Position numbers and translations under genes: made by a program. From Crossaster papposus (lineage: Eukaryota > Echinodermata > Asteroidea > Velatida > Solasteridae), in the NCBI GenBank assembly GCA_037893245.1, contig JBAIAA010000103.1, positions 186,001 through 250,000 on the forward strand: 64,000 nt of DNA, given 5' to 3'. Shown here piece after piece: positions 1-64,000 of this stretch. Positions within the stretch are counted from its first letter, which is position 1. Each line of letters starts with the position of its first letter. The notes below the pieces were generated by a model. The model was not told the DNA's origin, did not search any database, and worked only from the letters and a program-made list of their open reading frames with translations.

Positions 1-219
1 CGGGATTATTTTAACATCACCGAGCCGAGGGGCGGGATTATTTTTAACGAAACTCGATCCAAAGGGGGGTTCAGGCCGATAGTGCTGGGAAGCACACCCA
101 CACATTTCCAGCCTTGCTCGCTGCTGACAGACATTTCCGAACTTGAACTTATGCGTCATCCGTTTTGAATTTGGGGAAAACTTTGCGTTTATATACGTCA
201 TCCGGCGCGAACTGGTTAA
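1..219. mobile_element. TTAA MITE family A (TIR CCAGTTCGCGCC), cut by window edge
   Basis: The right end reads CCGGCGCGAACTGGTTAA. The left end is cut by the window start. The body is the same as the complete copy at 15349-15590. The TTAA target and 12-14-bp TIR resemble piggyBac-type non-autonomous elements. Confidence 0.8.
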
Positions 220-640
220 GGGCAGTATTTGAAAAGAGTCAGTTTTTTCTAACGATGATTGGCCGACCATCATCAGAAATGAATAATTAGAAACAAAAAT
301 TCTTGAAAATGACAGCTCATCAGGTGCCGAGATTCAACGGAATGCTTGAGACATTCATGGACGTGTATAAACAGTATTGCAAATAAAATGTGGACTAAAC
401 TAAATTTAATAAATTGGGGCCGTGTTTGAAAATAGTCAGGTATTTCCAATGATTGCCTGCCGGCAATAGTTGGAAATTAATACAATAATTTGATATTAAT
501 TTAATTTATTAAACATTTATTAACATTTAAAAAAAAAAATGACAGCTCACCAGTTGTGCATGCCGAGTAAGGCATTTTGTAATAAGTTGGTAGCTTTATT
601 TTTTGATGTTTGCAAATGTACTATTTTTTTCACCGTGTAG

Positions 641-694
641 TTCATGACAAGAGACAGCAGTGCTGACGAGGAGCAGACGTCAGGCAGGGCCATG
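641..694 (+). CDS. UNC80: Probable small upstream exon of the UNC80 homologue
   Basis: An 18-codon stretch reads FMTRDSSADEEQTSGRAM. It has a T-rich acceptor ending in GTGTAG and a strong donor GTAAGT. Only phase 0 is open, and phase 0 is what the next certain exon at 7073 needs. The acidic, polar composition suits a linker between helical repeats. Assignment rests on position, strand, splice sites and phase, not on recognised homology. Confidence 0.5.
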
Positions 695-1558
695 GTAAGT
701 CCCAAGTTGTCTGATTGCCATGCAGCGTTAACTTTCATTCTGGTATTTTACAACTCGCGAAAAAACTTTTTTTTTCTTTTCAATTCATCATTGATTCAGG
801 TTCATAAAAACTAATTTTAACAAATTACATGTAGTTTTAGAAACGCAATAAAACTTTAATAATAACTCACATAAAAACTAATAACATTTTTACTTTACGT
901 CTAAACTAGCCACGCCCCTCAAACTGCAGTTGGGACAGCAGCAAGTGTTGAGACTGTCCCAACTACATGTATAGTGATGGCAATGAGCAAATTTTATTAA
1001 GGATCATTGGTTAACTAGTGGTTGGTTTGTGACATACATGTACCAAAACATGCAAATCTAGTCGAATCTGTTACAAATTTAGTCGAACTTTTGATGTCAC
1101 ATGGACACCGACTAAAGAATATTTCAACACATAATTTGTTTTCATTTACACAATAATAGCAATTGTGTATAGACTTCCTTACCTTTCTGCTGTGTTTAAT
1201 CGTACAATGGTGACAAACAAAAGTGACAGAATCGTAAACTAAAAATAAATAATTGCGATCGAGATGAAATTTAGCTCGGCAAAGTTTGTGCCTTTTTTGT
1301 TGATAGTTGGGCCCCCACTGCACCATGCTATACAAATTGCAACTGAAAGACGGCTTATAATCATGGTGAACAGCTGCGGTAGGCTGGTCCTGAATAGTCG
1401 AGTAGACTAGTCCAACCAGATCAGATCAGAATTGGCGGAGTCCCTGCAAGTCCATCACAAGTCCTTCAGTCTCAAGTCAAGTCACTAGCTATTCAATTGA
1501 ACTGTTAACAAAAGCATTCCTTTGTCATTGTTCAACCAGTTTCTTGCGACTGGCTTTA

Positions 1559-1724
1559 TGAAAGGACTTGTGAAAGAACTTGTGAAAGAACTTGTGAAAG
1601 AACTTGTGAAAGGACTTGTGAAAGGACTTGTGAAAGAGCTTGTGAAAGAGCTTGTGAAAGGACTTGTGAAAGAGCTTGTGAAAGGACTTGTGAAAGAGCT
1701 TGTGAAAGGACTTGTGAAAGGACC
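1559..1724 (+). repeat. 12-bp tandem repeat (AAAGGACTTGTG and AAAGAGCTTGTG variants)
   Basis: About 13 copies of a 12-bp unit lie inside a dispersed repeat whose flanks (AAAGCATTCCTTTG before, GGGACTCAAATA-like after) recur at 28950-29038, where only about two units are present. The open frame KGLVKELVKELV is a by-product of the 12-bp period. Confidence 0.9.
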
Positions 1725-2979
1725 TAAAGGGACTCAAATATAACTCTAAGAATCGGTCCAACTGTGTGGTTAACTATAGTCCTTGATCAAACTTGTCCAA
1801 TGCTGAAGTCAGAGTGTAGCAACATCACTATTAAATACATAGATGGTTTTGCTGTAAAAATATTATAAAATTTGACTGAAGTCACTTGTTATGTTGGACT
1901 CATAGGTGATCGTGATGCTTTTTCAGATTACATTAGAAAAGCAAGCTTCTAATCTGCTGCTTGGAATGAAAGATAACTGTCATGTATCACACTAATTAGT
2001 AGCAAAGCAGTCTATTAACCAGTTCATTTTCTATTGACTGAGGGAATATATTGGTTCCAGTCATATACATGTAGAGGGATATTGTTATATTGCTTGGTCA
2101 ATATAATAGTATTTTTCAATATTGCTGTAGTATTGACTGAGTATTTTTAACATGCTTCATTAAGAGAGTGCTGATCTATCAGTATAGTCTTCGCACCGGT
2201 ATTATTTTTTTTGCAGAGAAAACTCACCATTCTTTTATATGATGCATTGGAAAGATTAATGTACAAACGTCACACTGTCTTTCAAAAATTTAAAAACATC
2301 AACATAAGTACCACTTTACGATGAATTTTAGGTGAAAATTCCAAATGTGCTTGCATGTTTTCGTCTTAAGTAATCCCTCCAAAAAGACATTAATTAAACA
2401 AAATATTGATAGAATTATCTGCCACTGAAAATAAAAAGACATACAGCTGAAATTCACTAGCTATGTTTAAACTGTGTTGGTTGTTCTTGAACCATATTCT
2501 GGCCATTTTAAAGGTAAAGCCTTTTAAAAACGAATCCTCTTAGTAATACTTCATGATTTTTTGTTTTGTAACAGATTTCTAAAACTCTTTCACTGTGCGG
2601 GAAAATCTAAAGTGGCATCAAGGTGTCTTTCTCAGTCTTCTTTAGCATATTTCTCATTCTTGCGATTTTTTTCTTCAATTAATTTCTTCAATTAAACTGG
2701 TCTCCAAGCAGTCTATGCAGTTTTTTGAGGATTGAGGCAATGGTCACCCCTCCCTCCACTGAACAAATGCAAAAAATAACAATGATTTTGAAGAATTGAT
2801 GCGGAATCCAATTTATACATGGTGTATTTTTAAGGATTGAGAATGGTTTCCAGCCAAAAGGCTAAGGATGGTTAGGGTTAAAAGAAGATTTTTTTTCAGG
2901 TGATTTAATTCTTTGAGAGTACAGTGTGACATAGCTTTTCTAATCTGCATAATATATATTAAACCTGTGCACGTTCCAG

Positions 2980-3012
2980 AACTCAGTGAAGGGGAGAAAT
3001 ATGATGCGTAAG
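2980..3012 (+). CDS. UNC80: Possible 33-nt micro-exon of the UNC80 homologue
   Basis: Eleven codons read NSVKGRNMMRK between an acceptor ending in TTCCAG and a donor GTTAGT. Only phase 0 is open, which matches both neighbours (641-694 and 7073-7198). The acceptor has a weak pyrimidine tract, and a tract this short can arise by chance. Nothing about it is diagnostic of the family. Confidence 0.3.
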
Positions 3013-3416
3013 GTTAGTGTGCCCCTCCCCCACCCCCCTTCCCCCCATGGTGGGGCTTCCCCACCCCTATCCACGTCCGTACGTCGCTGTGTCCCTGTGT
3101 CCATCACGCACAAACTTAAGGTTGTACAAAGTCAGAGCTATTTGAAAATACGGCTGGATATTTTGGGGTTTAAAAATCCGGGACTGCTTTGCTAGCAGGT
3201 TGCACCGGATTTTTTTAAACGGGTTATATTAGCTGGGAATGAAGTGGGTGATGGAGGAAATGGGTTGTGTGTGGGTTGTGTATGGGTTGTAAATGGCGAA
3301 TGTACTAAATAAATTACTTAAAAACATTTTATAAAATTGCTGAAATGATAGTTTGCCAATATACAATTTGATCATTTGCAAATTAAAGTGGTACATGTGT
3401 TATGATCAGGGGCCAA

Positions 3417-3649
3417 TTTCACGGAGCTGCTAAGCACAAAAATTTGCTTAGCATGAACATTTGTCCTTGGTAAAAACAAGGTTACAGACCAAATTTTCAC
3501 GTGATCTTTATTGTTTTTGATTGATAATCAGCTGTTTTTTTGCTTATCATGAAAAACAGAATTTTGGCTGATAACTTGTTTTTAATGAGCAAGACTTTTT
3601 TGTGCCAAGCAAATTTTTGTGCTTAGCAGCTCCGTGAAATTGGCCCCAG
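3417..3649. mobile_element. Harbinger-like MITE, TIR GGGCCAATTTCACG
   Basis: An inverted repeat of about 40 bp (GGGCCAATTTCACGGAGCTG continuing through CTAAGCACAAAAATTTGCT) closes both ends of a 230-bp element. The flanks share CAG, consistent with a 3-bp target duplication as in PIF/Harbinger elements. Related but decayed termini are seen near 23670, 40620, 53890 and 56210. Confidence 0.75.
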
Positions 3650-4368
3650 GGAAGGAGAGGGGGGGGGGGGGGGGGGGGTGTTTTTTTTTTAATAACATTT
3701 TTAACTGAATGAATATGAAGTGAATATGCTCGCTGCAATACAAAACACAACCTATTTTTGTTGTTGACATTTGCAGTTTTAGCAGCAGTGTTATAAAATA
3801 AATTAGATAAAAAACAAAACTAAACAAAATAAATAGAAATCCAGCCGTATTCCATTCCAAGCTTTTGTTTTGTGCATCTCATAGGCAGTGTGAAAACAAA
3901 TCCTGTTCTGTTTTTCAGCCCATGGACCCAAAAAACAAAACAAAAACACATGAACCCAAAATGCACACCACCCATTGTGTAGCTGATATAAACCAGAACT
4001 GCACGTCATATTCATCCGTAGCAAAGAGTCTGCCCTGTGGCATGATAACGGCCATTAACCCCCGTCTGAAACGTTCCATTGTCCTGTTCTGGAGATTTAG
4101 TCCCCGTTTCCCCCGTTTCACTTGTTTTTTGGCCACGTTTTAGCCTATTTTGGATCTCCTGTCTTCAAATCTTTACTAACCTACGTTTATTTTCTTCAAA
4201 TTTTGAAAAACCAATGAATTGTTTTTCTAAGACATTAAAAAAAAAAGGTTAATGAGTGATTTGTTTTCCGTTCACATCTACCTATTGGTATGAAATGGCT
4301 TTAGCTCACTACATAAAAATATATATTTGGTTTTTGAGAACGTCATATATTGTACAAAAATGTGTTCA

Positions 4369-4658
4369 TTAAAGGTATGATACATCATTTACAGAAAATT
4401 GAATTTTTTTACTACCGAATTATTAATAAAAATAGTGATTCTAGGCATCCAGCAAAATGATTGCGCTAAAAATCCTGAATTGTTCAAAAAAATTGAATTG
4501 TATAAACAAAATATTAAAAAAATCGCCAGACGGCAATCGCGAAGAAAAACAAGAACAACGGCCCCACGCCAGTTGAAAACGAAAGCCGTTTTAGTTCTTG
4601 TTTTTTTCGTGGCATCCATGATTGTAAAACTTCGGAATGGTGTATTCTACCTTTCAAT
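4369..4658. mobile_element. TTAA MITE family B (TIR AGGTAGGATACACCATT), diverged
   Basis: The left end TTAAAGGTATGATACATCATT and right end GGTGTATTCTACCTTTCAA are degenerate forms of the family B TIR. The body contains the diagnostic GCATCCAGCAAAATGATTG segment. Confidence 0.7.
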
Positions 4659-5822
4659 TAGATATTCAAAGAAGATTTTCAAAAAAAAAGAGATCTGAAA
4701 TTGGCTATGTCATAAAGTTGATTGTCTTGAATTGCATCCTTGTCCCCCTACAAATATCGTCCGTCTGTTTTTTCCCGTTTTCGTAGGTATTGGTCGCAAC
4801 ATGTGCAATTTTGTTTTAAAGACACGAGCGCCCTCTTTTGATGGAAAATAGAAAGTGGCAGGCTTAAATTGAGTGCAGAATTTTTTTTTTTATTTATTAA
4901 AAGCAACAATTTTTGTTGCACTGTCATCATTTGATTTTTGCCTGCCACACATCACAGTGACATCAGTAGAGGGCGATCGTATTGATCAAGGATGACATTA
5001 TGTACATATTGTTTGTATAATAGCTAATGTCTGACCGATTTTGTCTGTATTACCTGTAAGTGTATAAATACACCAGTTGGTTATTGTCCACATTCCCGTT
5101 AATCGTCTGCAGTCTATGTACATGTACCATATTGGGCCTGATCATGCCCTCAACAGTTTGTGGTTAAAAAGTGTGCGCTGGTGCAATATAAGGTCTAATG
5201 TCTGATTGTTTCACTGCCAGCAAGATATTGCATGCTTTCAGCACACAATCACGGTGTTAAGCCGTGTCCAAATTGACCTTTTCAAGTAAAACTCGCAGAG
5301 ATTATAGTTGAAGACGCAGGCTCGTAAAACAAGAGAGCAAGATTTTCAATAGCACCCTCTGTAGCTCGCAATGGGAAATGCAAATTGTTAATGTTGTTAT
5401 GCTGTTCTGTGAAGATTAGTTACACCCTCTGTTGACATGTGCAGCATGTGTGTAGACAAGACAATTTCCACAATGGCTTCTCATGCAGAATCGGAGCTCA
5501 TGCGCCGTATGCTGGTGAACCTGTTGTATCACGCTTGCACGGCACCATTGGGCGTGCAATCAAACTGGACGATGATGCCTAGCGGCGATGTCCACTAAAC
5601 TTTCTGAGATTCTGTTCACAATTATTCAAATATAATTCCACTTCAAGTTTTCATAGTCAAACGTTTTGGTGAAATAAATTTATAGTTTTCACAGTCATGA
5701 CAGTCCATATAAGACTCAATCCGGCTTATTCACGATGTTCACAGAGATTCAGTTTTGTCAATCAACAATCTCAACAGTCAGTTTCACAACAAATTTTGTG
5801 AGAACGATAACTGTTACTTCAT

Positions 5823-5986
5823 TTAAACCAGTTCGGAAATGTCTGTCAGCAGCGAGCAAGGCCGGAAATGCGTGGGTGTGCTTCCCGGCACTATCGGCCT
5901 GAACCCGCTTCGGATCGAGTTTCGTTAAAAATATTCCCGCCCCTCGGCTCGGTGATGTTAAAATAATCCCGGCACAAACTGGGTAA
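5823..5986. mobile_element. TTAA MITE family A, inverted and internally deleted
   Basis: Starts TTAAACCAGTTCGG, has the family body in reverse orientation, and ends in a decayed GGGTAA. About 80 bp shorter than full-length copies. Confidence 0.7.
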
Positions 5987-7072
5987 TAACACAACAGCTC
6001 TTTAACTCTATTCTGAATTATTAGATGGATTCCTAAATTGCTAGTTTGTCGGCTTAGATCGTCCAGTAAAAGACGGTGTACATAAAAACTCAGTTTCATC
6101 ATCTCTTCCACAGATCCCCCCATAATGCTTTGCGGTAGCATGCTTCATATGCAAATCAATATCTACATGTAAGGTCACATGCAAATAAGCAGATACTATG
6201 CAAACTATTTACTGGCAAAATGTTACTTTCAGTTACAATACATTTTGGATTGGCATAAGTTGGATTGGCATAAAGGGCATCGCCATTTTGACAACACTTG
6301 TCTTCATGACAGAAAAGAAATACAAATCTGTCGTCTGAATATTTCTTGTTGTCGTTTTCCTTAACCATCATCTATTTTTGTTTGTTGTTTACTTTCAAAT
6401 CTCCACAACTACATGTCTGTACCAAAATCCTTGCTGCAATCATACGTGATGTATAGTATGCTTGCTTAACAACGACACCACTTGACCCCTATCATTCATG
6501 AACCCTATGTTATTAGATCATTTTGTGTTGACTCACTTTGTTTCATAGTTTTTAGTTATGCATGTGTCCATCCTTATTCTTCATAACTATATTATATTAT
6601 GTTCACTTCGTTACAATTTTGTTTATTATTTCACTTTATATTTATCTTTCTTACATACCTGTAATTCTTTCGATTGAAAAAAAAAACTGGGGAAAAAACC
6701 GGAAATGTTATTTGAAAAAAATAGACTAATCCTATTTCCGCATACAATTTTAAAAAGTGGTTTATGATTCTCACTTTTATCACGATATTCATTTCTCTTT
6801 CTTATAATTTTTTTGTTTCATTCGCTTTCTTTTGTTTAACTGCGATAGATTCAACCTTTTAGTACAGCTTTAATCCTAGAATATGAAATATCTTCTGGCA
6901 TCTGTCAAAGTAAAATAGTAAAGGTTCATGAACTTCAACATTGCTTCATACATAAAGCCACAGATTTTTGATAAAATCTGATAAAGACTTGAATTAGAGT
7001 TAATGTAGAAGTACTACGTTGAAGACCTAATAGCAGAAGACCTAATATGCTTTTTTTTTACATCTGGAACAG

Positions 7073-7198
7073 AGTACGGTCCTGCGCCACCTCAGTGTGC
7101 TTATGGGCTATAATCAGGTGGAGAAGTGCTTCATCCTAGCACCCCAACAGCTAAGAGAGTCAGCAGTGTTCTATGCCTTCATGGCAGGGGCACCAAAG
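7073..7198 (+). CDS. UNC80: UNC80 exon (42 codons)
   Basis: The exon reads STVLRHLSVLMGYNQVEKCF and continues through APQQLRESAVFYAFMAGAPK. It is preceded by a T-rich tract and AG and followed by GTAGCC. Phase 0 at both ends. It is the first exon in the window that I recognise by sequence. Exons upstream are expected but mostly not identified. Confidence 0.8.
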
Positions 7199-10100
7199 GT
7201 AGCCTGGGAGTTTTAGATGCCTTATACTTTTTTTACACTTCCGATGCCAGGTTCATACTCGAAAGCGAACGCAAACAGGAATTTATGTTGTTGGGGTAAT
7301 GTACCGCCCTCTTTCGGTGAGCATTCCTGGGGAATTCCCTTATGTACGCACAATAAACAGCCCACGTGCGTACATGTACGATGTCGGTAGTGGGAAATCT
7401 CCCTTTTCCTGTGTACATGCTCCATACAATGTATATTGTACGTCTGCCAAGGACATGAAAGATGAATTTTCAAGGATGCCCCAGGGTATGTTCGCTATGT
7501 CCAAGTTCGCTTTTTGGAAGAAAAAAAAATAGGAAGAAAACAAAAATCACATAACCTTTGGTTACAATTATGACTTGTGATTATGATTATGAATATGACT
7601 TGAATTGACTTGCAATGACTTGTTATAGCCCATCACAACTCCTCTTATAACCCCCTCCCCCCTTTTGCATCCTACAGATGCTGGACCACAACGTCAAGGT
7701 GGGTAACGTTCTTCTGCCCATGATCATGGAGTTGTTTGCCTACTGTCCCTCACCTCAGAAGTCTCCCCAGGAAATGCAGCCCCATGACTACACCTTGTGG
7801 TTCCTGGAGCCTCACTGTAGACACTCTTGGCTCATGTCTATCCTCATCATACTCTACAAGGTAAGGTCACAGCTCAGGCCCTAGTGGGTTATTTATTCAT
7901 AGCTACCAGGACATGCAGCCCCATGACTACACCCTGTGGTTCCTAGAGCCTCACTGTAGACACTCCTGGCTCATGTCTATTCTCATCATACTCTACAAGG
8001 TAGGGTCATAGCTCAGGCCCTGTTGGGTTATTTATTCATAGCTACCCAGGACATGCAGCCCCATGACTACACCCTGTGGTTCCCGGAGCCTCACTGTAGA
8101 CACTACTGACTCATGTCTATCCTCATCATACTCTACAAGGTAGGGTCTCAGCTCAGGCCCTGGTTGGTTATTTATTCATAGCTACCCAGGACATGCAGCC
8201 CCACGACTACACCCTGTGGTTCCTGGAGCCTCACTGTAGACACTACTGACTCATGTCTATCCTCATCATACTCTACAAGGTAGGGCCACAGCTCAGGCCC
8301 TGGTAGGTTATTTATTCATAGCTGCCCAGGACATGCAGCCACATGACTACACCCTGTGGTTCCTGGAGCCTCACTGTAGACACTACTGACTCATGTCTAT
8401 CCTCATCATACTCTACAAGGTAGGGCCACAGCTCAGGCCCTGGTAGGTTATTTATTCATAGCTGCCCAGGACATGCAGCCACATGACTACACCCTGTGGT
8501 TCCTGGAACCTCATTGTAGACACTCCTGGCTCATGTCTATTCTCATCATACTCTACAAGGTAGGGTCACAGCTCCGGCCCTGGTGGGGTTATTTATTCAT
8601 AGCTACCCAGGACATGCAGCCCCATGACTACACCCTGTGGTTCCTGGAACCTCGCTGCAGACACTCCTGGCTCATGTCTATTCTCATCATACTCTACAAG
8701 GTAGGGTCACAGCTCCGGCCCTGGTGGGGTTATTTATTCATAGCTACCCAGGACATGCAGCCCCATGACTACACCCTGTGGTTCCTGGAACCTCGCTGCA
8801 GACACTCCTGGCTCATGTCTATTCTCATCATACTCATCAACAGTTCGGTTCAGAAGTACAGAATATAATTCCATGTTGTCTGAGATCAGATTGTCCTTGA
8901 CTTGGTTTGTTTCTCATTCCCTTTTTGATTGCTATAACTACATTGGATTACAGTACAACTTTGACCAGCTGGAGCTGAAGGCCGAGATGAAGTCTCTAAT
9001 GCGTATCACCATCAACACCCTGGAGGCCCAGAGGCACCAGTGTAAGCCAAAACGACCCGAGCCTCCTACCCCAGAGGACATCTGGGGAGCAACCACGCCC
9101 CTGGAGAAGAAACGATCAGGTGGGCGTTTTTAAACTTGCTTCCTGGTGCTCGTTTTGGAGTTTGACCCTTTAAATGGCTCTTTATTTGAATGAGACATAG
9201 ACTTAAAGGTGGGATACACCATTGGTAATTGCTTGAAAGATCACGAATAGGTGGATTTTTTTTTTGGGGGGGGGGGGGGTGGTAGTTTAAAGTAAATATC
9301 GTTTAACTAACCAGTCCCAAGTTTTACAATCATAGATGCTTTGTTTTTTTCGCAATCGCCCTCCGGTGATCGTGAATTTAAATTTGTTTTAAAGAATATT
9401 ACAGAATATCTAGTGAAATAATTTTGCTGGATGTCTACAATCGTTATTAAATTTTAAATAAGTAAGATTTTTTTTTATAATTCGATAGTAACAATTTTCG
9501 ATCTATGTAACAAGTGTATCCTACCTTTAAAAGTTAAACTTTTTTCAATGGACAACAAATAATAATTTAAAAAAAAATATATATTTTCTCTCTAAAAAGC
9601 CAAAAAATCAGTGTAGTCCTGTTTTGATTAGCGTTTGCAGGGAGCAATGCACCCCAAACAACAAAGACAACATTTTGAGTTTTCTGTTTCCATAAATTTG
9701 TGCCATACGTGCGCGTCTACATGTTTATAAATTTGGTACCCTGTGGAGACCTGAACACAATGGGGACAATGCAAGTCGAAATATCTTCACTGTGTATATT
9801 TCTATAGATAAATAGGTCTCCATTACTTTTTCACGGAATAGACTCAAGGATTTTACTCAAAAACTAGGGTTAGGGTTTAGGTTAGGGTTAGGGTATAATA
9901 TAGGGAATATTTGGTCCATATTTCAACCCAGTAAATTAACTGTGGTTGAAATAGGAGCATTTTAAAGAAAATTTTTGATAGTCCAAAAATGTTGTACACA
10001 AGAACAAAGATTTCTCCACAGTGATACAAATTTGCAGACTTTTGCACACACACACTTTGTGTCCCTCCACCTAAACTCTCATAAATAGTGACAAATTGCC

Positions 10101-13100
10101 TTCCAACGTTCATGTACCATACATACAGACAGCTCTCCCATCCTCTGAAAGGTTACATTTGTCTGGCATTCACAGAATCCAGTCTGATCCAAGCCATGGG
10201 CGAGGCTGAAGAGCAAGAGAACGGTGAGGAGGTATCGTCCAATGCCTCGGCCGGCCCTTCATCTCCTCTCCTTCCTGTGGCTCCTAGAGAGATCCCTGCT
10301 GGCCTTCATCAGCAGGTGGAATGTGAGCCTGACATGCTGTTTGTCCCGGAGGAAGAGGTAAGCCCTCCCAGTAGGCTCAGGGCAATCAATAGAGGTTTTA
10401 CAATGTGACACAATGTGATACAATGTCAGAGTTGTAACGAGTCACAGATTTTTGTGACTTGAGTCGAATTGAGTCATTTTAAGTAAGTGACTCAAGTCGA
10501 GTCAAGGTATTTGGTCAAGACGTCACGTCAAGACGTCAAGTCATACTCGAGTCGAGTCGCAGTGTATACTCGAGTCGAGTCGCAGTGTATACTCGAGTCG
10601 AGTCGCAGTGTATACTCGAGTCGAGTCGCAGTGTATACTCGAGTCGAGTCGCAGTGTATACTCGAGTCGCAGTGTATACTCGAGTCGAGTCGCAGTGTAT
10701 ACTCGAGTCGAGTCGCAGTGTATACTCGAGTCGAGTCGCAGTGTATACTCGAGTCGAGTCGCAGTGTATACTCGAGTCGTGTCGCAGTGTATACTCGAGT
10801 CGTGTCGCAGTGTATACTCGAGTCGAGTCGCCGTGTATACTCGAGTCGAGTCGCAGTGTATACTCGAGTCGAGTCGCAGTGTATACTCGAGTCGAGTCGC
10901 AGTGTATACTCGAGTCGTGTCGCAGTGTATACTCGAGTCGAGTCGCCGTGTATACTCGAGTCGAGTCGCCGTGTATACTCGAGTCGTGTCGCCGTGTATA
11001 CTCGAGTCGGGTCGCCGTGTATACTCGAGTCGGGTCGCCGTGTATACTCGAGTCGTGTCGCCGTGTATACTCGAGTCGTGTCGCCGTGTATACTCGAGTC
11101 GAGTCGCAGTGTATACTCGAGTCGTGTCGCAGTGTATACTCGAGTCGAGTCGCAGTGTATACTCGAGTCGAGTCGCAGTGTATACTCGTGTCGAGTCGCC
11201 GTGTATACTCGTGTCGAGTCGCCGTGTATACTCGTGTCGAGTCGCCGTGTATACTCGAGTCGAGTCGCAGTGTATACTCGAGTCGTGTCGCAGTGTATAC
11301 TCGAGTCGAGTCGCCGTGTATACTCGTGTCGAGTCGCCGTGTATACTCGAGTCGAGTCGCAGTGTATACTCGAGTCGTGTCGCAGTGTATACTCGAGTCG
11401 AGTCGCAGTGTATACTCGAGTCGAGTCGCAGTGTATACTCGTGTCGAGTCGCCGTGTATACTCGTGTCGAGTCGCCGTGTATACTCGAGTCGAGTCGCCG
11501 TGTATACTCGTGTCGAGTCGCCGTGTATACTCAAGTCGTGTCGCCGTGTATACTCGAGTCGAGTCGCAGTGTATACTCGAGTCGTGTCGCAGTGTATACT
11601 CGAGTCGAGTCGCAGTGTATACTCGAGTCGAGTCGCAGTGTATACTCGTGTCGAGTCGCCGTGTATACTCGTGTCGAGTCGCCGTGTATACCCGAGTCGA
11701 GTCGCAGTGTATACCCGAGTCGAGTCGCAGTGTATACCCGAGTCGAGTCGCAGTGTATACCCGAGTCGAGTCGCAGTGTATACCCGAGTCGAGTCGCAGT
11801 GTATACCCGAGTCGAGTCGCAGTGTATACCCGAGTCGAGTCGCAGTGTATACCCGAGTCGAGTCGCAGTGTATACCCGAGTCGAGTCGCCGTGTATACCC
11901 GAGTCGAGTCGCCGTGTATACCCGAGTCGAGTCGCCGTGTATACCCGAGTCGTGTCGCCGTGTATAGTCGAGTCGAGTCGCCGTGTTTACTCGAGTCGAG
12001 TCGCCGTGTATACTCGAGTCGAGTCGCCGTGTATACTCTAGTCGAGTCGCCGTGTATACTCTAGTCGAGTCGCCGTGTATACTCTAGTCGAGTCGCCGTG
12101 TATACCCGAGTCGAGTCGCCGTGTATACTCGAGTCGAGTCGCCGTGTATACTCGAGTCGTGTCGCCGTGTATACTCGTGTCGAGTCGCCGTGTATACCCG
12201 AGTCGAGTCGCAGTGTATACTCGAGTCGAGTCGCAGTGTATACCCGAGTCGAGTCGCCGTGTATACCCGAGTCGAGTCGCCGTGTATACCCGAGTCGAGT
12301 CGCCGTGTATACCCGAGTCGTGTCGCCGTGTATAGTCGAGTCGAGTCGCCGTGTTTACTCGAGTCGAGTCGCCGTGTATACTCGAGTCGAGTCGCCGTGT
12401 ATACTCTAGTCGAGTCGCCGTGTATACTCTAGTCGAGTCGCCGTGTATACTCTAGTCGAGTCGCCGTGTATACCCGAGTCGAGTCGCCGTGTATACTCGA
12501 GTCGAGTCGCCGTGTATACCCGAGTCGAGTCGCCGTGTATACTCGAGTCGAGTCGCCGTGTATACTCGAGTCGTGTCGCCGTGTATACTCGTGTCGAGTC
12601 GCCGTGTATACCCGAGTCGAGTCGCAGTGTATACTCGAGTCGAGTCGCCGTGTATACTCGAGTCGAGTCGCCGTGTATACTCGAGTCGAGTCGCCGTGTA
12701 TACTCGAGTCGAGTCGCCGTGTATACTCGAGTCGAGTCGCCGTGTATACCCGAGTCGAGTCGCCGTGTATACTCGAGTCGAGTCGCCGTGTATACTCGAG
12801 TCGAGTCGCCGTGTATACCCGAGTCGAGTCGCCGTGTATACCCGAGTCGAGTCGCCGTGTATACCCGAGTCGTGTCGCCGTGTATAGTCGAGTCGAGTCG
12901 CCGTGTTTACTCGAGTCGAGTCGCCGTGTATACTCGAGTCGAGTCGCCGTGTATACTCTAGTCGAGTCGCCGTGTATACTCTAGTCGAGTCGCCGTGTAT
13001 ACTCTAGTCGAGTCGCCGTGTATACCCGAGTCGAGTCGCCGTGTATACTCGAGTCGAGTCGCCGTGTATACTCGAGTCGTGTCGCCGTGTATACTCGTGT

Positions 13101-16100
13101 CGAGTCGCCGTGTATACCCGAGTCGAGTCGCAGTGTATACTCGAGTCGAGTCGCCGTGTATACTCGAGTCGAGTCGCCGTGTATACTCGAGTCGAGTCGC
13201 CGTGTATACTCGAGTCGAGTCGCCGTGTATACTCGAGTCGAGTCGCCGTGTATACCCGAGTCGAGTCGCCGTGTATACTCGAGTCGAGTCGCCGTGTATA
13301 CTCGAGTCGAGTCGCCGTGTATACCCGAGTCGAGTCGCCGTGTATACCCGAGTCGAGTCGCCGTGTATACCCGAGTCGAGTCGCCGTGTATACCCGAGTC
13401 GAGTCGCCGTGTATACTCGAGTCGAGTAAAAGATTTAGCTCAAGTCAAGTTGAGTCACAAATATTTGAGTTAAATAATAAAAAGCACTCTAGGAGCCACA
13501 GGGAGGATTTTTAATAAGAAATCACTTAAAATCAGTGATGAAACCACAAATTATAAAATGTGTTTCAAGGGTAATATTTTGTGCAATACATATAGAACCA
13601 CAAGATGGGAGTCCGTGACATGCTGTATATTTGTATACGATAAGTGCTATATTCACGAAGTGACATAAACAAAAATGTTGCACTATAAATCATGACAAAG
13701 ATTTTCTGCAAAGTTTTGTTTTTATTTTTGGGACTCGAGTGTTATTAGCCTTCATTCGGCTCGAGTCAGGTTGAGTCTTCTGATGAGGGACTCGAATCGA
13801 GTCATAATTTGCCTGCAGTGATTCAAGTCGAATCATTTACTCGTTGTGACTCAAATTGAATCTAATGCGACTCCAGTCAGATGCAATTCATTACAACTCT
13901 GTATTTCCTAGTTGTTTTAAAATCAAGTGGTAATAAGTCAATACATGTATGTTTTTTTGTTCTTTCACTTGAAGGTGACTGCCCTGACTATCAAGAAGTC
14001 CAACCTGAGCTTTGTAGCATCCACCATTGTAGAAGTCGAGGAGGAGAATGAGGAAACCGTAGAAGCACTTGAGCCCCTGAACAAAGTAGAAGCTATCCCT
14101 GCCAAGGCCCTGATGGTCAGCAAAGAAGAAGCGGTCAGCGCTCAAACTGTACCCAGGGTCAGTCCAAACACACAATTGTCTTCAGCCAATATGACAGTCT
14201 AGGCTGGTGTTTATATCTTGTTTCCTTAGCATCAGACGACTAGTGTTGTTTCGTAGGTCTGTCAGCAGGGTGCCGTGTGTCTGGGGGATCCTTCGTGGCC
14301 CGCCTTCCACGGGATTCTCCTGAAAAACTGCCTAGAATCAATCTATCGTTACACTTCTAAAAAATAGTTCTTTCATTCTTTTGAAACGTTCTCATTCTTT
14401 TCTTTTGTGATAATTGTTCCTTCCGACTTCAAGTTTTGATATTCTCTACAGTTCACTTGATTGTTTTTTATTACTACTTATATTGTCTTATATTTGTACA
14501 CATTTCCGCCGTGAATATGGCCACTGATGCCGGCACGGCGTTAAACCCTAAACTCACTCACTCATTCGTAGGTCTGTCCATTTTCGAATAATTTTGTTAT
14601 TCGATTATTCGAAACTGCACTTGACTGAATATTCAAATATTTTATCTCGCTGATCAAGTTATTCACAGGCCAGCTGCAGCTGCCTTTCTCGCTGGTCAAA
14701 AGTAATAAATAAATAATAATAACATACCAAGCACCACCAGATAACATTTTTATTTAAAGGTAGGATACACCATTGGTAATTGCTTAAATTATCATGAATG
14801 GGTGGATTTGGGGGGTTGTATTTTATAGTAAATATCGTTTAACTGACCTGTCTGAAGTTTTACAATCATGGATGCCGAGAAAAGCACGAAAAACAGCGTT
14901 TGCTTTCAACCGGCGCCGAGCAGTTATTCTTATGTTATTTTTGTTTTTTAGCGACAATCACAAATTCGTCCTTATAAAATTCAATTTTTTGAAAAAAATA
15001 CAGGATATGTAGCGCAATCCTTTAGCTGGATGCCTACAATCATTATTTACTATCAAATAAGTAAGATATTTTCTAATAATTCGGTAGTAAAATTGTTCGA
15101 TATCTGCAAATGGTGTATCCTACCTCTAAGTGATGGATATTATGGGCTGCTTTGTCTAGTGACGATGAAGATATCCAAAGATTTTACTACTGAAATATTA
15201 AGAAATATCTTACTTATTTGAAAGTAAATAATGATTCTAAGCATCCAGCAAAATGATTGCGCTAGATATCCAGTAATTGTTCCGAAACATCGAATTTTCG
15301 AATTTTTCGCGATCGGCGAACGGCGATCGTGAAAAAAACAAGAACAGCTTAACCAGTTCGCGCCGGGATTATTTTAACATCACCGAGCCGAGAGGCGGGA
15401 TTATTTTTAACGAAACTCGATCCGAAGCGGGTTCAGGCCGATAGTGCCGGGAAGCACACCCATGCATTTCCGGCCTTGCTCGCTGCTGACAGACATTTCC
15501 GAACTTGAACTTGGCGTGTTTATGCGTCATCTGTTTTGAATTTGGGGAAAAAGTTGCGTTTATACACGTCATCCGGCGCGAACTGGTTAAGAACCACTGC
15601 ACGATGCCGGTTGAAAACAAACGCCATTTTTCTTGCTTTTGTCAGCATCCATGATTGTAAAACTTCGGACAGGTCAGTTGAACAATATTTACTCCCTTTA
15701 AGTAAACGGGTTGCCAATTCAGCACGCTTTTGGACCTGACCTCACAGAAAGAAATGATATTTGGTGTTATGATTAGCCTCGATGAGAAATCCCCAGAACC
15801 TTTTTTTTGGTTGGTATTTGGCTTGTTACTTTGTGAGATACGATTCAGTGAACTTTGGACTAATTAGCATGAATTAGCATGACCTCCAAATGAATTAGCA
15901 TGACCTCCAAATGAATTAGCATGACCTCCAAACTTTAAATACCTATATCTCTTAAAGTATAGCACCTAGAAGGCCAAGGTGTACATCATTTTGAAGCTCT
16001 TTATTTCATAAAATAAAATAGAAAATAGTAGCGTGAAGCATAGAGACAAAGTTCACTGACACCCGTATCTCAAGAAGTGTCTCAAGAAAAAGGCTCTGGG

Positions 16101-19100
16101 GGTTTCTCAAACAGGCCAATCATAACAGCCAATCATAACAGCCAATCATAACAGCAAATATTACTATAATCAAAGCGTGTTGAACTGACACAGAATGACT
16201 TAGTACAAACAAAATAGGGACAATAGGGGGGGCCACAATTACCAATGTTTACATATATGCGTGTATACATGTATACATATGTCATTTTGGTTAGTTTCCA
16301 AAAAATTGTCTTATATGCAAAGTTGAAGTAAAACTTGGGTCATGGATGTAACCTTCATGTCAAAGGTCAAGTACTAAGGTCAAAAGTCATTTGAGGTCAA
16401 TTTATAAAATACGATAATTTGCAAAAGCAGATAAGACATGTGGTTGGAGAACCATTCTTGTTTTGATGACGTTTCTTTCTGGTTTTCTTGCTCAGGTTGT
16501 AACCGAGATGGCCAAGGTGGAACGCCAAGCCCTGGAGCCCACCCTCATGTCAGCAAAGGTGGAGTCCTTCTTCTCTCCCTTTGAGAAGAGCAAGCTCCAG
16601 CCCCGCTTCCGTTCCAAGAAGCAGCGCAAGATGGGCGTGGCCACCATCTCCTCCAACGCCCTGTCCCAACGCATCGACAACAAGCTGGGTGGGGGAGGCG
16701 GTAAGCACGGGGATCTGAACTTTGACCTGTCGGCTGGAGGAGGGGGCGTCAACGCCGGCATTGCCAAGGGAGGAATGACCAGGAAGAGCAAGGCGAAGGA
16801 CAAGAAGCGCTCGCAGAAGCTGAAGGACCAGGCCCAGAAGACGCCTGAGAAAAACAGCAGCGTGTACTCGGCTGCTAAACGCTATCATGAAGATAAGAAC
16901 TTCATGGCTTTGACTAGGTAGATTGTTATAACCCATTTATAGTAGTCTGGGATGTGTGATATGATGTGTGATATGATGATTTAACGCCCGATGGATGCAT
17001 AGCAGACAACAATTGTTTTGTTATAAGTCAATAAGATAAATAGTTGTAACTTACTGTACAAGAAAAAAATGGAATAACTGTAGTAGTGCAATCCTTGATA
17101 AAAGTACAGTATGCTGAGCGCTAATGCTGTGTTGCATAAGCGGGTTCAGGCCGATAGTTTCGGGAAGCACACCCACGCATTTCCAGCATTGCTCGCTGCT
17201 GACGGACATTTCCGGCCTTGCTCGTGTTTATGCTCGTGTATGTCCTCCGGCGCGTACTGGTTAAAGTAAATGTACCAGTATTTGACTGAATTCATTTGAA
17301 GTTTGTCAACAAAGATGTTAATCAGCGTTACCCATTTATTTTTAGCATTTACTGCAAAAGCAAATGGTGTATACTACCTTTAATTGACTACATTGTTTCC
17401 TCTTCAGATGCACTGATTGCGGTGTTCTACTGGAGGAGTATGATGATGACACTGTGTCGCTAGCCATCGTGGTACTGTCTACTCTTGTCCACCGGGACCC
17501 AGAGTTAGCTGCTCCTCTACTTCTAGAGATGCTCCAAGTAGTAGCAAGGTAACGGCAGGGCTGGGGTACGAATGAGTTTTGAAGGGTGTATCAACCAGTT
17601 TGCACCGGAGGACGTATATACACGCAAAGTTCACCCCAGATTCAAATCGGATGTTGCATAAACACATCACGAGCAAGGCTGAAAATATCTGTAAGCAGCG
17701 AGCAAAGCCGGAAATGCGTGGGTGTGCTTCCCGGTACCATCGACCTGAACCCGCCTCGGATCAAGTTTCGTTTAAAAAAAAACCTTTGGCTCGGTGATGT
17801 TAAAATAATCCCGTCGCGAACTGGTTAAACTATCCAAAAAGTAACCAACCAAATTATTGTTCAAAAGTAATACTTCTTGTAAAGATATTACTGACTCTGA
17901 ACTCCCTGTGAAATATTCTTTCTGGCATGTTGTCATTTAGAAGAAAATAATAAAAGAAGTCCAAATATGCATCTCAAAGAAATTTTCGTTAGTAGTTGGT
18001 TCAAAATCGAAATCTCAGAATATTATTTTCTGGGAATATACAACATTCAAAGAGTTAAAACTTTGTTTGCTTCCAATGATAAACATGCACAACTGAAAAA
18101 TGGTAGACCATGACTTTAAAGGTAGGATACACCATTTGAAGACATTGAACATTTTTACTAGCGAATTGTTAAGAATTATCTTACCTTAATATTTAAAAGT
18201 TAATATTGATTCTAGGGATCCAGCCAAATTATTGCGCTAGATATCATTTAATTCTGAAAATTTGAAACAACAAGAACAACTGCCCAACGCCGGTTGAAAA
18301 CGAACGCTGTTTTTGGTCTGTTGGTCTGGCTTATACATGTACCTGGCTGACTGGGGTGTTGGTTTTGGGCTCTGTAGAGTATTGGGGTGGACTAGATGCA
18401 TGGATTTCACTGCTATCGACCATGATACAAATCACACATTATAGTTGATCACATTTTGTTTGTTCTGAATTTTCTCATGCTAGAATTGCAAGTGGAATCT
18501 TCTCCCCATGGCAAGCAGAAAGGTAAGTCTACCATTAACACTAACCCCCCAAGTTTCTTTCCACGTGCATCGTTTGTACAGCGGCAACCCTGCAGTGCCG
18601 AGAGATTTATCAGGTCCACCTGTTGCACTTTGTTTAGTGTGGAAGGTTTAGGGTTAAAAGAACAAAAATCACATCACAAAATTACTCCCTTGCTGAAAAA
18701 ACACTCACGAAGCAAACCTGTTCATTTTATAAAGTGAATCACAATGGAAGGCTAATATTTAAGCCAGTTCAGTATTCCAACTGCGCTGCGCATGTGCTAA
18801 ACAAGATTCAACAATTTTTCTCTTTCGGGATAATCACAGAAGATATTTGCACACAAGGCTATGGCGGTCGTGGTATTCCGAATCTGCATTTTATGTGCAT
18901 TTCTTTGTGTACAAGACGATGAGAACTTTTGTTCGAACAAAAAAGTTCAGCAATTCACATTCCCCTCTTAAAAAACTTAGAATAAAACGTATTAAATTTT
19001 CCCTTAAAATATGTTTGAAAATGTTTAGAAATGCAGAAAATTAAGTTTTCAAGTCTCCTTTTGTATTCCCCCCCCCTGTATACAGGAAAGCCAGAACGAA

Positions 19101-22100
19101 TTAAAGTTTGTTTCAGATTACCTTCTTAATAGCGATGTTTTAATCCACTCAAAATCTTTCCCAAAGACTAAATGCACATTTAGAAAAAGTTTGTACCTTG
19201 GCTTTGACAGAACTCGGTTTCTGTCCATCTGAATTTCTTGTCTATGGTCTAGCTTGTTTGCCCATTACAACTACAAGTGAGCGGGCTGACAATAGACATA
19301 GCCGTATCTGTGGAAGCTCATTTCGGACACGTCTTCTAACAGGGCGGCGTGTCGCGGTGGCTCACCTTGTGTAGTTCGCTGCGCCGTGCCTTATGCAGGA
19401 GACTGACAGTTCTCCACCGACTCTGCTCATCAACATAACAATAGGACAAGCACAATAGCGATTGTTAATGGTCTGGGAGCCGCGTGGCGCCGCAGGAAGA
19501 GGGAAAAACTCAGCCTGGCAAAAAGCACTGCACTTTGCTGCGGCGGCTCTTGTCAGGTCACGGCACGCCACGCTGTGTAACATTTTGCGCTTTGTTTTGA
19601 AGCTTGCTTGATACAGTGATACAAACATTTTTGTATAGCATTTACAAAACAACTGTGAACGGATTAGAAGCTTATCCCATGGAAGCTTATCAAATCTAAC
19701 TGAGTTTCTGCCTTTTCATGGACTGTTTTTTCCTCTTCTAGTTTTGGAAGTCCCCCGGGCCATTGTTGCACTGTTGCTAAGCAATTCCTGCGCTGTACCT
19801 TGCATCAACTTGCTCCAAACGGAATCTTTCCCCAGCTCTTCCTCAGCAAGATTGAAGGTAAGCTGTGGTCCAATGGTTACCGTGTTCGACTCGTGCAATT
19901 CACACAGGTTCGAATCCAGATGGGTTTTTGTTCTTGGGCAAGACACTTTACCGCAATTGCCTCTCTCCACCCAGGAGTGTATAAATGGGTACCTGTGAAG
20001 GCAGAGACCACATGCGCTGATCTCGAGCTGCTGCAGAAATGGTCTCGTTCCTGATGACCAGAGATAATAAGCAAAAATGAATTGCTGTGTTGTTACGACC
20101 CGTGATGTAATAATCTGCCCGTAATGTAATACATTTTACAGCCTGTAATGTGATAAAAACGAACAGTAATGGAACATTTTGCAGAGATGCCAACATATAC
20201 GATTTGGGCGTAGCATCTATGACTTTACGCTTAAACCGCATTGAGCTACGATCGTTTCCATTGATCGTCGTTAAATATGAACATCAACTACTCCGCGATG
20301 CTACTATTTTTTACCTTAATTTAACTGCTCGGCGATGCTACTATTTTTTACCTTACCTTACCTTAACTGCTCTGCGATGCTACTCTTTTTTACCTTACCT
20401 TAACTACTCCGCGATGCTACTATTTTTTACCTTACCTTAACTGCTCTGTGATGCTACTATTTTTTACCTTACCTTAACTGCTCTGCGATGCTACTATTTT
20501 TTACCTTACCTTAACTGCTCTGCGATGCTACTATTTTTTACCTTACCTTAACTGCTCTGCGATGCTAACCTTTTTTAATGTTGGCATCTTTTGTGCAACA
20601 TTTTTGTGGGTGATTCTGCTATTATGTAAAGTGACAGTAACGTGGCCAAAGAGGGCATTATTTATAATGCAATAATTCCAATGCTGAGAAGAGTTTTGAC
20701 AAATGTGAAGTTGGGATGATGACGTCATCACTTGAAGAAGTGCCTTCTGTATTTAATTTGCCGATGTCTATGGTAAAGTATATGGCGGGGATCGAAAGAT
20801 GCGCTTTGTGGATAGATTTTGTGTGACCTGTGAACTGAATGCCACCAGTTCCGCGGTTCAGCTGCGCTGCGTGCAATTCGAAAGGTCACGGTATGCTACC
20901 CAGAATGCCATGTGTTTCCTTCACAGAAATCTGTCAAGCTGCATCAGTGCTTCCCAGCGCCCAGTGTGGGCGGTGGGACCGAGCGCAATCACGATGAAGT
21001 GGGAAGGAATTTAGTCTGCGAACGAGGCCTTTATTTCTTTTGCTTCTCGATCTAGTATGCAGAATTTAAAAAAGAATTCCCAGGATTGTAGGTCATGGTG
21101 TGCTGTATAGAATTAACCTTGTTTCCACATCAATGTTTGTAGCTACGATGTAGCGGCGTCCTTCGCAATTTAGCTTCTCTGCTGCGAAGTAAGGATGCTA
21201 TTACTTTTTTCTTAAAATTTCTATTTCTTCCAACTGTTTTGGTCTAACGCGTCCAAAAGAAATCAGTCAAATCTGTGGTTCTATATGAAATCGTGTGATT
21301 GTCCGATCTGTAATATCCTCACTTAGATGGGGACTTTCTGAAGACCATGGCCGTAGCTCTGACTGATTTCAGTGACCTGTCGCCTATGGATGCCGTCAGT
21401 TTCCTTCTAGAGGTCAGTGGCAATTAAAACAAGTTGTATTTGGAAGTTTTAATTTTTTCTGAATTACGAACTATTAATCTACAATCTCTCCAAATTTAAA
21501 CATAATCACCCAGAAGGGTGTTTTTTGTCGATTTTGTGAAACAATTGTGTATAGAAATAATATGTTTTTCTGAATTTCAAAGCTGTTTATCTCGTAATTA
21601 GGTTGTCGGGGTTTTATCACTCAATCAATACCCCAGGGGATATAGGGTGGAGGCACATATGTAAATGATACATCATTTTAAACCTAGAAAATATGAAAAA
21701 AAAGCAAATTTAAAAAAACAAATAATGTCAACTTTGTCTAGTTTCGTTGGAGAAGGTCACATGTACCTCTGACACAACATCGGTAAAATGAATCCCTTTA
21801 TTAACATCGGGGCCCCTATTTTCTAGCTCTATTAAACACACAATTCTACGCTTAAAATCACCATTTTGCACAAATTGCACTAGGCAACCAACAAATCTGC
21901 GCTAATCCTGTAAGCACAGAATCCTTAGTTATGGGATATATGTATGGGCAGGAGCAACAACTCCTCGATAAGCAGTGAAATACGCTTGCCGTAAGCACAT
22001 AATTTTTTGCTACAGTTAAAGTTCATACTTTCTGCGAATGCGCACAGAATTTGACGTCACAAAACATCGCCAGGTTTGAAATACTTTAAAGTAAACAAAG

Positions 22101-23347
22101 AAAACTGACAGGAACGGGATTTGAACCTGGCGACCTCCGGAACACCATACCGGTGCTCTACCAACTCTATTTTGCCCTATGTTGGCGGCCTCCCAAATTG
22201 TCAGATGTCATAAGTCATTTTACTAAATGATCCCACAATGTCGCTTCCCAAGTTGTATCGTAAAATCGGGCATGATTCTTGGCCACACAGCATTCTGGTG
22301 TTTATGACTTCTCGAATAAAGATCCTGACAATTTGGGAGGCCGCCAAAAAAAATAGGGCAAGATAGCTTAGTCGGTAGAGCGCCGGTATGGTATTGGGGA
22401 GGTCGCAGTATCAAATCCCACTCCTGCCAGTTTTCTTTGTTCACTTAATAAGTATGCAAATTTACCTAGTCATTTTCCCTTGAGGTATATTGGTATAATA
22501 GAGTTGAAATATGTTAAACCTTTATGAATTTGCAGCGCGAAAACTTGTCCCGATGTGACAAAATTGCAATCGCTTTAGCACCGAGTATTTTTTTCACTTC
22601 AGAAAGAATTTCATATCCAGACATCACATGTTGCTGAGGTCCCAGTTTTTACCATAAAGAATGCTTAAATTTGAGGAGTTGGAGAACACTCTTTAGGAAT
22701 GAAAAAAATTACGTTATAAGTTCCTCATGAATAAGATTAGGTTTGTCCTTGTTATAAGTTATAAGTTTCTCCTTGACAATACTTTTCTGTCAGGGCCCAT
22801 AGGTTTCTCAGATGTCCAGATATGGAATTCTATCCTTTATTTCTATGTGATTTGTTTGCTTCCTGCTCCCAGGGTCTGAATGAGAAGAAGACCCTGCCCT
22901 CGCTGCGTGTTCTGATCGTACTGATGAACCTGGCCGAGTACATGGAAAACCTGCCTCTAGAGGGCAGCACAGCCTGGGGCACCCTCATCCCGCTCTTTGA
23001 GACGTTCTTTAGGAAACTGGTCTTTGCCCTCCCTGAAAACGTGAGTGCCTAAAGGACCTAGTGTCACAGAGCCACTCAGCAAATGGGTGGGGTACTCGGT
23101 CAAAACCAGTCTGGAACCAGTCAGAAAAAGTATACAGTGCATAATTTTTTGGCCAGTAACCAGTTTTGCAGAGGATATAATTCATAAGAAAAATATATTG
23201 TCCACACTTAGCAAGGTTATGGACTTGGTACATTTCAAATCGCTTCTTAAGACTTACTTGATGTCGCAAATTTTCAAGGATTAATTACTTGTTGTTGTCT
23301 ACAGCGCCTTGAGCACCCTGCAGGGTGGATATGTGCGCTTTACAAAT

Positions 23348-23380
<33 letters not shown>

Positions 23381-26300
23381 TAAACTTGTTAAATGTTAAC
23401 CGGAATCCAACTTTTTCAAATTAATTTCCAAATTCCGATATTTCTGACACTTTTTTTTTTTCCTTCGCAAAGTCCGATTCAAATTAAATGCAGAAAGTTT
23501 GACTTTTTTTTAGTTCTGTTAAAAAAATGGAAACTTGACGTTATGACAGTATACTCTGCCCATCATCAGATAAGAGAATTGTCTCATGGTGCTACCGGTC
23601 AGAGTGCCAGAGAACTAGATTTGATCTATCTTGTTAATAGTGACATCTTTCCTCACAGCAGCTAATCTAGGGCCAATTTCATAGAAAGCTGCTTAACTTA
23701 GCACAACAATTTGCTTAAGCCAAAAGCCCTTGCAAAGCCCAAGCATCCCCTAATAATTGACCAACTTCTTGGTTTTACTACCTGCCATTCACAGTGTGAC
23801 ACCAACGACCTGTTCCGCATCATGTTAGTGCTCTTAAAGAGCCCTGCCACCAAGACTCTAGGCATCCTCCTGGATCCCATGACCAAACTCATCGGCTTTG
23901 TCCTGCAGAAGTGCCACTTTAAGTTCAGTCTGCTCGTTGATATCTGCTCCCTCTGCAATCGCATCTTTGTCAAGGTATCTTCTTTCTAGTCTATTTCACT
24001 TTACTTTACCTTTTAATGCATTCAGACCTGGGAAATTTCTACTTTGGCTTATTCCTCATTTCCTTGCCTACAGCGAGGGGCTCATTCTGTTCCCCGTTTG
24101 ATAGATGAAACTCCTTTAACCAGTTTGCGTTTGATTCTGTGTATACACGCAAAGTTTTTCTGGAATTCAAAACGGATGACGAATGAACACATTATAAGCA
24201 TGCCGGAAATATTTGTAGGCGACAGGCTCGCAGTGAGTGAGGCCGGAAATATCAGGGTGTGCTACCCACAGATGCCGGCCTAACCCCTTCTCGGATCAAG
24301 GTGAAAAAGAATCCCGCGCCTGGGCCCAGCCATTGTACATGTACAATTAATCCTGGCATGAACTGGTTAAAAAAACGTTGGACTTACACAAACACAGCAT
24401 ACAATGTACTTGCATAAACTAATCTCAGGATAAATCTCTCATCATCCCCGACTTTGCTTCTACAGGAGCGTGAGCGGCAATCCGTAGCCCGCTGCATCGT
24501 CATGGAGTTTGTCAGTGCCCTCAAGTTCAAATCCTCCCTGCCAGACATCAACCTGATCCAGCTAGTCCAGTTTATCTGCCTGGATGCCGGTGGCAAGATG
24601 AGCGACTTTGGAAACCTTGTAGGAGACGGGGAGATCTCAGATGCCTGCATCGCTGAGTTGTCGTCCTCGGGACTCGCCATGGACTGTATGAAGCAGTACC
24701 TGAACGATGCCATCGAGTATGTCGGGGATTTACACACGCTGACCAAAGTCAAGGTATGGTCTTGCATGTGTACAATACTGACCTCCAGTGGTACAAATGT
24801 GTCTGAGGAGGGCAGAGCCCAATTTTTTTGCGCTGTTTAACAGCCAATTTTGTGCGTGCGCTGTTCGCAAGTGTTAAATATTTGCTCTCCTTTCATTATT
24901 TCCCAAGAATGGCACACTCCTAGTGTATTTTCCGTTCATAATTTCACAGGATATTCGGAATCTGCCCGTTACTCACTCAAATCTGTACATGTACCGGTAG
25001 GTTTATATCAGTAAAACACAGATGTTCCTACTTTCCTTCAACAATCAAAATCAAAATTGGGAAAAAAACTAAAACAACCCAAACCCCTACTCTGGTTTAT
25101 CCTACCCAACCATTTTCTTTTCTCAGGACAAGATGAAGGGAGGGTCCCACCAGAACCTGAATGAGGACACTCTAGGAAGCCAGCTGAAGGCAGGCGTGGC
25201 TCAGATCATAGCCTTAGAGTTTACTCGCAGCAGTCAGCGTGACGCCGCCAAGGCTGTCAATCGTTACCTTCCCTGGCTGTACCACCCACCCTCTTCTGTC
25301 CAACAGGGGTAAGACGACGGGCAAATATTGTAGTATTGTGACTAAACAACAAACTGAAAATGGACAACAGACCATTTGTCAGTTATGCATATTGTTTAAC
25401 CAGTTTGCGCCAGGATTATTTTAATATGGCCGAGCCGACGGGCGGGATTATTTTTAACGAAGCTCGATCCGAAGCGGGTTCAGGCTGATAGTGCCGGGAA
25501 GCACACCCACGCATTTCCGGCTTTGCTCGCTGCTGAAATACATTTCCGAACTTGAACTTGGCGGTTTTTGCGTCATCCGTTTTGAATTTGGGAAAAGTTT
25601 TGCGTTTATATACATCATCCGGCGCGAACTGGTTAAAAGCAACAAAAGTGCTCAACAAACAACCTTGACAAACAACCTTGTGAAGTTTTAGCTCTGTGAA
25701 TGCTGCACATTCCGGGAAAACAATATTCTAAGATTTTGATTTCAATTCAACACTTTCCGATTCACAATTTGAATTTGCAACCACAATCTGCATTCAGGGT
25801 GTACTCGGTGTCACACACTGAATCGACCAATAATAGCGCCCATACTATTTCTATTTCAACAGTATTTTGTTTGGTTACTTTTTGGATAGCTGTAAATGGT
25901 TTTATTCACCTTTAACCTGTTCTAAGAGAGATATTTGTAGCAATCCCATGAAGTTTAGCATACATTTTGGGAATGCATTATAAAATCACAGTGCATTGCG
26001 GAGATCTCCATTTTTGTTTTCATGTTGCGTAGTGTTATCTTCGTTGTCATCTTATCCCACAATTTCCTTCAGAAATCCTAACCTTGTTGTCTATACATAA
26101 CACACTTCTTTCTCTTATTTTTTGTTTTGTTGAGTGGGGGTTTCACCCACTTTTGAGCTATCGCATGCACACAAAAAACTGAAAATCTGGGAAATATGTG
26201 ACCCAGCACGAGTAAATGAGACACTTTGCGGCAAAAATAAAAATTGAGATTTTGATTTCATCATTTAAAGCTTGTTTAGATTTAAATGATGAAATCAACA

Positions 26301-29300
26301 TCTCAATTTTTATTTTTGCCGCAAAGTGTCTCATTTACTCGTGTTGGGTCAAATATTGTAAACAGTCAGTTACTGTCTGGAGTCCAACTGTAATTTCACC
26401 CTCTGCATCAATTTCCTAATACCATTTATATTATCATTATTTTATTTAGCCAATGAAAAAACAACAATACAAGGCAGATAACAATATAAAACTTGCATAG
26501 GAAAAACGACCAGCACAAAACAAAGACCATATCGTATGACCACATGGGCAAAAAAGTCTTAAATGGATCGTATACGTTTGGTAATTACTCCAAAAATTAA
26601 TGGCAATAATAACTTTGGTAAGAAGTACAGCAGCTTTGGAAAGTATAATGCATTTTTAGAAACTTTTCACTTCGAAGTACTGCGGTTATGATAAAAAGAT
26701 ATCACTTGTTATCCCCAAAAATGTGAATCTGAGAAGCGTTACTGCAGTGACGTTTCTCAGATTGTGTATTCCAATGCAGATTATTCTTCCTGCGTGGACA
26801 TAACCGCTCCAGATTTTTGGCAATATCTCAAAATCACTACCACCTTTTGAAAATTTTTTTTGTAAAGGTTAGTTTTATGGTATATATATATAACTCTATA
26901 GGATTGAAACAAACAGTGGGTTCCAATTAACAAACGTATACGATCCCTTTAAACATTGAGCATCAGCCTAATGATGTCATTGTTGGCTCTGTCCAGACCC
27001 AAGGAATTCATTGACTGCATCGCCCACGTGCGTCTGCTATCCTGGCTCTTGCTTGGTTCCCTGACTCACTCTGGCGTCTGTCCCATCCAATCTTCGCTAT
27101 CTGGTATCATCTGTCATCCTATCCCACTAGAGGCTAGTAACCACATCGGCGATCACGTACAGGTGAGTAGTCTGGTGCCTGCTACATTCAGATTTCATGC
27201 TACATCTTGTCTTCAAATAATATTTTTTTTTTTAATTGTAACGAATATTTAGATTACAAAATTTCTTATAGTGCTTATAATTTTGTGTATTTCAAATCCT
27301 ATGCATGATGCAAGTTAGTCAGCATCGACCATCAGTCGATTTTGAATCTTTTGAATAAGAGTCGGTTTGGTTTGGTCTGGAGTGTTACTCAGTTTTCTTA
27401 CTTGGATTTGTTTTAGGTTATTCTGGCTGGTTTTGCAGAGCAATCCAAGGCTTCAGTTCTGCACATGTCGTCCCTCTTCCACGTGTTTATTCTCTGCCAG
27501 GTAAAATGCATTGTGTAGCAGTTGGTACTTCATCCCAAATAAATTTGGTTTGAAGTTAGGGTTAACCAAAGGCAGATCCAGACCACAATGTATTTTTTGT
27601 TTTAAATTTTTTTTTTGGGGGGGGGGAAACAAAATGAATTTTTGCGACGTCAGTAACAAAAAATTGAATTTGGTTTTTGGGGTGTTTGTTTGCATGGCTC
27701 CCTTTGGCCTCCCTCTGAATCCGCCATTGGGGATAACAGTACAGTGTACCTCACACCCACACCAAGTTTGAGTGAATTCCTTTATAGAACCCATCGCAAC
27801 TATGACTGATAAAAGCTGGAAACCCAAGTACTCCAGTATTCATGGAATCGAGTACCCATAACATAATCAAACTTACAAATTATTTAGTTACTTCTCAGAC
27901 AATAACAAGGAAAAGGCTTTATTTATTTTATTTTATTTATTTACAACCATCTTTATTGAGGGTAACCCATCCAGCAGAAGCTGATCATTTGGGGCCCTCA
28001 GTTGAGAGAAGACAATGAGAAGAAGGTACAGTTTTAGAGGTGGGAGGAAAACCCCAGAAGAATATCCTGGGGAAAACCCACGGAGTCAGGCAGGGACTGA
28101 AAACCCAATCCACATATTGGCCCAGGCGGGGTTCGAACCCAGGTCATAGTGGTGGAAGGCGAGGAAAGAACCGCTACGCCAACCTGACTCCCCTTGCTTT
28201 GAATTATGTTTGTACCGTTGCTTCTTACCCTTGCTTCTTACCCTTGCTTCTTACCCTTGCTTCTTACCCTTGCTTCCTACCCTTGCTTCCTACCCTTGCT
28301 TCCTACCCTTGCTTCCTACCCTTGCTTCCTACCCTTGCTTCCTACCCTTGCTTCCTACCCTTGCTTCTTGCTTCATACCCTTGCTTCTTGCTTCTTACCC
28401 GTGCTTCTTGCTTCTTACCCTTGCTTCTTGCTTCTTACCCTTGCTTCTTGCTTCTTACCCTTGCTTCTTGCTTCTTACCCTTGCTTCTTGCTTCTTACCC
28501 TTGCTTCTTGCTTCTTACCCTTGCTTCTTACTTCTTACCCTTGCTTCTTACTTCTTACCCTTGCTTCTTGCTTCTTACCCTTGCTTCTTACTTCTTACCC
28601 TAGACTCTCAATCTTTCAACTCTTGGCCCCGCTTTGCCTTGTCTTGTCCTGTCGAGGTCTCCACAGGGTATCCAATTTAGAAATGGTTCTACCTATGATC
28701 CATGAAAGTTATAATTAGTTTGACGTTATCAACACCTATGATTAGTTTGATGACGTGGATTTGTTGTAGTTATGGACCATGTACTGTGAGCAGATGGCCT
28801 CTATCAACCCACCACAGAGTGATCAGCACAACACGGCTATGATGAGTGTCATGGATTTCTGGGGTCGCGTCACGCCCGGTGTGCTGCAGCTGCTCTCCCA
28901 TTCGAAAGTGGTAAGTATTGCCTCGCCTCGCCTCGCCTCGCCTCCTGGACTAAAGCATTCCTTTGCTCATTACTTGTTACTTGTGACTGCCTTTATGAAA
29001 GGACTTGTGAAAGGACTCGCAGGGACTTGAATACAACTCTGCTTCACTTTGCCAAATTTATGCGTTAATTGTACTTGTGTCAACCTATTGAAAGTCCCCA
29101 ATAAAGGAGGGCAGTGGTGGAAATAGAAAGGGGGAGGGGGTTGTGATGTGATGAACTGGCATCCCGTCCAGGGGAAACAGAAATATTAAACACATATGGA
29201 CTGGCAATGAGGTCACTAGAGCACGTCTATTCCCCCGAGGGACTGTAAGTGACCAGAAGGGGGACCTATTTCCCGAGGCCGAAGCCTCTAGTGACCGAAT

Positions 29301-32300
29301 CATGCCAGTCCATATGTGTTTTATAACACTCAGTCCAAAATATGAAAGAAGAAACGAAACCGCCATTTTTCATATTAAGATGAGCCTGGCAAACATATTG
29401 AGGGCGCTGTAACCGGTCAACAAATTTAAGTCTATTGCCCGCTTCGGGAACTATTTCCCGCAAATTCACAGTGGCGCAAATCTTATGCACTAGCCTATAT
29501 TAGTTAACCCCACGTAACCGTGTTTCAGCCAACCAAAATACAGAACTAGCAAGAGGTGTGTTATAATCTCATTTGCTACTAAAACCACCGCCTAAGAGTC
29601 ACATTGGCTCGGGACAGGCTTGAGTTTTCACTTTTTGTGTGCATGGATTCAAAGCTGTACTTGTTGACCATTTCAATAAGTGCAACCATGGGTTTGGTTT
29701 TGGGTTAATAACAGTTTCTCGTTTATCTGTTGTTTTGGTTTCAGCTGGCAGACATGGTCAATTTACACTTCCTAAGTTTAATGGAAGCTTTGCAGGAATG
29801 CAACTCCTCGGTGCTGACCAAGGTATAACATTTTTTAAATTTTTTAACACAATAAGAGGTTTACAAAACCCCAAAACTTTCAACAAATTGTCTGGCCCCT
29901 AACTTTTGGGCCAGACTGCAAATGGGTTCTAGACTATAATCATGGGGCCGATTTCACGAAACTCGTCTTATCTTACGACTCATCTTAAAGGTAGGATACA
30001 CCATTGGTAATTGCTTGAATTATCATGATTGGGTAGATTTGGGGGGTTGTATTTCAAAGTAAATATAGTTTAACTGACCTTTCCGAAGTTTCACAATCAT
30101 GGATGCGTCGAGCAGTTATTCTTATGTTATCTTTGTTTTTTCGCGATCGCCGTCCGGCGATCACAAATTTCTTTTTATAAAATTCTATTTTTCGGAATAA
30201 TTACAGGATATCTAGCGCAATCATTTTGCTGGATGCCTAGAATCATTATTTACTTTCAATTGAGTAAGAAATTTCTTAATAATTCGGTAGTAAATATTTT
30301 TGATATCTGCAAATGGTGTATAATACCTTTAAGACTTAGGACGAGTCCCAGCTCAAGGATCGATCTTAGCTATAAAGACGTGTCCCAAGATCGATTACAC
30401 TAAACCCATCTTATGAAAGACGCCTCGCAACTACTAATTTGATTGCTGTTTTATGTTTGTTTTTACCGCTTGAGGAACCAACTTTCAGCGTGCGCGCGTG
30501 CTACACAAACTTTTACCAGAAAAATAGGTTGCGCAGTACAATCACGTTCGGTAGTTCTGCATGTTCTATTTATGATAGAGTCGACAAGTTATAAATAATT
30601 AGTTTTTAAAACTATACACACGTTTAAAAACAAAAATCAAATCTGTTTCTTCTTCGAAACTAAAACTCCAGGCCGACATTTTGTATTTAACGTGAAAATA
30701 ATGCAATGGTTTTCAGACAATATACAGATTAACGCACGTATTATAGTCAACTCCCGTTATAACGAACTCCGCGGGACTTCGTCAAAGTGTTCGTTATATC
30801 CGAATTTCGTATTATCTGACCCAATAATTTCTAACCCATTGTTAACTTTGTACGTGATGACCAAAATACACGCTTGCAATATAAACACAAATGAAATACA
30901 ATTTACACGTAGTGTTGTTTGTGTAATAAAACAACTTTGTTGTGAGAAGCAAAATGTTAAATGTAGGTGTAAAATAATACAAAATTACGAAGGTTCTTGA
31001 TGTTTGATTGCTGAGAATGAAGTCAACGTATTAAACAGATACGGAAGAGTGAATCAACTAACTGGATCCGTTGTTTCAACGTAAGTAGTCTCTCTTGCAC
31101 AAATTGCGCGATCATGCCAGCGCGATGTTCCCCTTCTTGCGCTCATTCTCGATCGCTTTGATGACTTCCATCTTAAGCTTTGTTGTGACGGTCCTTTGGC
31201 AAGGCGCACATGGTTTAGTTCGGGTGATTGGCCCTTGTTACCAGCACTCTTTTAAGACGGGCCCTTGTTGCTAACCGCAACGGCCGATTAACGACTGTGC
31301 ACTGTCCAAACAATTAGCACCATCCCTCTGAATAGGTTTTTCCATCAGCAAGATGAATTAACTGTCATGACAAATATCAATTGTTGACTAACACTGCTTT
31401 CAATTTCGATCTGAATGAAAAGCCATGGGCCAGGATTTGTAATCTTTCGTTATAAATGGATCAACAACAATGCTTTTTTACTCACGGGGTTACCAAAACC
31501 TTTTGTTGTAACAGGAATTCCGTACAATCTGTTTTTGTTATAAGCGAATATTTCCCCATAGAAACGTGCACAGTTTTGCCGGGACCAAGGATAATTTTTG
31601 TAATAACCGGAATTTTGTTATATCCGTTTTCGTACTAACGGGAGTCGACTGTAATGAGATAAGACGACCCTCGAACCGATCCTAAGTTAAGTTGAATTTA
31701 GCCGCGTTGCTTTAGAAGTTAGGACGTGTTGAATGCGTCTTAACTTTATTGAAATCGATCCTAGGACGAGTGACGAGTTACTCTTCCTAAGACGCGTCTC
31801 GTGAAATCGGCCCCTGGCCTCATAACAATCATGTACATGGCATATGTATGTATGCTAATTTCATAAAACATGTGAGCACAACAACAATTCTAGGAATTCC
31901 TACTTTTGCCGACTTGTTTTCGTCCCACAACTCATTTATTTATCTCAGAATGTTTTTCATAACAGTGTTACATACTGTTATATGTAAATCACTAAATGAA
32001 GGGCTTTGGGTGCAGGTAAACTGTACTTCCAAGAGCTTATAGTTGAAGATGGAGCACAAGTGTTATGAGTACAGAACATGCCAAATGATGCTATGGACAT
32101 GGGTGAGTATTGGCCAAAAATAATCCAGAAAGTCCTACTTTTATCCTGATGTTGTCCTCCAAAGTCCTACTTTTCTCCTACTTTTTCACCTGGGTCAGGT
32201 TTAATTTTGGATTTCTTACCGACATGTTGAATCCATTTATTTGTTGCAGCTTTTCCCAATGTGGTCATCTATTCTGTTCAGCTACCCCTCCAAAGTAAGC

Positions 32301-32648
32301 AGTAATCAATTGTTTTGTAATAGTTTCTGTTGTAAAATCGAATGTTAGAAAAAAACCAATGAGCCGTAAAGAAATGAGTTTGAGAATTCTGATGTAGAAG
32401 TCGTGTAGAGTTTAACATTCGTCAGCTCATTGCCTTTGGTAAATACCTCTTTTTTTTAATGGCAGCTTCCAGGCAGCCTGCAGGTGCGGCTGCAGAACTG
32501 CGAGAACTGGGCCCCACCAAATCTGACCAAAGGGGAGGTCACCTCCTACCATTCCTCTGTGCTGCTCAAGTGGCTGAAGAGACTGCAGTTTAAGATGGGC
32601 CAGATTGAGATACAGTCGTCTGCGGCGGCGCAGTTCTACACCGTCTAA
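7073..32648 (+). CDS. UNC80: UNC80 homologue, C-terminal third (20 exons joined; NALCN channel complex subunit)
   Basis: UNC80 is a very large cytoplasmic helical-repeat scaffold that binds the NALCN sodium-leak channel and UNC79 and sets neuronal resting excitability (family knowledge). Here 20 exons with GT-AG borders join in matching phases into 1,053 codons including the stop, with no internal stop. Recognisable segments in order are LRHLSVLMGYNQVEKC, DYTLWFLEP, SFFSPFEKSK with RFRSKK, VVLSTLVHRDPELAAPLLL, KQFLRCTLHQLAPNGIFPQ, ALKFKSSLPD, DLHTLTKVK, NRYLPWLYHPP, VRLLSWLLLGSLTHS and the C-terminus KMGQIEIQSS...FYTV. The product is rich in amphipathic helices and has no signal peptide. Family members are near 3,200 residues, so the N-terminal two thirds lie upstream of the window. 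The sister scaffold UNC79 is the main alternative; I could not align either. Join: 7073-7198, 7678-7860, 8954-9119, 10176-10357, 13975-14157, 16496-16917, 17408-17548, 18484-18522, 19742-19857, 21327-21412, 22873-23040, 23795-23974, 24466-24753, 25127-25308, 26997-27162, 27417-27500, 28770-28910, 29745-29822, 32250-32294, 32466-32648. Confidence 0.8.
7678..7860 (+). CDS. UNC80: UNC80 exon (61 codons), parent of the downstream exon array
   Basis: It opens MLDHNVKVGNVLLPMIMEL and includes DYTLWFLEPHCRHSWLMSIL, ending LYK before GTAAGG. Phase 0 at both ends. Its 3' half (from 7768) plus about 46 bp of intron is the unit repeated seven more times downstream. An internal CCCCAG at 7765-7770 could act as a second acceptor, and this is the position used as the 5' edge of every repeat copy. 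Confidence 0.82.
7768..8835 (+). repeat. Tandem array of eight half-exon plus intron units (140/141 bp)
   Basis: Units begin with CAGG at 7768 (in the exon), 7907, 8047, 8187, 8327, 8467, 8608 and 8749. Each downstream copy carries a CAG acceptor, a 90-nt open or once-open segment encoding DMQPHDYTLWFLEP...LYK, and, except in the last, a donor GTAGGG. Copies at 8047, 8187 and 8327 have TGA in place of TGG (tryptophan). Copies at 7907, 8467, 8608 and 8749 have no stop. The last copy diverges after ATCATACTC and has lost its donor. Every intact copy is phase 0 at both ends, so inclusion would add 30 residues without a frameshift. Confidence 0.92.
8954..9119 (+). CDS. UNC80: UNC80 exon (55 codons plus 1 nt)
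   Basis: The exon reads YNFDQLELKAEMKSLMRITI and continues NTLEAQRHQCKPKRPEPPTP before donor GTGGGC. Acceptor GATTACAG. Starts phase 0 and ends with one extra base, which the next exon at 10176 completes. It follows the LYK end of the parent exon at 7860 directly in frame, so the tandem copies can be skipped entirely. Confidence 0.82.
9203..9530. mobile_element. TTAA MITE family B copy
   Basis: Bounded by TTAAAGGTGGGATACACCATT and GTGTATCCTACCTTTAA. Contains a poly-G tract at about 9266-9281. Intronic, after exon 8954-9119. Confidence 0.85.
9867..9897 (+). repeat. Short interstitial telomere-like repeat
   Basis: AGGGTTAGGGTTTAGGTTAG then GGTTAGGGTAT: four to five TTAGGG units with one variation. 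A shorter example (GGGTTAGGGTTAGGGT) is at 45269-45284. Confidence 0.85.
10176..10357 (+). CDS. UNC80: UNC80 exon, acidic low-complexity linker (about 60 codons)
   Basis: After completing a glutamate codon it reads SSLIQAMGEAEEQENGEEVS, then a Ser/Pro-rich stretch, ending DMLFVPEEE before GTAAGC. The acceptor is TTCACAG. Composition (Glu, Ser, Pro, Ala) predicts disorder. The exon is well framed between 9119 and 13975. Confidence 0.78.
10427..13901. mobile_element. TIR-bounded element carrying the 23-bp minisatellite (hAT-like ends)
   Basis: The left end starts CAGAGTTGTAACGAG and the right end finishes with the inverse of CAGAGTTGTAATGAA. Both ends lead into degenerate GAGTC/GACTC-rich sequence in opposite orientation, which then grades into the tandem array. 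CAGAG termini are typical of hAT elements, but no 8-bp target duplication is visible, so the superfamily is uncertain. No transposase is present. It lies wholly in the intron between exons 10176-10357 and 13975-14157. Confidence 0.6.
10541..13427. repeat. 23-bp minisatellite, about 125 copies, with higher-order structure
   Basis: The unit is TATACTCGAGTCGAGTCG followed by CAGTG or CCGTG. CAGTG dominates the left part and CCGTG the right part; a run of TATACCCGAG variants occupies about 11690-11950. One 17-bp short unit lies near 10656. Because 23 is not a multiple of three and the unit has no stop on the plus strand, all three plus-strand frames stay open for hundreds of codons; these are artefacts, not genes. 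Each unit carries three or four CpG. Confidence 0.97.
13975..14157 (+). CDS. UNC80: UNC80 exon, acidic linker (61 codons)
   Basis: The exon reads VTALTIKKSNLSFVASTIVE, then an acidic run EVEEENEETVEALEPL, ending SAQTVPR before GTCAGT. Acceptor TTGAAG after a T-rich tract. Phase 0 at both ends. It follows the giant minisatellite intron. Confidence 0.76.
14400..14575 (+). mobile_element. LINE 3' tail fragment with CACTCA repeat end
   Basis: Ends GGCGTTAAACCCTAAACTCACTCACTCA after CGTGAATATGGCCACTGATG. The same tail is at 33085-33262. This organisation is typical of CR1/L2-type LINE 3' ends; no reverse transcriptase frame is present. Confidence 0.7.
14754..15129. mobile_element. TTAA MITE family B, near full length
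   Basis: Left end TTAAAGGTAGGATACACCATT, right end GGTGTATCCTACCTCTAA. About 375 bp, with GCGATCGC-like centre lost. The TIRs extend tens of bases inward, so the transcript would fold into a long hairpin. Confidence 0.88.
15150..15700. mobile_element. TTAA MITE family B copy, split by a family A insertion
   Basis: Family B sequence is seen on both sides of the family A element at 15349-15590. It lies right next to another B copy (14754-15129), in opposite orientation. Ends are diverged. Confidence 0.75.
15349..15590. mobile_element. TTAA MITE family A, complete, nested inside a family B copy
   Basis: The element is bounded by TTAACCAGTTCGCGCCGG and its inverse. Removing it with one TTAA leaves AACAAGAACAGC-TTAA-GAACCACTGC, which matches uninterrupted family B sequence near 38687 and 51926. 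This documents insertion at TTAA with target duplication. Confidence 0.9.
15864..15930 (+). repeat. Three direct repeats of a 22-bp unit
   Basis: ATGAATTAGCATGACCTCCA occurs three times in a row, followed by a break. Intronic, between exons 14157 and 16496. A second short array, CCAATCATAACAG three times, lies at 16117-16155. Confidence 0.85.
16496..16917 (+). CDS. UNC80: UNC80 exon (largest in the window), basic region
   Basis: It opens VVTEMAKVERQALEPTLMSA and contains SFFSPFEKSKLQPRFRSKKQ, followed by RKMGVATIS. Two glycine-rich runs come next, then a lysine-rich segment, ending DKNFMALT plus two bases before GTAGAT. Acceptor CTTGCTCAG. GC content is clearly higher than the flanking intron. 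The glycine and lysine runs predict a flexible, charged loop between structured segments. Confidence 0.82.
17138..17264. mobile_element. TTAA MITE family A, 5'-truncated fragment
   Basis: The 3' half of the family with right end CCGGCGCGTACTGGTTAA. The left TIR is missing. Confidence 0.7.
17408..17548 (+). CDS. UNC80: UNC80 exon, helical repeat segment
   Basis: Completing an arginine codon, it reads CTDCGVLLEEYDDDTVSLAI, then VVLSTLVHRDPELAAPLLLE and MLQVVA. Phase 2 at both ends; acceptor TCTTCAG, donor GTAACG. The HRDPELAAPLLLEML stretch is one of the most recognisable parts of the protein. Confidence 0.85.
17591..17828. mobile_element. TTAA MITE family A, diverged, inverted copy
   Basis: The left end TCAACCAGTTTGCACCGG is mutated and the right end reads GTCGCGAACTGGTTAA. 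The family body is in reverse orientation. It lies in the intron after exon 17408-17548, 43 bp past the donor. Confidence 0.75.
18116..18320. mobile_element. TTAA MITE family B, 3'-truncated
   Basis: Left end TTAAAGGTAGGATACACCATT is intact; sequence leaves the family after GAACGCTGTTTTT. Confidence 0.75.
18484..18522 (+). CDS. UNC80: UNC80 micro-exon (39 nt)
   Basis: The peptide RIASGIFSPWQAER is spread over phase-2 borders, with acceptor CATGCTAG and a consensus donor GTAAGT. Its phase links the exons at 17408 and 19742 exactly; without it the join would lose 13 residues but keep frame, so it could be a cassette exon. Confidence 0.75.
19742..19857 (+). CDS. UNC80: UNC80 exon with conserved LRCTLHQLAPNGIFPQLF
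   Basis: The exon reads FGSPPGHCCTVAKQFLRCTL, then HQLAPNGIFPQLFLSKIE, before donor GTAAGC. Acceptor TTCTAG. It ends one base into a codon that the exon at 21327 completes as aspartate. A SINE begins only a few bases past its donor. Confidence 0.85.
19862..20062 (+). mobile_element. tRNA-derived SINE directly after a UNC80 splice donor
   Basis: Box A-like TGGTCCAATGGTTACC and box B GGTTCGAATCC are followed by the conserved body TTGGGCAAGACACTTTACC and GGAGTGTATAAATGGGTACC. It begins 4-8 bp past the donor GTAAGC of exon 19742-19857. Confidence 0.8.
20286..20572 (+). repeat. 37-bp tandem repeat, about 7.5 copies
   Basis: Unit GCGATGCTACTATTTTTTAC plus CTTACCTTAACTGCTCT. The first copies are shorter or variable. 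Intronic between exons 19857 and 21327. Confidence 0.92.
21327..21412 (+). CDS. UNC80: UNC80 exon (86 nt)
   Basis: The exon reads DGDFLKTMAVALTDFSDLSP, then MDAVSFLLE, before donor GTCAGT. Acceptor CTCACTTAG. It joins in frame to GLNEKKTLPSL at 22873. The alternating hydrophobic pattern fits an amphipathic helix pair. Confidence 0.8.
22085..22450. repeat. Inverted pair of tRNA-like SINEs
   Basis: A minus-strand copy (about 22100-22200) and a plus-strand copy (about 22320-22445) face each other around a unique 120-bp loop. Shared elements are GGGCAAGATAGCT, GGTAGAGC, GGTATGG and GGGAGGCCGCC. The pair could fold into a long hairpin in the UNC80 pre-mRNA. Not functional tRNA genes: the acceptor stem does not close. 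Confidence 0.82.
22873..23040 (+). CDS. UNC80: UNC80 exon (56 codons)
   Basis: The exon reads GLNEKKTLPSLRVLIVLMNL, continues AEYMENLPLEGSTAWGTLIP and ends FFRKLVFALPEN before GTGAGT. Acceptor CTGCTCCCAG. Phase 0 at both ends. About 45 bp of its 3' end with the donor appears to recur near 45648-45692. Confidence 0.83.
23150..23385 (+). mobile_element. LINE 3' end with reverse-transcriptase C-terminal peptide and ATT tail
   Basis: The peptide VHFKSLLKTYLMSQIF before a stop at 23284 resembles the typical last residues of CR1/RTE-type ORF2 proteins. It is followed by GCGCCTTGAGCACC, GTGCGCTTTACAAATC and an (ATT)n tail, a common LINE 3' end pattern. 5'-truncated. Confidence 0.65.
23795..23974 (+). 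CDS. UNC80: UNC80 exon (60 codons)
   Basis: The exon reads CDTNDLFRIMLVLLKSPATK, then TLGILLDPMTKLIGFVLQKC and ends DICSLCNRIFVK before GTATCT. Acceptor ATTCACAG. Phase 0 at both ends. Leucine-rich helical character continues from the previous exon. Confidence 0.83.
24116..24370. mobile_element. TTAA MITE family A, inverted, diverged
   Basis: Bounded by TTAACCAGTTTGCG and CATGAACTGGTTAA. The body is more diverged than other copies. It ends 95 bp before UNC80 exon 24466-24753. Confidence 0.75.
24466..24753 (+). CDS. UNC80: UNC80 exon (96 codons)
   Basis: The exon opens ERERQSVARCIVMEFVSALK with FKSSLPDINLIQLVQFICLD, and after a variable acidic stretch ends MKQYLNDAIEYVGDLHTLTK then VK before GTATGG. 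Acceptor TTCTACAG. Phase 0 at both ends. The DLHTLTKVK motif strongly supports the family call. Confidence 0.85.
25127..25308 (+). CDS. UNC80: UNC80 exon with NRYLPWLYHPP
   Basis: The exon reads DKMKGGSHQNLNEDTLGSQL, then KAGVAQIIALEF and ends NRYLPWLYHPPSSVQQ plus two bases of a glycine codon before GTAAGA. Acceptor TTCTCAG. The exon at 26997 completes the codon. Confidence 0.85.
25396..25636. mobile_element. TTAA MITE family A, complete copy
   Basis: Bounded by TTAACCAGTTTGCGCC and GGCGCGAACTGGTTAA, 241 bp, same orientation as the copy at 15349. Intronic, 88 bp past the donor of exon 25127-25308. Confidence 0.85.
26194..26356. mobile_element. Hairpin MITE with ATATGTGACC-type ends
   Basis: The arms TGACCCAGCACGAGTAAATG, continuing GAGACACTTTGCGGC, are near-perfect inverses over about 70 bp, with a short loop centred near 26275. 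Intronic. Confidence 0.88.
26559..26952. mobile_element. TTAA MITE family C (TIR GGATCGTATACGTTTGGTAA)
   Basis: Left TTAAATGGATCGTATACGTTT, right AACGTATACGATCCCTTTAA, 394 bp. It ends 44 bp before UNC80 exon 26997-27162, so its right arm supplies sequence close to the branch point and acceptor. Confidence 0.85.
26997..27162 (+). CDS. UNC80: UNC80 exon with RLLSWLLLGSLTHS
   Basis: The exon reads PKEFIDCIAHVRLLSWLLLG, then SLTHSGVCPIQ and ends SNHIGDHVQ before GTGAGT. Acceptor CTGTCCAG. A TTAA-type inverted-repeat element ends only 44 bp upstream of the exon. Confidence 0.85.
27417..27500 (+). CDS. UNC80: UNC80 exon (28 codons)
   Basis: The exon reads VILAGFAEQSKASVLHMSSL then FHVFILCQ, before GTAAAA. 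Acceptor TTTTAG. Phase 0 at both ends. Confidence 0.82.
27915..28195 (-). mobile_element. tRNA-derived SINE, minus strand
   Basis: On the minus strand it has box A-like TTGGCGTAGCGGTT and box B GGGTTCGAACCCC, and ends in an AATAAA-like A-rich tail. It directly abuts the TTCTTACCC array. Confidence 0.8.
28207..28610 (+). repeat. TTGCTTCTTACCC array changing from 13-bp to 20-bp unit
   Basis: Left part (to about 28362) is a 13-bp unit CTTGCTTCTTACC or CTTGCTTCCTACC. From about 28362 on the unit is 20 bp, TTGCTTCTTGCTTCTTACCC. All three plus frames stay open, so the apparent leucine/proline-rich ORFs there are artefacts. Lies in the UNC80 intron 27501-28769. Confidence 0.92.
28770..28910 (+). 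CDS. UNC80: UNC80 exon (47 codons)
   Basis: The exon reads LWTMYCEQMASINPPQSDQH, then NTAMMSVMDFWGRVTPGVLQ and LLSHSKV before the consensus donor GTAAGT. Acceptor TTGTTGTAG. Phase 0 at both ends. Confidence 0.84.
29745..29822 (+). CDS. UNC80: UNC80 exon (26 codons)
   Basis: The exon reads LADMVNLHFLSLMEALQECN then SSVLTK before GTATAA. Acceptor TTGGTTTCAG. Phase 0 at both ends. The intron after it is enlarged by a nested transposon block (29944-31814). Confidence 0.83.
29985..30332. mobile_element. TTAA MITE family B nested in the 29944-31814 element
   Basis: Bounded by TTAAAGGTAGGATACACCATT and GGTGTATAATACCTTTAA. Removing it restores CGACTCATC-TTAA-GACTTAGGACGAG. The solo copy at 45690 reads CGACTCATCTTGGGACTTAGG across the same point. 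Confidence 0.9.
30742..31653. mobile_element. pogo/Tigger-like MITE (TIR AGTCAACTCCCGTTA)
   Basis: Left TATAGTCAACTCCCGTTATA, right inverse of ACAGTCGACTCCCGTTAGTA. TA flanks fit a TA target duplication. The CTCCCGTTATAACGAAC end is typical of Tigger elements (family knowledge). No transposase frame survives. Confidence 0.75.
32250..32294 (+). CDS. UNC80: UNC80 micro-exon (15 codons)
   Basis: The exon reads LFPMWSSILFSYPSK between acceptor TTGTTGCAG and donor GTAAGC. Phase 0 at both ends, linking LTK at 29822 with LPGSLQ at 32466. Confidence 0.78.
32466..32648 (+). CDS. UNC80: UNC80 terminal exon with stop codon
   Basis: The exon reads LPGSLQVRLQNCENWAPPNL, then a linker, WLKRLQFKMGQIEIQSSAAA and QFYTV before TAA. 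Acceptor AATGGCAG after a T-rich tract. The last four residues (FYTV, hydrophobic at positions 0 and -2) would fit a class II PDZ ligand; that is inference only. A poly(A) signal was not placed with confidence; AATAAA-type words occur near 35278 and 36100. Confidence 0.85.
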   Translation, partial: LPGSLQVRLQNCENWAPPNLTKGEVTSYHSSVLLKWLKRLQFKMGQIEIQSSAAAQFYTV

Positions 32649-33084
32649 AAATAGTGGAGGTTAAAGTTTTTTAGAGTTGAGTTGTGGATGTTTGTGACAT
32701 GTCACTATGAAATGATAATCAAGTTGGAAATACAGTTTGCACTACAGTGGAGCAAACGTAACATTTGAAGGGGTAGTCGCTTTTAAAAATATTTTTAAAA
32801 TGTTTTTTGTGTGTTCTGGTGAACCTTAAACTTTAATTTTGTTCTATCAATCTTTTCTAAACTCCATTCATAAAAAGATAGGGCAGTTTAGCCATTCCTA
32901 TTGGTCGAGAGCCTGTCATGTGGGTGGATTTAAATGGCCGATAAAACACCAACTGGTTTTAAACACTTTTCCGGTGTCACATTAATTTGGACTCCTATGA
33001 AGTCTGGTGTGCTTTGCCCATTATTGGTTAAACTCTTGCACACCATGTACCATAGTATGTATTTTATAGTCCTTTATAGTATAT

Positions 33085-33262
33085 TTCACATGCGATAATT
33101 GTTCCTTCTGACTCCGAGTTCTTATATTCTCCACAGTTCACTTGATTGTCTTTTTTGTTACTAACTATTGTCTTATATTTGTACACATTCCCGCCGTGAA
33201 TATGGCCACTGATGCCGGTACGGCGTTAAACCCAAAACTCACTCACTCACTCACTATTTCAC
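33085..33262 (+). mobile_element. LINE 3' tail fragment, second copy
   Basis: Closely matches 14400-14575 and ends in CACTCACTCACTCA. It lies 440 bp beyond the UNC80 stop codon. Confidence 0.7.
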
Positions 33263-34781
33263 ATGCCATGCGCACCTTTATCTTCATATAAAGAGATTTT
33301 AGCACTTCTCATGTGAGGCAACATGAAGTCAAACTGTATAATTGTTTACTTATTTTGAGTTTCCTCAGGTTTTCAACATAAAACCAGCCAGCACATACAG
33401 GGTGAGTAAACAAAATAGGTGGAGAAGTATTAAAGTCGACAATGCTTTTGGCTTGATACAGATTTATAAATGTCCTTATTTGGGTGCAAAGTTACATACA
33501 TTGAAGCGAGTCTACCCCTTTTTTTGCAGCTGTCCATGGTGCAGCAAGTGTGTAGCAAGTGTGAGCGTACGGTCTGGGCCCAAGACTGGGTTGTTATTGT
33601 TTTTTGTGGATGTACACCTTGTCCCACCCGAGAACAATGCATAGTGTGCGCTTGCCAAACATATCAATGTACAGAGCACACAAAAATACTAAAGAATACT
33701 AATCCAAGTTATTTGAAATTGAGATTTCTAAATCGTGTCATTTTGTCACAGTAGACCAACAAAATAGACGTTCTTTCATATTATTCAAGTTATTTTACCA
33801 AAATAGTTCTAGAAATAATTTAATATTTTGGTTAAGTTTAGTGAACTTTTTTTTACTCACCCCATGGGAATTGAACTCTCTGCTTCGCCTAGGTTGCCAT
33901 TTTACCCCTCGATGTACAAACCACCACAGACCACATCACAGCAGATAACAATTGTATATTAAATGAGCAGTAATGCCAGTCCACAGTGGCATTGATTTTC
34001 TGCTTCATGAATGCAAATATTTCTGATGCCTCATATTTTTAGAATATTTACTGTAAATTCCTGAAAATATATTGGGTTCTTCATCCCTGATAAATAATTG
34101 TACTTAATTGTCATTGCTAACGTTAACCCTTCTTTCAAAAAAATACCATTACTGAACTGTTGGTGAATAACAGTCTTCAGCATCCTGTGAAATAATGACA
34201 CCTGTAGGATTTTTCTAGTGCTGGTCGGCCAACCAGCTTTGGAAAAAAAAAAACTTTTTTTTTCTTCAAATACTGCTCACAATTTATCAATTTTATTTAG
34301 TCTGCATTTTCTTTGCAATTGCTCACACATCTGTGAACAGGTAAAAAACAGCTAGAACGATTCCCTGACCTTACAATTCCCCAACATCTATAAATTGCGT
34401 TGTTTCATCGCAAGTGGGGTTAAAGAACATGTTCTTTCCTTGGTTTTTCCAGCCTCTACGAACTCAAAATTTCAATCAAGTCAGTTTAACAATATTTGCT
34501 ATACAATACTAACCCCCAAATCCATTTATTTTTTAAACTTACAGCAAAAACCAAATGTTGTATATTCCCTGTAAGCACGGTTCATAGAGTCTGGAAAGTA
34601 AATTTGAACACAAATTTGTGTTGTCACGTCAGATATTAACACGGCAAATTGGCAAAGTTGAAAGCATTTCAAATCGTCGAATTTGATTCTCATTAGCGTG
34701 AAGTACAAACCGACCTTTACACAAATACATGTACTGTATGTATATGGAGTATTTTGTATTAATGTACATGTACTGTGTAAC

Positions 34782-35033
34782 TTAAAGGTATATGTAGGAT
34801 ACACCAATTGCAGACATCAACAGATTTTACTACAGAATTATTAAGAAATATTTTACGTATTTAAAAGTAAATAATGATTGTAGGCATTCAGCCAAATTTG
34901 GTTGAAAACCAAAGCCGTTTTTCTTGTGTTTTTTCCCCCTCTGCATCCATGATTGTAAAACTTTGGACAGGTCCCCCAAATCCACCCATTCCTGATAATT
35001 CAAGCAATTATTAATGGTGTATCCTACCTTTAA
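34782..35033. mobile_element. TTAA MITE family B, internally deleted
   Basis: Left TTAAAGGTATATGTAGGAT, right GGTGTATCCTACCTTTAA. The left end carries a small local duplication. Downstream of the UNC80 stop. Confidence 0.8.
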
Positions 35034-37593
35034 AGAACATCACTTGATTGAAGTTTGAGTGAATATAAAAGCTGATAACAGTAATTTGTATTTCAATTTT
35101 GAGATTGCTTTTAAATGAAATTATAAGATCACGTATAGTGCATTGTTTAGTGACATGTTTTCATCTGCCCCCACAAGTTCTTATTATGTAATGTAGCAGT
35201 ATTTATCTTGTGAATTGGTAAAATATGTCACCTTGTTTCAATAATCAAAACATCTGAACTCCTTTTATGAAAAATATGAATAAATACTAATTTTCTTGGC
35301 ATCTCTTGGTTTAAATAGATGAATAATTAATTTGATTTGTGTATTGTTAATTTGTAGAATACTTCAAATCGATAAATCGTATTTAATGAAAAATAATAAT
35401 ATTTATTGTTGCGTGCTATTTTATTTTGAGGTAAAGTATTTAGGATCATTATCTGTGGATGATAAACATTTTTGTGGAGTACAATTTAATGTGCATGTTA
35501 AATTTAGCAGTTTTTATATTTATTGGTGAACAAAAATTGTCTTGTTTTAAGAATCAAAGAAAACATCTCCTTCTTATATAATAATAATTATGTATTGTTG
35601 ATTGCTAATTCTCTTAAGGAATTTAGTATTGAAAGAATTTAAAATAGAAGATTGATAACAAAAATAAATAAAAAAATGATTGTACTAGGGGCTAGATTGC
35701 ACCACGAATCTTGAGAATTTTTGCAGAAAGATATACCTTTAAGCCAATTTTTAAATCCACTAGAAAAAACAACACTCCAACTTAATGTGTTAGGCTTTTA
35801 AAACAAAAAATGTCCTTGTGCTAATTTTGAGTTTTATTTAAAAAATACAGAAGTTTTCTTTTAAATCAAAGCTGTTTTATTCTTATCCTTATCCCTATTT
35901 TAATGATAGTTTTATCAGCATTTTATCCGTTGTATTGTTTGTATTTAACATGTTTACATAGTTATATCACCGTCGTTGTTTTATATTGTTAATACCTCTA
36001 TACACTTTTTAAGTAATGTAATGATTGTATTTTTACAAGCAGGGCCCAAATGGAAATCAGTCTTGTTACTGATTTGGCTTACCCTAGGTAAATAACGGAA
36101 ATAAATAAACTTATCAGAAGTTTGAATTAGTGCAGTCTTGCTCTATAGTTGTCTGCCAGAAATATTTACTAAATAAATTAAGTATAACATTTGTGATTGT
36201 TAGGTTGTCAAATATGTATACATTAGCACAGTATTACAAAATACTTTTTAGTTGGTTTGAGCAGAAGGAATTAATAAAGAAATATGAGATATTGAAGATG
36301 TTTGTTTTTCATTTTGTTTCCCTCGACACAGTTTGAAGGGCTCTTTAGGTTCTATAATTAACAAGTGATGCTCAGATCGCAAGTGTCGCCTTCCCACCCC
36401 CCATAGTCGATGCCTATGTTTTGTGTAAAAAAAGACACTTCAAGTATATTTTGAACAATGACCTATAATGATTCCTACATGACCTTTGACCTAAATAACC
36501 AAATGAAGAATTGTCTTCACAGACAAGTATCACTGCATTCAAGTTTCATCAGATTCCATGAATGCATGTAAGTTGTAACTTTTTTTTTGAAAACTTGACA
36601 TACATACAGAGACCCCACGAATTAGGAGCGGGACATATCAGAGGGAAATTGAAAACGATTGTTTTATGTGGTTTTTGTGGGGTTTTTTGTTGGTGAAATT
36701 TTGGCGAATTAGGTACAGCACGGCACCCCACAGGGGCAGTATAATGTGCACACTTCATGATGAACATGAAAAGCCTTAATCAGTGAAGTTTCAATGACAA
36801 CATGAAAACAAAAATAACTGGATCTTATAATAATGCATGGTTGCATATTTAGAACAGGCAAACTTCCCTTAAAAATAGATTGATTGATAAATGACCACCC
36901 CCCCCCCACCCAACTCTAATCATTAACTGACTGACATTATTGCCAGAGCTTGACTGCCAGAGCTGGTTGTTAATCATCATACAGAAGTAAATGGGCTTGC
37001 CTCCTGCTATTGAAGTTTAATTGGGTTTGTCACAGAATTACTGAGTTGTTAGATATGCAAAATTGGAATTGACAGGAGTTTCTCAGGAGACAAGGTGAAA
37101 GGAGGAGGCGAGAAATAGAGGAGGCAACAAGGTAAGGAGATGTTTTTACTTTGTGCTAGACTATTAGCATTTGCCTTGTGTTTAAAATTGTTTAGTAAAC
37201 ATGGTAATGACTAAATGCTTCATAATTGAAGCAGTTTCTGGAAATTTTTCAAGACTGGGTAGAAGCTACCGGTATTTAAAAAAATGGGAAAAGCACAAAT
37301 TTTTGGTAGCATAAATAAATGTCATTAGTACAGGAAGAACAGGATGCTTGTAATGTACAACTTGAAATATATACATGTACTTAAAAATAGAATACACAAC
37401 ATTTGCAAACATAAACAAAATAAATGGCCAAAATTATGGCTGTCTGAAGCATCCTGTAAAAATAATGGCATCTAGCTGGTTTGCTAACATTTTCAAGGGG
37501 AATGGAATTTTTCTGTCGATTTCCAACACTGGTCGGTCGACCAGCGCTAAAAAAAAGAACCTGACTTTTTTCAAAAACTACTCCTAATTTGTG

Positions 37594-37995
37594 AGGGGTT
37601 TTGGCAAAATGAGACAGAACTGGGCAGAGGTTGAAATGAGGGTTCTTGAGTATTAGAAAAGAGGATAAAATTGTACTTGCAATGCTGTTTGTTGTTCTTC
37701 AACAAGATATTGCTGTGTAAATGTCGCATTTATCAACATGTCGCAAAAGTAAAATATTGAGAAAAAGGTCTATAAATCTTTGAGTTTTGTACATATCATA
37801 TAGAAAAATGCGAATTATTTTTCCTTAAAATCACTTTATTCTACTACTTTCATAATATTTCTAACAAAATTTACTTAGTGGGCATACCAAAGATAAAAAA
37901 TCTCAATAAATCTGAACATTAAAAAAATCTCAAACTTTTCACTATTTTGCAGTTTCCTCCACTATGCCCTGTGCCGTTTCATTTTGCCAAAACAC
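37594..37995. mobile_element. MITE with TTTTGGCAAAATGA ends, receptor duplicate 1
   Basis: Left GGTTTTGGCAAAATGAGACA, right inverse of GTTTTGGCAAAATGAAACGG. About 30-bp arms; the equivalent element is at 50801-51220 in duplicate 2. Confidence 0.75.
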
Positions 37996-38144
37996 ATACT
38001 TAAATTGTTTAATATTTAGTAATTCCACATTTCTTTGCAATTGATTACACTATGAAGGGGTACAACTTATTCTCTGACCTTACAATTCCCCAACGTCTAC
38101 AAATTGCTTTGTTTCATCTTAAATGTAAGATACACCATTTGCAG

Positions 38145-38554
38145 ATATGTGGTCCTCTCCTACGAAACCCGACATAAGTCGCACAGGCTATTTCGAGATA
38201 CAGCTCGATCGTCAAAGTTGAAATGGGGTGGAAAATCTGGCGGACATCGATTTTAGTTTTTCATTATTTTGTTATTCTTTAATATAGTATGTATACTTAA
38301 CTTTAACCCTCAGTTAAACAAAATCAATTTTATTGATGAGAAAGTACCAAAATCATGCATTTATTGATGCAAACTGTGTCCTAAAAGTGGTAATTTACAT
38401 CGTCTTAAAATCTTCACAAAATTGGAAGTATGTATGGTATAAAGGTGGTTTTGGTACCAAATGAAAGCTGAAGATGTGTACTAAATGGAAATAACAATAT
38501 CTCACTTTTCAAAAAAACAACTTACGTCTGGTTTTGTGGGAGCAGGTCACATAT
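38145..38554. mobile_element. ATATGTGACC-type MITE nested in family B, receptor duplicate 1
   Basis: Ends ATATGTGGTCCTCTCC and AGCAGGTCACATAT. Family B left-arm sequence (TTAAATGTAAGATACACC) precedes it at 38119 and continues after it. The nest sits about 270 bp upstream of the receptor start codon. Confidence 0.85.
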
Positions 38555-38829
38555 TTAAAATCTTTACTACAGAAATATTAAGAAATATCTTACTTATTTT
38601 AAAGTAAATAATGATTGTAGGCATCCTGCAAAATGATCACGCTACATATCCCGTAATTGTTCCCTGACGGCAATCACGAAAAAAACAAGAACACCATAAG
38701 AACCACTGCCCAACTACGTACAGTGATGACTTTTCTGGTCTACATGGATAAGACTCGTACCTCTTCTTTGCTCCATTGTCAGATATACAGTCCATCTGAT
38801 GAAAAGGTAGCCGATGAAACCTGGCAAGC

Positions 38830-39768
38830 ATGAACTCTACAGTGAATGAGGCAGTTGAATGGACCACTGAGACATCAGCAGTGGGTTCTACAGATCCACT
38901 CCTTATCATTGGCAGCATTCTCCTGGGTCTGACAATCCTTCTGATCGTGGTTCTCAACCCGCTATGCCTTCTTGTTCTACACCGTGCCACTGACATGCAA
39001 GAGACGACCAAGTTGTTTATGGCTTCGCTCGCTGTTTCTGATCTCTGCACTGGGATATTTGTCGCATGTCCATTGTTGCTAGAGTTGATAAATCATTTCA
39101 AATGGGTGTTGGGAGGTTTTCTTTGTATACTGTTAGGGATCGTGAGCCCAACGTTTTATACTCTCAGTTGCTTGTCCCTCATCCTTTTAACGGTTGATCG
39201 GTATATCGCCATCATATATCCACTGCGTTACACAAGTTTGATGACGTCGAGGGTGGCAAAAGTCATGATTGGTTCTGTGTGGGCGGCAACACTCACAGTG
39301 TATATCATCTGGTTTGGGATCCTGACAAAAAGTCATGTAGATGACGCTGGTGTGTGCAGGTTTCCTTGTAAGATTTGCTTCTTTGCCTTAAACTGCTTAG
39401 TTCCCGTTTTTATCACAATCATTCTGATAGTTTACATTCGCATTCTCAAAGTGGCCAGACGTCAAGCCCGGCGCATCGCTGCTCAAAATCCAGTTAGGAA
39501 CTGTCCGGACGGACAAAACGCTCCGCGGCCAGTCAGCACCAAGTCTGCCACGACTGTGTTCCTGATAACTGGTACAGTGTTCATCTGTTGGACACCTTCC
39601 TTCATTACCATGCTGTTATATGCCATCAAGCCAATTCCAATTAACTGGGTGGCCATGGCACAAATTAGCTTCTTCACCAACTGCTGGCTGAATGGCTTCA
39701 TCTATTACTGGAGGAACAGGGAACTACGCCAAACCCTGCATGGCATGGCATTCTCATGTTGTCACTGA
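38830..39768 (+). CDS. Rhodopsin-class (class A) G-protein-coupled receptor, intronless, copy 1
   Basis: A 312-residue seven-helix receptor, expected in the plasma membrane; ligand unknown. TM1 has N43 in VVLNPLCLLVL; TM2 has the sodium-site aspartate D71 in LAVSDL; C99 precedes TM3, which ends in the G-protein-coupling triad D123-R124-Y125 (DRYIAI); W151 is in TM4; loop 2 has C176, C180 and C183; TM6 has CWTP at 253-256; TM7 has NGFIY at 288-292 instead of the usual NPxxY. Helix 8 and a CC near the C-terminus (possible palmitoylation) follow. The N-terminus carries an N-glycosylation sequon (NST) at 2-4 and no signal peptide. The start is chosen because the same ATG and context (GGCAAGCATGAACTCT) recur in the second copy. 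Family unidentified; an amine- or lineage-specific orphan receptor is possible. Confidence 0.93.
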   Translation: MNSTVNEAVEWTTETSAVGSTDPLLIIGSILLGLTILLIVVLNPLCLLVLHRATDMQETTKLFMASLAVSDLCTGIFVACPLLLELINHFKWVLGGFLCILLGIVSPTFYTLSCLSLILLTVDRYIAIIYPLRYTSLMTSRVAKVMIGSVWAATLTVYIIWFGILTKSHVDDAGVCRFPCKICFFALNCLVPVFITIILIVYIRILKVARRQARRIAAQNPVRNCPDGQNAPRPVSTKSATTVFLITGTVFICWTPSFITMLLYAIKPIPINWVAMAQISFFTNCWLNGFIYYWRNRELRQTLHGMAFSCCH

Positions 39769-40289
39769 CTAAAGTTGTTCCTTATTTTAACATACCGTTG
39801 TAACTGGTAACATTTTACTTTGATCAATACCAATTATCAAAGAAGAAGGAAATCAATTCATATGGGAGTTGGCTGCTCAGAAGGGACATGTACACATGTC
39901 ATTCATGATTGTTATTGTGTTTTGGCTTTATCACAGATATTACTTTAAATTTCCTTTAAAGTGGAAAATGAGACATGTACAAAATAGAAAATGTACTCAG
40001 TTGTTGTGTACCTTTTCTTTGGGTAAAATGTGGTGGTAACTATTTCCATTCTGAATATTGATGTCAACACATTCTTGGAGTTTTCAAATGAGTCTGGACT
40101 ACTGTTGTTAAGCTTAGAAACTTGATGAATAACATGAACATTACTAAAATGTCATAACAAGTCAAATATGATTGAATGTATTTATTCAATACTTTCAGCT
40201 GACAGACATTGGTGAGCAGACACAAAAACAAACAACCTGGGACTTTGTATCTTATGATACACAAATAAACCACAAGGGAAACTCACTAG

Positions 40290-40430
40290 GTAAATTTGCA
40301 TACATTTCCGAAGTGAACAAAGAAATTGGCAAGGCAGGACTCAAACCTGCAACCTCCAGAATACCGGACCGACGCTCTACCAACTGAGCTATCTTGCCCT
40401 ATGTTGGCGGTCTCCCATATTGTCAGTATC
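40290..40430 (-). mobile_element. tRNA-like SINE, receptor duplicate 1
   Basis: The minus strand reads GGGCAAGATAGCTCAGTTGG, TAGAGC and GGTTTGAGTCC. The same insertion is at 53545-53690 in duplicate 2. Confidence 0.82.
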
Positions 40431-40970
40431 TTTGTTCAAGGGCGCTAGTCAGAAGTCAAAACTGTATTTATCTCTTTTTGTTATTCAGAGTTAGGCTAAG
40501 AAGAAATAAAAAATATTATAACTGTATTAAATATTATAACTTATTTACTTGATGAAATCCACCTAGTAGAAGTGTAATTTCGATTTAATTACAGAGCTTT
40601 GGGGGTTCAGAGAACTTTTGACCAGAGGCCACTTTAGAAGCTTAAGAGCTGCCAAGCACAACAAAAAGTAATGTATATTGTTTGTGACTGTATTCAACTG
40701 GTTTTTGCTTAGCATAAAAAGCACATGGTTTTAACTGTAATCAATTTTTACTGAGTAAGATGTTTTAGTGTACATGTAGGTCTGTGAAATAGCTCCCCAG
40801 AGCTACTGGGTGGGACTGCAGCAGTGGACATATGTGTATGTTGAAATACGTTGGAATACGTATACATGTGACATTGATATCTTTAAAAGTACCATTACAT
40901 TTTGATTCAGGTATTTTAGTGTATTTGAGGGTGGAATAGTTTAGAACAATTTAAATCATGTAAATTATTG

Positions 40971-41110
40971 TTAAAGGGATCATATACGTTTGGTAATTGG
41001 AACCCATTGTTTGTTTCAATCCTATATAGTTATAGATATATATACCATAAAACTATAACCTGTAAAAAATAATTGTTGGAGTAATTACCAAACGTATACG
41101 ATCCCTTTAA
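40971..41110. mobile_element. TTAA MITE family C, present only in receptor duplicate 1
   Basis: A 140-bp hairpin element with TTAAAGGGATCATATACG and its inverse. Duplicate 2 near 54485 has the empty site TTTTTAAACAAAA, giving a filled/empty pair with TTAA as the target. Confidence 0.9.
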
Positions 41111-42105
41111 ACAAAAATATGAAAAAAGGGCCAATCGGACGTAACATTGATACCGTGTCAGTTTTATGTTCATATTTTAAGTTTTTGTGTTTTTTTCAAC
41201 ACTTTAATACAATAATATGGAAAACTCACTGCATTTGATTTTTTTAAAGAAGCACTATGCAACACAGCAACACATTTATTATAGTAGTCAATGTCCAAAT
41301 ATATTAACACACTGTATCCGGACCCAATGGAATGACCCACCGTTACAAGCACTACTGGTTACAGAAACAGGAAACAACCCCAAGATGGCTAGGCCAAGAA
41401 GCGCTCACACCACAGACATATAAACACATAGACCGCCAGTCGTGTGCACAAAACCATGGTTAGAGAAAGTATGGGCAAAAGAACGCGTCGGTGAATGGTT
41501 GCACGCAACAGGTACCGCATGAGTTCTACGCGCCTATTGCGCAATGCCATCGCATGTGCGTTTAATTAAATGTGTACAGTATCTTTTGTTCAACGAACAA
41601 CGCACCGCGCGCATTTTATGTTCTGTGCGCATACTGGGCAACGCGCCTAACACAAAAATGGGCCTAAAAGTCACAAATCACAAAATCACAAAATTATCAT
41701 GTAGTTTTGAATAGGACCTACCTGGCGGTCTATGGGTTTATATGTCTGGGATTCACACGCATTCACTGCAGTATTTATGTATTGTATAAATTGTAAATAA
41801 TTATTTTGTGTGATTTTGATGTTGGTTGAAGAAATCAACAAAGCTTTGTGTTGAAATAAATAAATAAATTGCAAATATTGTATCATTATGTAGAACTCTA
41901 CACACTTTTGTTTTTGTTTTCTGAGTGTTGGTCGGTTCCACTATAAACACAAAATTTTCTGGAATTGTAAGAGGTGGGTGAACAATCACCTTAAACTTTG
42001 GTTAACTTGTTGTTTAACCATCCTGTATTTATAGGTTTGTAGTTCAAAGTTTACACAACAGAATTTAGATTCAGAATTCAAATACAGATATTTAGTGAAT
42101 CTTAC

Positions 42106-42189
42106 CTCTAGATCAGCCCTGCGCTTGGTGATGGCCTTCTCAGACCAATTGGTGAATAGTCTCTTAGGAGGAAAGCTTATCAGACTGAC
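42106..42189 (-). CDS. Exon encoding part of a PX domain (gene not identified)
   Basis: On the minus strand 28 codons read VSLISFPPKRLFTNWSEKAI then TKRRADLE, between acceptor TTTACTGCAG and donor GTAAGA, phase 0 at both ends. FPPKRLF followed about ten residues later by KRRADLE is the pattern of the proline-rich loop and following helix of PX (phosphoinositide-binding) domains, as in sorting nexins and related proteins. No neighbouring exons were recognised, so the parent gene is unknown. The segment is absent from the matching place in duplicate 2 near 55495. Confidence 0.6.
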
Positions 42190-42684
42190 CTGCAGTAAAC
42201 AAAATATAAACCCATCATTTCAAACACGCATTGGGTTAACTACTTCTTCCCCCACCCCCAAGTCTTCCCCAACCCCCAAGTCTCCCCCCTCCCACCTCTT
42301 GACTGACCAATTACAGTTATTTACATAATGAAAACAAATCTGATTATTTCAGGCTTTCAAGCAAACCCAGCTGAGATCACATTTTTATGTTTCGGAAGCA
42401 CAATGAGTAAACCCGAGGCCTTATTTAAAAAATGTAACAACAATCGATGTTATGGCTTGCCCAGGGTGAAAGGTAAAAGTTTACTTGCTGAACCTCAAGC
42501 TAAAATGTGGTGTCCGATGCCTCATAGGTCCCACGCCTTGTAAAACTGACAAAATCTCATCTTCCAACCAAATAAACATTCATAGGTCTGACAACTCATT
42601 ATGTATACCATAATCAGAGTCAGTAATTAAACCAAAACCAATACAATAACCCCTTGAGAAACTGTCGGGAAAAAAACACCATTT

Positions 42685-43880
42685 GTGCCGGCAACCCAAA
42701 CTAGGGGCGTAGTATACGAGAATGTAACCACCAAAAAAATGATAGTAATGTACCACCACGAGAATAAACTCTGTAAATGTGCAAATAAAATGTCAGGCAA
42801 ACACAGCAGTAACAAGTGTTCCGAGCACACAGATTCTTGTAGTGCTACACGCCCAGCAAATTACAACATGGGAGATGAAAGAGAAGGGGGAATTTAATGT
42901 GCCAAGAAACGTCTAGAGTGTAAGGAACCCTTGTTGGCAGAAAGACGTAACAAGCGATGCGGACGAGTGTATGGCAAAAGGTTTTATGTCTCAGATGAGA
43001 ATTAAAGCAGGTATCAGGCCAGAACACTTTCTTGACCCACCTCACTTAAATCGATCACTCAGTTCAGTCATCAGTCGGGCCAAATTCAGTGGTGACATGA
43101 TGCCTGGTAGAACTAAAAAAGAAAGAGAAAAGATACAAGACCGGTTAGGTGACGATGTAAGTCACAGGGTACAAGCAGAAGCAGGGGCAATCTTCAAGAA
43201 ATGTGGAAGAAACTTTGCCCAAATGTAGGCCTATGACATGGCTGAACAGGCTGCCTCAACCTTCCCGAATGTTACCAAGGTCGCCACAACCTTAGCAAAA
43301 AGTGGTCCTTGGTTTGCAATGGCAATTACAGATTTGTCTACCTTCCTGTTCATGTAATAGGGGAAAACCGAAAATGTTTGAGTCTGACAAGAAACTGCTT
43401 TACTGAAAATTCAGAAGAGAATTGGTCACGAGGCAATGCAAAAAAACAGATGTAACAACTACACCAAAACAGAGTCCTTTAACCATGCCTTTTCGAGTAC
43501 TAATCCAAAAGGGACACTAACCTTTTTCCATAAATGCTTTCTCAAGAGACCACAGCCCAGTTCACCTTGTCAACAATGGCCATGCCAACTCAATCATTCT
43601 CAAGTGTGAAGCTGCAGGTTGTCCTGTTTGGCCAGGATATCCGGCTGCCAAAAGTCTGGCTCAAATGGACAGAAAAGAAAAATATCATTCCCAACAGGCT
43701 AGAAGCACAAAATACGAAGGGCAAAGTGTAGGGAACAACGACATAACTTGTACAACTGTGTCAAGTCCTTGTACAAGAAAGGGCAGCTGGAACCCAAGTC
43801 AGCAATCCCTCCAGATGTGGATTGGCAAAGAATTCAGAGTGAGCACAATTAAAGCATACGTTTCAATCCAAAATGAATAA
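42685..43880 (+). pseudogene. Degraded coding-like tract, unrecognised
   Basis: Coding-like peptides appear in successive frames: KHSSNKCSEHTDSCSATRPA, LAERRNKRCGRVYGKRFYVS, IKAGIRPEHFLDPPHLNRSL, FSGDMMPGRTKKEREKIQDR, HRVQAEAGAIFKKC, FPNVTKVATTLAKSGPWFAM and LYKKGQLEPKSAIPPDVDWQ. Stops and frameshifts separate them. The run looks like one old gene, perhaps of a retroelement, but I recognise no domain. Confidence 0.35.
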
Positions 43881-44082
43881 TAAAAGCAACAAACAAGTGT
43901 AGCATCCAAAAATGGTGAGTAATATCAGTTATCAAACTTAATGGTGAGCAAAAATGTTCTCCTTAATTACATTTTAAAGAAGACAATCCTTGTATGGGCC
44001 ATGGCCGGAACACAAACGGCATCTCTTACAATGAGATCTTGCAGTGTTCATTGCGTGTGGCTCAAGTGACAGGTGATCAAAA

Positions 44083-44540
44083 TTCACTCACAAGGAGTTG
44101 TGGCACAGGTGACTGACATCATACCCCTGGGGAAGATCAAGGACTCCAGAATAAACAATGTATTAAGTCAACCTATGGTGCACAGGCATCCTTGTGCGTG
44201 AATTTGGTTTTTAGCCAGGCATGACAATATAATGCCATATTTCTGCTGGACATATCCTGTCCATATTCTGCTATTGTTTCTGCCTCCTTTGTGCACAGTC
44301 TTTCTTAAAATCTTGCCTTTAATTGAGGCCCTTTTGGCCGCCCATTTCACTCACAAGGAGTTGTGGCACAGGTGACTGACATCATACCCCGGGAAGATCA
44401 AGGACTCCAGAATAAACAATATAAGTCAACCTGTGCACAGGCATCCTTGTGGGTGAATTTGATTTTGAGCCAGGCATGACATTATTTTTTCTGCCTTTTT
44501 TGTGCACAGTCTTTCTTAAAATCTTTCCTTTAATTGAGGC
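44083..44540 (+). repeat. Direct repeat of about 263 bp, two copies
   Basis: TCACTCACAAGGAGTTGTGG starts at 44086 and again at 44345. Both copies continue through ATCAAGGACTCCAGAATAAA to TAATTGAGGCC. The second copy has several small deletions. Confidence 0.88.
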
Positions 44541-45647
44541 CTTCCAGATGGAATCCATTTTGCTATGGTTTAAGAAATCTGCATAACAAACAATACAGAC
44601 CCCCTCCCGTGCGTGAGGTCAACTTACCTTTGCTACCATTGGTCAAAAGTTTTCTCCAGCAGTCACGATAGCCCTAGCCTGGGCATGCTACAAATACAAA
44701 TAAATAAATATACATCTTAGTCCAAATATTGCATGAAACTAACAATGCAGACAAACTACTTACTTTTCTAACAAAAGTCTTTAATTTTCAGTAACAAAAA
44801 AGCACGTGTAAATTTACGAGCCTCAGCGCAACCTATTGTAAACATGTTGATAACATGGCGGATAGGCATCTGAAATGTGTAAGTGAATAAAAAGACAGCG
44901 AGAGAAAAAAAGAAAAGGAAGAAGGAACCCATTTTGTTCTCTATCATGTGTGTAATTATTACTGCGTTTTCTGTGAGATTTCATAGATTAAAACATGAGA
45001 CATTTTGACATGGTACAATTGGCATATGGGTGCCGTCATGTTTGCTTTATGTTCCACGCACTGATCTGGTTCCCCAAAAGACGGCAATCATTGTAACCAA
45101 CACAAAAATAGTAAGAAAGAGCCTAGTGACGCTCAGGAGTAGGGTGGCAATATTTGTTAACTTGAAATTCAAGATTATGACTAGAATAATTTCCGCTCCC
45201 GGTCTTACATGTATTTACCCTATGACGTAGAATGGAGTGGCCCTGTATTCTATGGGTATTGGTATGCAGGGTTAGGGTTAGGGTCAGTCCATTCTATGTC
45301 CTCAGGTAAATAAAGTCGAGAGTTGTCAGTGGGCCCTGCATTTTGTAATTGTTCCTAATTTTCTTTTTTCAAATGTATGAGAGTTGACGGAATGAATTTT
45401 TTTTAATACTAAATGTAGCCCCCACTCCCCTCTATGCCAAATAGCCACATGTATTGGTCTTTTTTGTGTGTGAACGGAATCCCCCGAATGGAAGCCACGG
45501 GTCACCAATTCTTGATTTCCATAAATATTTCTACAATCAGTCCAATTAATAGGCCCCAGGGACCTCTTATTAAAAATTACCGGAGGGACCACAAAATATT
45601 AATGAGCTCGCGCGCAGTGATTTCTAGAGATTTAGTGGCATGCACCC

Positions 45648-45692
45648 TTAGAAAAATGGTCTTTGCCCTCCCCCCCTGAAAACGTGAGGGGC
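45648..45692 (+). other. Displaced fragment resembling the 3' end of UNC80 exon 22873-23040
   Basis: TGGTCTTTGCCCTCC, three extra C, then CTGAAAACGTGAG matches the exon end at 23015-23045 including the GTGAG donor. It abuts a GGGGCCGATTTCACG element end at 45690, so an element may have carried or bordered it. Confidence 0.55.
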
Positions 45693-46013
45693 CGATTTCA
45701 CGAAACTCGTCGTATCTTGCGACTCATCTTGGGACTTAGGAGACATTGACCACAGCAATATATAGGCCTACAAAATGTACATTTTATTACTGAAGCATTA
45801 CTTCACACATTTTGTGTTTAATATGGCAGCCCAACCAAAAATCCATTATTACAGACTAAGCTGGTTCCCGCCCCATAATCGGTATAAATAATGTACAAAC
45901 AGAGAGCTAGCCGGCTGTTTGTAAGGGTTTGGAGTTTGCAACATGTTAATTATACACATTTCTTATATCTCTGGACACCGTTAGTGTTTTACTGTCAATA
46001 AATTCTTAGAAAC

Positions 46014-46312
46014 GTCATGATGATGATGATGATGATCATGCATTTGTAAAGCGCCATCTATCTAGTTGCCTATTCTGAGGCGCTGCCAGGAACACCGGGG
46101 CGAACCCCTTCTCTTAGCGAAGAGTGTTACTGGGTTCTTTTACGTGCATTACACAACGCACGGGACCTACAGCTTTACGTCCCATCCGAAGGACGAAGCA
46201 ATAGTGGTTTAATTGCCTTGCTTAAGGACACACGTGTCGACACCGGGACTCGAACCCACGCTCTGTGGAACAGAAAACCGAGTTCTTAACCGCCTGACCA
46301 CGACACTCCAAG
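46014..46312 (-). mobile_element. tRNA-derived SINE with widely conserved core
   Basis: On the minus strand it has TGGTCAGGCGGTTAAG, box B GGGTTCGAGTCCCGGTG, a core CTTCGGATGGGACGTAAAGC, and tail (ATC)n. The core resembles SINE domains shared by many invertebrates (family knowledge; not searched). Confidence 0.8.
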
Positions 46313-47742
46313 TTAAACCAATAAAACACACACCCCCACAGGCCGATAGACTCTTCACACATTACATATTCGTGTTAGTTTTACAAAATAATGACTATTT
46401 GTAACGAGGTGCATCCGAGTTGAATAGAACATTCAATCTTTCACCTTATGAAAATATTTCTTCTATTCCACTAATTAAAAAACAGTCATTATTTGTTTTA
46501 TATATAACTCCTAACTTAATCCTTGTCATTTGATATTTTTTGAAATACAATACTTAAGGTTACATTCAATCTGACTTAATTTCAAAGGTTGTGATTGACA
46601 CAGTGGTCGGTTATGCATCTAGGGCTTGTACATGTACGTTCAATGTCATACTACTAGCTCTGTAATCAATAATGAGGCACGCGTGCAAAAGGACGAATGG
46701 AACAAAAATCACAGCAATGAGGTAAATCATACAATGGAATATGAAGTCAATCAAATGGGGTATTGATTCAATGTCTTGCGACTAAATTCTACCAATCACA
46801 TGGCAACGATGAGTTAGGTATTATATAAAACTGAATAATAAAGTTGAACAAAGACATGGATTAGTGCACCAGTGCCCACCCAGTTGAGCTAGCCAGCCCT
46901 ACTTAAGTTGGCCGTTTTCCCAAATTTATATTAAGACGCTGGCTCCAAGTTTTAGACAAATTTAATTCTGTTCTCAGTTAATACAATTAAAATAGTTTTC
47001 TTTAGTTTTAACCACAAACCATTCTATAGGGGGTGTTTGCCCTACCACCACCCCCCCCTGAAATTATATATTTTTAAAAATAAAATAAAATTTGCCAAAC
47101 AAGAATTCAACCTTGTTGACGGACTTGAAGACAATTGTTTTTGTCATTGGAACGCTCAATAAACTGTTCCTTTTTTTCTGTAGACATTAATTTTAGTACA
47201 ATAGCATGGTTAATTAATCCTTTATAAATTAGATGAATTTATCAACAAATAATGAGTTACGGAAGACAAGATCAAAATTCATTCTATAAACATAGATTCC
47301 ACAAAATGTACATCTGTTTTGGGTTTTTTTACATTTTTTTTTTTACAGTTTTTGATAGCACGATCAAGTTAATTAAAAAACAAGTGATTAATAGGCGCAT
47401 AATTAACAGAGGGGTGATAGATTGTTTTAAAATTGGCTGATTATTGGCAGGAAAAAAAGCGACTTAAAAGTATTTACTCCCACGATCTGGATAAGCACTA
47501 TTTATATTCATTATTGAATATATTGCACTAAATCATTACACAAATAGTGTTGCTCACTTATAATGCTTTCCTTTTTTTAAATTGCCAAAGATCTAATATT
47601 AGACTTATGACATAATGACGTGACATTTTGTTTCCATGTGTGCTTTCCTATAGGAGCTTGGGGGATCTCATCCCACCTCACCTGACTTCCATAGGAAAGC
47701 ACACACGTAAACAAAGTACGACGTCATTACGTTTTCAGCCTA

Positions 47743-47800
47743 TTAACCAGTTTGCGTCGGATTACAACTACATACGCAAAGTTTTTACGAGATTACCGGA
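47743..47800. mobile_element. TTAA MITE family A, end fragment
   Basis: Only TTAACCAGTTTGCGTCGG and about 40 bp of body are visible before other repeat sequence takes over. Confidence 0.55.
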
Positions 47801-47824
47801 CGGCTATCACAAATTTTTCTTACA

Positions 47825-48228
47825 AAACAGGACAAGTAAGGTTCGGTTGAGCATAGCAACGGCTATGTTCTAATCATTATTTCTTCTTGAAATTTTCCAC
47901 ACAAACAACAGCAAAATATCAAAATATCGAAAACGAGGGATACTTACGAGGACCTGATTTGCATTTTTAATTACCGTGTTAATTAGACCACTATTGGACT
48001 TTAATCCAAACACTAAACTACGCAAACACTACGCAAAATCGCGTAATTTAAGAGGTTTTCGATCATCTGATCTCACCCAAAAAATGGGGAATATGTAGAG
48101 GACTTGGGCTTTCCAAATTATGCAAAATCTTAAAATTGACCACTCCTTCATATTTTGACTTTGGATGGCCATATCTCTGAATCACATTGTGCAACTTTAC
48201 TCTCATTTTGTGGTGGCAGGTCACATAT
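47825..48228. mobile_element. ATATGTGACC-type element, half copy
   Basis: The right end TTGTGGTGGCAGGTCACATAT and the body (CATAGCAACGGCTATGTTCT, TTTGGATGGCCATATCTC) match the inverse of 56411-56830. The left end is lost next to a family A fragment. Confidence 0.8.
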
Positions 48229-48399
48229 AACACACAATATACTTTTGTATTATAAAATAAATTAAGTCGTATCCCCAGATCCCCACAATGTCGCTGGCCA
48301 GGTTGTATTTAAAAATTAGGCGTAATCATTTTCACACGGAATTCTGGTATTTATCACTTCTGACTATAGCGCCCTCGAACAAAGATGACAATTTGGGAG

Positions 48400-48510
48400 A
48401 CCGCCAACATAGGGCAAGATAGCTCAGTTGGTAGAGAGCGGTCGGTATTCCGGAGATAGCAGGTCCCGCAATTTCATTGTTGACTTTAAAATTTATGCAA
48501 ATTGACCTAT
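48400..48510 (+). mobile_element. tRNA-like SINE, degraded
   Basis: GGGCAAGATAGCTCAGTTGG then TAGAGAGC; box B is decayed to GCAGGTCCCGC. Flanked by GGGAGACCGCCAACATA as in the other copies. Confidence 0.7.
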
Positions 48511-50263
48511 AGTCATCAGTTACGGTTTATTTGTGTAAAATTAATTTTTGTCAACTTTCTAGTCATTTGGTCCAACCCATGTCTGAATTACCAGTCTGTT
48601 GTTATCCAATATGTAAAAAGAATATCAGAAATGAACCAATTGCAGAGTAACCTTCAATTTACCCTAACCGTCCCAATTCCTTAAATCCACCCCCCCCCCC
48701 CCCCCCCCCCCCTAACAAAAATTGTTGGATTCTGGCAGACTTGGTCCTCAAGGCCTAGCGTGAATAAATAGTGATGGACCTGGTCCAAAAAGCCTGCAGT
48801 GCCGGTGCGATTGATGAATTGTGCCTTGATCTATTTGTTGTCATATAAGGCATGTGTACTGTATATGTCCACTATATTCAACCAACACTTGTGGTGGTTC
48901 CATTAGCCCATGTATAAAAAGAAAATCAACTGGTGGATTTTGGCGAATTAGGTACAGCACCCCGCAGAGGCAGTAGGGAGTATAATGTGCACACTTCATG
49001 ACGGACATGAACAGCCTTGATCAGTGAAGTTTTAATGACAACATAAAAAAATAATAATGGGTCTTATAATGTATGGTTGCATATATTAAAACAGTCAAAC
49101 TTCTCTTAAAAATTGATTGGTTGATAAATGACCCTGCCCCCTCCTGCCCTCTTCCAACCCCCCCCCCCCCCCCTCCCTCTCCCCCCTCCTCTTCCACCCC
49201 CCCTAATCATTCAGAGCAGTGAATAGATTTTTCTAGATACCAGCGCTACACAAGTTTGTAATATTATTGTATTATTATTATTCAACTGACTGACATTAAT
49301 GCCAGAGCTGCACTGCCAGAGCTTGTAGTTAATCATCACACAGAAGTAAATGGGCTTGCCTCCTGCTATTGAAGTTTAATTGGGTTTGTCAGATAATTAC
49401 TGAGTTGTTAGAGATGCAAATTTGACAGGAAATTGACAGGAGTTTCACAGGAGACAAGGTGGAAGCAGGAGTCGAGGAATAGAGGAGGCAACAAGGTATG
49501 GAGATGCTTTTACTTTGCGCTAGACTATTAGCATTTGCCTTGTGTTTAAAATTGTTTAGTAAAGATGGTACTATGACTAAATGCTTCATACTTGAAGCAG
49601 TTTCTGGCAATTTGGGAAATGGGAAAGCACAAATTTGTGGGGAAAAATGGTAGCATAATGGTACAGGAAGAAAAGGATGCTCGTAATGTACAACTTAAAA
49701 TATATACATGTACTTAAAAATGAAATACACAACATTTGCAAACATAAACAAAATAAATGGCCAAAATTATCACAAAATACTTTACTGAACTGTTAGTGTT
49801 AGGGAATGGCTGTCTGAAGCATCCTGTAAAAATAATGGCTCCTAGCTGGTTTGCTAACATTTTCAAGTGGCCATATTGGGATATTAAAAACGAATTTAAT
49901 GTCAAAGGAAACGAAATTAACATTACAAAAACAATCCAGTTTGATCAGGAAAACTAAGAGAAACATAATAACACCCAAGAATGACATGTATACGCCAAGT
50001 TTAAATGTTAAATAGGCCTATTTTTGGGAAAATATACGAGACATTCGTGTGAAACGATGCAATGCAGTGTCTGACAATTATTTTCAAGAATATTTGTTTA
50101 ACATTTGCAACTTCTAAATTCACTTTTTTTTCGGAGGGGGGGGTGGGGGGGGGGGGGGGGGGGGGGGGGGGGAGAATTCCACATTATAACCTTATGCACA
50201 AACCATAGAAAAAGGCAAAACGAGCTTTTTTGGATTAAGGAAATTCTTAAAATGTTTGGTTTT

Positions 50264-50623
50264 ATAAAGGTAGAATACACCATTTGCAGATATCAAAAAT
50301 ATTTATTACCGAATTATTAATAAATATCTTACTCATTTGAAAGTAAATATGGATTCCAGGCATCCAGCAAAATGATTGCGCTAGATATCCTGTAATTATT
50401 CCTAAAAATATAATTTGTTTAAGAAAAATTTGCAAAGATAACATAAGTATAACAGCTCGACAACGGTTAAAAAAAAAAGCTGTTTTTTCGTGCTTTTCTC
50501 GGCATTCATATCTGTAAAACTTCGAACAGGTCAGTCAAACGATATTTACTATAAAATTCAACCCCCCAAATCTACTCATTCATGATAATTCAAGCAATTA
50601 CCAATGGTGTATCCTACCTTTAA
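50264..50623. mobile_element. TTAA MITE family B, present only in receptor duplicate 2
   Basis: The left end reads ATAAAGGTAGAATACACCATT and the right end GGTGTATCCTACCTTTAA. The matching part of duplicate 1 (near 37500) lacks it, so it arrived after the duplication or was lost from copy 1. Confidence 0.82.
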
Positions 50624-50800
50624 TTTTATGATAAAATAAAAAAATAGAAAATGTCGGTGTGTTTCAGGAAAATGTTATTGGCACATAGGGTTTGTTCGTG
50701 GGGTTTTAAGGCAGTGTCCATATTTGGAATCAACCTACCAGTAATGTTTAGTCAACATTTTAGAACCTGACTTTTTTCAAATACTGCTCCTAATTTGTGA

Positions 50801-51220
50801 GGGGTTCTGGCAAAATGAGACGGAACTGGGCAGAGGGTTAAATGAGGGTTCTTGGGTATTAGAAAAGAGGATAAAATTATACTTACAATGCTGTTTGTTG
50901 TGCTTCAACTAAAAAAACAAGTTATTTCTGTGTAAATGTCACATTTATCAACATGTCTCAAAAATAAAATATTGAGAAAAAGGCCTATAAATCTTCGAGT
51001 TTTGTACATATCATAATAGAAAAATGCCAATTATTTTCCTTTAAAAACACTTTTATTCTACTACTTTCATAATATTTTTAACAAAATGTACTTAGTGGGC
51101 ATGCCAAAGATAAAAAATATCAATAAATCTAAACTTTAAACAAATCTCTCATTTTTCACTATTTTGCAGTTTCCTCCACTATGCCCTGTGTCCAGTTCCG
51201 TCTCATTTTGCCAGAACACC
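50801..51220. mobile_element. MITE with TCTGGCAAAATGA ends, receptor duplicate 2
   Basis: Left GGTTCTGGCAAAATGAGACG with GAACTGGGCAG; right inverse with GGACACAGGGCATAG. Better preserved arms than the duplicate 1 copy. Confidence 0.78.
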
Positions 51221-51372
51221 TCACTTTTTTAATATTTAGTAATTCCACATTTTCTTTGCAAATGATGACACATATATCTATGAAGGGGTACAACTAATTC
51301 TTTGACTTTACAATTCCCCAACGTCTACAAATTGCTTTGTTTCATATTAAACGTAGGATACACCATTTGCAG

Positions 51373-51783
51373 ATATGTGACCTGCTCCTACGAAACCCGA
51401 CATAAGTCTCACAGAATATTTGGAGATACAGCTCGTCAAAGGTGAAATGGGGTGAACAAATCTGGCGGACATCGATTTTTGTTTTTCATTATTTTTTGAT
51501 TCTTTAATATGTAGACTTAACTTTAACCCTCAGTTAAACAAAATCAGCTTTATTGATGAGAAAGTACAAAAATCTGACAATTATTGAGGCAAACTGTGTC
51601 CTAAAAGTGGTAATTTATCTCCCAAATACATCGTCTTAAAATCCTCATAAAATTGAAAGTACATGTATCAAGGTGGTTTTGATACCAAATGAAAGCTGAA
51701 AATGTGTACTAAATGGAAATAAAAATAACTCACTTTTCAAAAAAAAAGACCTATGTCTGGTTTTGTGGGAGCAGGTCACATAT
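51373..51783. mobile_element. ATATGTGACC-type MITE nested in family B, receptor duplicate 2
   Basis: Ends ATATGTGACCTGCTCC and GAGCAGGTCACATAT, at the same site in family B as the copy at 38145-38554, so the nest predates the segmental duplication. Confidence 0.88.
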
Positions 51784-52073
51784 CAACAATCTTACTACAG
51801 AAAATTAATATTAAGAAATATCTTACTTATTTTAAAGTAAATAATAATTGTAGGCATCCTGCAAAATGATCACGCTACATGTATATATCCTGTAATTGTT
51901 TCCGAACGACAATCGCGGTAAAAACAAGAACAACATAAGAACCACTACCCGACTACGTACGTACAGTGATGGTTTTTGCCGGTGTACACTAATAAGACTC
52001 ATACCTCTGCTTTACTCCATTGTCAGATATACAGTCCAGCTGATGAAAAGGTAGCCGATAAAACCTGGCAAGC

Positions 52074-53012
52074 ATGAACTCTACAGTGAATGAGGCAGTT
52101 GAATGGACCACTGAGACATCAACAGTGGGTTCTACAGATCCACTCCTTATCATTGGCAGCATTATCCTGGTTCCGACAATCCTTCTGATCATGGTTTTAA
52201 ACCCGCTATGCCTTCTTGTTCTACACCGTGCCACTGACATGCAAGAGACGACCAAGTTGTTTTTGGCTTCGCTCGCTGTTTCTGATATCTGCACTGGGAT
52301 ATTTGTCGCATGTCCATTGTTGCTAGAGTTGATAAATCATTTCAAATGGGTGTTGGGAGGTTTTCTTTGTATAGTGTTAGGGATCGTGGGCCCAACGTTT
52401 TATACTCTCAGTAGCTTGTCCCTCATCCTTTTAACGGTTGATCGGTATATCGCCATCATATATCCACTGCGTTACACAAGTTTGATGACGTCGAGGGTGG
52501 CAAAAGTCATGATTGGTTCTGTGTGGGCGGCAACACTCACAGTGTATATCATCTGGTTTGGGATCCTGACAAAAAGTCATGTAGATGACGCTGGTGGGTG
52601 CCAGTTTCCTTGCGAGTTTTGCATCCTTGCATTCAACTGCGTATCTGGCGTTTCTATCACAATCATCCTGGTAGTTTACATTCGCATTCTCCAAGTGGCC
52701 CGACGTCAAGCGCGGCGCATCGCTGCTCAAAATCCAGTTAGGAACTGTCCGGACGGACAAAACGCTCCGCGGCCAGTCAGCACCAAGTCTGCCACGACTG
52801 TGTTCCTGATAACTGGCACAGTGTTCATCTGTTGGACACCTTCCTTCATTACCATGCTGTTATATGCCATCAAGCTAATTCCAGCTACCTGGGTGTTCTT
52901 GGCACAAATTGGCTTCTTCACCAACTGCTGGCTGAATGGCTTCATCTATTACTGGAGGAATAAGGAACTACGCCAAACCCTGCATGGCATGGTATTCTCA
53001 TGTTGTCACTGA
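52074..53012 (+). CDS. Rhodopsin-class G-protein-coupled receptor, intronless, copy 2
   Basis: A 312-residue paralogue of the gene at 38830-39768, about 90% identical (about 31 differences counted by eye). All class A hallmarks are kept: N43, D71, C99, DRY at 123-125, W151, CWTP and NGFIY. Differences cluster at residues 31-40, at 175-208 (loop 2 and TM5: GVCRFPCKICFF becomes GGCQFPCEFCIL, and P192 becomes G), and at 268-280 (loop 3 and TM7 start). Residues about 116-174 and 209-267 are identical. The open frame and clustering of changes suggest a functional gene with altered ligand pocket rather than a pseudogene; that is inference. Confidence 0.93.
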   Translation: MNSTVNEAVEWTTETSTVGSTDPLLIIGSIILVPTILLIMVLNPLCLLVLHRATDMQETTKLFLASLAVSDICTGIFVACPLLLELINHFKWVLGGFLCIVLGIVGPTFYTLSSLSLILLTVDRYIAIIYPLRYTSLMTSRVAKVMIGSVWAATLTVYIIWFGILTKSHVDDAGGCQFPCEFCILAFNCVSGVSITIILVVYIRILQVARRQARRIAAQNPVRNCPDGQNAPRPVSTKSATTVFLITGTVFICWTPSFITMLLYAIKLIPATWVFLAQIGFFTNCWLNGFIYYWRNKELRQTLHGMVFSCCH

Positions 53013-53544
53013 CTATCCACCTATCTGTAAGTTGTTCCTAATTTTAACAGACCGTTGTAACTGGTAACATTTTACTTTGATCGATACCAAATACCAAAGA
53101 GGTTAAGAAGGAAATCAAATATTACGAAGTTGGCTGCTCAGAAGGGACATGTACACATGTCATTCATGATTGTTATTGTGTTTTGGCTTTATCACAGATA
53201 TTACTTTAAATTTCCTTTAAAGTGGAAAATGAGAAATGTACAAAATAGAAAATGTACTCAGTCGTTGTGTACCTTTTCTTTGGGTAAAATGTGGTGGTAA
53301 CTATTTCCATTCTGAATATTGATGTCAACACATTCTTGGAGTTCTCAAATGAGTCTGGACTACTGTTGCAAAGCTTAGAAACTTGATGAATAACATGAAC
53401 ATTACTGAAATGTCATAACAATTCAAATATGATTGAATGTATTTATTCAATACATTCAGCTGGCAGACATTGGTGAGCAGATACAAAAACAAACAACCTG
53501 GGACTTTGTATTTTATAATACACAAATAAACCACAAGGGAAGCT

Positions 53545-53690
53545 GACTAGGTAAATTTGCATACCTTTCTAAAGTGAACAAAGAAAGTGGCAAGGCGGGA
53601 CTCAAACCTGCAACCTCCAGAATACCGGACTGACGCTCTACCAACTGAGCTATCTTGCCCTATGTTGGCGGTCTCCCAAATTGTCAGTAT
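53545..53690 (-). mobile_element. tRNA-like SINE, receptor duplicate 2
   Basis: Same orientation and position relative to the receptor as 40290-40430. Box A TAGCTCAGTTGGTAGAGC is intact; box B is GGTTTGAGTCC. Confidence 0.82.
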
Positions 53691-56410
53691 CTTTGTTCGG
53701 GGGCGCGAGTCAGAAGTCAAAACTGTATTTAACTTTATCATTTATTTTATCCAGAGTTTGGCTAAGAAGAAATAGAAAATATTATAACTGTATTATATAT
53801 TATAACTTATTTACTTGCTTAAATCCACCTAGTAGAAGTGTAATTTGGATTTAATTACAGAGCTTTTGGGGTTCAGAGAACTTTTGACCAGGGGCCACTT
53901 TAGAAGCTTAGGAGCTGCTAAGCACAACAAAAAGTAATGTATATTGTTTGTGACTGTGTTCAACTGGTTTTTGCTTAGCATAAAAAGCACATGGAGTTTT
54001 GACTGTAATACATTTTTACTGGGTAAGACTTTTTAGTGTACATGTAGGTGAAATAGCTCCCCAGAGCTACTGGGTGGGACTGCAGCAGTGGGTAGGCACT
54101 CACCGCGTTAGGGGGACAGGCTCTTTTGTTTGGAAACATTCGAGTCCCCATAGCGCGTTGGGTGTTCAGTTAAGGTAGAACAAGGTAAAATCGGGTTAAT
54201 GTATAATGAAAGAAAATGAAGAAGAGGACAAATTAGGGTGATCCTGAAAATTTTTGAATTTTACAGTGTTCTGAGTTTGAGATTAGAGAGATTTCAGTTT
54301 ACACACAAATCCTATGGGTTGTCCCCATAACGCTATGTACCAAAATAATTAATGGACATACGTTGGAATACGTTGGAATACGTTGTGTGACATTGATATC
54401 TTTAAAAGCACCATTACATTTGATTCAGGTATTTTAGTGTATTTGAGGGTGGGATAGTTTAGAAGAATTTAAATCATGTAAATTATTTTTAAACAAAACT
54501 ATGAAAATAAGTGCCAATCGGACGTAGCATCGACAAGGTGTCAGTTTTATGTTCATATTTTCATATTTAAATTTTTTTTCAACACTTAATTAATACAATA
54601 ATATGGAGAACTCACTGCATTTGTTTTTTTAAAGAAGCACTATGCAATACAGCAACACATTTATTATGGTAGTCTAAAAACACAAGGTATCCTAACCCGA
54701 TGCAATGACCCACATACAAACCTTTACAAAAACCGGAAACAACCCAAGATGGCTAGGCCAAGAAGCACCCAAACCACAGATATAATCGACGAATATAACA
54801 CCAGTCATAAAATTCATATGCAGTCATATTCTTTCATAAAATAATTAGACTGGAACTCTTCAGGTGTGTACAAATTCCCTATACCGACGGGTGAATTTGC
54901 CCAAATTTGGTATTTTAGTCGGGTGGCGCGCAAATCACAAAATATTATCATGTAGTTTTGAATAGGACCTGGCGGTATATGGGTTTATATGTCTGGGATC
55001 CACACGCATTCACTGCAGTATTTATGTATTGTATAAATTGTAAATAATTATTTTGTGTGATTTTGATGTTGGTTGAGGATATCAACAAAGCTTTGTGTTG
55101 AAATAAATAAATAAATTGCAAATATTGTATCATATAAAGAACTCTACACACTTTTTGTTATAGTTTTCTGAGAGTTGGTCAGTTCTTATAATTGGGGGCG
55201 ACTACCAATGATAAATTTTTCAAGGTGGGTGGATCGCAGCTTCATTTTAAAATACGCATGTTAAAGACAGTTGTAAGAAGCTCTCGTGGACAAGTTAGTT
55301 TTGTATATCCATTCTGTATAATGACCCATATCTAAAGATTCAATGAAGCTAAACCTAAATTTTTCAGGATTATTTCTAAGCATTCTACTCAACACTAAAA
55401 ACACACATTTTCTAGAATTGTAGGAGGAGGGTGAACAATCACCTTCAACTTTGGTTAACTTTTTGTTTAACCATCCTGTATTTATAGGTTTGTCAAACAC
55501 GCACTTCAAAAATGTATAAGAGGGATGATTGGGTTTAACCCCTAGTCTTCCCCCCCCCCCCCCCCCCCTCCCACCTCCCGACTGACCAATTACCTATTTT
55601 TTCTGACATGATCGATACAAAAGGTTATTTTAATTCACAAAGTAGATTAAATATAAGTTTTGGTTAACCTTCTACCAGATATTGCGATGAAGAATTTAAA
55701 ATGTTAAATCCCCGTTTCTTCGCGAAAACTTAAAATAAAACTGATAACTTAAAATAAAACTGATAAAGTGCACATTTCAATAAATCGTAAAAGACGAAGG
55801 CATTACACTTCATATTGTGTCTTATCAAATGAAAGCTAATTTCCTGCTTTTTCTGACCAACTGTACAATTTTGTTTGTTTACACATCAGACCTTTTTTTT
55901 GCAGAGCAGGTCACAAATGGTGACAAGTATCACTTATTGGACGAGCAGGCATGTTCAAGTTATAGTATACCATTTGTCAGGTGTGTATTTGTATTGTTTG
56001 AAACATTAGACATTTTTGTACATTTTTGTATTTCTTCTTTTATTTCTGTTCCAAAGTGTGACGCCTTATAAGTCCGACTGCCATTATTAATTCATACAAA
56101 CATCACTTAGAATGTTGATGTTAAAAGTGTTAGAGTACATATTATGGATGTCCCAAGCCACCACTGTAACCCTGTAATTGCAAAGGAAGAATGTTCATGC
56201 TAACCAATTTCATGAAATTGGCCCCAAGCCTATGCTCACAGACCATCAACCCTGTATACCATAATCACAGTCAGTAAATAAACCTGATTCCAGCCCATCA
56301 TCAGTTTAATTGGCCGCCTACTTCTTTTTCAACCCCTATTATTGTAACCAGACTGATTACACTACACACAGAAAACAGGAGAGAAGAGAAAGATACACAA
56401 AATATTCATT

Positions 56411-57053
56411 ATATGTGACCTATCACCACAAAATGAGAGTAAAGTCGCACAATGTGATTTGGAGATATGGCCATCCAAAGTCAAAATATGAAGGGGTGGT
56501 AAATTTTGAGATTTTGCGTAATTTGAAAAGCCTAAGTCCTCCACTACATATTCCAATTTTTTTGGTGCAATCAGATGATCGAAAACCTCTTAAATTACGT
56601 GATTTTGAGTAATGTTTGCGTAGTTAGTGTTTGGATTAAAGTCCATCAGTGGTCTAATTAACACGGTAATTAAATATGCAAATTAGGTCTTCGTAACTGT
56701 CCCACGTTTTCAAAATTTTGATATTATGTTGATTATACAATAGTTTGTATGTGTGAGAAGTTTCAAGAAGAAATATTGATTAGAACATAGCCGTTGCTAT
56801 GCTCAACCAAACCGTACTTGTCCTATTTGGCATTCTTTTGTGTGTTTTGTTTAGGATGTTTATAAGTAAGTTTTCTCACAAACACGTTTTGTGAAACCCG
56901 TGACTTTCTGGAGCGCTGTAAAATGTATTTATCGCAAAACCCCCAAGTGATATACCATTGGAAAGCTCCCTTTCTCAAGAAATTGAAAATACTAATATCT
57001 CAATTTTCAATTTTTCCGACTTTACTCTCATATTGTGGTGACAGGTCACATAT
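56411..57053. mobile_element. ATATGTGACC-type element, 640 bp
   Basis: Ends ATATGTGACCTATCACCACA and the inverse GTGGTGACAGGTCACATAT. The left half is homologous, inverted, to 47825-48228. Confidence 0.85.
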
Positions 57054-57429
57054 GGTTATTGTTGTCACTCACAAAAGGTCTTTATTGCCTGCATACCCAT
57101 TGTCAGTCAACTTGTGGCGATATTAAATGGTAACAACTATTGTTGGACAATTTGGGTTAATGAATGGAAAGCCTGCAGCGTACGCTTTCATTTGGTACAT
57201 AATAGAGATCCATAGCCCCTTTCCGTTCTGGAGATATGACATGTTTGGATATTGATTACTTCATTGGAGTTCAAATTACAGGACTGAGAAAACAGGCTTT
57301 GAAATAGCCGGCTCTGTTGTAAAACAACACAACGATGCACACACAATTATATTTTCCCCCTTTATTTATCAAAATCAACATTTCTGTGAATGAAACCTGA
57401 AACTGTAGGTAATAAAGGTAATACAAACC

Positions 57430-57605
57430 ATTGGTAATAATAATAATAATAATAATAACAACTTGCATAGCGCTGGTATCTAGAAAAATCTATTCACTGC
57501 GCTGGGGTCTGAGAAAACTACTGATATACATGTACAGGAGTAAAAAGGTGGGTTTTGAGATGGGTTTGAAAGAGTCAACATCTGGTTGTGATCTCAGGAC
57601 TATTG
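57430..57605 (-). mobile_element. LINE 3' end, minus strand
   Basis: On the minus strand, a short coding-like stretch ends before CCAGCGCAGTGAATAGATTT and ATACCAGCGCTATGCAAG, then an (ATT)n-type tail. A fragment of the same tail lies at 49230-49280. Confidence 0.6.
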
Positions 57606-57609
57606 GAAT

Positions 57610-57750
57610 TATCAGAAATGGGTAGATTTGGGGGTTGTATTTTATAGTAAATAACATTCAACTGACCTGTCCAAAGTTTTAAAATCATGGATGCTGAGAA
57701 AAGCACGAAAAACAGCAATTGTTTTTAACCGGCGTCGAGCAGTTATTCTT
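57610..57750. mobile_element. TTAA MITE family B, internal fragment
   Basis: The stretch from GGGTAGATTTGGGGG to GAGCAGTTATTCTTATC matches the middle-left of family B. Both ends are lost; the right side abuts the Penelope-like remnant. Confidence 0.7.
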
Positions 57751-57754
57751 ATCA

Positions 57755-58730
57755 AATAAGTTAAGAGGGCCTAATATTTTGATCTTAACAAGATCTTCTT
57801 CAGAGACAAAATGGCTGTGTACAAGAAACAAACATATATAGGGCAACATATATACAGCATGATGCGCATCATGGTTGGCGGAAGAAACAAAAAAAGAAAA
57901 AGCACAGAGTCCAGTGGAACAATCCACAAAAGAAGGATTGGGCTGAGAGATTAAAGGGTGAGGTCAGTGTGGGTAGGATCAAAGAAAGAACTAACAAAGA
58001 ACTATGAATAGGAGTAATGTGGAGGGGGGGGGGGGGGTTTAGGACAATAGACAGGGGAAACCAGAGGAGTGAGAACAAACAAAAACAAACTCCTGGCAAG
58101 GAATAAACCTAAAACAGATGACAAATAGGAGAAGAAAAAAAATGGAAGTTAATCATTTCCTAGTTGGATGTTGAGCCCATGCGGTTGAATAGTCCGAAGA
58201 CGAGTCATCTAAACTTTCTCGCAGCTGAGGCGGACTGAGTCTTTTCGATGGCCAAGTGATTCTATGCCCTGTATAAATGCATTGGTTAGGCTGGTTGAAG
58301 TGATGACCGACCAGGGTATCCAGTTTTGTTGGTGTTGACAGACAGTTATTCTTCAGTATCTGTGAATGGCGGGATAAATCATGGTCATTAGAACAAAACC
58401 TTTTGAGTCCGAGGGCCTGACTAAATGCTATACCAGTCTTACAATGCCTAGGATGACAGCTGGAGTAGTGGAGATACTGGTTGTGTGTCTGTAGGTTTAG
58501 AATACAGATCAGTGGTTATTAAGTTTCCTCCTTGCGGATGGTGACATCCAGGAAGTGGGCCTGATGATGTGAGTACTCTGATGTGAACTTGATGGTCCTG
58601 TGGAAGGAATTCATGTGATTGGTAAAAGTCAGCAGACTGTCCTCATCACTATAGTCCTGATAAAAATACATCATCAATGTATCTCCACCAGATCCTTATC
58701 ATCCTTGACCTATAAGCTATCTACCCACCA
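57755..58730 (-). pseudogene. Penelope-like retroelement reverse transcriptase remnant
   Basis: On the minus strand WWRYIDDVFLSG (catalytic YIDD) is followed, after stops and a frameshift, by DEDSLLTFTNHMNSFHRTIK, FTSEYSHHQAHFLDVTIRKE and, after another stop and frame changes, DLYSKPTD-type sequence. The RYIDDVF plus FLDVTI combination is characteristic of Penelope-like reverse transcriptases. Disabled by several stops. The far end carries CTCTGAAGAAGATCTTG and GTTAAGATC, the usual Penelope terminal motif. Confidence 0.75.
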
Positions 58731-58737
58731 AGTTTTG

Positions 58738-58825
58738 TTAACCAGTTTGCGCTGGGATTATTTTAACATCACCGAGCCGAGGCGCGAGATCATTTTTAAT
58801 GAAACTCGATCCAAGGCGAGTTTAA
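58738..58825. mobile_element. TTAA MITE family A, end fragment
   Basis: Starts TTAACCAGTTTGCGCTGG, followed by the family's ATTATTTTAACATCACCG stretch. The remainder is missing. Confidence 0.7.
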
Positions 58826-59439
58826 GAAAAACAAGTTATTTCCTTCTAACTTCCGGTCTGGTGACATCATAATTGTTTCTCTCTGTCAACTTGTTCCTAA
58901 CATGAAGCTGATTATATACACCGGTTATAAAGTGATTTCAGCAAACTTTGCCACACACATCAACAGATTATTCATTTTAACAAGTTTTCAACCTGCCGCT
59001 AGAGGGTGCTATAACATGGTATGACGTCGCCGGTATTTGTTTAGAAAAGTACAATGAGCCAGACACTAACATCGTTGAAACTAAGTTCATATCATTCTTC
59101 ACTTTTAAATTATAAGGCACTTCCGGTTTGGACCGGAAGGAAAGGTCACGTGATTTCACGCACACGAGATAAAATGAAGATCCTGGATTATTATATCTAT
59201 TTGTTAGTGATTTTCAAAGATTAAATCAATTGCACCTTTAAGATGACGTCACGTGACCCATGATGACCTCATCATGACATCTGTCTGCTAGGCACAAGCT
59301 CATGGTGTCTTCACTTGGTTAACGTTTTGTTTGGATACGATTTTGTTTTATATGAAAAGTACTTGTGCAAAAAAACGTGTACAAAGTCTATGGGGTTTAG
59401 GTTACTAAAAGAAAAAAAAAGACGGAAAAAAACAGAACA

Positions 59440-59590
59440 AAAACAAAGGCTTTTCCGCTACTTGCGGAAAAGCCAACAAAAATTAAAAATCAGAACAAAA
59501 ACAGAGGCTTTTTTTCAAAATTGCGAAAAAAGCCAACTAGAAATATGTCTGTTCAAAGAACAGAGCATATGGCTTTTTCGCAATTGTTTT
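59440..59590 (+). repeat. Small hairpin repeats of the GGCTTTTTCGC type
   Basis: GGCTTTTCCGCTACTTGCGG then AAAAGCC, GGCTTTTTTTCAAAATTGCG then AAAAAAGCC, and GGCTTTTTCGCAATTG. Two adjacent direct-repeat units each form a stem-loop. The surrounding open frame (59315-59611) is probably incidental. Confidence 0.65.
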
Positions 59591-60431
59591 CATTGTTCAT
59601 TTCATTTATGATTTCATTTGTCAAAAATCAATAAAAATGTGAACAAATTGTTGGATTATATCTCCCGCGGTTGATTTTCAGCAATGTTCAAATGTTCAAG
59701 GGCCTTTTAAATGCAACTTCCAATATTCCAAATGCGGTCTGATGTATATTTTGTATAAGATCAAGAAGCTATCATTATCGATGTACTTGAAGGATCGCAA
59801 GTCTAATAAATAGTGTGACCACGTATGCGGCACACTCGGCGTGGGTAACAATGGATGTTCATTGTTAGTGCACCATTATTCTTTTGTTAGATGTTCGTAG
59901 TGACATGAAATAAACAAAACTCTTCATAACCATAATTACTCACCAACTAAAAGATCCACCATGGTTCACTACAGAAAGGGCATGTTTAAGAGGAAACAAA
60001 CCTTTTTTTTAAAGGCAATGGTCTGACATGTCAGTTGATCAGAGAAAAGGCTGATGTTTTTTTATCTTCCTATATCAGACCCATAAATGAACAATTGCAA
60101 CTGGCCTTTCCCAGAGATGAGCAAGTTAGGTTCTTTCTACAACCAACCAGGTGCCAGAACTAATAAAACTCAGTTAAAGATGGACTACAACGAAAACTCA
60201 CACATTAAATTTATTATCGGACCTTGTTTATGTTGTGTTCAGGTAACACTTCATTGTTACGGTCATGTTTTTCTCTAAATAATTTTGTTGCAATTTGACC
60301 GAAAAAATTAGACCTCGATTCTTCGATTTTGAAATTTCCCGCCCTGTACTGGTTCCCGGCAAAGATCCACTGAAAACCACAATGAAAATCCACGATATAG
60401 TACCAGCGGACTTGTAAACCAGCAAAAAGTG

Positions 60432-60636
60432 ATGACGTACTACCCATGAAAACGCATACATGGTGGCCCTGAAGGGACTCCGCAGATCGCGAATATCGAC
60501 GTCAAATTTGACGTCAATATTCACGACTTTCCAAAAAAGTCGCGAATATTGACGTCAAATTTGACGTCAATATTCGCGATCTGCGGAGTCCATTCAGGGC
60601 CACCATATGTATGCGTTTTCATGGGTAGTACGTCAC
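60432..60636. repeat. Long near-perfect inverted repeat with GACGTC dyads
   Basis: Both arms carry GTACTACCCATGAAAACGCA, ATGGTGGCCCTGAA, GGACTCCGCAGATCGCGAAT and GACGTCAAATTTGACGTC, meeting near 60533 with a small inner CGACTTT/AAAGTCG stem. Each arm holds TTGACGTC words resembling half CRE sites. Strong cruciform or hairpin potential. Confidence 0.93.
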
Positions 60637-60822
60637 ACACAAAGTATGAATTATTCATGAGTTAAGGGCTTTTGCTGAAACTGAGTTTATCTGGGTCGTA
60701 GAACGCCGATCAATTTTGTTGTTTTTTTGCATGAAGGAACAAGATATATTAGTAATCATTATACATTTCTCGAACAAAAAACAGCAACACAGCCTTTATC
60801 ATTATTCCGTTGTAGTCCATCT

Positions 60823-61376
60823 TTAAAGATCCAGTAATGTCAAACCCGGCACGAGGGGATAGGTAGTTCAAAGACGCGCGCGTGTGGAGCGCACATGGCT
60901 AGAATGATGATTTGAATTCCTGCGTCACGTTCACCCTCAGCTGCCATCGATGCTATACGCCTTTCTCTGTATACTAGCGCTATAACGTAATTTGACCGAC
61001 TGCAAGGTAATTTTATGTTTACACTTGGTTTTCTCTCTCTCTCCAACACCTTGTAAAAGTTCTTATGGGGTAGGTCGTGCAGTCTCGAGACGAAACCTAC
61101 CCATGGTCTGAGCGAACTGCACCTGACGAGTCTCGCTTTTTAGACATTTTTGTTCTGGTCTCCTTGTTGAAATTTACTGAAATAGACTGGTAAGAACTTT
61201 TACACGCCGGCATCTTTAATACTTATTCTAACCTGAACTCAGTTAATAATTATAACCATAGAACTTTCCGTCTATCGCGTGCATTTTGAGTTCTATACTG
61301 TTTCCTCTCTGTGTGCTCTCTGTGTCTTTGAACTACCTATCCCCTCGTGCCGGGTTTGACATTACTGGATCTTTAA
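60823..61376. mobile_element. TTAA MITE family D (TIR AGATCCAGTAATGTCAAACC), 554 bp
   Basis: TIRs of about 49 bp run from AGATCCAGTAATGTC to GGTAGTTCAAAGAC and back. The element interrupts the right arm of a larger inverted-repeat element (60112-61438). The left arm at 60170-60176 shows the uninterrupted site CAGTTAAAGATGG. Confidence 0.9.
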
Positions 61377-61454
61377 CTGAGTTTTACTAGTTCTGGCACC
61401 TGGTTGGTTGTAGAAAGAACCTAGCTCGCTCATCTCTGTACTCAGAGATACCTC

Positions 61455-61627
61455 GGGTCAGCAGAGGCCGACGTACTGCAACTCCAAACATGGCCTTCCA
61501 AGTTGGTCTCCTCAACACGAATATTGCAGCCACAGGAGCAAGACGACTTGACAGCATTGGGTACAACTGTTCCTTCAATCAGTGGGCTGCAGAAAACAGC
61601 AAGCAAATGATGGATTATTATTATCAA
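61455..61627 (+). pseudogene. Fragment of a transposon-type coding sequence
   Basis: One open plus-strand frame reads VSRGRRTATPNMAFQVGLLN, TNIAATGARRLDSIGYNCSF and NQWAAENSKQMMDYYYQ before TGA. The GRRTATPNMAFQVGL pattern reminds me of the N-terminal part of some DNA-transposon proteins in invertebrates, but I cannot name the family. It starts just beyond the foldback element. Confidence 0.3.
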
Positions 61628-61945
61628 TGAAAATGTTAAATGTTAGAAGTATGGCCGAAAAGAGAAAATTGGCCAAAGGTATTCAAGAATTACAGGGCTA
61701 CGACAGAAAAAAACACGATTGCTGTCGAATTAGATATACAATACAATAACGTAATTGTCACTTGACTGTGGCCGAGATGCAAACCAATTTTGTACGGCCG
61801 CTAAACCGTAAATTGATAAGTTTGTTGGACATCATAAAATGTGATTTATGTCGTTATCAATGCGGTCTATATCAGAATCCTGTGTTCTTTAGTTCATTAA
61901 TGTTATTAATTCATGTGATTTTAAATTAACAGAGAAAGCAGCCAC

Positions 61946-62389
61946 ATGTACTTAGTACAAGAGGTTCTGAAAGCTTCGAGGGCATCTAAGACAGTACTCA
62001 AATATGAAAGATGTTTTGCCACCTGGCAACATATTGGTGTGTGGAAAATCAGAAGATGTAGCAATGAATTTTTTATGGAATTATTTAAAGGAAACGCACC
62101 ATTTTCGAGAATAGAAGGAATATTCTACAGTATTAAGTGGCATCATGATGGCAATCCAAATGTTTCAGAAAATCCATGCGATACCAAATTCTTCTGTTTA
62201 ATTTTGTAAAGTTTTAAGCGTCTGTCCGCCAAGCCTAAATGCAAGAAAGACCCTGTTACTCCAGAACTTTTAAGAAAAATTGTTGATAAGTTTGAATTGA
62301 CAAACAATTCAATGCACATTCGACTCTGCCCAATGTGCCTAATTTCCTTACGTTTTGTACGTAATGACAAACTTGTTATTACATCATAG
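61946..62389 (+). pseudogene. Decayed tyrosine-recombinase (integrase-like) gene
   Basis: The plus frame reads SKTVLKYERCFATWQHIGVW, then RIEGIFYSIKWHHDGNPNVS and ENP; one in-frame TAA at 62207-62209; then KRLSAKPKCKKDPVTPELLR, KIVDKFELTNNSMHIRLCPM and a stop at 62387. This resembles the core-binding domain and beginning of the catalytic domain of Crypton/DIRS-type tyrosine recombinases. The catalytic Arg-His-Tyr region is missing. Confidence 0.55.
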
Positions 62390-62601
62390 ACTGTGACGTG
62401 GACATTCATTCGTCCTTTATTAGGATCTTTCTCACTAAAAGTAAGACTGATCTGCCATTTGCCCGGTAAACATGTTATTGAAATACGTAGATTTGGCTAT
62501 TAAAACAAACTTATATGATTAACAATTTGAAAAATATTTCAAAATTTTTATCAAATTCAGTTCAGGTTTAAACAAAATTCTGGTGTCAAAAAAGAGAGAA
62601 A

Positions 62602-63068
62602 ATATGTGACCTGGCACCACGAAATGGGTGGAAAGTCGCAAAATAAAAAATTGACATTATCACATTTCTAGAAAGAAGAAAGCTTTCAAATGATGTATTG
62701 TGTGTTGCTGTAGCTTATTCCTAGCCGCTGCTATACTCTATTGAAATTGCTGAAATCATGCTCCCTTGTTTTGAGAACAAAGCCTGTCAACCGTGCAAAC
62801 TATACTATCACTCAGTGCAATTCAGCCACACAAAAAAAACACTTTAGAGGTTTAATTGAGATATACAATTTTGGGATATGATAAAGATATTGATTTTGTA
62901 TGTAAAAACTTTAACAACTCGAAACCGAACTCCCACATAAAAAACAAATGTTTCGGCCAATAACTCGTTTCGGCCAATAACTCGTTTCGGCCAATAACTC
63001 GTTTCGGCCAATAACTCGTTTTGGCCATGTGCGACTTTCCGCTCATTTCGTGGTGCCAGGCCACATAT
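62602..63068. mobile_element. ATATGTGACC-type element with internal 17-bp tandem repeat
   Basis: Ends ATATGTGACCTGGCACCACG and the inverse TCGTGGTGCCAGGCCACATAT. About five copies of CGTTTCGGCCAATAACT lie at 62949-63029 near the right arm. Confidence 0.9.
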
Positions 63069-63225
63069 GCGAAATGAATTTGAATAATTTTTGTTTACAT
63101 TGATTTTTAAGAATGAACATTTCATTTTTTATAAATCAAATTCAATTGTGCCAAGTAAAACCTGGTCAGCACAACATTCTCTAAACAATCGGTGTCTATT
63201 TTAACGACTGATAGTCTGAACGTAC

Positions 63226-63445
63226 GATTTAGACTTCTTGAAGTAAGCTCCGGTATCCATATCAATGATATGCACCCTGACCAGCGGGTGGGCAATGTAG
63301 AGGTCAGTCTTGAGTCGGTCACTCCGATGGACGGTCACTCCAAACACTCGGCCGTCGTCCTTGGGTTGTTTCTTGCGTTTCTTTTTCTTCGTGCTCTTGC
63401 TACCTTCGGCCTCTTCAGTGGCGTCAGGTTTGTCGTCTACAGATA
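63226..63445 (-). CDS. AHI1: Jouberin (AHI1) homologue, internal exon
   Basis: On the minus strand, after acceptor TTTTTTAACAG, the frame reads an acidic stretch SVDDKPDATEEAEGSKS, a basic KKKKRKKQPK, then GRVFGVTVHRSDRLKTDLYI and AHPLVRVHIIDMDTGAYFKK, ending before donor GTACGT. The second part is the conserved segment ahead of the WD40 domain of jouberin, a transition-zone protein of primary cilia (family knowledge). Phase is 2-nt at both borders by my reading. Upstream exons lie beyond 64000; downstream exons (lower coordinates) were not found. Confidence 0.75.
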
Positions 63446-63469
63446 CTGTTAAAAAATAGTTTAATTTGG

Positions 63470-63912
63470 AATAAGTTAAGAGGGCCTAATATTTCGATCT
63501 TAACAAGATCTTCAGAGGCAAAGATCAGAAAAAGATGTTGTAAAAGGTATACACCATTTGCAGATATAGAAACAAATTACTACCGAATTATTAAAAAATA
63601 TATTACTTATTTGAAAGTAAATAATGATTCCAGGCATCCAGCAAAATTATTGCACTAGATATCCAGTAATTGTTCTAAAAAATCACGATCGCCAGACGCA
63701 ATCGCAAAAAAAATACAAAAATATAAGAGGCCACTGCCTAACGTCGGTTAAAAACAATCGCCGTTTTGCTTGCTTTTCTCGGCATCCATGGTTGTAAAAC
63801 TTCGGACATGTCAGTTAAACGATATTTACTATAAAATCCACCCATTCATAATAACTCAAACAATTACCAATGGTGTATCCTACCTTTAAGTTCGAAATAT
63901 TAGGCCCTCTTA
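63470..63912 (-). mobile_element. Penelope-type terminal motif in inverted arrangement around a MITE
   Basis: Minus strand CTCTGAAGATCTTGTTAAGA then TCGAAATATTAGGCCC occurs at about 63478-63520, and GTTCGAAATATTAGGCCCTC on the plus strand at 63889-63908. CTGAAGA...GAAA partly matches a hammerhead ribozyme core, which Penelope-like elements are known to carry; stem II pairing here is imperfect. Confidence 0.55.
63540..63889. mobile_element. TTAA MITE family B between inverted Penelope end motifs
   Basis: Left AAAAGGTATACACCATTTGC, right GGTGTATCCTACCTTTAA. It is bracketed by GAGGGCCTAATATTTCGA (63479 onward) and its inverse after 63890, so it sits within or between Penelope-type terminal sequence. 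Confidence 0.8.
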
Positions 63913-64000
63913 TAAACTTACACCAATATACAACAAGTTAAAAAACTGACTAAGTAAATTTGCATTCATATTAAAGTGAAGAAAGAAAACTGGCAGGAGC

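Follow-up and report, generated by a model that had tools for sequence, protein, structure and literature searches.

What becomes of an exon end that has been multiplied, together with its splice donor, inside the intron that follows it? This question is raised by a 64,000-nucleotide stretch of genomic DNA of the sea star Crossaster papposus (contig JBAIAA010000103.1, positions 186,001 to 250,000; hereafter the window, to which coordinates refer unless given as contig positions), where a tandem array of half-exons occupies an intron of a conserved nerve-channel gene. The original prediction held that half of a coding exon plus 46 bp of intron had been amplified to eight copies in UNC80, as either an alternative-exon cassette or an expansion that the splicing machinery must ignore.

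The array lies in UNC79

The gene is UNC79 rather than UNC80. PDB chains of UNC79 match the exon that carries the first copy, joined to the next exon, with E-values of 8e-21 to 1e-20, the two exons being collinear with the protein and leaving no gap between them (Table 1). Twelve joined ORF peptides match UNC79 chains with an E-value of 1e-70, one of these peptides later proving not to belong to UNC79. UNC80 was ruled out as the gene identity, since no UNC80 chain stood among the matches listed in the PDB protein comparisons (5 and 3 sequences). UNC79 belongs, as UNC80 does, to the NALCN channel complex, so the biological setting originally proposed still stands. Because the UNC79 alignment runs without a gap across 7860/8954, the conserved protein is restored when the array is skipped.

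Eleven of the 12 UNC79 query peptides were placed on the contig, those at 5431 and 13975 having no UNC79 alignment of their own. Neighboring located peptides lie 479 to 4856 nt apart (ten gaps, including the array intron and one gap that spans the unlocated peptide), and tandem copies occur only at the 7678 exon among the 11 located exon peptides. A plus-strand ORF at 7203-7532, initially read as UNC79, gave no alignment and lies inside the intron preceding 7678; a Pfam search with three peptides returned no family. The window also holds a 23-bp minisatellite of approximately 126 copies (10543-13427), which lies between UNC79 exons on the 3' side of the array. Two short stretches, at window positions 45648-45688 (41 bp) and contig positions 318543-318578 (36 bp), show 83-85% identity to part of a UNC79 exon, namely that at 22873-23049, far from both. 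Elsewhere in the window, two closely similar uninterrupted ORFs of approximately 316 aa (38818-39765 and 52062-53009) have, by eye, the look of seven-helix receptors.

Table 1. Features of the UNC79 array and of the KIF16B-like loci on the same contig. Every UNC79 copy begins with its exon part.
Feature	Position	Strand	Remarks
UNC79 exon, 183 nt	7678-7860	+	gapless alignment to PDB UNC79 chains; last 90 nt form copy 1
Copy 1	7771-7909	+	exon part 7771-7860, spacer 7861-7909
Intron, 1093 nt	7861-8953	+	houses copies 2-8; UNC79 exons on both sides
Copy 2	7910-8049	+	open 90-nt exon part; GTAGGG donor at 8000
Copy 3	8050-8189	+	TGA in frame; GTAGGG donor at 8140
Copy 4	8190-8329	+	TGA in frame; GTAGGG donor at 8280
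Copy 5	8330-8469	+	TGA in frame; GTAGGG donor at 8420
Copy 6	8470-8610	+	open; spacer 51 nt (period 141); donor at 8560
Copy 7	8611-8751	+	open; spacer 51 nt; donor at 8701
Copy 8	8752-8835	+	ends after 84 nt of exon part, without donor
Next UNC79 exon	8954-9118	+	UNC79 alignment, peptide YNFDQLELK...; 3' edge approximate
KIF16B-like paralogous locus, 2 copies	contig 281392-281587	-	found only through similarity
KIF16B-like paralogous locus, 3 copies	contig 299909-300255	-	array scan
KIF16B-like paralogous locus, 3 copies	contig 310191-310552	-	array scan

Structure of the array

Tandem Repeats Finder delimits the array at 7766-8835, with a period of 140, 7.6 copies, 95% matches and a score of 1835. 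As predicted, eight copies of a half-exon and the start of its intron lie in register, with copy 1 in the exon and six complete copies plus a truncated one in the next intron. The exon part measures 90 nt in copies 1-7, so that inserting such a unit keeps the frame, and 84 nt in copy 8, which runs on into unrelated intron sequence. The splice motifs are also as described: CAG precedes the exon part in all eight copies, and copy 1 has a GTAAGG donor, all six of copies 2-7 have GTAGGG and copy 8 has no donor. The intron share of the unit needed correction, the spacers from donor to CAG measuring, in order, 49, 50, 50, 50, 50, 51 and 51 nt, or approximately 50 nt rather than 46 bp. The TGA expected at one tryptophan in three middle copies was found in copies 3, 4, and 5, where TGG has become TGA and the preceding codon has changed from TCC to TAC (Ser to Tyr); copies 2, 6, and 7 are open.

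Copies differ from one another at no more than 7 of the 90 exon sites and 5 spacer sites, and the sharing of changes is ordered, with blocks of changes common to copies 3-5 and others common to copies 6-8. Copies 7 and 8 are identical across 84 nt and the spacers are identical within the pairs 4/5 and 6/7, which fits stepwise duplication of units. When the 1.02-Gb assembly was searched at the DNA level, by a method that skips very common words, the array turned up in one place only, and a protein search recovered copy 1, the next exon and the seven repeat matches, with nothing further below an E-value of 0.3. An open ORF (8380-8868) reads through copies 6-8, in keeping with their period of 141, and could possibly be due to chance. 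The search for a partner able to pair with the invariant spacer end gave eight matches, seven of them in the array and one a site with three mismatches at 4890; Rfam returned no matches over 6000-10500, and folding the intron as a single RNA gave nothing usable.

Splice sites and reading frame

Splice sites were scored in bits on consensus matrices. On this scale, the copy-1 donor (AAG/GTAAGG) is the strongest at 11.2 bits; those of copies 2-7 score 9.1 bits each, which places them at the 99.3rd percentile, within the top 1%, of the 4071 GT sites in the window. The acceptor at 7678 scores 8.6 bits and that at 8954 only 1.2 bits, and all seven CAG acceptors of copies 2-8 exceed the latter (3.2-6.0 bits). 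The pyrimidine tract in front of the CAG is short, and a second AG, within CATAG, lies seven or eight bases upstream of it; in copy 2, the AG seven bases upstream outscores the CAG (4.6 versus 3.2 bits).

The frame consequences depend on which sites would be used. Prolonging the exon to any of the six later donors brings a TAG after seven extra residues, and inclusion as a cassette leaves the frame open with copy 2, 6, or 7 and closes it with copy 3, 4, or 5. A report on human ultra-short introns (PMC4463651) describes 22 conserved, selected introns of 37-65 nt, nine of which were shown to be spliced out. Spacers of approximately 50 nt fall within that range, so that introns this short are possible but exceptional.

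Substitution pattern among the copies

Changes in the exon parts of copies 2-8 are biased toward synonymous ones: 7 of 11, against 2.8 expected when changes are dealt randomly over sites of the same base (P = 0.006). Variable sites are concentrated at third codon positions (8/30) relative to first and second positions (3/60; P = 0.005), and the spacer, with 7 of its 50 sites variable, shows no significant difference from either class (P = 0.24 and P = 0.18, respectively). When the lineages are split post hoc, the intact copies 2, 6, 7, and 8, to which the change common to copies 5 and 6 was assigned, account for the excess (6/7 synonymous, 1.9 expected, P = 0.0008), with 1/4 synonymous in the stop-bearing copies 3-5 (P = 0.67); the direct contrast between the two sets gives P = 0.09.

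Within the spacer, 1 of 26 columns is variable in the donor and last-20 zones versus 7 of 25 elsewhere (P = 0.024), the result depending on the width chosen for the acceptor zone (P = 0.12, 0.053, and 0.015 at 15, 18, and 23 nt). Tests on the longest invariant run were not significant for the spacer (P = 0.19) or the unit (P = 0.40). Combining exon and spacer, 4 of 86 presumed constrained columns are variable against 15 of 55 free ones (P = 0.0002), with P = 0.00083, 0.00033, 0.00022, and 0.00008 at zone widths of 15, 18, 20, and 23 nt. All these tests have small samples and are partly post hoc, the partitions having been picked with the data in view. Judged by these patterns, the UNC79 copies seem to have been shielded from damage to a somewhat greater degree than would be expected of mere junk sequence. 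The synonymous bias in the exon parts could be explained without use of the extra copies if unequal exchange moved array lineages through the working copy-1 position, where synonymous changes would be gathered; such passage would not explain the acceptor-side bias in the spacer.

A second array on the same contig

Scanning 264 kb of the contig (the window plus twenty 10-kb stretches) yielded 15 merged arrays with a period of at least 45, 7 of which were looked at in detail: the UNC79 array, two KIF16B-like arrays, and those at contig 258.0k, 286.8k, 319.8k, and 340.3k. By eye, the arrays at 286.8k and 319.8k are AT-rich and non-exonic, and those at 258.0k and 340.3k are likewise non-exonic. 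The KIF16B-like array affects a PX exon on the minus strand (PDB 2v14_A, E-value 5e-4) and lies 87-117 kb from the UNC79 array, so boundary-crossing exon-end arrays are present at two genes on this contig. Like the UNC79 array, it repeats an exon end, its donor and approximately 45 nt of intron in tandem and closes with a truncated copy that breaks off within the exon part. In contrast to the UNC79 array, its unit is only 94 nt long (the last 49 exon nt, the donor and 45 nt of intron), its copies number two or three, its extra donors are weak, and its 49-nt exon part is not a multiple of three. The donors score, copy by copy, 10.6, 6.2, and 4.0 bits at the 310-kb locus and 10.6, 6.2, and 6.2 bits at the 300-kb locus; the 281-kb locus has a GTAGAT donor in both copies and hence a weak first copy too. 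Small deletions affect the first copy at two of the three loci. With those two first copies excluded (6 of the 8 copies used), 3 of 8 changes in the extra copies are synonymous against 2.0 expected (P = 0.33), or 4 of 9 against 2.4 when the one usable first copy is added (P = 0.20). By this measure, the KIF16B-like array gives no sign of coding constraint.

In four random stretches of the assembly, no exon array was recognized among the listed units of at least 30 nt; the array in one of them fills its full 10 kb (contig C30, 500001-510000) with a satellite of 199/398-bp period. On another contig, C8, the cytochrome oxidase genes (2872001-2873343 and 5208663-5210009, identified by eye) look bacterial and have long open frames; this contig is probably a bacterium within the assembly, either an associate or a contaminant. 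The mitochondrial contig of the assembly has AAA at conserved asparagines of cox1 and, by eye, places nd4l and cox2 behind cox1, with nd1 on the opposite strand; this genetic code and gene order indicate an echinoderm, probably a sea star.

Fate of the extra copies

We infer that a tandem duplication across the exon boundary has expanded here and that the main mRNA probably joins 7860 to 8954, discarding copies 2-8 as intron. The duplicated stretch would have crossed the 3' boundary of the exon, taking in its last 90 nt, the donor and approximately 46-50 nt of intron, and the tandem duplicate would then have grown by single-unit steps to eight copies. Copies 2-8 would act at most as weak decoy donors or seldom-included exons. 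Skipping is favored by the location of the strongest donor in copy 1, by spacers shorter than any measured UNC79 gap, by TGA in three of the six complete extra copies and by the missing donor of copy 8. It is also favored by the KIF16B-like array, with its weak extra donors and an exon part that is not a multiple of three. Counting against it, an ignored array need not show a synonymous excess, unchanged donors or variation concentrated in the middle of the spacer. That some copies serve as alternative in-frame exons, with copies 2, 6, and 7 spliced from CAG to GTAGGG to add 30 residues that repeat part of UNC79 and copies 3-5 dead, seems unlikely to us. The substitution patterns lend it some support: the synonymous excess sits, in the post hoc split, in the intact lineages, the combined exon and spacer test points the same way, and the KIF16B-like copies lack the exon bias, whereas the UNC79 copies keep their donors and favor synonymous change. 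All six donors are indeed unchanged, the acceptors reach 3.2-6.0 bits and inclusion of an intact copy leaves the frame open. However, copy-to-copy introns would be only 49-51 nt long, with a short pyrimidine tract and an extra CATAG before the CAG, and in copy 2 the upstream AG is the better site. The invariant-run tests, the spacer test with a 15-nt acceptor zone, the comparison of first and second codon positions with the spacer and the test of intact against stop-bearing copies all fall short of significance, the partitions are post hoc and small, and stops occur in half of the complete extra copies. Skipping of the array is better supported than its use as cassette exons. Less probable again is the wider proposal that exon ends with their donors are recurrently amplified in this echinoderm and that the UNC79 products already function, or are on the way to functioning, as in-frame cassette exons, copies 3-5 having been lost to stops.

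The copies might instead act as poison or decoy sites, a later donor or copies 3-5 bringing a stop that lowers the UNC79 level, which we regard as quite improbable. Each of the six later donors does lead to a TAG seven residues past the exon, copies 3-5 carry TGA, and seven good donors stand ahead of one weak acceptor; yet chance alone predicts a TAG at an intron start and stops in a freely drifting repeat, copies 2, 6, and 7 have no stop, and there is no sign of regulation. An assembly artefact, in which a repeat was collapsed or falsely expanded, is highly improbable. Tandem arrays are prone to errors in copy number, but the copies here are distinct from one another, share their changes in order and occupy a single place flanked on both sides by exons of one gene; the exact copy number may still be off. 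The array appears ordinary in origin and is most likely a harmless local expansion left out by splicing.

Relation to known duplications

The copies stand head to tail and include an authentic exon-intron junction, copy 1 being contiguous with the exon at 7678-7860 and copies 2-7 repeating the exon end, donor and intron start, as in tandem genomic duplications that cross a splice boundary. Near-identical units with locally shared changes also give the array the character of a minisatellite, and copy number differs among the KIF16B-like paralogues (2, 3, and 3). Only 90 of the 183 nt are repeated, in place of the whole exon of a tandem duplicated exon substitution, and the repeat acceptor is an exon-derived CAG rather than a copy of the acceptor of the exon at 7678-7860. 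Set against mutually exclusive exons, three extra copies are open (2, 6, and 7), three carry TGA (3, 4, and 5) and copy 8 lacks a donor. Introners, or transposable introns, disperse into other genes, whereas the DNA search of the assembly, which skips very common words, placed this array at one site.

According to PMC4974935, new introns have been described as arising from boundary-crossing tandem duplications, which are also one of the routes proposed for the origin of exons and introns, with few cases of identified source. The case there that is closest in anatomy resembles the UNC79 array in that one splice boundary was crossed, one site was inherited and the other would be cryptic in the exon part. 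It differs in that the acceptor side was duplicated, the donor was cryptic and an intron gain was reported; in UNC79, duplication affects the donor side, the acceptor is the cryptic site, the copies number eight and any splicing of them is putative. Two fission-yeast genes cited there repeat a 24-bp AGGT segment several times in tandem and, like UNC79, carry more than two tandem copies of an exon segment bearing a splice site; their unit is wholly exonic, whereas the UNC79 unit of approximately 140 bp spans the boundary. PMC3443670 reports that latent splice sites in duplicates can add coding sequence, a form of imprecise intron gain; the UNC79 duplicate likewise could add coding sequence, although it forms an array rather than a pair. 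Of the 12 gene families for which PMC9741552 gives tandem duplicated exon substitutions, across human, fly, and worm, 6 are ion transporters. The mutually exclusive exons described there share with UNC79 in-phase tandem coding copies in a channel-related gene and differ from its half-exons, their 50-nt spacing and the stops in three of the six complete extra copies. A literature search on UNC79 exons and splicing turned up no report of the array in the titles and opening abstract lines of the papers listed, and the extract of a Drosophila UNC79 paper mentions no such array; a search on repeats at exon-intron boundaries found nothing, and one on sea-star tandem repeats found a single paper, on sea bass.

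If some copies were used after all, the locus would capture a boundary-crossing duplication on its way to becoming a ladder of insertions in the NALCN complex, each optional and 30 residues long. With the skipped array that we favor, the eight copies at a conserved nerve-channel gene, together with the second array and its weak donors, form a natural series of open, stopped and truncated units that lets donor competition and the fate of duplicated half-exons be studied by RNA sequencing.
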